From Gorsachius magnificus (lineage: Eukaryota > Chordata > Aves > Pelecaniformes > Ardeidae): a DNA stretch of 64,000 nucleotides. This document shows, piece by piece, positions 1-64,000 of this stretch (position 1 is the stretch's first letter; each line of letters begins with the position of its first letter). The notes under the pieces are model-generated. The model did no database searches. It saw nothing but the letters and a program-made list of their open reading frames with translations, and was not told where the DNA came from. The position numbers and the translations under genes were made by a program. The stretch is from NCBI GenBank assembly GCA_034008185.1, contig CM067084.1, positions 60,402,599-60,466,598 on the forward strand. Reading direction: 5' to 3'.

Positions 1-3000
1 GGGCATCAGGTTCAGCCCCCAGCTCTGACCTGGTCCAGCTAGATCAGGGCCTTCAGAGACTTGTACAGTCAAGCTCTAAATACTTTGATCAAATGTTCTT
101 CAAATGTTTTTGTATAAACCCCAAATTATTAGAATTTGTATTGTGATTCATGTGTAACAGATGCTTCACTTCATATTATTTTCATTCCAATTTTCAAGAA
201 TTTCCACTTCTTCATTTCTTATTTCTTTGTTGACATTGTCTGTCTTGATTCATATTGCTTTTTCTTCTCTGTTTCCCCAGCTTTTCAGCCAATTCTGTCC
301 CCACTTTTATGCAGGTCACTCCTCTCTTCCTTCTAATTTTAAGTAAAAATCTTAGTCTCTCCTCAGCTTATTTAAAAATAGTTTCTCTCTCATTCATGAT
401 CAACTGAAATAATTGGATCATTCAAACCCTCTGGTTCTATTATGACATTTGTAATGTAGAACACTGTCAATATCATCCATTGATCCAGTAGAATGCATTA
501 TCATAACAAAATGAGGTGAAGGGTAATAATGATCTTTTGCCCTTTTTCCATGCTGGAGGGACAGCTGCTCAGTTGCTTATCCATGTGTGCCTGAGTGTAC
601 TAGGATTTGAAGTTTCATCTGGCAATGCAGCAAGATATCCAGTCCAAGTAACACATCTAAAATTATTCTATTTTATGAGACTGAAAAATTAATTTCTGTG
701 ATCCATTCTGATGACAATTTGAAAAGATAGCATGATGGTTATTGGTGCCTCATGTATAATGTTTTCACTTCAGTATTTCTGTAGCAAGCAAGAACTAACA
801 CACTATAGAAATATAAAGTATGCAGTTTTTCTTTGCTTACACAAAGAAAAGCTTGTGCACACGTACACAAAACCCTTTTATGCACAACTGGTTCAGATTA
901 ACTGAGTTTAGCAGCTGGAAGAAGGCTCTCCCTCTTAGTCCTAACTACATAAAAGGAATCTAAATGTCTGCACTCTGACTTGGGAATACTCTCTCTTGCA
1001 AAGGCACTAAAAAAAACAGATAAAACACTGCTTAACCAGACCCCCTCTGAAATGTTACTATGTATGAGAGCTGACAGAAACAGGGTCAGAGTTACAAAGG
1101 ATGTTTGAGAAGTCCATAATATACAGATCCTGGGTGGTGTTTTAGATTGTGAGATAGAACAGAGGATAGCACACAGTTTCACCTCGAAGATGTCTATGTG
1201 CAGAGATTTCTGTGAGACCTTCAGTTTCTTTGGAGTTTAAAGATATATGACGGATAGTTTACCACACTGGAAACTTGTTTATTAAACTACAACTTTATTA
1301 AGTCTGACAAATGCGAGAGGACGTTTATAGCAAAAGGAAATCTCTGCAGTTTTTCCTGGAGCTGATTAAGGTTAAGAGCTTAAGGCACTTAAAGCTGGGA
1401 GAAGTTTTGGGCCAACAAACAGAAAGACAGAATAAATTTAATCTTTATGGAAACTATATATAGGAAAAGATGCGGCATCAAGAGTGCATATGCACTCATA
1501 TAACTTACACGTAAGTTTATGCCAAAAGTTGTAACCCTAAGCAGACAGTTCTAATTGATTGGAAGAGTACATTTCAGAGAGTCTGAGAAGACTTCTTTAC
1601 AAATAGCAGTGAATTTGTAGGAGTGATAAAGGACTCCTCTCCTACTTCATCTAGAAATCTTGTTTACTCACTGACTCTAGCTGTTCCTGCTGCTTTCTTT
1701 ACCAAAAATTACCTAAGAAACAAACAAAAAAAACCCCAAAAATCTACTGTTAAAGACTTAATCAGTGTATCATAACACAGAAGTACTACGTAAGAAAAAA
1801 CACTTAATCTAAAAACACTAATGTCTTCCTATAGAGTTTTGCAATCATAGAAATGTGAAAAACAAGAAGACAAAAGAAAAGTAGAATGATGAAGCTGTAG
1901 CAAATAGAATGAAATTGCAAATCAGGCTGTAAAACTGAGGACTGTGTCTTAATAAATGAAATTTTGAATAATGAATCTCAAGGTTGGGGGATGAAGAAGA
2001 AGAAGGGGATAGAGCATAAGAAAAATAAATATTTAAGTTTCTTAATCAGTTATTAAAGGAGCAGGAATTCTGAATATCTCCAGAGAAAGTAAGTTATGAC
2101 AGCTCCAGTGAAAGAACCAGTCTGTGTAGTCTGAGAACTTTTAGTATGCTTACTTGCATTTTAGATCGGATTGTTACTAAGTTCTGCCTGCATCCTGCAT
2201 AAATAGTGTAGAGAACCTAGGGCTATTTCAGAGCAGAGTAGTTCAGGCAGTATCTGATAGGAAGGCTCTGTAGAAACAAAGCCTAATACCCAAGGGGAAT
2301 ACAATCCCATTTTCTATTTGCCAGCTCAGTACATAGATTTTTGTGGATCACCTTTCAGACTTACCCAATTTTCTTCATTTGCTGTGAATTATCCTCCTGA
2401 ACCACCAAATTTTGTCCACTGATTTCATGGGAAGCTTAAGTATAAACTGCTGTAGCCCAGTGAATAAGATTTTTGCCATTGCTGGTGCTACAAGCTTTTA
2501 TTTTTCCATCAGGACTAGTCTGAGCTTGTCTTGGACTGAAGTGTTTCCAGCTTGTTTCAGCTTTAGCAAAAATTGTCTAGCAGATGGCTATGGCTTCTTT
2601 TTTTTTTCTTAACTTAGCCCTCTGAACACCAAATGTAATACAGCTACAACAAACCTATGTAGTCATCGAGGTGCATACAAGTTCACCAGTGCTAGGAGAG
2701 TCTATTGTGTAAACGATGTCTAAGTAAAGTGGAAATTTAGCTGGGAACTGAAGACAAGCCAGCTGTCTATATAAAGTAGGTCAAAACCCAAGGAGCAAAG
2801 GTCCCCACCACCATTATCAAGCTTCTCCAGGTGAAGAACTCTGGCTCTGAACCTCCTGCTCCTCTCAGCTGGAGGGAGGTTGGAGCCACTGGACCTAGGG
2901 CCCAAAAGGGACACACAACATCAAATAAAAAGTGCAGATGCTAGGAAGCTTTCATATAGCAACTTTAGCTAGAATATTATTGAGGCTTTTAATGTGTTTA

Positions 3001-4292
3001 TTAGATACTTCAGACTATGAGCGCTAGTGTTACTGTAATTGGACTAATAACTGCTTTTTGCATTTTGATTATGCTATCAAGACTTTACTTAGACTAACAA
3101 TAAATTCTTAGCTCTATGTGTAAGGTGTGTTGCCTACACACCTTATGTTGTCCATAACAAACCATTCAATGCAATTTTATGTTTCCATGAAGTACACTTC
3201 TGGGGCCAAGTTTCTATGTCAAATCTCTGTTTTTAGGATCTGAGAGGCCTAAATTAATCTACAGTGCCATACTCGATCTCTTATTAAATTATTATTTTTC
3301 TTTCCTATTAACTGCCCTACTGAGGAAAAAAATAATTTAAATGGAGGTGGTTTTTTTGAGGAATGATAACAAAAAAAGTTTGTGAACCTATTTTTGAGTC
3401 TCTCCTGGTATAAGTATCTTATGGACAGTTATTCTGATCACAAGTGTGACTGCAAATTCAGTTCTACCAATGTTTTGAAAACATGGCCAAGAATCTCAAA
3501 ACCTGTTCCCAAATGTCATGAAAATACAATGAAATGTAGAAGATTTGGTAGCTTTTGCAAATCCTTATAAAAATGATTTTATAATGGAAAATTTGCTGAC
3601 TTCAGTTTTAGCTTGGGAAATTTTTGTATTCTTTCAGTTTTTCTTTTGTCTCTATATCTAAGCTACATATTAATGTAAATGTCAGAAAACAGGCTTCTTT
3701 CTTCATAATAATAATTAATGTTAGTAACTTAGCTTTTATGTAGTGTAGCTGCACAGTGTGGACTGCCATACTGTGATTCTGTCTTTTCTCTAGCTCATTG
3801 CTCAGCATAAAAGTCAAAAGCACACAGATGAGCCATTAAGTGAAATAAATGTGTAATTGTCAATGGAATTCCTTTCAAATTATATCTCAGTAACTGTCAT
3901 CAGAATCCTGTTATGGGGACTTGAAAGGAATTTACAAAAATCCCCAAATTACTCAGTCTAGGAGATAGTATTGACTAGTGGTTAGATGAAAAGTGTGCAA
4001 GAACTGGATGATTAATTAATTTGCTAATTTTGCAACTGTTCTAAGATTCTTGCATAAACTTTCTTCTATGAAAGTGAGAAGTATTTCTATTTTCTGGTTT
4101 GTTTTTTTTTTTTTTTCACAGACAGCCAATATAAAACCACTGAAGTCCTACTTACATGTTGTTTTGAGAACATTGAGGGCACTGACTCACATTCAAGTTG
4201 TTAACAGCTTCAAAAGCTGAAGCTGGACTTCATGTACATGCCCTTAACACACAGAAAATGTAAGGTGACATAACTTCAAATTTTGTAACTAC
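1..4292. other. Unique AT-rich DNA, no gene recognised
   Basis: No splice-flanked exon, RNA gene or familiar repeat was recognised. Open frames here are short (under about 100 codons) and look like chance. A GC-richer patch at about 2720-2920 could be an old decayed repeat but I cannot name it. There is a 15-base T run near 4101. Confidence 0.6.
3121..3145. repeat. Perfect 10-bp inverted repeat with 5-nt loop
   Basis: TAAGGTGTGT at 3121-3130 is followed by the loop TGCCT and then the exact reverse complement at 3136-3145. It stands alone in AT-rich DNA with no gene next to it. It may be a chance hairpin or a remnant of a mobile-element end. Confidence 0.7.
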
Positions 4293-4297
4293 CTTAT

Positions 4298-4453
4298 TGT
4301 CGTGGTTTAACCCGGCTGGCAACTAAGCACCACGCAGCCGCTCGCTCACTCCCCCCCCTCCCTCAGTGGGATGGGGGAGAGAATCGGAGAAAAGAAAAAA
4401 AAGTAAGACCCGTGGGTTGAGATAGAGACAGTTTAATAAGAGAGAAGAATAAC

Positions 4454-4487
<34 letters not shown>

Positions 4488-4915
4488 TATACAGAATATA
4501 TAAAACAAGTGATGCACAATGCAATTGCTCACCACCCGCTGACCGATGCCCAGCCCGTCCTGAGCAGCGATCACTTCCCCCGGGCCGTGATCACACAGCC
4601 CAAGCTGCGACCACTCTGCCCGCGACCGACCGACCGACTCGACCGACCCGACTGACTAACCCCCCCGAGCATGACGTTATATGGTATGGAATAGCTCTTT
4701 GGACAGTTTGGGTCCTAGCTGTGCTGTACTCCCAGCTTGTTATGCACCTGGCCGAGCAGGAGAAGCTCAAAAAGTCCTTGAGCAGTCTGAGCACTGCTTG
4801 GCAACAACTAAAAACATCAGCGTGTTATCAACATTCTTCTAGTACTAAATCCAAAGCACAGCACTATGCTAGCTTCTGTGAAGAAAATTGACTCTATCCC
4901 AGCTGAAACCAGGAC
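4298..4915 (-). repeat. Element 1 3' LTR
   Basis: 618 bp. On the minus strand it starts TGTCCTGG (4915) and ends CCACGACA (4298). It is nearly identical to the LTR at 10663-11281. It carries a (TAA)n run near 4450-4485, a TATA-like element next to a TGACGT half-CRE near 4673-4685, and ATTAAA as the likely poly(A) signal. The duplication CTTAT abuts its outer end at 4293-4297. Confidence 0.95.
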
Positions 4916-4929
4916 ATTCCACCCCTTAT
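4916..4929 (-). promoter_or_regulatory. Polypurine tract of element 1
   Basis: On the minus strand AATAAGGGGTGGAA lies flush against the TG that starts U3. This is the expected place and composition for the plus-strand primer. Because the tract directly abuts TG, the U3 end of the linear DNA would already be mature without integrase trimming. Confidence 0.75.
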
Positions 4930-5316
4930 TCTATACCATTTACGTCATGCTTAGGTCCTACCCTTACAATACATTCCAATTAATCACCACCATTTTCTCA
5001 TCTTTTTGGTACATACACAGATATCATTCCCTTAGTCTCTGGACCATCCCTCTGAAACGTCCATTGGGTTCATTTAGTCCACGGTTTTGGGCTCCATCTG
5101 TCGTAACAGTCTTTCAGGGCAGGAGAGATGGGGTCTGGTGTTGGGTTTTTGCTTGCTGAAGTCAGTTCTGGTTCCATTCGCTGCACTTCCTTAGTTTCTT
5201 CAAAATTGATTCTTCTTAATCTGGGTGATCCTTACTGCTATACCATTGATAGGATATATAGTAATAGTAAAAATGACATACTATATTATACAGCAATTAA
5301 CATTATACAATTCAGT
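4930..5316 (-). other. Element 1 non-coding tail between integrase and PPT
   Basis: About 390 bp with no long frame on the minus strand. I see no env remnant and no dUTPase motif, although a dUTPase is known downstream of integrase in some mammalian ERVL. The element therefore looks env-less. Confidence 0.7.
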
Positions 5317-7128
5317 TCATTGGCTATTTTCACCAAAAATCAAATCCCTTTGAGGTACACATCGGACTTCCCCATCCTTCCGCATCACCCACCAAGTAGA
5401 GCCAGGTCCTTGAGCAAAAGCAATCCCACGGATGGGTTTGCCTTTGCCTGAGGCAGGAGAAACCCAGACTGTCTTCCCCAGCATATTTTTTACATGCACT
5501 ACAGGGACTTTATCCCCTTCTACAGTACGTAAGAGGTTTGATTGGGCAGGGCCAGCTCGGTTGGCAGATCCTCTAGTGTTGACTAACCAGGTAGCCTTTG
5601 CTAAATGTGTATCCCAATGTTTGAATGTTCCACCACCCATTGCTTTCAGTGTAGTTTTTAACAGTCCATTGTATCGTTCAATTTTCCCAGAGGCTGGTGC
5701 ATGATAGGGGATGTGATAGACCCACTCAATGCCATGCTCTTTGGCCCATTTGTCTATGAGGCTGTTTCGGAAATGAGTTCCGTTGTCTGACTCCATTCTT
5801 TCTGGAGTGCCATGTCGCCACAGGACTTGTTTTTCAAGGCCTAGGATAGTGTTCCGGGCAGTGGCATGGGGCACGGGATATGTTTCCAGCCATCCGGTGG
5901 TCGCTTCCACCATGGTGAGCACATAGCGCTTGCCATGGCGGGTTTGTGTGAGTGTGATATAATCGATCTGCCAAGCCTCTCCATATTTGTATTTCAGCCA
6001 CCATCCTCCATACCAGAGAGGCTTTAACCGCTTGGCTTGTTTGATCGCAGCACACGTTTCACATTCATGGATAATCTGTGCGATAGCGTCCATAGTTAAG
6101 TCCACCCCTCGATCACGAGCCCATCTATATGTTGCATCTCTTCCTTGATGGCCTGAGGTGTCATGGGCCCACCGAGCTAGAAACAATTCACCCTTATGTT
6201 GCCAGTCCAGATCCACCTGAGCCACTTCAATCTTAGCAGCCTGATCTGCCTGCTGGTTGTTTTGATGTTCTTCAGAGGCCCGACTCTTGGGTACATGAGC
6301 ATCTACATGACGTACCTTTACAACCAGGTTCTCCACCCGGCAAGCAATATCTTGCCACAGTGTGGCTGCCCAGATGGGTTTGCCTCTGCACTGCCAGTTG
6401 CTCTGCTTCCATTGCTGCAACCACCCCCACAGGGCATTTGCCACCATCCATGAGTCAGTATAGAGATAGAGCATTGGCCATTTTTCTCTTTCAGCAATAT
6501 CTAAAGCCAGCTGGATGGCTTTCACCTCTGCAAATTGACTTGATTCACCTTCTCCTTCAGCAGTCTCTGCAACTTGTCTTGTAGGACTCCATACAGCAGC
6601 CTTCCACCTTCGATGCTTTCCCACAAGACGACAGGATCCATCAGTGAACAGAGCATATTGCTTCTCGTTTTCTGGCAATTTATTGTACAGCGGGGCCTCT
6701 TCAGCACGCATCACCTCCTCCTCTGATGATACTCCAAAATCTTTGCCTTCTGGCCAGTCCATGATCACTTCCAAGATTCCTGGGCGACTGAGGTTTCCTA
6801 TTCGAGCCCGTTGTGTAATCAGTGCGACCCACTTACTCCACGTAGCATCAGTTGCATGATGTGTAGAGGGGACCTTCCCTTTGAACATCCAGCCCAGCAC
6901 CGGCAGTCGGGGTGCCAGGAGGAGCTGTGCTTCAGTACCAATCACTTCTGAAGCAGCTCGAACCCCTTCATATGCTGCTAATATCTCTTTTTCAGTTGGA
7001 GTATAGTTGGCTTCAGATCCTCTGTATCCCCGACTCCAAAAGCCTAGGGGTCGGCCTCGAGTCTCCCCTGGTGCTTTCTGCCAAAGGCTCCAGGTAGGGC
7101 CGGTCTCTCCGGCTGCGGTGTAGAGCAC
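5317..7128 (-). CDS. pol: Element 1 Pol, RNase H and integrase part
   Basis: A 603-codon frame, in viral order RNase H then integrase. RNase H acidic residues are visible in FTDGS (D163), the EVKAIQ segment (E201) and YTDS (D225), with a further Asp in VDAHV. The integrase zinc domain has H322, H327, C356 and C359. The catalytic core has D389 (QIDY), D448 (SDNG) and E484 (GKIERYN), giving the D,D(35)E spacing. The C-terminus runs to a normal stop and looks complete. The first codons overlap the end of the protease-RT frame, because a one-base insertion in an A7 run at 7130-7136 separates the frames; one A fewer would join them. The start given is only where this frame opens, not a real initiation site. 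The protein would act in the reverse transcription and integration complex. Confidence 0.92.
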   Translation of the reverse strand: MLYTAAGETGPTWSLWQKAPGETRGRPLGFWSRGYRGSEANYTPTEKEILAAYEGVRAASEVIGTEAQLLLAPRLPVLGWMFKGKVPSTHHATDATWSKWVALITQRARIGNLSRPGILEVIMDWPEGKDFGVSSEEEVMRAEEAPLYNKLPENEKQYALFTDGSCRLVGKHRRWKAAVWSPTRQVAETAEGEGESSQFAEVKAIQLALDIAEREKWPMLYLYTDSWMVANALWGWLQQWKQSNWQCRGKPIWAATLWQDIACRVENLVVKVRHVDAHVPKSRASEEHQNNQQADQAAKIEVAQVDLDWQHKGELFLARWAHDTSGHQGRDATYRWARDRGVDLTMDAIAQIIHECETCAAIKQAKRLKPLWYGGWWLKYKYGEAWQIDYITLTQTRHGKRYVLTMVEATTGWLETYPVPHATARNTILGLEKQVLWRHGTPERMESDNGTHFRNSLIDKWAKEHGIEWVYHIPYHAPASGKIERYNGLLKTTLKAMGGGTFKHWDTHLAKATWLVNTRGSANRAGPAQSNLLRTVEGDKVPVVHVKNMLGKTVWVSPASGKGKPIRGIAFAQGPGSTWWVMRKDGEVRCVPQRDLIFGENSQ

Positions 7129-8503
7129 ATTTTTTTACATCTTGCCCTGCCCGGACCGGCCCAAGGGCTACTGCATGCACTATCTCCCGTTTAATTTGTT
7201 CAAAGGCTTGTCGTTGTTCAGGGCCCCATTTGAAATCATGCTTCTTCCGGGTCACTTGGTAGAGAGGGCTTACAATCTGGCTATAATTTGGAATATGCAT
7301 TCTCCAAAAACCCACAACGCCCAAGAAAGCTTGTGTTTCCTTTTTGCTAGTTGGTGGAGACATGGCTGTTATTTTATTGATCACATCCATTGGAATCTGA
7401 CGACGTCCATCTTGCCATTTGATTCCTAAAAGCTGGATCTCCTGTGCAGGTCCTTTGACCTTGCTTTGTTTTATGGCAAAACCGGCCTTCAGAAGGATTT
7501 GGACTATTTTCTTCCCTTTCTCAAAAACTTCTTCTGCTGTATTGCCCCACACAATGATGTCATCAATGTATTGCAGATGTTCTGGAGCATTACCCTGTTC
7601 CAGTGCTGTCTGGATCAATCCATGGCAAATGGTAGGGCTGTGTTTCCACCCCTGGGGCAGTCGATTCCAGGTGTACTGGATGCCCCTCCAAGTGAAAGCA
7701 AACTGTGGCCGGCACTCTGCTGCCAAAGGGATTGAAAAGAAAGCATTTGCAATATCAATTGTGGCATACCACTTGGCTGCCTTTGACTCCAGTTCGTATT
7801 GAAGTTCTAACATGTCCGGCACGGCAGCACTCAGTGGTGGCGTAACTTCATTCAGGCCACGATAGTCTACTGTCAGTCTCCACTCTCCATCAGACTTTCT
7901 CACTGGCCATATGGGACTGTTAAAGGGTGAGCGAGTCTTGCTGATCACTCCTTGGCTCTCCAGTCGACGAATCAGCTTATGGATGGGAATCAGAGAGTGT
8001 CGGTTGGTGCGATATTGCCGCCTGTGCACTGTTGTGGTGGCAATCGGCACTTGTTGTTCTTCAACACTCAGCAACCCCACAACCGAAGGGTCCTTTGAGA
8101 GACCAGGCAAGGTAGACAGCTGCTTAATTTCTTCTGCCTCCAAGGCAGCTATACCAAAAGCCCACCGGTACCCTTTTGGGTCCTTGAAATACCCTCTCCT
8201 GAGGTAGTCTATGCCAAGGATGCACGGAGCATCTGGCCCAGTCACAATGCGGTGCTTTTGCCACTCGTTCCCGGTTAGGCTCACTTCGGCCTCCAATACA
8301 GTCAGCTCTTGAGATCCCCCTGTCACTCCAGAAATACAAATGGATTCTGCCCCTATATGGCTTGATGGCATTAGAGTACACTGTGCACCGGTGTCTACCA
8401 GAGCTCTATACTTCTGTGGGTCTGATGTGCCAGGCCATCGAATCCACACAGTCCAGTAAACCCGGTTGTCCCTTTCCTCCACCTGGCTGGAGGCAGGGCC
8501 CCT
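7013..8503 (-). CDS. pol: Element 1 Pol, protease and reverse transcriptase part
   Basis: This frame is open from the codon after the Gag UAG (AGG at 8503) and has no ATG near its start, so it should be made by readthrough of Gag. Counting from the GTG at 8482, the protease active site is LVDTGA (D30, T31, G32), with a CILGID flap/core segment at about 87-92. RT follows, with the first catalytic Asp in YATID (D243), LPQG at 275-278 and YIDD at 305-308, then thumb and connection segments. The last roughly 40 codons are out of frame after the A7 insertion near 7130. The size and domain order fit a class III pol with protease in the same frame. No stop falls inside PR-RT. Confidence 0.92.
   Translation of the reverse strand, partial: RGPASSQVEERDNRVYWTVWIRWPGTSDPQKYRALVDTGAQCTLMPSSHIGAESICISGVTGGSQELTVLEAEVSLTGNEWQKHRIVTGPDAPCILGIDYLRRGYFKDPKGYRWAFGIAALEAEEIKQLSTLPGLSKDPSVVGLLSVEEQQVPIATTTVHRRQYRTNRHSLIPIHKLIRRLESQGVISKTRSPFNSPIWPVRKSDGEWRLTVDYRGLNEVTPPLSAAVPDMLELQYELESKAAKWYATIDIANAFFSIPLAAECRPQFAFTWRGIQYTWNRLPQGWKHSPTICHGLIQTALEQGNAPEHLQYIDDIIVWGNTAEEVFEKGKKIVQILLKAGFAIKQSKVKGPAQEIQLLGIKWQDGRRQIPMDVINKITAMSPPTSKKETQAFLGVVGFWRMHIPNYSQIVSPLYQVTRKKHDFKWGPEQRQAFEQIKREIVHAVALGPVRAGQDVKKCALHRSRRDRPYLEPLAESTRGDSRPTPRLLESGIQRI
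7130..7136 (-). other. Homopolymer frameshift in element 1 pol
   Basis: A run of seven A on the coding strand. The upstream frame (protease-RT) and downstream frame (RNase H-integrase) are offset by +1 here, consistent with one inserted A. It could be a real mutation or a homopolymer error in the assembly. Confidence 0.75.
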
Positions 8504-8506
8504 CTA
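8476..8506 (-). promoter_or_regulatory. Gag UAG stop followed in frame by Pol, with hairpin: probable readthrough signal
   Basis: TAG at 8506-8504 ends Gag; the next codon (AGG) continues in the same frame into protease. Ten bases downstream, CCTCCA (8493-8488) can pair with TGGAGG (8481-8476) around a six-base loop. Elements 2 and 3 keep both the UAG and the same-frame join, with one mismatch in the stem. MLV-type gammaretroviruses are known to use UAG readthrough with a structure at similar distance. Function here is inferred. Confidence 0.65.
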
Positions 8507-9856
8507 ATTCTGGTCACTGTTGCTCATGGTTTGTGTATACGAGTCAAAAGTTCCTTCATCGCAACCAGAATTAAGATCAGCTCTTCTATTCTGTCTGAAA
8601 AAATGACGTTCTACCCCGTCTTTGGAAATTGGAGCAACAAGTTTCTTGGAAGAGCCCCCTTTTGTGCTTGTTTTTCTTTGCAACTCGCGTACTCGTGCCT
8701 CTAGGGTTGAGGTAGGTTTTCCGTCCCATTTCCTCATGTCCTCTCCATGGTCACGCAGGTAAAACCATAGAGTGCCCCGTGGTGTGTACCCTCGATATTC
8801 TTTTCCTTGAGCAGAAGGGCGCTTACTTCTAATGGCTGAGATACTGGTCTGTACAGGAGAGGTGTAGGGTATACGTTTTTCGAGTCGTTCAACCTTTTGG
8901 GACAGTTTATCCACAGCAGAGACGAGGGAAGAAGAGATACTTTCTTCGTATTCCCGGAGCTGGCTAGCCATTTCATCCACTGTTGGTCCCCGTCCAGCTT
9001 CCCAGTTCATTATTGCCCATGTGTTGGCATATGATGTTGGTGCGCTCCGTAACAACTTCCGCCACATGGGTCGTGTGCACTGGACACTATCTGGATCTTT
9101 AGGCAACTGGTCATTGTCCAGGTCACTATAAATCACTTCCAGGACAGCCAATTCCCTCAGGTACTGAATGCCTTTCTCCATGGTAGTCCATTTGCCTGGG
9201 CGATGTATGACATCTTCCTTGAAGGGATATCTTTCCTTCATGGCTGACAGTAGTCGCCTCCAGAGGCTGAGGACTTGTGTCCCTTTTCCAATCGCTTTGT
9301 CAATGCCCCCTTCCCTAGAAAGGGATCCCAGCTGTTTGGCTTCTTTACCCTCCAGTTCCAGGCTACTGGCCCCATTATCCCAGCATCGGAGCAACCAGGT
9401 GACAAGATGCTCTCCTGCACGACGGCTGAAATCTTTTCTCATATCTCGCAGCTCACCCAAGGATAGAGACCGTGTAGTTTCTGTCTCATTTATGAGCTCT
9501 TCCTCTTCCTCCTCCTTTTGTGATGGCCCTGATTCATCCTCCCTTTCTAAACGAGTTGACTTTCGCTTCCAAGATTTCTTCTTGTGTATAGGGGCAACTG
9601 ATACCGGCACAGGTTCGCTCCCTGCTTCAGCTGCAATGCCTGTTGCTGGGGTTTGAGTAGCTGCAGTGCAGGTTGCAGGGGTTGGAGTAGCAGCAGTGCC
9701 TGTGGCTACGGCTGGAGGAGCTACAGTGGGTGTCACTGGGGTTGGAGTAGCTGCAGTGCCTACGTCCACAGCTGGAGTAGTTACAGCGGGTGTTGCAGGG
9801 GCTGGAGTACCAGCAGTGCCTGTGCCCACAGCTGGAGTAGCTACAGTGGGTGTCAC
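8504..9856 (-). CDS. gag: Element 1 Gag, C-terminal part
   Basis: A 450-codon frame. In order it has the end of the Ala/Thr/Pro repeat (about 1-70), a basic patch KKKSWKRK, an acidic stretch (EEEEEE), a capsid-like helical region (about 130-300) rich in Trp and Leu, a short coiled coil (VDKLSQKVERLEK), and a C-terminal segment with LWFYLRDHGEDMRKWDG. No CCHC zinc knuckle is visible, so RNA binding may rely on the basic patches. The ATG at the frame's start lies inside the repeat and is not a likely initiation codon. The true start is the ATG at 10544, from which it is separated by a frameshift in the minisatellite near 9870. The frame ends at the UAG that precedes in-frame Pol. Confidence 0.85.
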   Translation of the reverse strand: MTPTVATPAVGTGTAGTPAPATPAVTTPAVDVGTAATPTPVTPTVAPPAVATGTAATPTPATCTAATQTPATGIAAEAGSEPVPVSVAPIHKKKSWKRKSTRLEREDESGPSQKEEEEEELINETETTRSLSLGELRDMRKDFSRRAGEHLVTWLLRCWDNGASSLELEGKEAKQLGSLSREGGIDKAIGKGTQVLSLWRRLLSAMKERYPFKEDVIHRPGKWTTMEKGIQYLRELAVLEVIYSDLDNDQLPKDPDSVQCTRPMWRKLLRSAPTSYANTWAIMNWEAGRGPTVDEMASQLREYEESISSSLVSAVDKLSQKVERLEKRIPYTSPVQTSISAIRSKRPSAQGKEYRGYTPRGTLWFYLRDHGEDMRKWDGKPTSTLEARVRELQRKTSTKGGSSKKLVAPISKDGVERHFFRQNRRADLNSGCDEGTFDSYTQTMSNSDQN

Positions 9857-10544
9857 AGGGGTTGAAGTACAGTGCCTGTGTCTGCATTGGAGGAGTTACA
9901 GTGGGTGTTACTGAGGCTGGAGTAGCAGCAGTGCCTATGCCCACAGCTGGAGTAGCTACAGTGGGTGTCGCAGGGGTTGGAGTAGCTGCAGTGCCTGTGT
10001 CTGCAGTTGGAGTAGCTACAGTGGGTGTCACTGAGGTTGGAGTAGCTGCAGGGCCTGCTGCAGGAATCAATCTTTGGATGGTATATAATTTACGTAGGAG
10101 TCTAACCCTGAGTAAAAGCTGAACTATATTCAGGAGACCTAGCAATAGGGCCATGCTAGTTGGAACATCCCAAGGATATTCAACATTCTCAAGAACTGTT
10201 GTAATTAGCTCAGAGAAGAAGGGGAAGATGGAGTAAGGTGACTCCCCCACAGGCTGGCTCTCCGAGGATAAAAAGTAAAATGTATAATTATTCATAATTC
10301 CCAATAGATGGTTCCCAAAATACAGAGGTGACAGCAATACTGAGTAAAAATATGAGCTTAATCTGATGACCAATAATTTTATCATAGCATAAGCCAGTAT
10401 TATACAGTACAGCAGAACAGTAGCTTTAATCCACTTGCGAAAAGTGACAACCAGCAGCACAGGGAGTGCATACAGCAGGTAAGGTGATATATAAAAGAAC
10501 TCCATGAACAAGGACAGCAACTCTGAGAGCAAATAAAACAACAT
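9627..10544 (-). CDS. gag: Element 1 Gag N-terminus: hydrophobic multi-segment region plus Ala/Thr/Pro repeat
   Basis: It starts at the ATG about 90 bases after the PBS. Residues 1-80 are strongly hydrophobic with few charges and could form three or four membrane segments; an NYT sequon follows at 86-88, and another hydrophobic stretch lies at about 131-150. From about 161 the protein becomes an Ala/Thr/Pro repeat. After about residue 215 the frame slips inside the minisatellite and the last 80 or so codons (Cys/Ser/His-rich) are out of frame. Element 2 encodes a diverged homologue in one frame with the Gag basic patch, so this is the N-terminus of Gag and not a separate gene. Membrane targeting is inferred from composition. 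The 85-residue module present in element 2 is missing here. Confidence 0.8.
   Translation of the reverse strand: MLFYLLSELLSLFMEFFYISPYLLYALPVLLVVTFRKWIKATVLLYCIILAYAMIKLLVIRLSSYFYSVLLSPLYFGNHLLGIMNNYTFYFLSSESQPVGESPYSIFPFFSELITTVLENVEYPWDVPTSMALLLGLLNIVQLLLRVRLLRKLYTIQRLIPAAGPAATPTSVTPTVATPTADTGTAATPTPATPTVATPAVGIGTAATPASVTPTVTPPMQTQALYFNPCDTHCSYSSCGHRHCWYSSPCNTRCNYSSCGRRHCSYSNPSDTHCSSSSRSHRHCCYSNPCNLHCSYSNPSNRHCS
9640..10070 (-). repeat. Coding minisatellite in element 1 gag, 60-bp unit (two 30-bp halves)
   Basis: About six to seven units translate on the minus strand to a roughly 20-residue Ala/Thr/Pro/Val repeat. The halves alternate between forms with GTTGGAGTAGC and forms with ACAGTGGGTGTC on the plus strand. 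One irregular unit near 9866-9890 breaks the reading frame. Copy number differs between elements: about four in element 3 and fewer than two in element 2. Confidence 0.85.
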
Positions 10545-10635
10545 TGCGATCAGCGACTATTAGACTAATATAACGAATGCTTATCACAAATGCGTTTTAG
10601 AAATGTTCAGATCTGTCGTTATCTCAACCCTTCGG

Positions 10636-10653
10636 GCCCCACGTTGGGCGCCA
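10636..10653 (-). promoter_or_regulatory. Primer-binding site, tRNA-Lys(CTT)
   Basis: The minus-strand 18-mer TGGCGCCCAACGTGGGGC is complementary to the 3' end, including CCA, of tRNA-Lys with anticodon CTT (the Lys1,2 type). Nine bases (10654-10662) separate it from the LTR end, longer than the usual 0-3. Confidence 0.93.
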
Positions 10654-10662
10654 AAATAGGAC

Positions 10663-10818
10663 TGACGTGGTTTAACCCGGCTGGCAACTAAGCACCACGC
10701 AGCCGCTCGCTCACTCCCCCCCCTCCCTCAGTGGGATGGGGGAGAGAATCGGAGAAAAGAAAAAAAAGTAAGACCCGTGGGTTGAGATAGAGACAGTTTA
10801 ATAAGAGAGAAGAATAAC

Positions 10819-10852
<34 letters not shown>

Positions 10853-11281
10853 TATACAGAATATATAAAACAAGTGATGCACAATGCAATTGCTCACCAC
10901 CCGCTGACTGATACCCAGCCCGTCCCGAGCAGCGATCACTTCCCCCAAGCCGCGATCACACAGCCCAAGCTGCGACCACTCTGCCCGCGACCGACCGACC
11001 GACTCGACCGACCCGACTGACTAACCCCCCCGAGCATGACGTTATATGGTATGGAATAGCTCTTTGGACAGTTTGGGTCCTAGCTGTGCTGTACTCCCAG
11101 CTTGTTATGCACCTGGCCGAGCAGGAGAAGCTCAAAAAGTCCTTGAGCAGTCTGAGCACTGCTTGGCAACAACTAAAAACATCAGCGTGTTATCAACATT
11201 CTTCTGGTACTAAATCCAAAACACAGCACTATGCTAGCTTCTGTGAAGAAAATTGACTCTATCCCAGCTGAAACCAGGACA
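10663..11281 (-). repeat. Element 1 5' LTR
   Basis: 619 bp. The U3 end is at 11281 (TGTCCTGG on the minus strand) and the U5 end at 10663 (CCACGTCA). It is nearly identical to 4298-4915. Duplication CTTAT follows at 11282-11286. The U5/R part carries a (TAA)n run around 10815-10853 and ATTAAA at 10797-10802. Confidence 0.95.
11037..11049 (-). promoter_or_regulatory. LTR core promoter: half-CRE plus TATA-like element
   Basis: On the plus strand TGACGTTATATGG; on the transcribed (minus) strand this is a CATATAA TATA-like box followed by a CGTCA half-CRE. The same arrangement recurs in the other LTRs of the window, including diverged families. Confidence 0.5.
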
Positions 11282-11286
11282 CTTAT

Positions 11287-13854
11287 ATTACATTAGCTTG
11301 TATTCACTGTGAGTTAATAATGTATACAATAACAAGTAAAGCAGTTCAGTTTATACCAGTTATTTGGCTTCAGATTAAGACAACTAAATTAGATATCTAT
11401 ATATGGCATCCAAACTAATCTCATGATCAGCTAGTCAATACAATTAACGGGGTCTAAGGAGTTATTTCACTAGGTAGACACCAATACCTGATCAACTGAA
11501 TTGCACTCTAGTGTTTGTATTATCAAAAGGCACAGTGCAATCCCTCAAACACAGACATCTAGTGCCATCTGAGATGTTGTACAATATCTGGTAACTACCT
11601 GATGGTCCAAAAGTACAAGGGTCATCTACAGATTTTGTCAGATTAGCCACTCCCACATGGATGCTTGAAATACCTAGAGGCATCTCCAATTGCACATCTA
11701 TGAACCGAATCAACTGTATCTCCTTGCTTAAAACAGATTGATCATGACACATTTGCATGATTCATCGTATATGTTCACCTTACATGAATTTGATCTGTTG
11801 TGAGCCAAATACTCTAAAATGTTTCAAAAATACATTTTGTACACCTGCAAATATCTTCAATAAGTACATCACAACCAAGTCCTTTTCGTGCTCCTTCAAA
11901 TTAAAATAAAATTGGATACTGATTGAGTAGATTTTATTACCAGAAAAGAGTGGAGATGATGAGGTTAGAGAATAACATACAGGACATGTGTAAATGAATC
12001 GCAACAGCTATGTCTAACCAATTCCAGGATGTCTCTCTAGTAAAAAAGAACACAGAATAGACCTTATCCATAGTATTGAATTCTCTTACCCTCTAAAACA
12101 GGATTATCACAACTGACCTATCTTAGGAATAGTTTCTGGCCTGAACCATGTTGGGAATTAAATGCTACTAAATGGTTTTCCTTTTGCTGAGCTATTTAAA
12201 TTCTCCTGTGTGCAGATTTTAGCTTAGACATCAGTTTCTCTTCTCTTCTGTGGGGTCTTGCCATGTGTAGGTAGGATTTCAGTGGAGAATTTGACTACGT
12301 TGAATTCACTGCAGTTGCTCAAATCTATATTAGCAGAGATATTTTTCCTTTGTAATTAACCTCATCTTGCTCTCTCTTTATCAGGTCTCACAGAAACTTT
12401 GCAACAGTTGTTGAAAATCAACACTGCTTTATATCACATATTCAACACAGCAGACTCTGCAGTTTGCTTTTCCAAGTAAATGTATTGTTTTACCTCTGAC
12501 AGCATAAGAAGCTGTGGTTCATGTAGGCTAGAATACAAAGAGCCTCATCAATGCAAGGTAAATATTTTTCTACTGTCACCTGAGAAGAGGAGGAGTGAGT
12601 AGAGAAAAGAATTCAATTTCTCTCCAGTCTGGGTATGTCCATTTTTGTCATTTAAGAAAAGGTGGAAATAAAATTAATTCCTCAAAAATAAGATAGTTGG
12701 AAACCATATTTAGTCTATTTCAAATGCAGTAGCTAACATAGACATTTTAAAAATGCATGCACTGAAAGTGAAGGAGAATTCCTGCATCAGCTGTGGTACC
12801 AACTTTGTTCACAGAAGATTGTCATACTTCTGTTTACAGAGCTATTTCTCTTTCTTTCAGTCAATTTATTATGTAAAGAAGCTGAAACAAAACTTTAATT
12901 TTTCCTGCTATAGCATTTCTGAGTGCACACCTTTTTTGAAATGCTCAGTTTTCTGACAAATTTCTTTCCAGTTGTAACACAACTGTTTGTCAGCTCCTGA
13001 AACATCCTGAAATAAACATAAATGCTGAATATGTCTTCAAGGATTTTCCTCAGATTTGTAATTACTAATACATTTAGCTAGATCATTAGTTCCATAGTGG
13101 TAGCACTTGCTACATCTAAAGGGTGTCGTTTATGTCTCTTCCCACTCCTTACCCAGTTTTCAGAATGATCCAGGGAAGTATCTAGATTGATTCTGAGAGT
13201 ACACTTTATAGCTTTAAAATGCAGTAGGTGACAAAGAATAGTCTTTTAGACAGAAACAGCAGGAATACAGCAGTAGTGTAGAGGAGGGTGGTAGAAAACT
13301 GTTGTGATTTACAAAGACATGTACATGTAAGACCTCAGTATATAGAACTTATGAAGGTTTTCTACCATGGAAAAAAAAAAAGCTTTTTAGCTCCCCCAGG
13401 GCCTCTTTGTCTCACTGAATGAATCTGAGCTATGTTTTTCAATGAAAACCAGAGGAAAAATCAAGTAGGAACAAACTAACAAGAAAGAAGTAAAGAGCAA
13501 TAAATTACCCATTTTTCAGATGTTCCTCACACACAACCACACCTACAGGTGCAAATAGGTTTAGGAATAATTTAATCTAGTCTATTTGCTTTACTCAAGG
13601 TCATGTTTATGGGCAAGGGAAAACAAACCTTATATATCAAGCCAAGAATGTCTTGTTAATACAACTGAATATTAACAGTTTAATCCAGTAGTCATTAGTA
13701 GTTCAGATCTAATTATTAGAAAAAAAAATAGTTCCATACAAAATCTCTTTAATAGTAATAATATAGATAAATTTTTAATATAAATAAATCTTAGTTCCCA
13801 CCCTTTTTTTGCTGTTATAATACTCAGCCTTGCATGACCCTCTTGGTTCCTAAG
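11287..13854. other. Unique AT-rich DNA between elements 1 and 2
   Basis: Only short chance frames; no repeat or gene recognised. Confidence 0.6.
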
Positions 13855-13939
13855 TGTTATGGCTTAACCCGGCTAGAAACTAAGCACCACGCAGCCACTT
13901 GCTCACTCCTCCCTCCCTCAGTGGGATGGGGGAGAGAAT
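13855..13939 (-). repeat. Element 2 3' LTR remnant (U5 end only)
   Basis: It starts TGTTATGGCTTAACCC on the plus strand, the decayed equivalent of TGTCGTGGTTTAACCC in element 1, and stops at about 13939 where pol sequence begins. Only about 85 bp of the LTR remain. Confidence 0.85.
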
Positions 13940-14767
13940 CAGGATGCCCCTACAAGTAAAAGCAAACTGTGGCCGGCACTCTGCTGCCAAAGGGATTGAA
14001 AAGAAAGCATTTGCAATATCAATTGTGGCATAACACTTGGCTGCCTTTGACTCCAGTTCATATTGAAGTTCTAACATGTCCGGCACGGCAGCACTCAGTG
14101 GTGGCGTAACTTCATTCAGGCCACGATAGTCTACTGTCAGTCTCCACTCTCCATCAGACTTTCTCACTGGCCATATGGGACTGTTAAAGGGTGAGCGAGT
14201 CTTGCTGATCACTCCTTGGCTCTCCAGTCGACGAATCAGCTTATGGATGGGAATCAGAGAGTGTCGGTTGGTGCGATATTGCTGCCTGTGCACTGTTGTG
14301 GTGACAATCGGCACTTGTTGTTCTTCAACCCTCAGCAACCCCACAACCAAAGGGTCCTTTGAGAGACCAGGCAAGGTAGACAGCTGCTTAATTTCTTCTG
14401 CCTCCAAGGCAGCTATACCAAAAGCCCACCGGTACCCTTTTGGGTCCTTGAAATACCCTCTCCTGAGGTAGTCTATGCCCAGGATGCACGGAGCATCTGG
14501 GCCAGTCACAATGCAGTGCTTTTGCCACTCGTTCCCGGTTCGGCTCACTTCGGCCTCCAATACAGTCAGCTCTTGAGATCCCCCTGTCGCTCCAGAAATA
14601 CACATGGATTCTTCCCCTTTATAGCTTGATGGCATTAGAGTACACGCTGCACTGGTGTCTACTAGAGCTCTATACTTCTGTGGGTCTGACGTGCCAGGCC
14701 ATCGAATCCACACAGTCCAGTAGACTCGGTTGTCCCTTTCCTCCACCTGGCTGCAGGCAGGGCCCCT
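13940..14767 (-). pseudogene. pol: Element 2 Pol fragment: protease and N-terminal RT
   Basis: The frame continues from the Gag UAG at 14770-14768. The protease segment is very similar to that of element 1, but the active-site DTG motif reads DTS (LVDTSA), so the catalytic loop is altered. RT is kept through the first catalytic Asp (YATID) and then stops at the deletion junction, well before YIDD. The last codons of the frame are read from LTR U5 sequence. It cannot make active RT. Confidence 0.9.
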
Positions 14768-15716
14768 CTAATCCTGGTCACTGTTGCTCATGGTTTGTGT
14801 GTATGAGTCAGAAGTTCCTTCATCGCAACCAGAATTAAGATCAGCTCTTCTATTCTGTCTGAAAAAATGATGATCTACCCCATCTCTGGAAACTGGAGCA
14901 ACAAGTTTCTTGGAAGAGCCCCCTTTTCTGTTTGTTTTTCTTTGCAACTCACGTACTCGTGCCTCTAGGGCCGAGGTAGGTTTTCCGTCCCATTTCCTCA
15001 TGTCCTCTCCATGGTCACGCAGGTAAAACCATAGAGTGCACCGTGGTGTGTACCCTTGATATCCTCTCTCTTGAGCAGAGGGTCGCTTACTCCTAGTGGC
15101 TAAGATGCTTGTTAGTACAGATGGGGAGTGAGATATATCCTCATGGAATTGTTCAAACTTCCGAGACAGTTTCTCCACAGCCGAAACAAAGGAGGAAGAG
15201 ATACTTTCTTCATATTCCCAGAGCTGGCTAGCCACTTCATCCACTGTTGGTCCCTCTCCATCTTTCCAGTTCAGCATTGCCCATGTGTTGGCATATGATG
15301 TTGGTGCACTCCGTAACAACTTCTGCCACATGGGTCGTGTGCACCAGACATTATCTGAAACTTTGGGCAACTGGTCATTGTCCAGGTCACTATAAAGCAG
15401 CTCCAGGATAGCTAATTCCCTGAGGTACTGGATGCCTTTCTCCACAGTGGTCCATTTACCTGGGCGATATATGACATCTTCCTTGAAGGGATATCTTTCC
15501 TTCATGGCTGACAGTAGTCGTCTCCAGAGGCTGAGTGCTTGTGCCCCTTTTCCAATTGTTTTGCCAATGCCCCCTTCCCTAGAAAGGGATCCTAGTTGCT
15601 TGGCTTACTTACCCTCGAGTTCCAGGCTGTTGGCCCCCTTATCCCAGCATCAGAGTAGCCAGGTGACAATGAGCTCACCTGGACGACGGCTGAAATATTT
15701 TTGCATATCCCGCAGC
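14768..15716 (-). pseudogene. gag: Element 2 Gag, C-terminal part, broken
   Basis: Homologous to the capsid-like and C-terminal parts of element 1 Gag, with the same LWFYLRDHGEDMRKWDG segment and the same terminal UAG. A GAA to TAA stop lies in the EGKEAKQLGS region (near 15606), and the upstream part is in another frame because of an indel near 15785. The longest open piece starts at an internal ATG at 15505. Confidence 0.85.
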
Positions 15717-16742
15717 TCACTCAAGGATAGGGATCAGGTGGTTTCTGTCTCGTTTATGAGCTCTTCCTCCTCCTCTTGTGACAGCCCCCGCTTTTTCATC
15801 CTCCCTTTCTAAACGAGTTGACTTCCGCTTCCAAGATTTCTTCTTTTGTATAGGGGCAACTGATACTGGCATGGGTTGGTTCCCTGGTTCAGCCGCAGTG
15901 CCTGTGGCCTGGGTTGGAGTAGCTACAGTGTGTATCACCGGGGTTGGAGTAGCTGCAGTGGCTGTGGCCGGGGTTGGAGTAGCTGCAGTGGCTGTGGCCT
16001 TGTCATCAGATCCAGAGACTTTCTCTTCCCTTTGGATGTATTGTATAGTGTTGAACAGGGCTCGGTAAGCATGGGCCAGGCCCCAGCACATTGCAGTGAT
16101 TTGTGTTTGCCTAGAATTGCCAGGGTGCCAGCATACCTTTTCCAAATATTCTACCAGTTTTTCAGGATTCTGCACTTGTTCAGGAGTGAATTTCCAAAAC
16201 ACTGGAGGTGCCCATCGTTCTAGGCATTTACCCATACTACCCCAAATACCCTGCCACTCATAACTATCCAGCCCTGGGGCAGACATCTGGATGGTATTAT
16301 TAAGTTGCTTACAAACTTTGGAAAAAACTGAAACAATATTCCAAATAGATATCAATAGATATACCTTAACTATCCAAGGATGTTCAAGATACTGAAAAGT
16401 TATTGTAAAGAAGGAGGAAACATCATCAAAGGCGGCAGAAAAAGTGCCATTCTGTATTTCCTCCACAACAAACTTCTGAGAATCCGATGTATAATTGCTA
16501 ATTTTCTCAGCGAGGTGGTAGCCAAAGTGCAGTACAGACTTCGACATGAAACCCAAATACCAGATAAAGCTCAAGGTCATTGTTTTAATAACAAGTTTCC
16601 CAAGCAAAACATGTCTGGTCACCGCAGAACATAACAAACTGCAAAAACCAACACCAACTTTTAACAAGTACAGCAAAGGAGGGAGCATGGTGCAGATCGG
16701 ATAAACTAAGATTGAGAACAAATGAATCAAATTGCGACCCAC
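15717..16742 (-). CDS. gag: Element 2 Gag N-terminus, long form with extra 85-residue module
   Basis: A 341-codon frame starting about 70 bases after the PBS. Residues 1-75 are hydrophobic, followed by FGYHL, an NYT sequon (83-85), an NGT sequon (98-100), and an LEHPW...NIV segment (119-137). These positions line up with FGNHL, NYT, VEYPW and NIV in element 1, so the two leaders are diverged homologues. Residues about 152-236 form a Trp-rich, mostly soluble module that elements 1 and 3 lack. A short Ala/Thr/Pro repeat (about 250-280) and the basic KKKSWKRK patch follow in the same frame. This shows that the hydrophobic leader is fused to Gag. The final roughly 20 codons are out of frame after an indel near 15785. 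Confidence 0.8.
   Translation of the reverse strand: MGRNLIHLFSILVYPICTMLPPLLYLLKVGVGFCSLLCSAVTRHVLLGKLVIKTMTLSFIWYLGFMSKSVLHFGYHLAEKISNYTSDSQKFVVEEIQNGTFSAAFDDVSSFFTITFQYLEHPWIVKVYLLISIWNIVSVFSKVCKQLNNTIQMSAPGLDSYEWQGIWGSMGKCLERWAPPVFWKFTPEQVQNPEKLVEYLEKVCWHPGNSRQTQITAMCWGLAHAYRALFNTIQYIQREEKVSGSDDKATATAATPTPATATAATPTPVIHTVATPTQATGTAAEPGNQPMPVSVAPIQKKKSWKRKSTRLEREDEKAGAVTRGGGRAHKRDRNHLIPILE
16033..16293 (-). other. 255-bp gag segment flanked by a 6-bp direct repeat; absent from elements 1 and 3
   Basis: TGGATG (plus strand) occurs at 16288-16293 and 16033-16038, 255 bp apart. In element 1 a single TGGATG (10075-10080) joins the flank of the first copy to the flank of the second. This fits an in-frame loss of 85 codons between short direct repeats. 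Confidence 0.7.
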
Positions 16743-16809
16743 AACTGTTTAACAGATATAAATTCCTTAATATTCTCTGGTTACTCTGTCGTTATCTCAA
16801 GCCCTTCAG

Positions 16810-16827
16810 GCCCCATGTTGGGCGCCA
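16810..16827 (-). promoter_or_regulatory. Element 2 primer-binding site, tRNA-Lys(CTT)
   Basis: TGGCGCCCAACATGGGGC on the minus strand has one mismatch to the Lys(CTT) PBS of element 1, at a CpG. Eight bases separate it from the LTR. Confidence 0.9.
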
Positions 16828-16835
16828 AAAAGGAC

Positions 16836-17412
16836 TGTCGTGGTTTAACCCAGCTGGCAACTAAGCACTCCCCCCCCTCCCTCAGTGGGATGGGGGAGAG
16901 AATGGGGAAGGAAAAAAAAAGTTAGAGCCGTGGGCTGAGATAAAGACAGTTTAATAAGAGAAAATAATAGTAATAGTAATAATGAGAATGGTAACAGAAT
17001 ATACAGAATATACAAAACGAATGATGCACCATGCAATTGCTCACCACCCGCTGACCGATGCCCAGCCCGTCCTGAGCAGCGATCACTCCCTGAGCCGCGA
17101 TCAGTCCCCGAGCAACAATCACTCTCCCTGCAACCGACCGACCGACTAACCCCCCCGAGCATGACGTTATATGGTATGGAATAGCTCTTTGGACAGTTTG
17201 GGTTAGCTCTCCTAGCTGTGTTCCCTCCCAGCTTGTTATGCACCTGGCCGAGAAGGAGAAGCTCAAAAAGTCCTTGAGTAGCCTAAGTACTACTTAGCAA
17301 CAACTAAAAACATCAGTGTGTTATCAACATTCTTCTAGTACTAAATCCAAAACACAGCATTATGTTAACTACTATGAAGAAAATTAACTCTATCCCAGCC
17401 GAAACCAGGACA
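16836..17412 (-). repeat. Element 2 5' LTR
   Basis: 577 bp, TG...CA on the minus strand (17412 to 16836). It is clearly the same LTR family as element 1 but shorter in U5, lacking the CACGCAGCCGCTCGC block and the long (TAA)n run. Confidence 0.92.
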
Positions 17413-17524
17413 AGGTTCTTAATAGGAGGGAGCAGCACAAGAACCAGGACCACAGCCCTGGATTTTGGGAAAGAAGATTTCAACCTGAGCAAAGACTACT
17501 TAGGAAGAACAGTATGTGCATGTG

Positions 17525-17528
<4 letters not shown>

Positions 17529-17554
<26 letters not shown>
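17529..17554. repeat. (CT)n microsatellite
   Basis: About 13 uninterrupted CT units directly abut the truncated LTR fragment to the right. The 116 bp between element 2 and this run show nothing recognisable. Confidence 0.95.
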
Positions 17555-17560
<6 letters not shown>

Positions 17561-17837
17561 TGAGCATGACATCATATGGTTTGGAATAACCCTTTGGTCA
17601 GTTTGGGACAGCTGTCCCGGCTGTGTCCCCTCCCAGCCTCTTGCCCACCCCCAGCCTCCTCCCTGGGTGGGGCAGGGAGAGTAATAAGCAGAGAAAGCTT
17701 TGATGCTGCGCAAACACTCTTCAGCAATAAATAAAACATTGGTTTATTGTCAACACCATTTTGGTCATAATCTAAAACACAGCACCACACAGGTGGGTAT
17801 GAAGACAATTAACTCTGTCCCAGCCAGATCTAGTACA
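17555..17837 (-). repeat. LTR fragment (U3 part) of a related ERVL family
   Basis: On the minus strand it begins TGTACTAGATCTGGCTGGGA (17837) and keeps the promoter-like GAGCATGACATCATATGG block (plus strand, near 17562). Its U5 side is cut at the CT run. It resembles 54579-55135 more than the element 1 LTR. Confidence 0.75.
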
Positions 17838-20800
17838 ATTAGAGAAAAAAAAAAAAAAAGAACTAAAACCTACAGCTCTACTATTTTTCTGTCTGTTTTA
17901 TAATATTTTAATAAATTAATTGCATAGAAAACAAAGGCTTTCCTCCTATGTGAAGTAGTCACCCTTAGTAGCCTTAGTCAAATATCTGCATTTTGATGTC
18001 TGATGGATTCTTTGTGATCCCCTGTAAAGGAAAGATGTGCAATTCTGCCAATTAATTTCTTTAACATTATGGACTTGATCCTAAATGTAACGAAGCTAAA
18101 ATATTAACTTGATGTCCCAAAGAAAAATATTTTATTACAGCCAATATGTAACATGGCCAAATGTTGCATTAACTGCCATCTGCATCAACATATTGTCAGC
18201 CAGGTGCAAATGCTCAGCTGGCAAATCTGGCAGCCCATCTTCTAGTTTTGTTAAAAAAAATGGTTTTCTGTCACTCTGGGAACCTTCTTATGCTTAATGG
18301 AAACTCTTAGCATTTAATTTCTCCAAAAGTTTTAAAAATGACATTTCTTTCCTTCTACGCTTTCGCACAATTGTCCATTTCCTGAATGTCCATTTTCATG
18401 AGGTGTTCAAATAACATTAAGAGTGCTGTCCAGCTTAAAAACACATCTAGTCAGCGTTAGTAAGTTTTATGGAACAATCTTTACAAATGGCAGGGAGTAG
18501 CTAGAATTCATCACTGACCTTTGAAATGCAACAGTGGAAGAGGTAAATATTTTTATATTTTTCAATTGGACCTGTTTACTGTGTAATCTAAGTACAATAA
18601 TCACAATGTTCTTCTATTTATGTAAAATGTCAAAGTCAAAATCTTGCTACAGACAAACAGCTACACAAATTAATTTTCCTGTACTTTTTTATCGCGGTCT
18701 GCCTATATATTCTTTTCATTGACTCTCAGTTACTTTGTGTTTCTATTCTCTGTCTAATAGCACAAAAACAGTGGAAATAGAGGAAGTTATTTCTAGAGCA
18801 CCAAGGTAGTGTCATGTTGCTTAAAGTAATCTTTGAAATAACTACTAACATAAAAAATTTCCAAATATCTTTTAAGATACAATATTCTATATTGCTTATA
18901 TTAGTAATTTATATTTCTAAGCACATGCTTTATATTCTGCAGTTAAGATAAATAATAGTTTTTAGGATAGTAAGTTAAAATTTTTCTTATATGTAAATAT
19001 TTAGTATAAATAGAAAAACAGAATACCTCAGATAAAGAAAATTCACCTTACTGTAATGTGTATACATATCTGCATTTACTCAGTTTCACACAAAACATAC
19101 CTGCTATATGCTATGCAGAGATTTGTCCAGCTTTTCAACCATTCACAATTCTTCTTGAATTTCTGGAAAAAATTCCTCTTCCTTTCTGGAAAACAGAAAC
19201 TTTTTTTTGAGCACTGTGTCCAAACTCGAAGATTGGTTTGAACTTAACAGTGATGAGAAAAAAGCTAATAAATATATAAACATTCCAGAGGCTCAAACAG
19301 GCTCCTAAGGAATTACCATTCTAGTTCTTTATTGGGTATCTATGGTAAAAAATAAGTGTAAATATGGAATAGAAGAGAATTCATAATAACTTTAATCAAC
19401 CAGTGGTTTTCAGTTGTATGTTTGATAGTGTTAGGTTTCAGTACTATTTGTATCCAGCCAGTTGAAAAAAGGTCATATTTCAGTCATTTTCATTACTACT
19501 CATTAAATTTTCATATTTAGGACCAGTTTATTGCTTAACATGTTCAAAAGCTAACATTTTTTATAAGAGTTCAAATCTCTCTCATGCACACACACAGCAC
19601 TTTCAAAGTTTAAGGTCAGCAGGTTGGCTTAGGTCCAGCTCTGTATTTTCCTCCATTGTGAAGAATTTTCATTGATTTTAAATTTTATTTTACATATTAT
19701 TCAAAAGTATGTATATAATATTCTGTATGATTTAAATACATATCTCTTATGCATCACATACAGTTCTATACTATACTTTCATATATTTATTACATTAACC
19801 AAGGACATTTCTGTAAAGCTGGGGTTTTTTTGAAGGAGAGCAGCATAGTCACACTGATTTGAAAAAAAATAAATCTGTAGAACTGTGTGTATTATTGTGT
19901 GTTCTCTTCATTATTACAGTTACAGAAAAAGATCATAGGTTGGTGTAAGGCTTTTATTACTTTTATTACCAGCTTTTATTTGTTTTGTGGAAGACCCTGC
20001 CATAGAGCAGGTTCTCATTGTGCCAGATTACCTGTTATACTTGTGACGTACAGTGTTGTCGTCTTTCAGAGGGAAACGTAGGCATCTAAGAACAAGGATT
20101 TTGTGTTTATGTAAATGTCACTTTTATTGCAAACTGTAGAAAGAAAAGGAAAAAAAGTTGTCAAATGAACAAGCTCAACTAAAATATGATTTAGTTTTCT
20201 TTTCAAAAGTAATGATGTAACTATATTTCTCTTGTTGACATAATGAAACTTTGAAAAATATAAGAAGAAAAAATGGTGAGAAAAGATAATGCATGGGGAG
20301 GACGAAAAAAATGGTATCTTATACTGACTCCATCATATAAAGAAAGACTTCAGACCCCTCCATCATCATAGAATAGCAACAGCCCAATGCAGAAGGCATA
20401 AACTTATATCAGATGGGCTGTGGCCATGCAAGCAAGAACAGACAAAAGGTTGTTCTAACCACACACAAAATATGATTTCATAGGATAAAGCAAAGACTGT
20501 AAATAAGATTATAAAAAACATACTTCTGTATTATGTTATCCAGACAAAACATTAAACAGTAATTCTGCACTCCAATAACCCTTGACCCCAATTTACATTC
20601 CCCTACAATCTTCATATTGTCTCTATTTGATGACCTGACATTGGAGAAGTGCTGACAGCTGAAGGCAAACAGAGAGTAGTGAAAGTTGTCACTGGAAAAG
20701 GCGTGTAAAATGCTACCACAGAACAAATGCATACGCATATGCACAAAATAAATGAACGAACCTTTTTAATATAAGTTTTGGCAAGAATTACAGCTCAGAA

Positions 20801-23778
20801 CTAAAAATTCCATAAATTTAGATCTCAAACTGAAGTAAACTGAATTATCTGTAAATGGAAACTCAAAGGAATTGTCAGAATTCACTCTGTAATGTTCTAA
20901 TTCAACTTGTGAATGCCAGGTAGGTGCAAGGGCTGTGGACCTCATTTAAGTATCAAGGATCATGTCTTCTCCAAAACAGTTTATCCTCCTGCCACTATTA
21001 GAAACAGGTTGGTGGACCAGTAGAACATCTCTGGTAGATGCAGATCACCTGAAAAAAACAAAAAGCAGCAGCAGCCACAGTGATGGCCGTGAAACTATCT
21101 GAACATTTTTTCCTGAAACGTGTGTTTTTAATGTTCTAAGAACAGTCTCTTCCAGAAGGCTTCTTGTATTTTCTAGCATATGTTTTTTTCAAGCTGCACT
21201 TACACAAGTGGTAGTTGATACTTGCTGTAGTTACACAGCATTAAATTATGTGAGATAGTCAAAACGGTTGTTGCTGTTGTTTTGAAACAGAAAATATGAA
21301 TTAATCTAAACCAAAGTGCTTTAAGCTAACATGACAATTCCCAACAAATCCTAATCAGGAAATAGTGGGTATTATTTTCCTTTCAAAATAAGGAAAATTG
21401 CACTGTGTCATGCTCCAAATGCCCTGATGATGTGATCAGGATGTTCATACTTAGTATGATAGTCCTACGTTCAAGTGTAAGTTGAAAAAAGTAAGCTGCT
21501 TCATTTGAGGCTGTGAAAGTTCAGGCTGTTTCTGGTAACGCTTATAGTAAAATTTCATCTGACTTCACTGATACAAGGTAAAGTCTTCTAAAACACTCAA
21601 GATTTTCACTCTTTTGAACAATAATTATTTGAGAACTGCTGAATATTTTTAATCTGGAAGTAATATTCTGATTGTGGTTTTTGTGTCAGCATCATGAAAA
21701 TACCACACGCCAAAGAATTTCATCATTTCTGTTTCTCATCTCACAGGAATCCAAAACCCACAAAGATTGGAAAAAATTAGCTAGATTATTTTAAACCACT
21801 TAGAAGGATTAGAATGAATTTGGTGTGAGCTAGAGCTGAAGATTTGGGTGAGGTTTTTTCACAGGGAGTACTAGAGGGTACAAGGTGACTCAACACACTG
21901 AAAAGGAATGTTTTAGTGCTTTTCCAGTTTATTGCAATTACTTGTTATAAAACAGGCAAGAATGCAATTTGGAAATTGGTATTATCCAGTAGTATATTGG
22001 ATAGATACTCTTTAACTCCATGAGGCTGAAATGTGTGTTTTTACTAGGAGTATCCTTTCACAGAAATGTCCTCTGAAAGAAATTACCGTAAAGGATAGAT
22101 CTCAAAATGACACTACCAGGGGTGTCCATAGACCCTTCTGCCTTGGAACTGTTTTCTGGCCACACTCCAAACATGATCCATTGAAGGGCAGAATTGAAGA
22201 AGGAGAAAAAACTATTTTGCATATGTTTGTTTTCCAGAGGAGGATGTACAAGACTACAATACGTAGACATAGAAAAAAAAAAAAGTACCTTAAAGCTATA
22301 TTCTGCACTACACCCCCTGTATTATGGCCTAAAGAATTGCAGCATTTAATGATTATATACTAAAAGCTTTTGTGCGTACACAGTGCCTGATACCAGAGCG
22401 TAATGCCAAATTATTATGCACTATATCAAGGAGAGAATAATTCCCTTTTCTTTACAGATACAAGCATTCTATGTTGTAAAAGAAGAATATATTTTCAGTA
22501 GTTTCTCTCTTTGAAAGCAGAGTGGCTTCCTTCATATGCAGTCCAGAATCTTTACAATTTCTTGTCTTCTGAAAAACATTTTACACTCAGTATGTTTTAT
22601 TCAGTAGAACTCACTTTACAGAATGAGAAATAGCATGAAAATAATTATGTATCTAAGACTGTATCATGTTTTTTTCATTGTGAAGCATGGTATATTCCCA
22701 CTGACTTTTCAGTTTGATTCATAGCATAACTGAGATGACTGCATTTCTGCATTTACTGCATATCATTGTGTAGTGCTTTGAGATCTTTTTTTGAAATGAA
22801 AAATATAACATGTAATAAATATGGATTATAACTTATTCAACATCGTATGTTATTTATCTTAAACATACTCAGCTTTCTTAGCAGCAGAAACAAATATTTA
22901 TGTTGGGTTAAATCTGGGAGGTTTTGTATGTAGCAAATCCAATACCAATCCATACCTTTTCATGCCACAATGCTTTGTAATGATAGAGCTCATAATATAT
23001 TGTTGATAGGATTTTGTCACCCTTTTAGTGTTTTCAAGATACAATAGAAATGAATGAAACAATGAGCCTATCATGCACCAATAAAAATTAAAAGCAAGCA
23101 AAATCTTCCCCAAATTACTGTGCATGCAGGTGTAAATGCATTGTGTTTATTACCTTTATTCTCTAATGACTGTACGTAGTATCTGTAGACTGAACAGTGA
23201 TAGAATGAAGACACTAAACCAGTCTAAAAGCTTAGACAGAAAGCTGAGCTACAGCAGTTTAGCAGTTCACCAAGCAGCACCTAATCTGCTTTTATTGCTA
23301 TTCATTGAACCAGTTTGAGGCAAAATGCAGACAGATTCATATTCATATATTGAAATTGTAGTGCAGTTTTTTTGTAGGTAGCGTAGGAGTTTTTACAAGT
23401 CACAGTATGCAGGTGTTAAGATATCTCAAAATTATCTTGTTTTTTGAATGTATGGCACCTTGAGCTCACATGTTGTCAAGGGTACATGTAACAAAATGTA
23501 GGAATTCCTGATGTAAGATGCATGTAGGTAAAGACAGGTGATGATAGTTTGTTATTAAGTCTAAGAACATATCCTTAAAATACATAGCTACATTTTCAAA
23601 CTCAGAGTTCTACCAAAAAATATGAAGATGCCTTTGCCGACCATTTCTTCTGTTTATACAGAAAACCATATCTGCTAGGTTTCCTAGGTGTGAATTTCCT
23701 CAACTTCTATGCCTAAACCAAAATGTTTTCATTAATTAGTTTCTAAGTTGTAAAGAAATTTGATTTGAAATTTAATTC
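17838..23778. other. Unique AT-rich DNA, no gene recognised
   Basis: About 5.9 kb with only short frames. A duplicate of the future target AATTC ends it at 23774-23778. No repeats or RNA genes recognised. Confidence 0.6.
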
Positions 23779-23936
23779 TGTCGTGGTTTAACCCAGCTGG
23801 CAACTAAGCACCACGCAGCCGCTCGCTCACTCCCCCCCCTCCCTCAGTGGGATGGGGGAGAGAATCAGAGAAAAGAAAAAAAAAAGTAAGACCCGTGGGT
23901 TGAGATAGAGACAGTTTAATAAGAGAGAAGAATAAC

Positions 23937-23976
<40 letters not shown>

Positions 23977-24414
23977 GTAAGAAAATATACAGAATATATA
24001 AAACAAGTGATGCACAATGCAATTGCTCATCACCTGCTGACCGATGCCCAGCCCGTCCCGAGCAGTGATCACTCCCCCCGAGCTGTGATCACACAGCCCG
24101 AGCTGCGACCACTCTGCCCGCGAACGACCGATCGACCCGACCGACCCGACCGACTAACCCCCCCGAGCATGACGTTATATGGTATGGAATAGCTCTTTGG
24201 ACAGTTTGGGTCCTAGCTGTGCTGTACTCCCAGCTTGTTATGCACCTGGCCGAGCAGGAGAAGCTCAAAAAGTCCTTGAGCAGTCTGAGCACTACTTGGC
24301 AACAACTAAAACCATCAGCGTGTTATCAACGTTCTTCTAGCACTGAATCCAAAGCACAGCACTATGCTAGCTTCTGTGAAGAAAATTAACTCTATCCCAG
24401 CCAAAACCAGGACA
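23779..24414 (-). repeat. Solo LTR of the element 1 family
   Basis: 636 bp, TG...CA on the minus strand (24414 to 23779), with a long (TAA)n run around 23936-23983. It is flanked by the duplication AATTC (23774-23778 and 24415-24419). No internal sequence remains, the usual result of LTR-LTR recombination. Confidence 0.95.
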
Positions 24415-24419
24415 AATTC

Positions 24420-27400
24420 ACAAAGTAATTGAACAATATCTGCCTCCATTTGAGTTTTAACACTGCAAAATTACTTTTACAAGGCCAGCTGTACTGTATT
24501 TTACAATGAGGACTGCTAGCATGGTAAATACATGTAAACGGAATCACACCTGGTGTGGAAAAAAAAAGTTCTTTCACTTTAAAAGGGAGCATTAATGTTT
24601 AATCAATTCCTGCTGTTTTAACAGAAGGACTGTTAAAATAAGGAAGCATGAATTACATGGCTTTAAAGAAATCATGTTTCAAACATGCTTGTTTAGCTTT
24701 AGGGGCCCGGAAATTTTTTTCTGGAATGTTGGCTTCCAAAGTGAAAGAGGGTTCACTGAGCATGTCTTCCTTCACAACCTAATGCAGCTCTTACTGTGAT
24801 AATGCTGCCAATATGTTTAATGATTTCCTCCAGCCAACACAATTTTAGTATAAACGAGCAGAATGTATTTCACCCATTTGAACGACTAGAATGAATATAT
24901 TGCGCTTTGGTAATTATCTCACAGTTGACTTTAAGTCCTATTCAACAACATTGTCATATTATCAAATGCAATTTATAAAGCTTTTAAGCTTGTTGCCAGA
25001 AGGAATTCAGCATAATCTAAAATTGCCTTTTCTAAATGAAAAATCTTTAATCCAGTTCTCTTATCTGAGCTGAAGGATAGATGAGGTAGGACTAGGGAAA
25101 ACATACAGAAGAGACAGACAAGACTATGTAAGCAAAAGTTAGGAGTCCATTTATTTTTTTTCTTTTAAAGTGATATTCTCAGTATATCTGAATGAATTTT
25201 GTTCTCTGCAGTCTCTGGTCCCCAACAGTGAAAATAACACCTTAGTAGATAACATTTTATACCCACACAGTTGGAATGGCTTGACACATTTAAAAAGAAT
25301 GTCTGCCTGTCTAAGGTCAGCAGTCAGGATTCTGTTCATTTTTTTAAAAATGCTTTTTTTTCTGTTAATAAGACATGACTCTAATCTGCTGTGTATATGG
25401 ACTTGATTTTTTTTAAATCTTCAAGTGAAAGTTAAGCTTTTAGAGTAGCATTCAGCTTCAAGAAATTTAGATGTCTAAAGACACCATGTCTAGATCTATG
25501 CCAGGAAAAACAAATAACTTACACATTCTTTCTCCTTTGACAGATCTCTGAAATATGCAAGGAGCACTGGCATATCATTTTTCCTTGGATCTTACACATG
25601 CATAATCCTGAAACACTGATTTTTCAACACTCAGCAAATACATAGAGGCTTACAGAGAGCTCCCGAGCTTCCAAATATTCTGGTTTGCACTTAACCCAGC
25701 TGAAAAGGAAAAAAACAGAGGGCACTAGCAGGAATGTTTACTCCTCTTCCTATCAGAGGCACCATTGTCATCATCATTGCCAAGGTAGTATAGAGTTTGC
25801 TTCTACTTCTGCTTCCTTCCAAAATCCCATAATTCCCGTAAAAGAAGCACTGGTTTACACTATGCTTATATTTACATCTCTGTTAAACTACTATAGCTTA
25901 CTTGTCCCAATGTTGAGTAAGAAAACTCCATGAAAATCCCAGTTTATATAAAACATTACCTTGAGCAAGCATGAACAGTCATGGCACACGCTTAGTCTCT
26001 TAGTTATTACTGTCACAATTCGATATTTTTTATCCAACAAAATGTCTCTAAGAAGATCTTGGAGATCATTTCCTTCACAGTTATTCAACAAGTGACTGCA
26101 CTCTATGGGAAAGTTGGCAGAAACCCACTCTGAAACAGGCTAAATTGTCAATATATTCTGCATGACCAATATTTGACTACAAAACTCAGTATCACTGAAG
26201 ATGAAATGGAATCCAAATCGCACCAGCTTAAGAACTGAGGTAAAATGTAATTCCGCTTCACTGCCTTATTTAGATTATGAAGGTAGTAACATAGGTTTCC
26301 ATGCAAATCAGATTTTAACTTAGAAATAGGCTATATACTGTAATGTATGTATTTTTTCAATTATCCTTTTCAGTCACTTTGTAGAAGTGTAATAAACTTT
26401 TGAAAGAGACAGTTGGTGACAGACAGATAATCAAGAGAAGATGAGTGATGGAGAAAGAGGGAGCAAGGCAGTGAGAGAGTAGTTTGAAAAATGGGTGACA
26501 TGTCGATGTCTGGCCACTGACAGTGCTGTCAGCTGTAGTGGTGACTGGGGGCAATGCCTTGTCTCACAAAAAAAACCACAAAAATTACACAAATTACACA
26601 CAGACACACAAAGCCACAGCATATCACAGGGAAGGGAGGGATATTATCTCACTGTGACTCCTCCTTGGTACATCCAGCCCATGTGGCATTCTTGACAGCA
26701 TAGCTCAGAGGCTGAATTCTCTAATGTTTCAACAAATACTTTGAAGCTCCTCAGTCTTGTATAGGTAAAATATTTGTTGGCACAAAGATATGGATCTGTC
26801 TTCCATATCTGCACTGAACACACAAACCACTGGACTCTACATTCAGGCTCTTTCTGTAACTGGCCTCAAATAATTTTTATAGACAATGTGAGCTCTCCAC
26901 CATATGAGATAAAGAGAAACACTTGCATCAGTGTGTGGTTCATTTAGGAGAGTAGAGAAGCACATTAAGTTCTGAGAGGTGTTTACTGGCAAAATATTCC
27001 TTCCCAGCTGCCAGCCTGACATAGAACTCTGATAAATATGATAAATAAATTTCTGACCTGATCCCCTAGAGATGTTTATATCCTGCTATTTTCCAATACA
27101 TTACTGTATTTAGTTTAAATTAAGTGCTTTTTTAAATAATAATTTCTTAGTCAACAGACTTGCAGCTATGTTATTTAATGAGCATGAATACTTTGAAGGT
27201 ATGAGTCTGGACACAGCAAAGTGTCTATTTTGAATCTTAAGCCTTCTATTCTTAATTATCTGCCACCTGAAATTTACTTAGATGTCAAAAGTACTTCCTA
27301 GTCAATCATATGAAGGCCTCAGATGCTCCTAAGTAACTTTCTGACAGGAAGTAAAATTACCTGACACAAAGGTAATTTAGACTCCAGGCAACACTACACT

Positions 27401-30400
27401 TACTGTTAGTGGTAACAGGTCTTAACACTTTAACCAAAGAATTACAGAAAATATACACACTGATTTAGTTCAAAAGTATCTCTATGCACTTAGCAGTCTT
27501 TGAAAAACCTCACTCCCATGATGGATTACCAGTAGCTTCACACCATCAAAAACAAATTTTGCTGAATTATTACATCATTCTTTTTCTTCATAAAGGAATA
27601 TATGGGAATCTTTTCTGTCTCGCCTTTTTCTGGGGCCTCATAGTTTCATTATAAGCGTGTCCTAACTCATCATTCATTGTAAGGGAAAAAACCCCTTTGA
27701 CTTCAGTGGCAGTGGGATTGGCCCTAATGATGATAAAATAGACTCCTGGAGCTACTTCGTTGTTGTGTGACTACTACTTGTCCTCCAAAGCTTACGCTAT
27801 TCTGCCTTAGGAGTCAGATAAAGTAGGATACTGTTGATATCTACAGGATAAATTTTATTCCTATTGAGTACCTCAAATAAGATAAAATTTCCTACTTAAA
27901 AAAAAAAAACAACAGACCCCGAGATAACCAGTTCCACAAAAAATATACTTTTCACTGTTTAATTACTTGTTGATTTATTAGATCTCTTGACAGAACAGTT
28001 TCACATCAAAATTAAAACATCAAGATGTGAGTTCTTAAGAGGGAAATATAAAGGAAAATCATGAGAGTGATAATCACATCTACTAAACAGCAAATTATGT
28101 AAAGAAAAAAGTAGAAAAAAAATAAGACTGGGCATTCTTAACAGCACGTTTCTTCCCTGAAAAACATAGAATGTATTATACTTTCCATATTACATACATG
28201 AAAAAGCATGGGCAGTCACAGATACCAGAAAAATACACGGTAATAAACAAAACACAGTATTCAATATATTCAGTACTGAACCTGTTGTACTGAGGTTACA
28301 GTGGTTTCTAAGCTTGTAGTCATCTAACTAGCAAAGCTTACCACCACTCAAATTTAATGTGAATTGTTATCTGCAGACCTAATTGCCAAACTCCCTGTGC
28401 AAACTAGTGATGGAATTCTACTTCCATTATCCCTATGTTACTGCTGATAGTAAATTAAACACTCAACATAGAATGATTTTCCTCTATTAAGACAAAACTG
28501 TGACATACTGATTAAATTTAAACAGTCAGATCTTATTTCATTTATCACTATTACTCTCACAGCGGAGTATAACCAGTCATTTGCTTTTCGGTTACTTTCA
28601 TCTAAACTTTTGTCATAATTGAAAGATGGCAATAGTTGAACTGATATTTTTAAAATATTATACTTATTTTGCAACAGCTTAGAGAGTGTCATGACAGGCT
28701 TTGGATCACTAAATGTGCTGTGAATAACTTCAAAGATGACAGCAGGATTAATGAATTGCCCAATCAATTCAGAGAAAAGTCTCATCTCCTGTGGGCTTTG
28801 GACAAACATTATATATGCTTAATCATCTGAACAAACATTACAGTGAAGTTCAAAGGAACAATAAAGCACATGGAAAATAACAGGAGATCTGTGCTAGTTG
28901 ATTAATTTGTGTTTATTTCTTTTTTTCCTGCAATCTACTTTCAATTATTTGCGTTCAATGGAGAAGCTTGATTGACTGATTAAAATTTACACAATTTAGC
29001 TATAAATAATTAATGAAAGAAGTTGTAAATGTGCAGAAAAAATAGATTTCCAGTGCAGCAGGGTTTCATAGATTTTTAAGACATCAGATAACTTTAGCAT
29101 ATGAAGCTTAGATACTTAAAAATAGATTTTTAAAGGCAGTAACACTGCCTATTTTTGTTAATGCTTTTTAAAGTTAATTTGATTATATGTTAGCTGTTTG
29201 CTAACCCCAAAGAGAAAATCATACCAAAAATAGAGCTTGCACAACATAGCATATTTTTAGCTTATATCAACAGGTTCTGAATAAGCACATTCTATCTCAT
29301 AACATCCTTTTAAGAATGTATATAATAATTTATCCATCTTATAGAATGTAGATTGCAGAAACTCGTATTTAACTACCAAGAACAGGACATTATTTATTTT
29401 CATTTTTCCTCTGTTCACAAAGCTCTCTTTTCTTGGGCAAATAGTTGGAGATATTGACAATGCTTTGCAAGGCATAAGCAGAAAGCATTAGCCTTAGTCT
29501 ATAAGTGTAAATATGATTACAGAGTTACAGCAGAAATGGTGTAAACTGATTCATTTCCTATTGTGTATACCAATACCCATGTGAACTCCCATACATTTTC
29601 AGGCTATTTTGGGGCCCTATTCAATTATTCATGATGAATTTGCTATTATTGATGTTATTTTTATTATATGTTATTTCTGTTGCTCAAGGAGCTAGTGATC
29701 TCAGGCTGATACCAGAATATGATTAGGGCAGGCATTCTAAAGAATAATCCTATGTTATATAACTATTGCTTTTACTAGCTAAAAGATGCTCAAGACACTC
29801 AGAGTATTGAATACATTAGTCCTACTCCACTTGTGCTGCATAAGGAAAATGTCCTTCTTATAAAAAGTCAATAGAACCTACCCTCAAAGGTAGCCCCAAA
29901 AGGACAAATTCCCCCCACGCTTTGTCCCTTGAACTCTGAAGAAATAGGAGCAGAAACTGGATGACACAAGGTGTGGGCAATCATTCCAATTCATGAGCAA
30001 AGAATTTAGTCTCTCACCCCTCAGGATATAAAGCTTCCCTGTGGTTGCTAAATGTGTGACACTTACCAGCCTCAGATAAAACACACAGATGTATTTTTTA
30101 ATTTATGACTTTTAACTTTTGCTAATTGACTATGTGAGTCATTATGTAATTTTCTGTCAGAGGTACAGACAGTACATCCTGTGCCTATACTGTTAAGGTA
30201 ACTCATATGGAAAATATAATTATATTTGAAGTACCATATATATGGAAATGATTGTTCTTACCAGTCAGATTTTGACACATCACAGCTGTTCTGGGTCTGT
30301 TTGACCTGTTTTTTGTGATACTGAGTAATGTCAAATGATATTAACAACACTAAAGAAAATGAAACATAAAGTGAAAGTAAAGCATGCCACTGCTTTCTCG

Positions 30401-33081
30401 AGTGCCAGCACCTGGTGCTACAGGAGTTAAGAATTGGACTTGTGGAAAAAAGAATAAGGGGGTTAAATTTGTTCTTTGAACCCAGTCACATACATACACA
30501 AGGAAAAAAAATCATAAAATATCTATGTGTTTATACCACAGTTTAGTGTGCATTGTTATTTGCAAGCGGAGAAACATTTGTACCTGCAGATGGGATTTGT
30601 ACATGCCTGTTGGGGTGCCAGATGTCTTGGATTACCAAATCACTCCCACACACAGTATCTACAGAAATAGCAAGGGTTAGAGAAGGTCTTCATGCCTTCT
30701 TCTAAGGGATGTTTGAATTCACAGTTTGGAAATCCTTTAAAATTATCGGCTCTTGTAGATCACTGGAAAACAGTGATGACTTTTTCTACGTATTTTTATC
30801 TTCTATGTAACTACCAAAAATGTAATTTCTCTGTCCCATCAGAATGAATCACATTATTCACCTTCTAACTGCTTCACAACAAAATGAATGGGGCTACACT
30901 GATGACTCATGATATTAAACTATTGTAAAACACATTTACAGAAGACACCTACCTATAGATAGAATATAATGTTTTATTACTTCTTAAGAATTTTTTATAT
31001 TTTTAATTTTGTTTTCAGATAGGACAGGTAGTTTTTAATTAAATCGTACACTTTGTATCCTCCATACTTAAGTCTCAGTTCCAAATCTAATTCTATGCAA
31101 GTTAATATTTTGTTCACTAGTTTTAACAAGAACAAACTAAAAAGTATTGTTTAGTGCCAAATGTTAAGTTCAGTGGACTACTTTCATTTTTCTCATGTAT
31201 TATTAGAGGGTGTCCTAACACTAAAGGAATCAATGGGAATTTAGTAACTTATTTCATTGGGACTAGATATCATTTGGAACTGGTGATCAACCAACTGATG
31301 TTTTTTCAATTTATTTCACCATTTTGAGAAGAAAATGTAAAGGTATGCTTCACTCACTGATTTAACAAAGTTCAGGAGACTATGCTGTGTCACTTTAAAT
31401 AATGTTTGTTAAGAGACAAGGCTAAGCCTGTTTGTCATTTCAATAGAAAGACTCTGTTGAGGAATGGGTTCAGTAATAAGTGAAATGAAACCAAAAAAGA
31501 AGAGAAATGGGAACCTTTAAGCAGGCATAAAAACTTCATCTGATGGAGATAATGTCCTGGACATAATCTAGGTAATACAGATGTACCGAGGGACGTTGCA
31601 AATTATTAGGTAGTGACAGTGTTGTTGAATGAACACAAAAGGTCCCTATGAATTTCTTTAATTTATACACCAAAAAAAAGTTTCATTTTATATGTTTACT
31701 TAAGCCTAGTGAACCAAATGAAACAACTGTCAGTCTCCAAAGCCCTTGGCAATTGAGCATCAAGATGGTTTTTGAAGTTGTATGTCCATGTCCTATGGAA
31801 ATGAAGTAGAGCAAAGTGGCTAACATTGTTCAAAAATATTTTCATTTGGTATTCTTCAGGAAATGGCAACATTCTACCCATATTATTAGTTGTGACCTGA
31901 CAGTGGCTGCAGACACAGTAAACAATGGGTATTTATTGCATCTAATGTCTACTGAATCAGTTGAAGAGGCTGCTATGACTATCATAGGGCATTTGGAATT
32001 CAGAATAATTTATACATGATTTCTGGTTTTAATCTCTAATTACAGTTTGGTTATCTGAGATTTGGAAAAAAAAGTGTCATATAAGAAAAAAAAAGACATA
32101 CTGCTCAAACAGATCCATTAAAAAAATGGAAATGTTTTGAAAAGCCCTCATAATGGTAAATATATAAGCTGTCTGTTGAATTTCCATACTTTACTCAGTA
32201 TATTATTTTAACATTTGTTTCCTTCCTATCTCTGTAATACAATTGTAGAATAAAATCCTGGCCAACAGGTATCTAGTGCCATTGACTTAAGTGGAGCAAG
32301 ATCCCGACCTATTCTTGTAAATATCCACCGACTTGGAAATCTTACCCCTCCCTAAATGAGTTTGTGTTCAATACCTTCTTCATATTTAATAAAATGAAAG
32401 GGGTGGGGGTAAGTAACTCATTGTATACAAACTAGCAAAATAATGTGAGATCAAAACTTTGTCAGATTTTTGTTAACATTAAATTTTGTCCAATTAAAGG
32501 GGAAGAATCATAATTTTTCATTTGAGTCACATTGATTATCATGAAAAATTAATGTAATTTCTAGACATACCAAGGGAAGATAATAATAATGTCAGTTATA
32601 TACATGCTATAACAGTATCTGAATTCCTCGGTTTACAGCACTTAGGCTCTTATCACAAATGACACAAGTAGCTATATACAATCATATTACTCTGATACAT
32701 TACAATTCTTTGAAATTATTGATCAAGCAGAAGATAAATGGAAAGAAGATAATACTATTTTTTTTGTTTTCTGTGACAGCATTGTCATACAAGTCAATTT
32801 GTGATCTTATAAAACCAGACAAAAATACCATTTGTAAGTGAAATATTCTGGAGAATAAGATAAACAACTTATAATAAGATAGAAAATTTAATTCAATAGC
32901 CATGCAATAGCCCCTTTTAAGGACATAATGGAATTTTCATATCCAAGTATCTGTCTAACAGCACTCTATCTATATGACACCACTATCTAGTTTGTGGACT
33001 TCTACATAGAACTCATGGGACATATAAGTTCTGTTGCTCAATTTCTTCCATATCAAGTATTTCTGCTGACAATGCTGAAGA
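24420..33081. other. Unique AT-rich DNA, no gene recognised
   Basis: About 8.7 kb. The block at roughly 24600-25060 has the moderate-GC, non-repetitive look of conserved non-coding DNA, but that needs alignment. One 123-codon frame at 28438-28809 is listed separately. No repeat was recognised. Confidence 0.55.
28438..28809 (-). other. Unassigned 123-codon open frame
   Basis: Composition is not low complexity and the translation reads like ordinary protein (segments such as EMRLFSELIGQF), but I recognise no family. There is no obvious promoter, splice context or neighbouring exon. In AT-rich DNA of this length a frame this long can occur by chance. Confidence 0.2.
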
Positions 33082-33539
33082 ATCATAGAATCTTAGAATA
33101 GTTTGGGTTGGAAGGGACCTCTAAAGGTCATCTAGTCCAACACCCCTGCAATGAGCAGGGACATCTTCAACTAGATCAGGTTGCTCAGTGCCCTGTCCAA
33201 CCTGGCCTTGAATGTTTCCAGGGATGGGGCCTCTACTACCTCTCTGGGCAACCCGTTCCAGTGTTTCACTACCGTCATTGTAAAGAATTTCTTCCTTATA
33301 TCCAGTCTAAACCTACCCTGATCATTTTTGTGGCCCTCTGGACCCACTGCAATAGGTCCATGTCTTTCCCGTGCTGAGGACCACAGAGCTGGACTCAGTA
33401 CTCCAGGTGGGGTCTCATCAGAGTAGAGTAGAGTAGAGGGGCAGAATCCCCTCCCTCGACCTGCTGGCCATGTTTCTTTTGATGCAGCTCAGGAGACAGT
33501 TGGCTTTCTGTGCTGTGAGGGTATATTGCTGGGTCACGT

Positions 33540-34511
33540 TGTATTGGGTTTCTGTGGCAAGGTCTTGGTAGTGGGGTGGCTACAGGGGTGGCTTCGAGAA
33601 GCTGCTAGAAGTTTTCCCTGTGTCTGCCGCTGGCCAAGGCCAAGCCAATCAGCGACAGTGCAAGTGCCTCTGTGATAACATATTTAAGAAGGGAAAAAAA
33701 AATGGCTGCATCTCAGAGCGGAGGAGAGGAGTGGCAAGAAGGGGGAGGGGCCGGCCGGTTCCCCCCCCCACAGTGGAGCAGATCTCCACCTGTAGCCCGT
33801 GGAGTACCCCATGCCGGAGCAGGTGGATGCCCAAAAGGCTGTGACCCCGTGGGAAGCCTACGCCAGATCAGGTTCCTGGCAAGCCATTGAGGACCCGTGG
33901 GGGGAGGAACCCAGGCCGAAGCAGGGTTGCCGGCAGAACTTGTGACCCTGCAGGGGACCCAACGCTGGAGCAGTCTGCTCCTGAGGGACTGCACACCGTG
34001 GAAATTATGGGCCCATGCTGGAGCAGTTCGTGAAGAACTGTAGCCCATGGAAAGGACTCACATTGGAGAAGTTTGTGGAAGACTGTCTCCCGTGAGAGGG
34101 ACCCCATGCATGAGCAGGGGAAGTGTCCTCCCCTAGGAAGAAGAAGCGGCAGAGACAACGTGTGATGAACTGACCTCAACCCCCATTCCCGTCCCCCTGT
34201 GCCACTGGGGGGAGTAGGTAGAGGAACTGGGAGTGAAGCTGAGCCCAGAGAAGAAGGGAGGGGTGGGGGGAAGGTTTTTAAGATCTAGCAGTTTTTCTCC
34301 TCTCCTTCTCTGATTTTGATTGATAATAAATTAATTATTTTCAAGTTGAGTCTGTTTTGCCCATGATGGTAACTGATAAAATGATTTCTCCCTGTCCTTA
34401 TCTCAACCCACGAGCCTTTTGATTTACTTTTCTCTCTTCTGTCCGATTAGAGGGGAGTGATAGAGCGGCTTTGGTGGGCCCCTGGTGTCCAGCCAGGGTC
34501 AAACCACCACA
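33540..34511 (+). repeat. Solo ERVL LTR inside CR1
   Basis: 972 bp, starting TGTATTGGGTTTCTGTGGCA and ending CAAACCACCACA. Flanks CACGT (33535-33539) and CATGT (34512-34516) are a 5-bp duplication with one CpG transition. AATAAA lies near 34325. This is the only LTR here on the plus strand, and its family differs from element 1. Confidence 0.9.
33775..34125 (+). repeat. Degenerate tandem repeat inside the LTR
   Basis: Units of very roughly 50 bp share GGAGCAG and CCCGTGG-type blocks (for example CTGGAGCAG and GTAGCCCATGGA). Spacing is irregular. Confidence 0.6.
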
Positions 34512-34690
34512 CATGTCCAGCTTCTTGTCCACCAGCATGCCACAGTCCTTCTCTGCAGGGCTGCTCTCAATCCCTTCATGTCCCAGCCTGTATTGATACT
34601 GGGGGTTGCCCTGACCCATGTGCAGGACCTTGCACTTGGCCTTGTTGAACCTCATGAGGTTGACTTGAGTCCACTTCTTGATCTTGTAAA

Positions 34691-35613
34691 GTGCGTTAAA
34701 TTTTCCTCAGGGAGTTTTCTCACTCCTAAAGGAAAGATTCTTATTTTATTTTAATTCCTTCATAAGAGAGTTAATGCTATGTTATGTGTTATTTAAACAC
34801 CTAGAAATTTCAGTCCCTAACAAAAAAAATGCATGTCCTGAAAGTGAAATGTAGTGATTGTTATGGTGTCTTTACAAATTAAATTTCAAATCACTGGCTT
34901 TCAATAAATAGACTTCTTTTGCTCTTCTAATATAATTATCTCTGTGTTTATCTTCCCTACAAAGGCACAATGAATAATTCTCTAAATATGTAGATGAAAT
35001 CTTACTCATAATTCATTGACTCCTTTCTTTCCCTTTTATGACCCTCAAATATTTGTCAATATAGTCACTGTAAGATCACAGAAACTGTTGCTTTAAAGAA
35101 GTCACTGTTTCCTATTTCCTCTGTTCTAAGGCTTTCCAAAGTTACCAGGACTCAGAAACATATTTTCTGTATGGGTGACCCCAAAGCAATAGGTTAAGTA
35201 CAAACTTGGATATCAAGACTTCCAGACCTGCTAACGCTGAACCATGAATTTGTCAGCCCAGGTAGTTTCCTTTATTGGGATAAAATGTGTAATTATTTTA
35301 ACAGAGACCAAGATTTTGTTTACATTATGTATATTTTTAAATGAGTTAGTTTTAGGCTGATTTAAATTATTTTTGAGAACTTGCACTGAGGATAACTTGA
35401 GGTCTATGTCCAGAAAGGGGGACTGTAAAATAAGGACATAAATTCTATTGATTGAAAGAATTTCTTTTGTCATAAAGATCTCTTTGAATATAAAATGTCT
35501 TGTATCCTATTGTAATTTCTCTGGACTATCTATTTAAATATAAGCATAGATTTATAAAATTTACTTCTTACCATTGAAATACTTATTTTTGCATTCATAT
35601 GCTATGGCAATGA
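34691..35613. other. Unique AT-rich DNA
   Basis: No gene or repeat recognised. Confidence 0.6.
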
Positions 35614-35618
35614 CCACT

Positions 35619-36214
35619 TGTGACGGTTTGACCTTGGCTGGATGCTAGGTGCCACCAAGCCGCTCTATCACTCCCCTCTTCAGCAGGACATGTGGGGAGA
35701 AAATAAGATGGAAAAGAAAAAAAACACCTCATGGGTCAAGATAAAGGCAGTTTAATAAAAAGCAAAACCAAAGGCCATGCACGGTAGCAAAAGGAAATCA
35801 AGATTTTATTCTCATGTTCCCTTTAGCAGGCAACGTCCAGCCACTTCCCGGGAAGCAGGGTTTCAGTACAGATAGTGGTTGCTCCAGAAGACAAAATGTC
35901 ATAAAAAATGAATGTCCCCCTTCCTCCTTTCCCCTTAGCTTTTATATCTGAGCCGACGTCATACGGTATGGAGTATCCCTTTGGTTGGTTTGGGTCAGGT
36001 GTCTTGGCTACGCCCCCTCCCAAGATCTTTCCACCTCCCAGCCCACGGGTGTTGGTGGGGGAATGTTGGAGACACAGACTTGATGCTGTGCAAGCTCTGC
36101 ATCTCTGATAACCACTGGTGTGTTATCAGCACCTTTCTGCATACCAAGAGAAAGCACAGCACTATGAGGGCTGCTATGAGGAAAACTAACTCCATGCCAG
36201 CCTGACCCAATACA
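35619..36214 (-). repeat. Solo LTR, diverged ERVL family
   Basis: 596 bp, TG...CA (minus strand from TGTATTGGGTCAGGCTGGCA at 36214 to CCGTCACA at 35619). An exact duplication, CCACT, lies at 35614-35618 and 36215-36219. It contains the GACGTCATACGG promoter-like block near 35953 and TTTAATAA as poly(A) region, both shared in position with the element 1 LTR. Confidence 0.92.
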
Positions 36215-36219
36215 CCACT

Positions 36220-36914
36220 GTATAAACCTTCTCTCTATCCTCCTGTCCATCTGTATACCTTCTCTCTATCCTCCAATACTAGGAAGGATCTTTAGTACAG
36301 CATTTTAAAGAAAATTATAAATAATGCTTTTCTGTTTAATGATGTAATTTGGATTACTAGACTGTTGAAACATTAATTAAGGTAACAATAAATTTCGTAG
36401 ATGAACAGATGAAATTGTCTGTATGCTGCCTTTTCCTCCTTCTAAGCTGAAGCCAGAGATGAACCAGGATTGTCCTGGGTGGGGGTGGAGTGCTTGCAGG
36501 GCATTACCTCCTTGGAGTGAAGTGGTGTTGTCTACAGCTATCATTAGGTCCATGATCAGTATCAGTACAGAAAAGAGTGATGCTGCCATTCAGTCCCTCC
36601 AGTACAGGACTGCTGTATGTCCTGCCCAGGCATTGGTCCTAACAGCCACATGGTATGCACCTGCAGTAGAAGAGCCCTTCATAAAGAAGTGTAATTTTGT
36701 GTTGCAAAGAGAATAAATATTTTTAATTTGTTGAGGATTATTCTATTGCTATCCCAATATAAGTTTTTAATACATACTTCTATAAATTATGTATTTTGCA
36801 TTTTAAAGATAGACATGTTTATAAAAGGATTTTAAAAATGCATCATCTGGCATATGAAAATTCAAATGTCTTGTCAAACTAATTTCTCAGGATGTAGATA
36901 AAGTGCTGACTTAG
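36220..36914. other. Unique DNA
   Basis: No gene recognised. The part at 36423-36700 is GC-richer and could be an old repeat, but I cannot assign it. Confidence 0.5.
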
Positions 36915-37652
36915 TGTCATGGAGGTACCCTAAAACTAACATGGACAAAGGACAAGCTCAAACAACTTTACTTCACAAAACAACCAAAACCACACCACAA
37001 AACCCAGTGAGGGGTAAACTGAAATCAATCAACCCTCCGATAACATTTAATCCATAACAGGTTCGAGGTGTCAGTCGGGGTACTGTCACTACACCTCAAT
37101 ACACACAGGAATGATGATCCAACATGCACATGCACACACCCACTCACAAAGGGGAAACTCTCTACGTCTCATGGGTACCCCCCATAAGGTGTAATTGCTC
37201 ACCCAGGACAGGGGTGGGGGGTGAGGACTCACTCAAGGATCTATCCAGAGGAAATCACCCACCCAAAGGAGGTGAGAGCACTATATCCCAAGAATTTTCC
37301 TCAGGCGGCGTCCCAAACTAAGGGGAGAGGCTTTGAAAACAGGCCCACTGCTCCAAGAGCGCTCAAAGGGGGTCTCCAGCAGTGCCCCATTTATACCCTG
37401 TGTCAGATCTGAGCTGTGGCCATAATTGGTCATGGTCCAGAAGCTTCACCGAACCAAGGTGCCTCACTGGCTGCAGACCCTGTCTGTTGGCAGAGGGGTC
37501 CCATCTCTCCCACCCCCTTCCTTACTGTATGTGCCTGCTGGCACTGCAAAGCAGAAAAGGTGCAAAAATGAGGCACAAAAAGGTGATAATCACCATGCCA
37601 GAAGCCCTGATGTCCATAGCTGGGGGGGAGGGGGCGGAGTGTACCTGACACA
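36915..37652 (-). repeat. Probable LTR of another retroviral family
   Basis: A GC-rich block of about 740 bp, bounded by TGTCATGG and TGACACA. On the minus strand it has a good TATA box (GGGTATAAATGG near 37390) and ATTAAA downstream. The flanks CTTAG and CCCAG are an imperfect match at best, so boundaries are tentative. Confidence 0.5.
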
Positions 37653-38774
37653 CCCAGTCTAAAAAGAAGAAGAAAAAAAAGGATATTTCAAGGATTTTTG
37701 GTTACTTGTAAGGGGAGCAGTGAGGGATCTTTTTCTGTATATATGATGTGTCATCTATATTTCAATCTCTCTGGTGCAATCTATCTTTAGATGATGAGCA
37801 TTTCTCTCCTAGGTTGTCACATCAAGATTGGCCTCTCTTTCATATATAATCCTTTGAACCATATTCTATGGCAGTTCAAAGTCCTCAGTCCTATGTGAGT
37901 GTCTAATAAAAACAAATTTTAAAGAGAAAGAGATGGCAGTGATACAGTAGTGACAGGTTATAACTTGGTGAGAGGCAGGTTATAACTTCATGAAAGAATG
38001 AAATGTCTGAGAAAAGTAAAAGAAAAAAAAAATTAAAAATAAAAATCAAAAGCAAATATACATTCAAAAAACTTTAAAAAGGGCTCAGAGAAAAAAAAAA
38101 AAGATAAAAAAGAAGAAAAAGGAAGGGAATACACGAATAAAAAGATCCCAAAACAGAATTAAACAAATAATGTATGTTTCCAGGTTCAGGCACCGAAGTC
38201 AGACATGGAAGAAATGGGTTCAGTTTTATCCATTCTTTCACGGAATTTTTGTTTGTTTACCACTAAATTGCTTACTGTCAAATCAGAAAATACTAACACT
38301 GGTATCTCATTTTGATATTCATTCTTCTTATATTTCTTCCTATTATATATCTATTTTAGTTCCTTCTCAAGTAAAGTGTGGCTTTCAGATGTTCTGAAAG
38401 CTGTTTAATTAGCTTGACAGATAACACCAAAGAACTTAATGCTTTGGAGTTATATAAAAAAGTTGGTTGATACATTTATATTTAAATATATGCATAAATA
38501 TATATAAAAATATGCATACACAGATATATATATATATGAACACACATGTATATCCACCTCTGTACACTTCAGGTTTGGTAGGAGTAAGATCTTAGTTATT
38601 GATTTAGGGTTTGCTACACAGTAAAAACTGGACAACAGCATACAATTATCTTTTTTAAGAAATTATATTAAGCTACATTCAGTCATCTGTGTGGATATAC
38701 TCCTCCAGAATGTATTTTAACTCAGTTTGGAATCAATGTGTCCACATAACAAAATCTGCTTGTTGAGATTCCAC
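37653..38774. other. AT-rich DNA with purine-rich and (TA)n low-complexity tracts
   Basis: An A/G-rich tract lies at about 38000-38135 and a TA-rich tract at about 38455-38545. No gene recognised. Confidence 0.65.
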
Positions 38775-39544
38775 AGGCTAAGTGCCGGGTCCTGCACTTG
38801 GGTCACAACAACCCCATGCAATGCTAAAGGCTTGGGATGAGTGGCTGGAAAGCAACTGGGAGGAAAAGGTGGGGATGTTGGTTGACAGCCAGCTGGATAT
38901 GAGCCAGCAGTGTGCCCAGGTGGCCAAGAGGCCCAATAGCATCCTGGCTTGTTTCAGAAATAGTGTGGCCAGTAGGACCAGGGAAGAGATTATCCCTCTG
39001 TACTCAGCACTGATGAAGCTGCACCTTGAATGCTGGGTTCAGCCTTGGGCATCTCACCTCCAGGAAGACGCTGAGGTTCTGGATTGAATTGAAAGAAGGG
39101 CAACAAAGCTGGTGAGGGGCCTGGAGCACAAGTCCTGTGAGGAGCAGCTGAAGGAACTGGTTTTTTTTAGCCTGGAAAAGAGGAGGCTGAGTGGGAGACC
39201 TTATGGCTCCCTACAACTCCCTGAAAGAAGGTTGTAGCAAGGTGGGTGTTGGTCCTTTTTCCTAAGTAACAAGTCATAGGATGAGAGGAAATGGCCTCAA
39301 GTTGTGACAGGGGAGGTTTAGATTAGATATTAGGAGAAATTTCTTCCCTGAAAGGGTTGTCAAGCAGTGGAACAGGCTGCCCAGGGAAGTGGTTGAGTGC
39401 CCATCCCTGGAGGTATTTAAAAGATGGGTAGATGAGGGTGCTTAGGGACATGGTTTAGTGGTGGATTTGGCAGTGTTAGGTTTACAGTCGGACTCCAATT
39501 ATTGTAAGGGTCTTTTCCAACCTGAATGATTCTATGATTCTATG
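38775..39544 (+). mobile_element. CR1 LINE 3' fragment, plus strand
   Basis: It begins in ORF2 (GTGCCGGGTCCTGCACTTGG) and still translates to KVGMLVDSQLDMS and LACFRNSVASRTREEI pieces of the CR1 reverse transcriptase C-terminus. It ends with the octamer tail ATTCTATGATTCTATG at 39544. Frames are broken. Confidence 0.92.
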
Positions 39545-42500
39545 TTTGTATAAGGGATTAATTTAGTTAAATATATATTTGAAATTAATTCATTTTGATA
39601 TTTGATTCTATAAACTTGTACACCCCATTGTAGACATGTTCCAGTTCTAGAATTAAGAGCAGAGTCTTGGTGATACTCCACAGAACTTCAGCTCCAAGTC
39701 CATGGTTTGTTAATAGTATTGGTAAAAATATTCACAAAAGGTCTGTGATCTTTTTAACAATAATTTAATTTATATTTTTATTATATTCATAGCTGAATTT
39801 TTTTAAATAACTTTTTCTATGTAAACAAATAATTTACAATGTTTTGAATTTTGCTAAATCTGAGTATATAAGTCTTTTTGTCATATCCCAGTATAAGTGC
39901 TATGGCATGCACAATTCACTTGAGGTATAACAAAAAGTTAATTGGTTTAATTTTTCCCAAATACTATTTAGATTAAATACTAGAAAATAAAAATTGCTAT
40001 ACTAAGCATAATTAACCATAGGAACAGAAAAAGAAAAAAAAAGTCGTTGAATCTCCATACTTACAGAGCTTTACAGACATGGTAAAGCAATAAATTCCTT
40101 GGGCATTCTAAGTGTATTTTATTCTGTATTGGTGAAAAAAGACAATAGTTAAAAATAACTCCTAATTTACTTGCCTTGCCTAATGCTTTAGTCCATATTA
40201 ATTTATATGATACTCAAATATGAAAGTAGCAAGGCTGGCAGGTTGAATCCTGCTTCTACTGAAGTCACCTGGATTTCCTATCAGATTAAAAACACAAAAA
40301 AAAAACAGGTTAAGTAAAATTACCTTTTAAAGAATTATGTAGAATTACATAGAACTGTGTATAACTGAACTCTATTGTGCTGAAACTGTGGAATGATTCA
40401 GAACTGTATTAGAAAACTGATAATATGTAGAGAAAAAATATCAGTATTTCAAAGTGTTTTGAAATGTCATCTTGGAAGTTTTATTTTGTTCATAGCAATG
40501 GGCTGAGATAGGAAATGCAGGTTCTTGTGTTCTCCATCTGTAGTCCTGAAGGAGCCTAGGTCTTCTAAATCGAGAGCAAACACACAACGTGTTCTTTGGT
40601 CTGTGTAACTGCAGGGAACTGCAGCTTACTTTCCACTGCATAAGAACGAGTCAGTCAAACAAGTCAGGGGCAATATCTGGAAAACCTGTAAGTTTTATTT
40701 TTGTTAGCCTGTTTGTTGAAAAAGGATTTGTTTTTACATTTAAGAACAGCAACAAGCCTGTCACTGGCTGGTGTTTTTTTTTTTTGATTTCACTGAATTA
40801 ATCCTTTTTATGGTACCATCCTTCTTTTCTTACAGAAAGTCTTGCCATGACTTTTCAATAAATAAATTTACTGCAGACAGCTTTCTCTCAGACACAGCTG
40901 ATTTCACAGATGATCATAAAATGTTCAGGAGAGACTGCAGTAACAGAAAATACAACTTCCTGACAGAACACTATGGCTATAGTTGTTCATAAATAATAGC
41001 ACATGATTAAAATGATGTGGAGGAAATGACCACCATTACATTCAACTAGGAGAGTGTTACCAGAAGTCATCTGTATCATTCATTTCTCAGATACATCTTC
41101 TGTTTTTATTCCTCTTAACAATCTTGGGTTCTTTGATTTCAGCTATATATTCTAGATGTGCACTGTTTTTCTAAATGAAAGCATTCACCTTACATAATTT
41201 TTTTTTTGAATCAATATAACAATATTTTGAAAGTGGCTTCATATGTGGAAAATTAAGTAATTTGTAATGATTTGAAAGAAGAAACACATTTCCCTTACTT
41301 CTTTAGAGTACATATGTATATATTGACTGCACTTACATGAACTTTTCTTTGTGATATGCACTGGCTAAATATAGAAGAAATTAGAACTAAATTATTTGAT
41401 CTAATGTTTGCTAAAATATCAGAGTTGTTTTCTGCCAAGTATATGAGTTATTCAGCAACATAAAAATTAGGCATCACAAAAGGAACTATTTTAATATTTC
41501 TGAGACACATAAAAGAGGTGATTTGTTGCATTTTCATATTCATTATTTCTCTTTTATAATAATTTATTTAGTAAGCATACTGAAACTGTGTAGTGACAAA
41601 GTCATACTGAACATTCATTTAAGTAAATGCGTGAGAGAAAAAACGGAAAATATTACTATGTTTATGTTGCTGTCAAGCTTAAATATTGCTTAATTTGAAA
41701 TACAAATTCAATAGTAGGTATATAATAAATAATATCAATATCTATGCTAGAACTTTTGTAAAGTGGTGATGACTTAACTGTAAGGCAAGAAAATAAAATG
41801 TCTGTGAGCCTTTTGCAGTTGTCTTTCTTCCTATTGATCCTTGAAGTATTTTATTAAAAGGTTTGGTGGAAAAAGAGATATATTTTTCTAAAATGTTTTA
41901 ATGCAGAAGTTTAGTTCTTCCTGAATAAGCTCTCATATCACAAAATTCACACTACGTAGGGGCTTAACAAAATTTTTCAGGAGTTTGATTACTTTTAGAA
42001 ACAAGAATGGTCATCTAATCCCTATCTCTTTACTTAATCAGCAGAAACTTATCAAAGGAAATGGGCAAAGGTGTATCAGAGCAAGACAGAACAAAGATGA
42101 TCATATGGGGATTTTTTTTTTTTTACTGATAGATGTCCAGTATATTTTTTGGATGATTTTTTGTCAGTAGATTTTTTTTTCTGATTGACATATCTTTTTT
42201 CTTTGGCATTTTCAATAGATGCAAGATACTTTAAATGCTAAAGACACCATTGAAAACAGTTGCAGCTTAGTCATTTACTTCAATGAGAGATTGATCCTCC
42301 TTAAGACTGAATGAAGGAATAAATGACTATTGATGATTCAGTGCCATTGTGAGTAATTGGTTGGTTTTTAGAATGGCAATTATTCATTTGAAGGAAAGAA
42401 ATGTAATGGGCTTGTGTTTTATCTTTTATGTTTCTATTTTGTCTAACATTGAACCTCTGGAAACAAAAGCATCATAAAATAAAAAACTGTGTCAGGAGGG

Positions 42501-44309
42501 GGAAAAAAAAAAAGATAAAAGAATGGAAAGAAAATAAATCAGACCCAGATATGTCCTGAAATAAATGTTAAAAGGCTTAGACTTTATCTGAAATTTATAT
42601 CCATTTTGTTGCTAAATTCCACTGTGTCAGCTGTGTGGGAAGCCTGGTCTGATTGCATTGAAAACAGGCTGGCAGTGGCTCTTCAAGTCTGCAGGTAATA
42701 CAGCTATTACAGAACAGAACTGGCAGAAGCCTGAGCATCACATCTCTTGGTGTGTCATTGCCCATATGTGCAAGTGCATTTTTCATCTCTCCTCAAGATG
42801 CATTTTCAAAGACGTAGGGTAAAAGTTCAAAATAATTTTGACCCAGTTTTCACCTGTTCTAAGGCAAACTCAGACATTCATTTATTCTGCTTGTTCACCT
42901 GCTCCAAGTGCTACCAGGGAGTGGTGTAGGGAAGGAATTCCTCCAGCTTCTCCAGTTATTAACCACCTTCAGATGCCAAATGGATGGATTTGACCTGTGC
43001 AAGAGAAATAATAAAGTGTCTTAAATTCCCCTTATTTTGACAGATTTTGGATTAAAGGAATACATCATGTCCTTACATCTTTCTAGTAGATACATCAAAA
43101 GGAAAAGATATGCCTTAGTAATTTTTAGCCATTGTAATGTCTCATAAATATATACATATATAATATAATGTCTGACAAATATATACATATATGTAGTACT
43201 ATGTACTATATATAGTACCTTGCTTCCAAAAGAGTCCAGGTAACTTTAGACATAATGTATTTTCTTTTGCTAATTATCTTAGTACACATATGTTAAAGAA
43301 CTATAAAAACATATTTAAAAGTGACTAATATCTTTTATATATTTCTGTATGTCAATTAAAAACAATTATATGTTTTACTTTTGCAGCTTTAGATTAGAAC
43401 ACTTAGAAACTTCAGCTTATTTATACTTGCCTGTCTAACCGCTAACTTTGTAGACTTGGGAAAAAAGACTGTCAAAATAAAAAAAAAAGTTCAAGGGAAG
43501 GTTTTACTTTACTAGCTGAAGAAGAGATTGAATCTGTATATATAGTACATGTGTGTGTGTCTGTGCGGGAAACTAGCTACTTCAATTTAATAGTGTGTCA
43601 GAAGAGTGTCTGTGTATTTCTTTACCCGGTAAATCATTCTCATTCACTGTGCGCGGTATGTTTTAACAGCTTTCCACTATCAAATATCATAGTGGTAAAC
43701 AAATACAAAAGGTGAAAAAAATAGTCCCTTAGGCTAAACTATTTTGATCCTAGTACCAACTGAACTATATAGAGATACTTTTCACTCCACAGCACAAATA
43801 ATGAACAAGATCATATAACCAGTTTTGAAGAAGGTCTCTTTACAGCTTACTGGGTAGCTTATCTAATTTTTTTTTCCAGTTTTATTGCCTACAATGAATT
43901 GGATGAAATGCAATAATATCTTTCCAAATATGTTATTGAAATGTAGGGAAAGCTCTTCAGAAACAAAGGTATCAAACCCAAAATTCTTGCCTTTTCACAG
44001 AGAGCTAAACAGACCATCATATAAGGGGCATTAGAATCCAGACCACTTAGAAATCTGCCAAGTACTTCTGTTTTTACTGGGGGGGTGGGGCAGAATTTTT
44101 TTTCCTTCAGAATGGTTAGTATTGAATTAGATTAAATTCTTGAAAGATATGATTCTCCTTTATTGTGTTGCAGACAGTCCTTTTAGAAAGTGAAAAAACC
44201 CAACTTACAGAGATTCAAATGAAGAAACATCATGTCTGACAGTATAATTTACTCAGCAATTTCTCTATGTTCTCCACAGAAACAATATACACGTAATTAA
44301 TATGTAGCT
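39545..44309. other. Unique AT-rich DNA
   Basis: No gene recognised. Contains a small AT-rich tandem duplication at 43136-43220. Confidence 0.6.
43136..43220. repeat. AT-rich tandem duplication and 16-bp palindrome
   Basis: ATAATGTCTnnnAAATATATACATATAT occurs twice in a row with small changes, and the perfect palindrome GTACTATATATAGTAC follows at 43203-43218. Confidence 0.7.
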
Positions 44310-44485
44310 TGTATAATATGAGGACACTGCAGTCACATGCTTTGGTGTGCCCAGTACAAGAAAGACATGAGCAGACTGGAGCAAGTCCAGCAGAGGGACA
44401 TCAAAATGATTACGGGGCTGTAGCACAGAGTATGTCAGGAGAGTCTGAGAGACATGGATTTCTTCAGCCTGGGGAAGGAAAGGTT
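44310..44485 (+). mobile_element. CR1 fragment, decayed
   Basis: It retains GAGCAGACTGGAGCAAGTCCAG and GATTTCTTCAGCCTGGGGA-type segments of CR1 ORF2, plus strand, cut at both ends. Confidence 0.75.
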
Positions 44486-47400
44486 AACGTTAGTTCTTAT
44501 TGCTATTTTCAGCTACCTAACAGAAAGAAGAGAGTAAAGGAAAGATGGATCCCTTTGAAAGATCACCCATTGAATGTTTCTCTGGGTTCTAAGGCAGACA
44601 CATCAGTCTTCCTCAGCCAGAATGTTAGTGGTGAAGATGATGTGAAGGTCAGGATCCTGAAGAGTATGATAGTCCTAGTGGGTATTTCTTTCTCCTTTTC
44701 TTACCACAGTCTTCTTCCTCCTCTCCACTTCCCAGCTTAAGTTTGAAAATTACACAGTAGCCACACCCCAGCCTCAACTGATATAAAGAGCTGTTTCTGA
44801 TCTCAGGAGTATGCTCACAATCACTATGTAGCTATGCCAAATCTCCAAGAAGAAATACATGGACTGAAATCAGCTGAAGCCCGCTGCTCTCTTCAAAGGC
44901 TTGTTTTGTTTACTTTTCAGTTATTATAATGTTCTGGGCTGAGCCATGTGTAACATCCTTCCTCCCTCCAGCTTTTCTGGCTGACTTAAGAAGACAGACT
45001 GTTTTGGTTAACTGAGGAACATTACACAACCTGTTCATCCATCCAACTGATACAACCCTTTATCTAAAATAAAGGCACTCTTTTGTGCTGAGATAAATTC
45101 AGCTTTCTATGCAAAAGGGATGATCAGTCACTCCCTACAGTCTTTCCTTAGCTGGATGAACATACAGGCCTTGCTCGTCTCTTCACGGCCTTCTTGTCTT
45201 CTAGGGGTCTATTTCTTGGCCACAATCAGCTTCACCTGGGCTCTCTACCCCCACTCTTTGCCCGTGGGCCCTGTTAAGCTCAGGCCTAGGTATCAAGGTT
45301 CAGCCTTGTCTCTTGTTCTGACTTACTGATCAGTTTTCTTGATTGGTCTATAGACCTACATTATATGTAGCCTTGTCTCCAATCCTATTTCCATTTGTAT
45401 GTCTTGGATGTGTCTTTGACTCAAGTTATGGGTAGCTGTAGCCTCTGTCCCTTGTCCTACTGTGCTTCTTGGATGAACCTGTACATCATTACCTTGGTTA
45501 TTCTGATGCTATCTATGGAAGCTGTCTTTGTCACCAGCCTGGTCCTGTTTAGGTTCTATAAGACTGTGACTTCATTGGATGAGACAGTACTGGGTTCCCT
45601 GTTGGTGCCATCTTCCCTTGGGGAGGAGCCCCACTCCCTGGCAGAAACCTGGGGGATGGGGGAAATCCTGGGAGAAAAAAAAGCCATACCCTGAGGACTT
45701 AAAGATCTTTGCTGCCCAGAGGGTCAACTTGTTGGATGATATCTCAAGTAGTTACCGCATTGTTACCTAAGAATCAATGGCTATTTAGACTTTTGTGGTT
45801 GTTTCTTTAGAAAGATAACTGATTACATAGCTCAGTTGTTTTTAATTATAAAGAACAAATCAAAAAGAACAGAGAGAGAATCACATAGGATGAAAGTTTA
45901 TTTTACTTCATGTCTTAACGTGCATTTTCATTAGTGTTTTTTCCTATCTGAAACACTGACCAAAATGCTTTCCCCAGCTTTCTTAGAGTTATAGGCAAAA
46001 GATTCTGTCTGCTTCTGAGTATTTTTATACCTACTCATAACAAAATAGCTCCATAAATATTTCCTAGGCTTCTGTGCTTACATTCAAACTGAGCTGCAGT
46101 CCTATCTGATCATAGAAGTTAGTTTCTTCATGATGTTACAGTTTTGGTTTTGGTGGTGGTGCCTTTTGTTTTGATTATGCCCTCTAAAAAGAAGCTTTAC
46201 TCTTCTTTTACTATTTGCTGAAGATAAAAAATACATCATGTGTGTTTTACCCATCCTCCAATTTACTGGTATGTTCCAGAGTGAGAACTCCTCTTCGAAA
46301 ACACATTGATGAAAATATTCCTTGCCCTTTAAGCAAAAGAGGGGAAAGACTTTTCTGAAAAATGCAAAAAGTTAAAGAAACAAATGCTAAATCGTTCAAC
46401 ACTAAGCAAGAAGAAAGATAATTGTATCTTAATGTAACTGGGGGAAAAAAGAAGTGAGAAAAAACATTCCACAAATATTCAGAACAATTAAAAGCTAATT
46501 GGAAAACAGTACACATTCTGAAGTGAAGGTATAGTATATGTCCTGTGAAAATTAGTACCTGATAATCAGGCAATTGAATCATTCCCTAACAGAATTAGTA
46601 GCTGATTTATCTACTTACTCAGTTTTCATTGTGTAAATCAAATATGGTATGATATTTTTTAGCTAATATATAATTATGCCTGAATAAATTGCAGTAAAAA
46701 TGACTTTCAAGTCAATCGATTAGATATGTAAGACTTCTACGTCTTTTTAGAACTTTTTTTCCACATTAAAAAGGTATGATCTCATTAGATATTGAAAGAG
46801 GGAAAAGGCGTTCTGAAAAATGCAGGAAGCTGAAGAACCAAATAATTTTTAAAATACAGAGGGAAAACATGTCTTTTCCTGGTGATAAATCAGTATACAA
46901 GCTTTTAAAGGATTCTTTGATCTGATCAAAAAAGCTGGGTGTTTCTAATACATCTGTTCAAATTCTCAAGAGCCAAGAAGGGCAATTAGGGGAGTTGGAT
47001 GATTTATTGCTTCAGGGATGTAATAGACAAAACTATTCAAGCAAAACAGAACCCATGAAACTGAACTAAAATGTCTAGCTACTTGAGGCAGATAGAACCA
47101 TGCTCAAGACTTGCCAATTTTGAACTGATGGCTGATGAGAAGTAAATTTAACAATACAAACTGCAACTTTCCATCTTCTCTTGTTCATAAAATCGTTGGG
47201 ACTTTCTAACTAAACATATTCTTGCTACAGAAAGAATCTTAAGACAAGTTCATATATATGTACATTTATTAGCAGAGTGTGTAGCTGATGGCATACCTCA
47301 ACTGTGAAGGTTACCTTGGAGGAAATAAAGGAGAGAAAGAAAGAAGGAAAAGGGAAAAATTCCCATGGAAAAGAGAAGAAGAGTGATGGGAGGGAGGGAA

Positions 47401-48775
47401 CCCAGATAAGCATCCTCCCCTGGGGGGTTCCTCCAAGTGCAGGAGGTGCCACTGAAGAAGATGATTTTCACTATGCGTTTTTCTTAGTATTATTCTCTTT
47501 TCAGTGGGATCTGCTTAAACTCCTCATTGGTTATTCCTGTTTCTGATGCCACTAGAACTGTTTGGAATGTGAGTGTTGTATATTTATTGGCTATTAAGTC
47601 CCTGTTCACATATATTATTGGATATTATTTGCAAGGAATTTCAGTGCCTACTGTCTACTTTGTTGTGCACTAAGCTTGGCTTTCTCGAATACAAAGTAAA
47701 ATTTACAAAACAAAAATTAAGGCAGATGAAGAGGGGTAATTCTCATTCCATCGGTAGTTGCTTCCCATAAGAACCTGCCACAGCAATAATATTAAGGTTT
47801 TGCAGGTGCAAGCCCCTGAGACTAACAGCACCAGAATAACAGCATGAGAACACATGGGAATACAGCCACACAGGCTCTGGAAAAACACTGCAACAACAGC
47901 TTAGGTGAAAAGTTACAGAGCTGTAAATAGCAAGCCCTCGGTATTATTGAGACTAAGGTGCCTCAGGCACTGTACAAACATAGCCTTTGTCTTTTTATTA
48001 AATTATCAAAAGCCACTTTTGTATTAGTTACCAGCCAATTCTGTGTGTGTTGTGTTGTTATAAAAACTGTAGAAATTGAGGAAATAGATTTTAAACTTTT
48101 ACTCTAAATACGTGAGGCTCCCACACACACACCAGGATTCTTTAAAAAGTTAGCCACAGCATATGGAGCATACATAATGTTGATTTCATTTCTGTGATAG
48201 CTAAGAAATATAAAGTAAATAGAAACTGATCTTTTAGCAGCTTGAATTTATGTTCCACTGAAGACAAAAAAAACAAAATTGCAATATTAAAAGTGGAATC
48301 AGTAAAGCTTCATTGTAGATTGAAAACATTATAGCACCAGATTAAACATCATCTAGGAGAGTTTGGAAAACCAACTGCAAATATTGAAATTGCAACACTG
48401 TATGGTTGTGGAAATAAATTTACAAATATACTATACTCAGTGAGAAGGATATACCTCCTCACACTGCAAAAATACAGTAAACAATGTAGATATACAACAT
48501 CACTTTTTTTCTTAATAAGAGCTTGCCAGTGAAACCCCAATTATATTTTGTGACATTTCAGTTAAGAACATTTTGTCCACTGTTTAACCCTATTTAATCA
48601 ACCCCTTATCATATCCTCTAGAAGAGTTCAGCACTTTCGTTATGACTTAAAAAGAACAAAAATTTAAAACCCCTCTGAAATTGCATGATTGTGTCCTGAA
48701 CCTACTAAATTTATCTTCTTGAAAGAGTTCATTGTCAAAGAGATGACAAATTGTCTCCTTCTAATCAGGTGATCA
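44486..48775. other. Mostly unique DNA, no gene recognised
   Basis: Contains the GC-richer island at 45150-45730 (listed separately) and a purine-rich tract at about 47320-47410. Otherwise nothing recognised. Confidence 0.55.
45150..45730. repeat. GC-richer island with degenerate internal similarity, unassigned
   Basis: Motifs such as CCTTGTC, CTTGGATG and TGACT recur at irregular spacing within about 580 bp, in contrast to the AT-rich surroundings. It may be a decayed tandem repeat or old mobile element. Frames here are short and not convincing. Confidence 0.3.
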
Positions 48776-48820
48776 TAAAGGTCTTTTCCAACCTAAACGA
48801 TTCTATGATTCTATGATCCT
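48776..48820 (+). mobile_element. CR1 3' tail fragment, plus strand
   Basis: AAGGTCTTTTCCAACC followed by ATTCTATGATTCTATG, the standard CR1 3' end; only about 45 bp remain. Confidence 0.9.
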
Positions 48821-51800
48821 CTTTTCTAATACACACATGTGAGTAACCTAGAGAAGATCATAGGAATCATTTATTAAACATATACTCACTAACTGAGTAA
48901 AAGAAAGGGCCCTTAGGATACTTAAAAAATGTCAAACTTTTTTTTTTCTTTTCTTTTAGTTTTCAGAGTTAATATATAAGACTTGAAAGACATGGGTTTT
49001 GTAAGAGGACATAATATAGTAGTTTTTCGGATAGCAAAGGTTTTCAGTCTTTCAGTCAATAAATTAACTTTAAATGTAAATTAAAAAGTATTCATACAGA
49101 AGCCATAAAAATAAAAATTAAGAAACACAAAATAAAAAATAGAAAAATAAAGAAAATATAAAAATACAAATAAAATAGAAAAATAAGGAAATAATGAATA
49201 GAAAAAGAAAATTAATGGTTTAGTAAAAAAAAAATTTTCAAAAAAAATCTAAACCCCTATAAGGCCCAGCCTCTTGCTGCTATTATGATGCCTAAATAAG
49301 AGGAGAGCCTTTTAAAAAGAAAAATCCCAAGTTAATATCATATTGGCATGTACGACCAGAGCCTAGAATAAGGATTTCAAATCAGCAGTTAAATGATTTG
49401 CATTCTGCCAGAGAGAAGCGTATCAGTAACTACAGAAAGCACAATTAGTCTTCACGAATCCATGTCAAAATAGCGTTGAACATTCAAGTCAGTATTATCT
49501 CAAAAGTGAGAAATTAGGTGTTAAGAGAAACAATATACACAGCTAAGTACAGTTGTAGGGAAGTAGCCTGAATAACCCAGTCATCATTCAAATTGTCTAT
49601 TTGCAAAACTCTTGGAACACAAACAGATCAATTACACCTGCAAATGTCCTGTAGACATTTGCCTCTATAAAGCAGTTAATTTCTAGAAGGTGATTAACTG
49701 GTATAAGTAGTATCATCATATGTGATTAACCAATTTTTTAATGATTTTTTTTTAAGCTTGATATCCTCTGGAGAAGATTTGAAGCTCAGTGAAATTTGAT
49801 AGAACCAATATCCTTCCCTGTAGCCTTCCTTGCAGTTTCATTTAAAGTCATCTGGATCAATTTTCTCACTTCTTTCAGTCTCTCGCTCTTAAGTCTCTCT
49901 CTCTTAAATACTCTTATGAGAAGAAAACAAAAATTGAACTGCCAAATATCAGGGGATTTTGGTTACAGGTAGAAGCAATTTTTCATTATATACAAAAAAA
50001 AGAATTAAGCCCAGACACAAACAGGTGAGATTGTTCCAGTGATAATGGACTGGTTGTTTTCTTCTGGAGCTAGAGATCCAGGTGGGTCTGTTTTTTTTTT
50101 TCCAGTTCCACACTGTTATAAACTCATACCACACAAAAAAAGAGAAAAGACTTCAATAAAAGTTCTTAAGAAAGTAAGGATGAGCACTTCTTTGAGACAC
50201 AGAGCATGATAATGCATAGAAATTAATAAATTATTTTTGTGATTCCATAAGGAGATTTAGTTTTTCAGTAAAATAAATAGAAATAAAAACATATTCAATC
50301 CCACTTGCCTTCTACTACAGCCCAGTCTATCTTCTCGTACCAGTATCTGTAGTAATTTCTTTTTATCCCTTTTTATGAACCATACATATTCCTTCTTAGC
50401 CCAATCAACTTTCAAGGCATTTTGAGAACTAACGTCTTCATCACATAGCTAAACCTGCCTTGAACACTGACATTCACTGCTATTTTCCACAGCAGCATTC
50501 TTTGCTTGGGACAGACAGCTTGTTTTAATATCAGTCATCTGTTGTTATTGCTGTAAATACAAATTCTTAATTTTTTGCCTCTTTCCATGTCATCCATTTC
50601 TTTCAACTTGTTCACTGATTTTGTTTATTTCTTTTTTTGTTTTGCATCTTCCAAGCAAATGGAAGATGTCTGTTATCAGTTTCAAGGCTCTCAGCTCTGG
50701 TTTTTCTTTGTCCAATTAATTTCTACTTTCTATCAAAATGATTACTTCCATGAAATTGTCCACAGTGCTAGCTTCCACTACTGACTAAACTTTTTATCAA
50801 GTAGCTTTCAGTCATGCTACTCAAATATCTCCAGGATTCTTGTCATTCTCTCATTTTTGTAACTACATTTGAAAACACTTCTTTTCATTGACCCTACAGA
50901 AAAGATCTTAAAGAGTTAGACCATTACAATGTCATGATAGTTGCCCATATCAATGTAGATTTTGTCAGATTACATGGTTTATTAGCCTGCTCATTTGTAT
51001 GTAATACTCATGAACTACTTGAGGAAGAAACTATTTTTTAAATTGTATTTATAGAATATCTACTATAATAGGATCTGACCAAAGACTGGGTTTCCTTAGT
51101 ATTCATGAATAACTGCGGTAGTAATCTGTAAAAGGGAGGTGAGTTTGGGGGAGGCGGGGAGGGGGGATTAAAACAAAAATGACACAACACTCAAAAACGA
51201 CAATTTTTTATTCACCTATGACAACTGCTGTATTAATGTCTTGTAAGGCAAAAAATTCAAGAAAATCAAAATCTATTAGTGGAAAAGATAGACACAACCA
51301 AACCAGAAAGAATTTCAGCATCCTTTCTTCATTTTGTCCAAATACTGGGTATCCAGACAAATCACAAATGACCTTGAAAAACATGTTGTCCCCTTACATT
51401 ATCAATCATACATTTTGCAGTTATGGAGCGGGTAACAGAAGACAAATAGACTTTCAAGGTGCATCTTTGGGTTTTCTCTTGTTTGATTCAGATGGCTTTT
51501 GTTTTCCACATATCAATGTTTAAGAGACCAGTAGTCTTTAAGTAACTGACACATTATGGTTGAGAAATTTGATTAAGCTGCACTATTAATGCAGAAAGTG
51601 AGAAGATCCCACAACAGTTTTAAAGAACCTTTCTTTACCAGTGAACATCTTTCTTCAAATTAGTATGAATTATATTCTTTGAAATACCAGAACTGAAATT
51701 GTAGTGTTCTTGCTCTTGCGCCTTTGAAGTCAAAGGCATCATTTCACTGTTTTGAAGCTTCTATTTGAAAACATTAATTCTAGGTCACTAAAGGGAAACT

Positions 51801-52638
51801 TGTATTTTTATTTTATGCTATATACATTTCAAATTATTGAATAATAGTTTTGATCTGACTTTTTGATAAGGTTAAAACAGAGCTGATGCAAAAAGAACAA
51901 AGTATTTTGTATCCTGCTACATTCTATTAAAACTGATTGTGTCATAATACTGACACTTTCATCACATCAAAGGCTGTCTGGTACTGTGTAATGATAATTA
52001 AAAAAAAAGGTTTTGTTTTTTTTTTACATGTAATATTCATTTATCTTTCTGGCACTTGATGGACACAGCTTTCCTAAAATTTTATAGCTATCTTTATTCT
52101 ATAATTATATACCCTGACATAATTTAAAAATTTTTTTTTTTTTTTAGCAAAACAAAAATTGAAGATATGGATTCCTGAAATAAATTTTAATGAGTTGTAC
52201 AGTTGTTAAATAAGTAACAATGGAATTCCATATCTTTTTTTTCCAGAATCCTTAAAAATTCCCCAGAAAAAGTCATACTAGGATAGAAAAGTAGATATTT
52301 GTCCTTTATTAATTTATTTAGCGTGCCAAAACAAATTCACTGTAATATACTTGGCCCTAGATTAGAAGTCTCTAGCTTGCAATTCAGATATCTGCTCTAC
52401 TACAAACTTCCTGAATATGCCTCATCATGCTTTTTGAAATAGTGATTTGCCAGCTTCTTTCTTGCCTTCTACCATTCTTCACCTTTGGAGACTTGGATTA
52501 AGCCAAGTCATTAGGCTCCCACACTAACTCATTAGAAGAATTGAGAACCTCAAACTTGAATCCACCTTAGGGCACACACTTACAATGCAACTGCTGAAAA
52601 CAGTGAAAATGAAGTTCTGTGGCTTGGGAGAGGGGATT
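48821..52638. other. AT-rich DNA with an A-rich low-complexity block
   Basis: 49078-49250 is almost pure A with scattered T and G, likely simple-sequence drift. No gene recognised elsewhere. Confidence 0.6.
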
Positions 52639-52712
52639 GTCATAGAATCATAGAATGGTTTAGGTTGGAAAAGACCTTTAAGATCATCAAGTCCAACCGT
52701 TAAACCCCTCTG
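52639..52712 (-). mobile_element. CR1 3' tail fragment, minus strand
   Basis: CATAGAATCATAGAATGG then TTGGAAAAGACCTTTAAGAT, the reverse complement of the CR1 3' end; 5' truncated. Confidence 0.9.
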
Positions 52713-53964
52713 GAAAATGTCACAGACGACCATTCACAATATGTATCTGATCTATTCATGGATCTGAACCACATTTATCATGTGGACATGGGCCTTTTTA
52801 AGATCATGCCACACCATGAAATACTAAAAAAAGAGACCTCAATATTGACAGAAACTCTAGTAGGAATGCCTACACTGTGCAGTGGATCTGGTGTCTACCA
52901 AAGATGTGTCATCCATTTGGGTTCAGGTGCAGATGACTCAGATTTTCACACCTTTCTGCCTGTGTTATTACTATAACAGTTTAAAGGCAGTGCAATGTTA
53001 CCGTAGTTGTGTTGATTTCATCATAATTGCATGCTCAAGTATGCATAGCTCAGCAAATCTGAGTTGTAGATCTAGTTCTGATGCAGACCATCCATCCAGC
53101 CATCCAGTTTCAGGATTGGCTCAATACTGATAATGAAGACATAATCATAAACTGATTCCCACCATGTACATTGGAGGAATACAGACCATCATGATGGTGG
53201 CAGTAACACAGACATTATAACGGTACAGGCAGTCCAGCAGGCACATCACCATTGCCTTTGATATTAACCCACTACCTACACTGAAATGAGCACTGCTTGC
53301 TTTATGAGTTATCCATGTCATGCCTTTCCTTCTTCATGGAAAAAGTTAATATTACATTAAATTTTAAAATTAAACACAGTGCATTAATAATAATAATAAT
53401 AAAGTATGGGAGGCTCTCTAAATGTTTTATGGATGTAAAAATTAAAGAAATTAAACAAATCCATATATCATCCTATAAACCCAGAATTTAGCTTCTTTAG
53501 AGGAAAGATGTAGCATATTGAGATTTTGAGATAGCATATATGCAAACTTTTAAAAGGTCTTAGTTCAAATATGTGCTTCTTTAGACATATAACACCTATT
53601 AAACAAGTTTTTATTAAAGAAATATATGGAAAACATTCCTTATTAGTTAGTTCTTTACAGAAGATAAGACCAAAACTTTACTGGAGATATCTGGACTCAA
53701 ACAAAGGTCGAATACCTTACAGAGGACCTGTAATATCAGTTTAGTGATGAAGTCAGACTTTTATTTTGTAACTATTCAGCCATTACCATAGTAACAAACT
53801 TATCTCATTAACAAAGGTTCATTACTTCATCGCAAGTTTATCAAAAGCTGAACATGAAGAGAGTGAAAGCTCATTTCTACCAACAAAGATAGCAACAAAT
53901 CTGAACAAAAATAGGCAAAACAAAAAAGAAGCATTCTTACTTTAAAAGTCTCCTCTTTGTTAAT
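52713..53964. other. Unique AT-rich DNA
   Basis: No gene recognised; a short TAA repeat lies near 53386. Confidence 0.6.
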
Positions 53965-54192
53965 TGTTGTGGGTTAACCCCAGTAGGCAGCTAAGCACCA
54001 CACAGCTGCTCTCACTCTCCCTTATTGCTTAAACCTATTAAAGCAAAAGCTGCATGCATGAGAAAAACAATATAAGAAATTCATTCACTACTTCCCATTG
54101 GCAGGCAGATGTTTACCCATTGCAAGGAAAGCAGGGTTTCATCATGCCTAATGGTTACTTGGAAAGAAAAGCACTATAACTCTGAACGTTGA
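53965..54192 (-). repeat. Element 4 partial 3' LTR
   Basis: It matches the U5-R side of 54579-55135 (GGCAGCTAAGCACCACACAG, GGCAGGCAGATGTT) and ends near 54192, where internal sequence begins. Confidence 0.75.
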
Positions 54193-54213
54193 GGTGTTCT
54201 GAAATAGCCTTAT

Positions 54214-54435
54214 TCACAGCCATAGATGCTTCAAGGTGTCCCTGCTCCCGTGTGGACTTATCCACAGGTCACAGTCCCTTGAGTTCATACTAGAATTCCA
54301 GCTGGTCCCGTACAGCAGCACAGGAACAGTAGCAATGCCCTGGCCATCTGTCAGCCCAGGCGCATGGCCACTGCTGTTATCAAAATGTTCCCAGGCACAG
54401 CAGAGTAAAATGATAAGCAGTGCAACAAACAGCAA
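54214..54435 (-). pseudogene. gag: Element 4 Gag leader remnant
   Basis: A 73-codon frame starting about 120 bases after the PBS region, with a strongly hydrophobic N-terminus of about 13 residues and then polar sequence. Its position matches the hydrophobic Gag leaders of elements 1-3, but sequence similarity beyond the first ten residues is weak. Confidence 0.5.
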
Positions 54436-54551
54436 AAGCAGCCACTAACAAGCACTAGACTCTAAGGCAAGCAAGCTTCATGGCAAGCACAGGTGTCTGC
54501 CAACAAATTCAGTCTAGCACACTCAAATCTGTCATTATCTTGAACCCTTCA

Positions 54552-54571
54552 AGACTAACACTGGGTGTGAA
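54552..54571 (-). promoter_or_regulatory. Element 4 decayed PBS
   Basis: By position it should be the PBS. On the minus strand it reads TCACACCCAGTGTTAGTC, matching the Lys(CTT) PBS at about 10 of 18 positions, while the following AAGGGTT and GATAA blocks align well with element 1. Confidence 0.45.
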
Positions 54572-54578
54572 AAAGGAC

Positions 54579-55135
54579 TGTGGTGAGTTAACCCTAATAG
54601 GCAGCTAAGCACCACACAGCCACTCACTTGTTTCCCCCACCATGGGATGGGGAAGAGAATCAGAAAGTTTAAATGAGAAAACTTGTGGGTTGACATAAAG
54701 ACAGCTTAAAGGGTAAAGCAAAAGCTATGCACACAAGCAAAACAAAATCGGCAGGCAGATGTTCAGCCATTTCAAGGAAAGTGGGGCTTCATGACACGTA
54801 ATAGTTGGTTGGTTAGCATATGCCATAATTCAGAATATGACCTCCTTCCTGCTTTTTTCCCCCAGTTTTCATTGCTGAGCATGGCATCATATGGTATGGG
54901 ATATGTCTTTGGTCAATTTGAGTCAGTTGTCCCAGCTGTGTCCCCTCCCAACTTCTTATGCATTCCCAGCCTGAGGGGGCAATGCGAGGAACAGAGAAGG
55001 CTTTGACACTATGTAAACGCCGTTCAGCAAGAACTAAAACTGCTTTATCAACACTGTTTTTGTCCAAATCAAAAACATAGCACCATACTAGCTGCGATGA
55101 TGAAAATTAACTGTATTCCAGCCCAAACTCGTACA
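54579..55135 (-). repeat. Element 4 5' LTR
   Basis: 557 bp, TG...CA on the minus strand (TGTACGAG at 55135). It carries the shared GAGCATGGCATCATATGG block near 54877. Confidence 0.82.
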
Positions 55136-55862
55136 ATCATTAATTAACCTCCTGTAGTCATTGCATGCTTATTTCTGAAACCACAAAATGTGAAATAATT
55201 TAATAATATAGGTTAGAAAATAATACTAGATTTGTATTTGAATAACCATGTTAAAAAATTAATTACATAAAGTGTTGAAAATCCTTTTAAGGACGTGATG
55301 TCTTCAAGAGAAACAGCTATTTGTATCATCTACATTGATCATATTACATACTGCTAAGCCGGACTGCATTTCTGCAGTAAACATGGCTCAGAAAAGGTAC
55401 ACTATGTTTTGAATTATTTTCTACATTACTGTATGCAAATCTTTGAAGCAATTTTTTAACTGTAAATGGAATTACAATGGCTAATTCAGCCAATGCAAGT
55501 GAGGGTTAGGAATTTAAAGTAGTATAAACTGGAATTAAATAAGAGATGTTACATATTATGCTGGCTTTTTTCCCCATTTATTCCCTCTCAGTGCCTTATT
55601 CATACAGTGTCTCTCAGCTTGCATCTTGCACTGAAATTTCTTCTTAGACAGAAGAAAAGCTTTGTTATAGACTCTTAAAACCTATTGTGAGAAGACTAGG
55701 AATTTTAGGTACCAATGTATCAATGTAAATAACAGTATTTGTGAAAATGCACTACAATAACACTCTAAGTACCAGTCAAAGTGAAGGTTATAGAGTGCTC
55801 TCATCTAATCTTTTCAATAATACTTGAAACATTATATTAAGTGATAACAGATACACTATATA
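55136..55862. other. Unique AT-rich DNA
   Basis: No gene or repeat recognised. Confidence 0.6.
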
Positions 55863-55966
55863 TCATAGAATCATAGAATCACCTCGGTTGGAAAAGACCT
55901 TTAAGATCATCGAGTCCAACCGTTAACCTAGCACTGCCATCCCACCACTAAACCATGTCCCTAATA
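55863..55966 (-). mobile_element. CR1 3' fragment, minus strand
   Basis: ATCATAGAATCATAGAATC followed by TTGGAAAAGACC and the CACTAAACCATGTCCC segment of CR1; about 100 bp. Confidence 0.9.
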
Positions 55967-56181
55967 TAATATATAATTAATTTGTGGGGATTGCTAACAT
56001 GAACCATTGAGACCTAGGGTAGATTCACAAAGGATAGTTTTAGTACTTCTGCCCAGTGAAATCTATAACTCTAACTTCTATTTTGCACTGCTTTTTATAA
56101 CACAGAGAGAATGGAAATGGAATTTATTAAGATGGAGAGAGGGCAAAAAGAATGAATTTCACAGTTTTAGGACTTAAAATT

Positions 56182-57108
56182 GTAGAATCATAGAATGGTT
56201 TGGGTTGGAAGGGACCTTTAAAAATAATCTAGTTCCAACCACCCTGTCATGGGTAGGCACAACTTCCACTGGACTAAGTTGCTCAAAGTCCAGTCCAACC
56301 TGGCCTTGAATACTTCCAGGGATGGGGCATCCACAACCTGTTTCAGTGTCTCACTACCCTTCCTTATACTCACTCAAACTAAATCTTCCCTCTTTTAGTC
56401 TAAAACTGTTACTCCTTGGCCTATCACTACATGGTAAAAATGTCTCTCTCCACCTTTCTTATAAGCCCCCTTCAAGTACTGAAAGGCTTACTGAAAGGTC
56501 TCCTCAGAGCCTTCTATTCCCCAGGCTCAACAACCCCAACTCTCTCAGCCTTTCTTCACAGCACAGGTGTTCCAGCCCTTTTATCAATTTCATGGCCCTC
56601 CTCCAGACCCACTCCAACAGGTGCATGTATTTCTTGTGTTGGAGGTACCAGACCTCGATGCAGTACTCCAGGTGGAGTCTCATGAGAGCAGAGTAGAAGG
56701 GGAGAGCTAGCTGCCTTGACCTGCTGCCATGCATTTTTTTTAATGCAGCCTAGGATAAAATTGGCTTTCTGGGCTGCAAGTGCATGTCACCAGCTCATGT
56801 CTAATTTTTTGTTTATCAACAACCCCAAGTTCTTCTCCATGGGGCTGCTCTCAGTCCATCCATCCCCCACTCGTACTGATACTGGGGATTGCCCCAAACT
56901 GAGGTGTAGGACCTTACACTTGCTCTGGTTGAACTTCATGATGTTCACTTTGATGACCCAACACATCATGTCCCTGCTCATCTCATAGTTGGATAACTTG
57001 TCCAGAAGGATGCTGCAAGGGACAGTATCAAAGCCTTACTAAAGCACAGAAAAGCTATATCCATCACCTTCCCTTCACCCACTAGATGGGTGACCTTACT
57101 GTAGATTC
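56182..57108 (-). mobile_element. CR1 LINE, 5'-truncated, minus strand
   Basis: Tail octamers at 56182, then about 920 bp of 3' end. The translation KCKVLHLSLGQSPVS (minus strand near 56930) is the ORF2 C-terminus. Several frameshifts. It lies about 220 bp left of element 3. Confidence 0.92.
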
Positions 57109-57331
57109 TTATGATATTTTTGTTTGTCTCATCTATTTGGTTTACTTGAAGCAGAGTTTAGTTTAAGTGAAGGTGGTGTTAGCTAAATAATGTTTGATTC
57201 TGAGAACAGCATAACCTTATGTGATGAGGAATGCATAATATGCTTTAGAACCTCCCTGTAAACACAAAACAATGTTAGAGGCCTTTTAGAAACACTACTG
57301 TATTAAGTCAAGCCACACCCATGTAATTACT

Positions 57332-57944
57332 TGTCCTGGTTTCAGATGGGATAGAGTTAATTTTCTTCCTAGTAGCTAGCATAGTGCTGTTCTTTGGATT
57401 TAGTACTAGAAGAATGTTGATAACACGCTGATGTTTTTAGTTGTTGCCAAGTAGTGCTCAGACTGCTCAAGGACTTTTTGAGCTTCTGCTTGGCCAGGTG
57501 CATAACAAGCTGGGAGTACAGCACAGCTAGGACAGCTGACCCAAACTGTCCAAAGAGCTATTCCATACCATATAATGTCATGCTCAGGGCGGGGGATGGG
57601 TTAGTCGGTCGGTCGCAGGCAGAGTGGTCGCAGTTTGGGCTGTGTGATCGCGGCTCGAGGGGAGTGATCGCTGCTCGGGACGGGCTGGGCATCAGTCAGC
57701 GGGTGGTGAGCAATTGCACTGTGCATCGCTTGTTTTATATATTCTGTACATTCTCTTACCACTATTATTACTATTATTATTATTGTTATTATTCTCTCTT
57801 ATTAAACTGTCTCTATCTCAACCCATGGGTCTTACTTTTTTTTTTTTTTCCTCCGATTCTCTCCCTCATCCCACTGAGGGAGGGGGGGGGGAATGCGCGA
57901 GCGGCTGCGTGGTGCTTAGTTGCCAGCCAGGTTAAACCACGTCA
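57332..57944 (+). repeat. Element 3 left LTR, plus orientation
   Basis: 613 bp from TGTCCTGG to CCACGTCA. It is inverted relative to the right LTR at 61852-62465 and is its closest relative in the window. Confidence 0.95.
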
Positions 57945-57954
57945 GTCCTTATTT

Positions 57955-57972
57955 TGGCGCCCAACGTGAGGC
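57955..57972 (+). promoter_or_regulatory. Element 3 left primer-binding site
   Basis: TGGCGCCCAACGTGAGGC, ten bases after the LTR end. It differs at one base from the right PBS of the same element (61824-61841). That is what one expects if this copy was made from the tRNA and the other from viral RNA. Confidence 0.92.
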
Positions 57973-58021
57973 TCGAACCCACGACCCTGAGATTAAGAGT
58001 CTCATGCTCTACCCACTGAGC
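57973..58021 (-). other. tRNA-Lys(CTT) body sequence copied beyond the PBS
   Basis: Continuing without a gap from the PBS, this stretch is the reverse complement of tRNA-Lys. On the minus strand one reads D-arm GTGGGTAGAGC, anticodon arm with loop CTCTTAA (anticodon CTT), and TΨC arm GGTTCGAG. Together with the PBS, 67 bases are represented, about tRNA positions 76 to 10. The base after the PBS (T at 57973) lies opposite A58, the m1A that normally stops plus-strand synthesis. The acceptor 5' strand is missing, so this is not a functional tRNA gene. Sequence then switches to integrase at 58021/58022. Confidence 0.93.
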
Positions 58022-59449
58022 GTTCAATTTTCCCAGAGGCTGGTGCATGATAGGGGATGTGATAGACCCACTCAATGCCATGCTCTTTGGCTCATTTGTC
58101 TATGAGGCTGTTTCGGAAGTGAGTTCCGTTGTCTGACTCCATTCTTTCTGGGGTGCCATGTCGCCACAGGACTTGTTTTTCAAGGCCTAGGCTAGTGTTC
58201 CGGGCAGTGGCATGGTGCACAGGGTATGTTTCCAGCCATCCTGTGTTCACTTCCACCATGGTGAGCACATAGCGCTTGCCATGGCGGGTTTGTGGGAGTG
58301 TGATATAATCAATCTGCCAAGCCTCTCCATATTTGTATTTCAGCCACCGTCCTCCATACCAGAGAGGCTTTAACCGCTTGGCTTGTTTGATCGCAGCACA
58401 TGTTTCACATTCATGGATAACCTGTGTGATAGCGTCCATAGTTAAGTCCACCCCTCGATTACGAGCCCATCTATATGTTGCAACTCTTCCTTGATGGCCT
58501 GAGGTGTCATGGGCCCACCGAGCTAGAAACAATTCACCCTTATGTTGCCAGTCCAGATCCACCTGAGCCACTTCAATCTTAGCAGCCTGATCTGCCTGCT
58601 GGTTGTTTTGATGTTCTTCAGTGACCCGACCTCTTCATGGGTACATGAGCATCTACATGACGTACCTTTACAACCAAGTTCTCCACCCGGGCAAGCAATA
58701 TCTTGCCACAGTGAGGCAGCCCAGATGGGTTTGCCTCTGTGCTGCCAGTTGCTCTGTTTCCATTGCTGCAACCACCCCCACAGGGCATTTGCCACCATCC
58801 ATGAGTCAGTATAGAGAGAGAGCATTGGCCATTTTTCTCTTTCAGCAATATCTAAAGCCAGCTGGATGGCTTTCACCTCTGCAAACTGACTTGATTCACC
58901 TTCTCCTTCAGCAGTCTCTGCAACTTGTCTTGTAGGACTCCATACAGCAGCCTTCTACCTTCGATGCTTTCCCACAAGACGGCAAGACCCATCAGTGAAC
59001 AGGGCATATTGCTTCTCATTTTCTGGCAGTTTATTGTACAATGGGGCTTCTTCAGCACGCACCACCTCTTCCTCTGGCGATATTCCAAAATCTTTGCCTT
59101 CTGGCCAGTCCATGATCACTTCCAAGATTCCTGGGCGACTGAGGTCTCCTATTCGAGCCCGTTGTGTAATCAGTGCGACCCACTTACTCCACACAGCATC
59201 ATGATGTGTAGAGGGGACCTTCCCTTTGAACATCCAGCCCAGCACCAGCATTCGGGGTGCCAGGAGGAGCTGTGCTTCAGTACCAATCACTTCTGAAGCA
59301 GCTCGAACCCCTTCATATGCTGCCAATATCTCTTTTTCAGTTGGAGTATAGTTGGCTTCAGATCCTCTGTATCCCCGACTCCAAAACCCTAGGGGCCGGC
59401 CTCGAGTCTCCCCTGGTGCTTTCTGCCAGAGGCTCCAGGTAGGGCCGTT
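58022..59449 (-). pseudogene. pol: Element 3 Pol fragment: RNase H and integrase
   Basis: Closely similar to element 1 pol. It begins at the inverted junction just after the integrase catalytic Glu-Arg codons, so the integrase C-terminal domain is absent. The HHCC zinc domain and D,D,E residues can be recognised, but the Trp codon in the IDKWA segment is TGA (near 58091). Two or more frameshifts break RNase H (frames ending at 58092, 58523 and 58955). The protein would be non-functional. Confidence 0.9.
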
Positions 59450-59453
59450 CTCG
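59448..59453 (-). other. Deletion junction removing RT
   Basis: Sequence matching element 1 near 7110 is joined to sequence matching 8107, about a 1.0-kb loss that removes all of RT and the end of protease. Only a few bases of ambiguity at the joint. Confidence 0.85.
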
Positions 59454-59849
59454 CAAGGTAGACAGCTGCTTAATTTCTTCTGCCTCCAAGGCAGCTATAC
59501 CAAAAGCCCACCGGTACCCTTTTGGGTCCTTGAAATACCCTCTCCTGAGGTAGTCTATGCCCAGGATGCACGGAGCATCTGGGCCAGTCACAATGCAGTG
59601 CTTTTGCCACTCATTCCCGGTTAGGCTCACTTCGGCCTCCAATACAGTCAGCTCTTGAGATCCCCCTGTCGCTCCAGAAATACACATGGATTCTTCCCCT
59701 TTATAGCTTGATGGCATTAGAGTACACGCTGCACTGGTGTCTACTAGAGCTCTATACTTCTGTGGGTCTGACGTGCCAGGCCATCGAATCCACACAGTCC
59801 AGTAGACTCGGTTGTCCCTTTCCTCCACCTGGCTGCAGGCAGGGCCCCT
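59454..59849 (-). pseudogene. pol: Element 3 protease fragment
   Basis: In frame after the Gag UAG (59852-59850). It carries LVDTSA at the active site, the same DTG to DTS change as element 2, and CILGID; truncated by the RT deletion. The shared DTS form groups elements 2 and 3 against element 1 here. Confidence 0.88.
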
Positions 59850-60817
59850 CTAATCCTGGTCACTGTTGCTCATGGTTTGTGTATACGAGTCAAAAGTTCC
59901 TTCATCGCAATCAGAATTAAGATCAGCCCTTCTATTCTGTCTGAAAAAATGATGATCTACCCCATCTCTGGAAACTGGAGCAACGAGTTTCTTGGAAGAG
60001 CCCCCTTTTGTGCTTGTTTTTCTTTGCAACTCGCGTACTCGTGCCTCTAGGGCCGAGGTAGGTTTTCCGTCCCATTTCCTCATGTCCTCTCCATGGTCAT
60101 GCAGGTAAAACCATAGAGTGCACCGTGGTGTGTACCCTCGATATTCCTTTTCTTGAGCAGAAGGGCGCTTACTTCTGATGGCTGAGATACTGGTCTGTAC
60201 AGGAGGGGAGTAGGACATATGCTTTTCGAGTCGTTCAACCTTTTGGGACAGTTTATCCACAGCAGAGATGAGGGAAGAAGAGATACTTTCTTCATATTCG
60301 CGGAGCTGGCCAGCCACTTCATCCACTGTCGGTCCCCGTCCAGCTTCCCAGCTCAGCATTGCCCATGTGTTGGCGTATGATGTTGGTGCGCTCCGTAACA
60401 ACATCCACCACATGGGTCGTGTGCACCGGACACTATCTGGATCTTTGGGCAACTGGTCATTGTCCAGGTCACTATAAATCACCTCCAGGACAGCCTATTC
60501 CCTCAGGTACTGGATGCCTTTCTCCACGGTGGTCCATTTGCCTGGGCGACATATGACATCTTCCTTGAAGGGATATCTTTCCTTCATGGCTGACAGTAGT
60601 CACCTCCAGATGCTGAGGACTTATGTCCCTTTTCCAATCTCTTTGTCCCTTTTCCAATCTCTTTGTCCATGCCCCCTTCCCTAGAAAGGGATCCCAGCTG
60701 TTTGGCTTCCTTACCCTCCAGTTCCAGGCTACTGGCCCCATTATCCCAGCATCGGAGCAACCAGGTGACAAGGTGCTCTCCTGCACGACGGCTGAAATCT
60801 TTTTGCTTGTCTCGCAG
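59850..60817 (-). pseudogene. gag: Element 3 Gag, C-terminal part, broken
   Basis: Capsid-like, coiled-coil and LWFYLHDHGEDMRKWDG regions homologous to element 1, ending in UAG with Pol in frame. Breaks are a TTG to TAG stop near 60494, and a 20-bp tandem duplication at about 60624-60663 that shifts the frame. Confidence 0.87.
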
Positions 60818-61732
60818 CTAACCCAAGGATAGAGACCATGTAGTTTCTGTCTCATTTATGAGCTCTTCCTCCTCCTCTTGTGGTGGCCCCACCTTTTCAT
60901 CCTCCCTTTCTAAATGAGTTGACTTTCGCTTCCAAGATTTCTTCTTGTGTATAGGGACAACTGATACTGGCACAGGTTCGCTCCCTGTTTCAGCTGCAAT
61001 GCCTGTTGCTGGGGCTTGAGTAGCTACAGTGCAGGTTGCAGGGGTTGGAGTAGCAGCAGTGCCTGTGTCCACAGTGCGGGTAGCTACAGTGGGTGTCGCA
61101 GGGGCTGGAGTACCAGCAGTGCCTGTGTCCACAGCTCGAGTAGCTACAGCGGGTGTCACTGAAGTTGGAGTAGCCGCGGTGCCTGTGTCTGCAGTTGGAG
61201 GAGATACAGTGGGTATCACTGAGGCTGGAGTAGCCGCAGGGCCTGTTGCAGGAGTCGATCTTTGGATGGTATATAATTTACGTAGGAGTCTAACCCTGAG
61301 TAAAAGCTGAACTATATTCAGGAGACCTAGCAATAGGGCCATGCTGGTTGGAACATCTCAAGGATATTCAACATTCTCAAGAACTGTTGTAATTAGCTCA
61401 GAGAAGAAGGAGAAGATGGAGTAAGGTGACTCCCCCACAGGCTGGCTCTCTGAGGATAAAAAGTAAAATGTGTAATTATTCATAATTCCCAATAGATGGT
61501 TCCCAAAATACAGAGGTGACAGCAATACTGAGTAAAAATATGAGCTTAATCTGATGACCAATAATTTTATCATAGCATAAGCCAGTATTACACAGTACAG
61601 CAGAACAGTAGCTTTAATCCACTTGCGAAAAGTGACAACCAGCAGCACAGGGAGTGCATACAGCAGGTAAGGTGATATATAAAAGAACTCCATGAACAAG
61701 GACAACAACTCTGAGAGCAAATAAAACAACAT
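60818..61732 (-). pseudogene. gag: Element 3 Gag N-terminus: hydrophobic leader and repeat
   Basis: Almost identical to the element 1 leader. One TGG to TGA change in the VEYPWD segment (near 61355) splits it. After that stop the same frame continues through the Ala/Thr/Pro repeat into KKKSWKRKSTHLE and the acidic stretch. The leader, repeat and Gag are therefore one reading frame. The 85-residue module of element 2 is missing, as in element 1. Confidence 0.88.
61010..61255 (-). repeat. Coding minisatellite in element 3 gag
   Basis: About four 60-bp units of the same type as 9640-10070, in an intact frame here. Confidence 0.85.
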
Positions 61733-61823
61733 TGCGACCAGTGACTATTAGACTAATATAATGAATGCTTGTCACAAATTCGTTTTAAAAATGTTCAGAT
61801 CTGTTGTTATCTCAACCCTTCGG

Positions 61824-61841
61824 GCCCCACGTTGGGCGCCA
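61824..61841 (-). promoter_or_regulatory. Element 3 right primer-binding site, tRNA-Lys(CTT)
   Basis: TGGCGCCCAACGTGGGGC on the minus strand, exact; ten bases from the LTR end. It is followed by normal viral leader sequence (CCGAAGGG), unlike the left PBS. Confidence 0.93.
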
Positions 61842-61851
61842 AAATAAGGAC

Positions 61852-62465
61852 TGACGTGGTTTAACCTGGCTGGCAACTAAGCACCATGCAGCCGCTCGCG
61901 CACTCCCCTCCCCCCCGCCCTCAGTGGGATGAGGGAGAGAATCGGAGAAAAGAAAAAAAAAAGTAAGACCCGTGGGTTGAGATAGAGACAGTTTAATAAG
62001 AGAGAATAATAATAATAATAATAATAGTAATAATAGTGGTAAGAGAATGTACAGAATATATAAAACAAGCGATGCACAATGCAATTGCTCACCACCCACT
62101 GACCGATGCCCAGCCCGTCCCGAGCCGCGATCACTTCCCCCAAGCCGCGATCACACAGCCCGAGCTGCGACCACTCTGCCCGCGAACGACCGACCGACTA
62201 AGCCCCCCGAGCATGACGCTATATGGTGTGGAATAGCTCTTTGGACAGTTTGGGTCAGCTGTCCTAGCTGTGCTGTACTCCCAGCTTGTTATGCACCTGG
62301 CCGAGCAGGAGAAGCTCAAAAAGTCCTTGAGCAGTCTGAGCACTACTTGGCAACAACTAAAAACATCAGCGTATTATCAACATTCTTCTAGTACTAAATC
62401 CAAAGAACAACACTATGCTAGCTACTAGGAAGAAAATTAACTCTATCCCAGCCGAAACCGGGACA
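61852..62465 (-). repeat. Element 3 right LTR, minus orientation
   Basis: 614 bp, TGTCCCGG at 62465 to CCACGTCA at 61852, followed by the duplication TTACT at 62466-62470. Confidence 0.95.
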
Positions 62466-62470
62466 TTACT

Positions 62471-64000
62471 ATAAGCTCTGCAACAAGAGTAAAATCGTAA
62501 AGTCCACAGATTTTGCAAGAAATGTGATCTCAGACACACACATACACATATGCATAAATTAAAGTTTGCTCTAAATATTTATTGGGAATTTTTGTCTTAC
62601 CTTTTAAGTCATGACGTAGATAATTTTTAGTCACATATTAATGTATTGAATGGAACATTGCCTTTGAACTGGCAGTAGGCTATGATGTCTTCTTTGCTGC
62701 ACAATTGAACCAGTTCTGTGATTTTTACTTTCTTTAAATTGTTAAGATTTAAATGAAGTTTGCTCTTTACAAACATAGGTGTCACAGACTAGATTAGCCA
62801 TAAACTTTGACCTCAATATCATGTGTTAAATGTCTTTATAAAATAATATTCACCTATTTTTCTGAAATCTTACAGTGTAATAAATATTTTTAGACTACTC
62901 ATTTGAGATCTACTGTAGTATGTGGTTTACTTAGCTACAGTTTTTAATAAATCTGACTTAAATTTCAATTTAGGACTGAGGAAAAAATTTCCTTTTTTCT
63001 GTGCTGACTTGGTGTGTCCTATCTTTTTTGGCTACACTAAATGTAGGTGTCTGTAAAGATAGGATAATACCTAATCCTCTCTCTTTTCTAGCCAGAGTTG
63101 ATCCTTTCTAGTACTATTATTCTGGTATTATTATTCTGGTACTATTAACTCCCCCTTTCCTCCTCCTGTTTTTAAATACTCAAACACTGTATTCAAATTA
63201 CTTATATATATTGCTATTCTTGTGATGAAGTTGATGTAAAAATGATACACCCTCAAAATTCTGACAAAGAAAAAGCACATCTTTGTTTCAATAGTTACTT
63301 GTGAATACTAAGAGTGATGATATTTAGGCAATTATTCATTTTTCTTTAGTCTGTATTTTTGGCAAAGAAGCTTGAATCCATTGAATTTCGCATGATTATC
63401 ACAACCTGAAGGGTTATCTGGTCTGCAGATGTGTAAAGCTTGTGACTGTGGGTTCATTTTGATTTTTCACCTGTAACAGCAAATAGATGAGGAGGTTTTC
63501 TGTTTTTTCAGAGCAATTTTATTTTTCCAGACTGTTTTCCCCCTTTTCAGACATCAGTTGCTGTTCCAGTGCCCTGTTTTTGCTCTTACTGGTATCTCAG
63601 GATGTGTCTGGTTTCTAGGTAGCCAGCTATACTTCAAGGATGTTTCTGGCAGTTCCAGGCTGGCAGTCCTTTCTCTGCCAGCATTTTTCAACAGACGTTT
63701 TATTTTGGTCAGTAATTTTCCCTTTCTAACCAGGCCACCTTTATGGCTGCTCACATCAATGGTGAGCCAAAACCACTAAAATAACAATTGAAGAAAAACC
63801 TTTCCTTTAATTCAGGGTATGTTGACTTGGGCTTTCTCAAAAGCTCTTTGACTATTACAAGAACACAAATACAAGCTTGTCATATATCAGTATATGAAAG
63901 ATGGCCTCAGATAACCTTTTGATTTTAACTTATTCTTTTCAGAAAAACTAATGATGCCCACTAGAAGAGAGAGGTATTGAAAAATGGCTGGCAACCTGCT
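62471..64000. other. Unique AT-rich DNA
   Basis: No gene recognised; a short TATTATTCTGG repetition lies at about 63113-63150. Confidence 0.6.

Follow-up and report, generated by a model that had tools for sequence, protein, structure and literature searches.

In a 64,000-nucleotide stretch of the genome of Gorsachius magnificus (Ardeidae; GCA_034008185.1, contig CM067084.1, positions 60,402,599 to 60,466,598; hereafter the window, to which all coordinates refer), we describe an old ERV that very probably arose by read-through of the primer tRNA during reverse transcription, followed by insertion of a molecule with U3 at both ends. CR1-type repeats in the window have the appearance expected in a bird genome. 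As read from the nucleotide sequence, the element carries inverted LTRs with outer U3 ends, a 5-bp target-site duplication, an in-register copy of tRNA-Lys(CTT), and a single join at tRNA position 10 where this copy meets the integrase region. At this one locus, we consider it likely, although with less assurance than the core claim, that aberrant reverse transcription of a tRNA-Lys(CTT)-primed, spumavirus-like (class III) ERV, completed by a template-switch join, gave rise to the whole element as a single integrated product; that the join was made by end joining instead appears rather unlikely.

The whole element spans 57332-62465, and each of its LTRs starts with TG at the outer U3 end (Table 1). 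Read from the right on the minus strand, it has the LTR-PBS-gag-pro-pol order of a normal 5' half, but where the 3' part should follow there are tRNA positions 10-76 and then an inverted LTR. The arrangement of an ordinary provirus, with direct LTRs and one U3 and one U5 outer end, is thus not found. Both U3 ends sit at the exact TG terminus of the family, and the alignment of the two LTR arms stops at the LTR ends. The inversion of one LTR relative to the other was not clearly stated in the original prediction, which described only part of the element.

Table 1. Features of the element and its flanks, in window coordinates.
Feature	Position	Strand	Basis
Target-site duplication, left copy TTACT	57327..57331	+	
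Left LTR, U3 end TGTCC... outward, U5 end CACGTCA inward	57332..57944	+	
10-nt LTR-PBS spacer GTCCTTATTT, identical on right side	57945..57954	+	
Left PBS, complement of tRNA-Lys(CTT) 76-59, one base off (position 62)	57955..57972	+	
Complement of tRNA-Lys(CTT) 58 to 10; sense tRNA on minus strand	57973..58021	+	
tRNA copy/integrase junction; a single base (G, gag sense) is compatible with either side	58021..58021	.	
Integrase region, cut off at junction	58021..58634	-	Pfam PF00665, PF17921; sibling comparison
RNase H region	58523..58954	-	Pfam PF00075
RT connection/RNase H-like remnant, scoring at or slightly below Pfam cut-offs	58955..59452	-	PF17919, PF17917
Deletion site; sibling 7108-8106, about 1 kb with the catalytic part of RT, is absent	59452..59453	.	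sibling RVT_1
Gag and protease-like region, largely colinear with sibling	59453..61744	-	named by order and by eye
Right ordinary PBS, exact complement of tRNA-Lys(CTT) 76-59	61824..61841	-	
Right 10-nt spacer	61842..61851	-	
Right LTR, outer end is U3 end	61852..62465	-	
Target-site duplication, right copy TTACT	62466..62470	+	

Among the coding remnants, the core domain was found in the integrase region and its zinc-binding domain scored just below the Pfam cut-off; this region also carries a TGA at about 58092 where a sibling provirus in the window has TGG. The gag and protease-like region gave no Pfam match in the four frames searched. The gag-like regions contain 60-bp tandem repeats, at about 60990-61259 in this element and at the matching 9655-10063 in the sibling, and the copies differ here. 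Little or no microhomology is visible by eye at the RT deletion, and a third family copy also continues there.

The plus strand of 57955-58021 is, without gaps, the complement of tRNA-Lys(CTT) positions 76 to 10, being identical at 65 of 67 bases to a reference tRNA sequence. The two differences lie at tRNA position 62 (57969), within the PBS, and at position 17 (58014), in the D loop; the latter is the single D-loop difference that had been noted before. The original prediction that the 49 bases following the PBS continue as tRNA complement and end near position 10 is borne out at 57973-58021, where 48/49 bases agree, and its statement that T stands opposite A58 is correct for the T at 57973. 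The best other ungapped match of this 49-nt tRNA body in the window reaches 26/49, which excludes a chance match. Independently of this reference, the Rfam tRNA model matches the minus strand of 57962-58024 with 41.7 bits (gathering score 29; E=1.9e-05 for the whole window). ARAGORN called no tRNA gene at the copy, as is to be expected of a tRNA piece that has no 5' acceptor strand. When the 67-nt minus strand was folded as RNA, the minimum-energy structure was not a cloverleaf (z -1.64; 12 of 200 shuffled versions were equally or more stable), and the tRNA identity of this segment therefore rests on the alignment and the Rfam model rather than on folding. The attributes of a genomic tRNA gene (complete fold, gene flank, no CCA) were not found at 57955-58021, the 5' acceptor strand being absent, while an LTR-PBS followed by in-register tRNA complement beyond position 58 is present at the left end of the element.

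Comparison with the ordinary PBS copies of the family clarifies what this segment replaced. Three such copies lie in the window on the minus strand (61819-61841, which is the one at the right end of the element, 10631-10653 and 16805-16827), and all carry TGG. For this reason the TGG in the left PBS, which had been read as proof of a mature tRNA template, does not prove it alone; stronger arguments are that the register is unbroken from PBS to tRNA, that the bases normally following the PBS in this family are gone, and that the tRNA breaks off abruptly at the integrase join. As had been claimed, the left and right PBS differ by one base, the left being off at tRNA position 62 and the right exact. 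The right PBS (61824-61841) continues as CCGAAGGG and not as tRNA body. All three ordinary copies continue with C, then CGAA (TGAA in one) and then GGG, of which the C mismatches A58, the CGAA or TGAA pairs fully or nearly so with tRNA positions 57-54, and the GGG mismatches. This pattern is similar to what the available parts of PMC13191261 describe as the primer over-extension sequence of lentiviruses and spumaviruses. Four bases in related copies are weak evidence, but would be in keeping with frequent plus-strand extension slightly beyond A58 in this lineage.

The sibling provirus, at 4298-11281 on the minus strand, has direct LTRs, a CTTAT duplication, RT, RNase H and integrase domains, and no tRNA body. 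Over the 976 bases adjoining the join, it is 96.1% identical to the present element, the final 40 bases being identical; at the join, the sibling continues in integrase whereas the present element switches to tRNA, with one G compatible with both. A further 758 bases separate this point in the sibling from its 3' LTR and are absent from the present element. The sibling U3 is preceded by GGGGTGGAA, plausibly the polypurine tract. Its LTRs differ at 9/619 columns and it holds open frames of up to 605 aa, so that it is probably a fairly young insertion. The family is further represented in the window by a solo LTR at 23779-24414, with AATTC on both sides, and by a third, more diverged copy at 13855-17412 on the minus strand, which comprises a 5' LTR, a gag-like region and part of RT. 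At about 13941 this third copy passes directly into LTR sequence of the U5 part, so that it lacks everything between its partial RT and that point, including most of the 3' LTR.

Despite its palindromic architecture, which looks like an accident of reverse transcription, the element appears to have been inserted normally. A perfect TTACT repeat lies on both sides of 57332-62465, and identical 5-mers at the same spacing occur at only 71 of 56,995 window positions (0.12%). At four family insertions whose flanks were compared, a 5-bp repeat was found in three (TTACT, CTTAT, AATTC); the flanks of the third copy, 13855-17412, have no common 5-mer (CTAAG and AGGTT). Since that truncated copy lacks a duplication, it is the sibling and the solo LTR that support a 5-bp rule for the family. 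Both hallmarks of insertion by integrase, i.e., TG...CA termini and a duplication of the length typical of the family, are thus present. Regarding the other LTR terminus, the U5 end beside the PBS reads GTCA in the left LTR (57938-57954), in the right LTR (61842-61858) and in the sibling 5' LTR (10654-10670), and GACA at the outer ends of the sibling 3' LTR (4298-4305) and the solo LTR (23779-23786), as well as at the inner end of the third copy. The CA of U5 sits 9-10 nt from the PBS in this family, the usual spacing being about 2 nt. Should GTCA make for a weaker U5 attachment site, a molecule with two U3 ends would avoid it.

The two LTRs of the element differ at 34 of 619 columns (5.5%), plus indels, or at 21 of 493 (4.3%) once low-complexity columns of our own choosing are masked. 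They are nearest to each other among the six LTRs compared, their distances to the other four being 6.8-12.4%. Of the 34 differences, 12 are private to the left LTR, 9 are private to the right, 11 occur in both states in the other four LTRs and 2 have no match there. In the gag-pro segment, for which three copies were aligned over 1041 columns, private changes number 17 in this element, 38 in the sibling and 55 in the third copy, and the difference between the LTRs is more than double the segment's private rate of 1.6%. Sorting of the left/right differences into variants present among the siblings would suggest two co-packaged genomes; 11/34 sort in this way, but so do 6/9 in the ordinary control pair sib5/sib3, and the sorting is therefore no sign of two parents. 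The tRNA copy has 2 changes in 67 bases, against 1.5-2.8% elsewhere in the element. The chance of at least two changes in 67 bases is 0.37, 0.55 or 0.70 at rates of 1.9, 2.75 or 3.6%, respectively, and because two changes are unremarkable at all three rates, the copy was probably exact at insertion and is probably as old as the rest of the element.

Placement of the family was based on the sibling. Among solved structures only, the sibling RT frame best matches 7o0h Pr125Pol (E=4.2e-45), which we take to be a foamy virus protein, with the gammaretroviral-type p80 RT of 4hkq close behind (1.5e-43), and the sibling integrase best matches the PFV integrase (E=1.8e-14). On these sequence matches, in which the RT margin is narrow and the comparison is to solved structures, RT and integrase are closest to spumaviruses, as expected of class III. 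A 5-bp duplication, as in spuma-like and ERVL-like elements of this class, is found at three of the four insertions compared. ERVL elements have a 5-bp target-site duplication and are primed by tRNA-Leu. The latter does not apply here, the PBS of the family fitting tRNA-Lys(CTT), and the family is therefore spuma-like rather than classical ERV-L.

The plus strand of 57332-58021 reads exactly as expected of plus-strand strong-stop DNA running beyond A58, and past the join this strand is colinear with a copy of the plus-sense RNA up to the 5' LTR, except for the RT deletion and the repeat differences. In the proposed pathway, plus-strand strong-stop DNA, starting from the polypurine tract, would copy U3-R-U5 and 18 PBS bases, pass A58 and proceed to about tRNA position 10. 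The resulting over-long 3' end would fail to prime at the PBS, as second strand transfer normally requires, and would instead, with 1 nt paired, be extended on plus-sense viral RNA within integrase, perhaps on a second genome. This extension would yield antisense sequence from integrase to gag, then PBS, U5 and R, whereupon an ordinary jump at R, like that of the first transfer, would add U3. A second polypurine-primed strand would give a double-stranded product with a U3 terminus at each end, and integrase would join both U3 ends to the target.

Several steps of this pathway can be set against what is described for other retroviruses. The halt of copying at m1A58, as the original prediction assumed it, is not absolute: according to the sections available of a review (PMC13191261), minor plus-strand stops occur at tRNA positions 55, 54 and 37 besides m1A58, over-extension beyond A58 takes place in TRMT6-mutant cells, and in-vitro-transcribed tRNA is copied fully. 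The same source, as far as available, states that only products ending at 58, 55 or 54 serve as templates for the next step and that longer over-extended ones are not used in strand transfer (PMC13191261). Priming at the PBS is not expected of a longer 3' end. Copying across m1A often leaves misincorporations, which contribute significantly to its signature (PMC4787781, available in part); the T opposite A58 suggests that the template was unmethylated here or was bypassed correctly. The original proposal that plus-strand strong-stop synthesis ran on into the primer tRNA is supported as the best explanation of the join.

How the join itself was made is a narrower question. Under an alternative that retains the same read-through, host repair would have attached a double-stranded LTR-PBS-tRNA strong-stop fragment, by end joining, to a cDNA with a break in integrase, after which integrase used the two U3 ends. 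Overlaps of 1 nt, such as that at the join, are typical of end joining as well, and this overlap does not separate it from template switching. The RT deletion of about 1 kb would also suit this alternative, as another break or jump in the molecule, its parent or the inserted copy. End joining would, however, need two damaged molecules and second-strand synthesis across the tRNA, whereas switching would need one enzyme and one growing strand; template switching is thus the most likely mechanism, and end joining has a modest share of our expectation.

Explanations that dispense with read-through or with a single insertion fare far worse. Derivation from a genomic tRNA-Lys gene, either by PBS/T-arm recombination or by insertion into an already formed ordinary provirus, is conceivable in that the PBS and a tRNA gene have about 15 bp in common, and TGG would be present in the PBS in any case. 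It leaves unexplained, however, the inverted LTR, the common TTACT, the stop within the tRNA without gene flank and the fact that the 758 bp between integrase join and 3' LTR in the sibling are not present here, and we regard it as highly improbable. Inverted structures are common long-read chimeras, which speaks for an assembly or sequencing artefact in the form of a fold-back chimera; yet the arms differ by 34/619 substitutions plus indels and align no further than the LTR ends, the element as a whole lies within a 5-bp duplication and the tRNA copy at the join occurs nowhere else in the window, so that we give this explanation very little credence. Scarcely more attractive is a later chromosomal rearrangement that removed the 3' part of an ordinary provirus and supplied it with an inverted LTR from a second insertion. 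The presence of several family copies in the window, including 13855-17412, which is truncated and without matching flanks, speaks for such events, but a second insertion would carry its own duplication rather than the common TTACT, the left and right LTRs are mutually nearest among the six, and the tRNA copy would still need an explanation.

Both tRNA copies in retroviral DNA and over-extension beyond A58 are already known from cell culture, to judge from the available parts of PMC12220202 and PMC13191261. In the first of these, a Moloney MLV circular DNA with tRNA-Gly between its LTRs is credited to Colicelli and Goff. Like the present element, this circle has a nearly complete tRNA copied into DNA beside an LTR, the MLV copy being without four 5' bases; in contrast, its tRNA is non-cognate, the molecule is circular and unintegrated, and its LTRs are not described as inverted in the parts available (PMC12220202), whereas here the tRNA is cognate and the molecule is integrated with two U3 ends. 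The same source describes an HIV provirus from cell culture with reverse-transcribed tRNA-Gly beside the 3' LTR (67 of 72 nt), which resembles our case in that an integrated tRNA copy with missing 5' bases adjoins an LTR. There, the tRNA lies outside the provirus and its separate entry is thought likely by the authors (PMC12220202, available in part), whereas in the present element it lies inside the duplication-bounded element and is joined to pol. The over-extended strong-stop DNA of TRMT6-mutant cells or of unmodified tRNA-Lys3 is similar in that the plus strand enters the tRNA body; those products were obtained in cells or in vitro, whereas here the product is inherited and its follow-up join preserved (PMC13191261, available in part). 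The closest ordinary relative is the sibling, which has the same family, PBS, leader, gag-pol order and 5-bp duplication but differs in its direct LTRs, its RT, its continuing integrase and its lack of a tRNA body. Ohshima and Okada reportedly proposed a strong-stop-plus-tRNA model for the origin of tRNA-Lys SINEs, which likewise involves tRNA-Lys fused to LTR-end DNA in a genome; that model is said to be a hypothesis on the birth of SINEs, whereas the present case is a provirus. Among the literature matches listed, which included few subscription papers, none reported a germline provirus that ends in U3 on either side and encloses the body of its cognate tRNA. In a viral contig collection, a poor place to find bird proviruses, exact PBS-tRNA fusion patterns for tRNA-Lys(CTT), Lys3 and Pro were found zero times, and a search for relatives of the integrase gave three pattern stretches, none of which was confirmed.

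The m1A58 stop is thought to secure the second strand transfer, and this locus shows a possible outcome of its failure in a germ cell. A broader proposal, on which we are evenly divided, is that integrase can insert palindromic U3/U3 cDNA into the germline and that failure of the m1A58 stop feeds this route, over-extended strong-stop DNA that is blocked in the second transfer priming on plus-sense RNA instead. If this is true, other genomes should hold more LTR-PBS-tRNA-pol joins, and such joins would record the primer tRNA used, its A58 methylation state and the end point of copying. The locus also bears on old ideas of tRNA-fused strong-stop DNA entering genomes. An LTR-PBS-tRNA body joined to antisense pol within one target-site duplication is a signature that can be searched for in any genome, and it allows one to measure in nature, beyond cell culture, how often primers are over-extended and U3/U3 molecules integrate.
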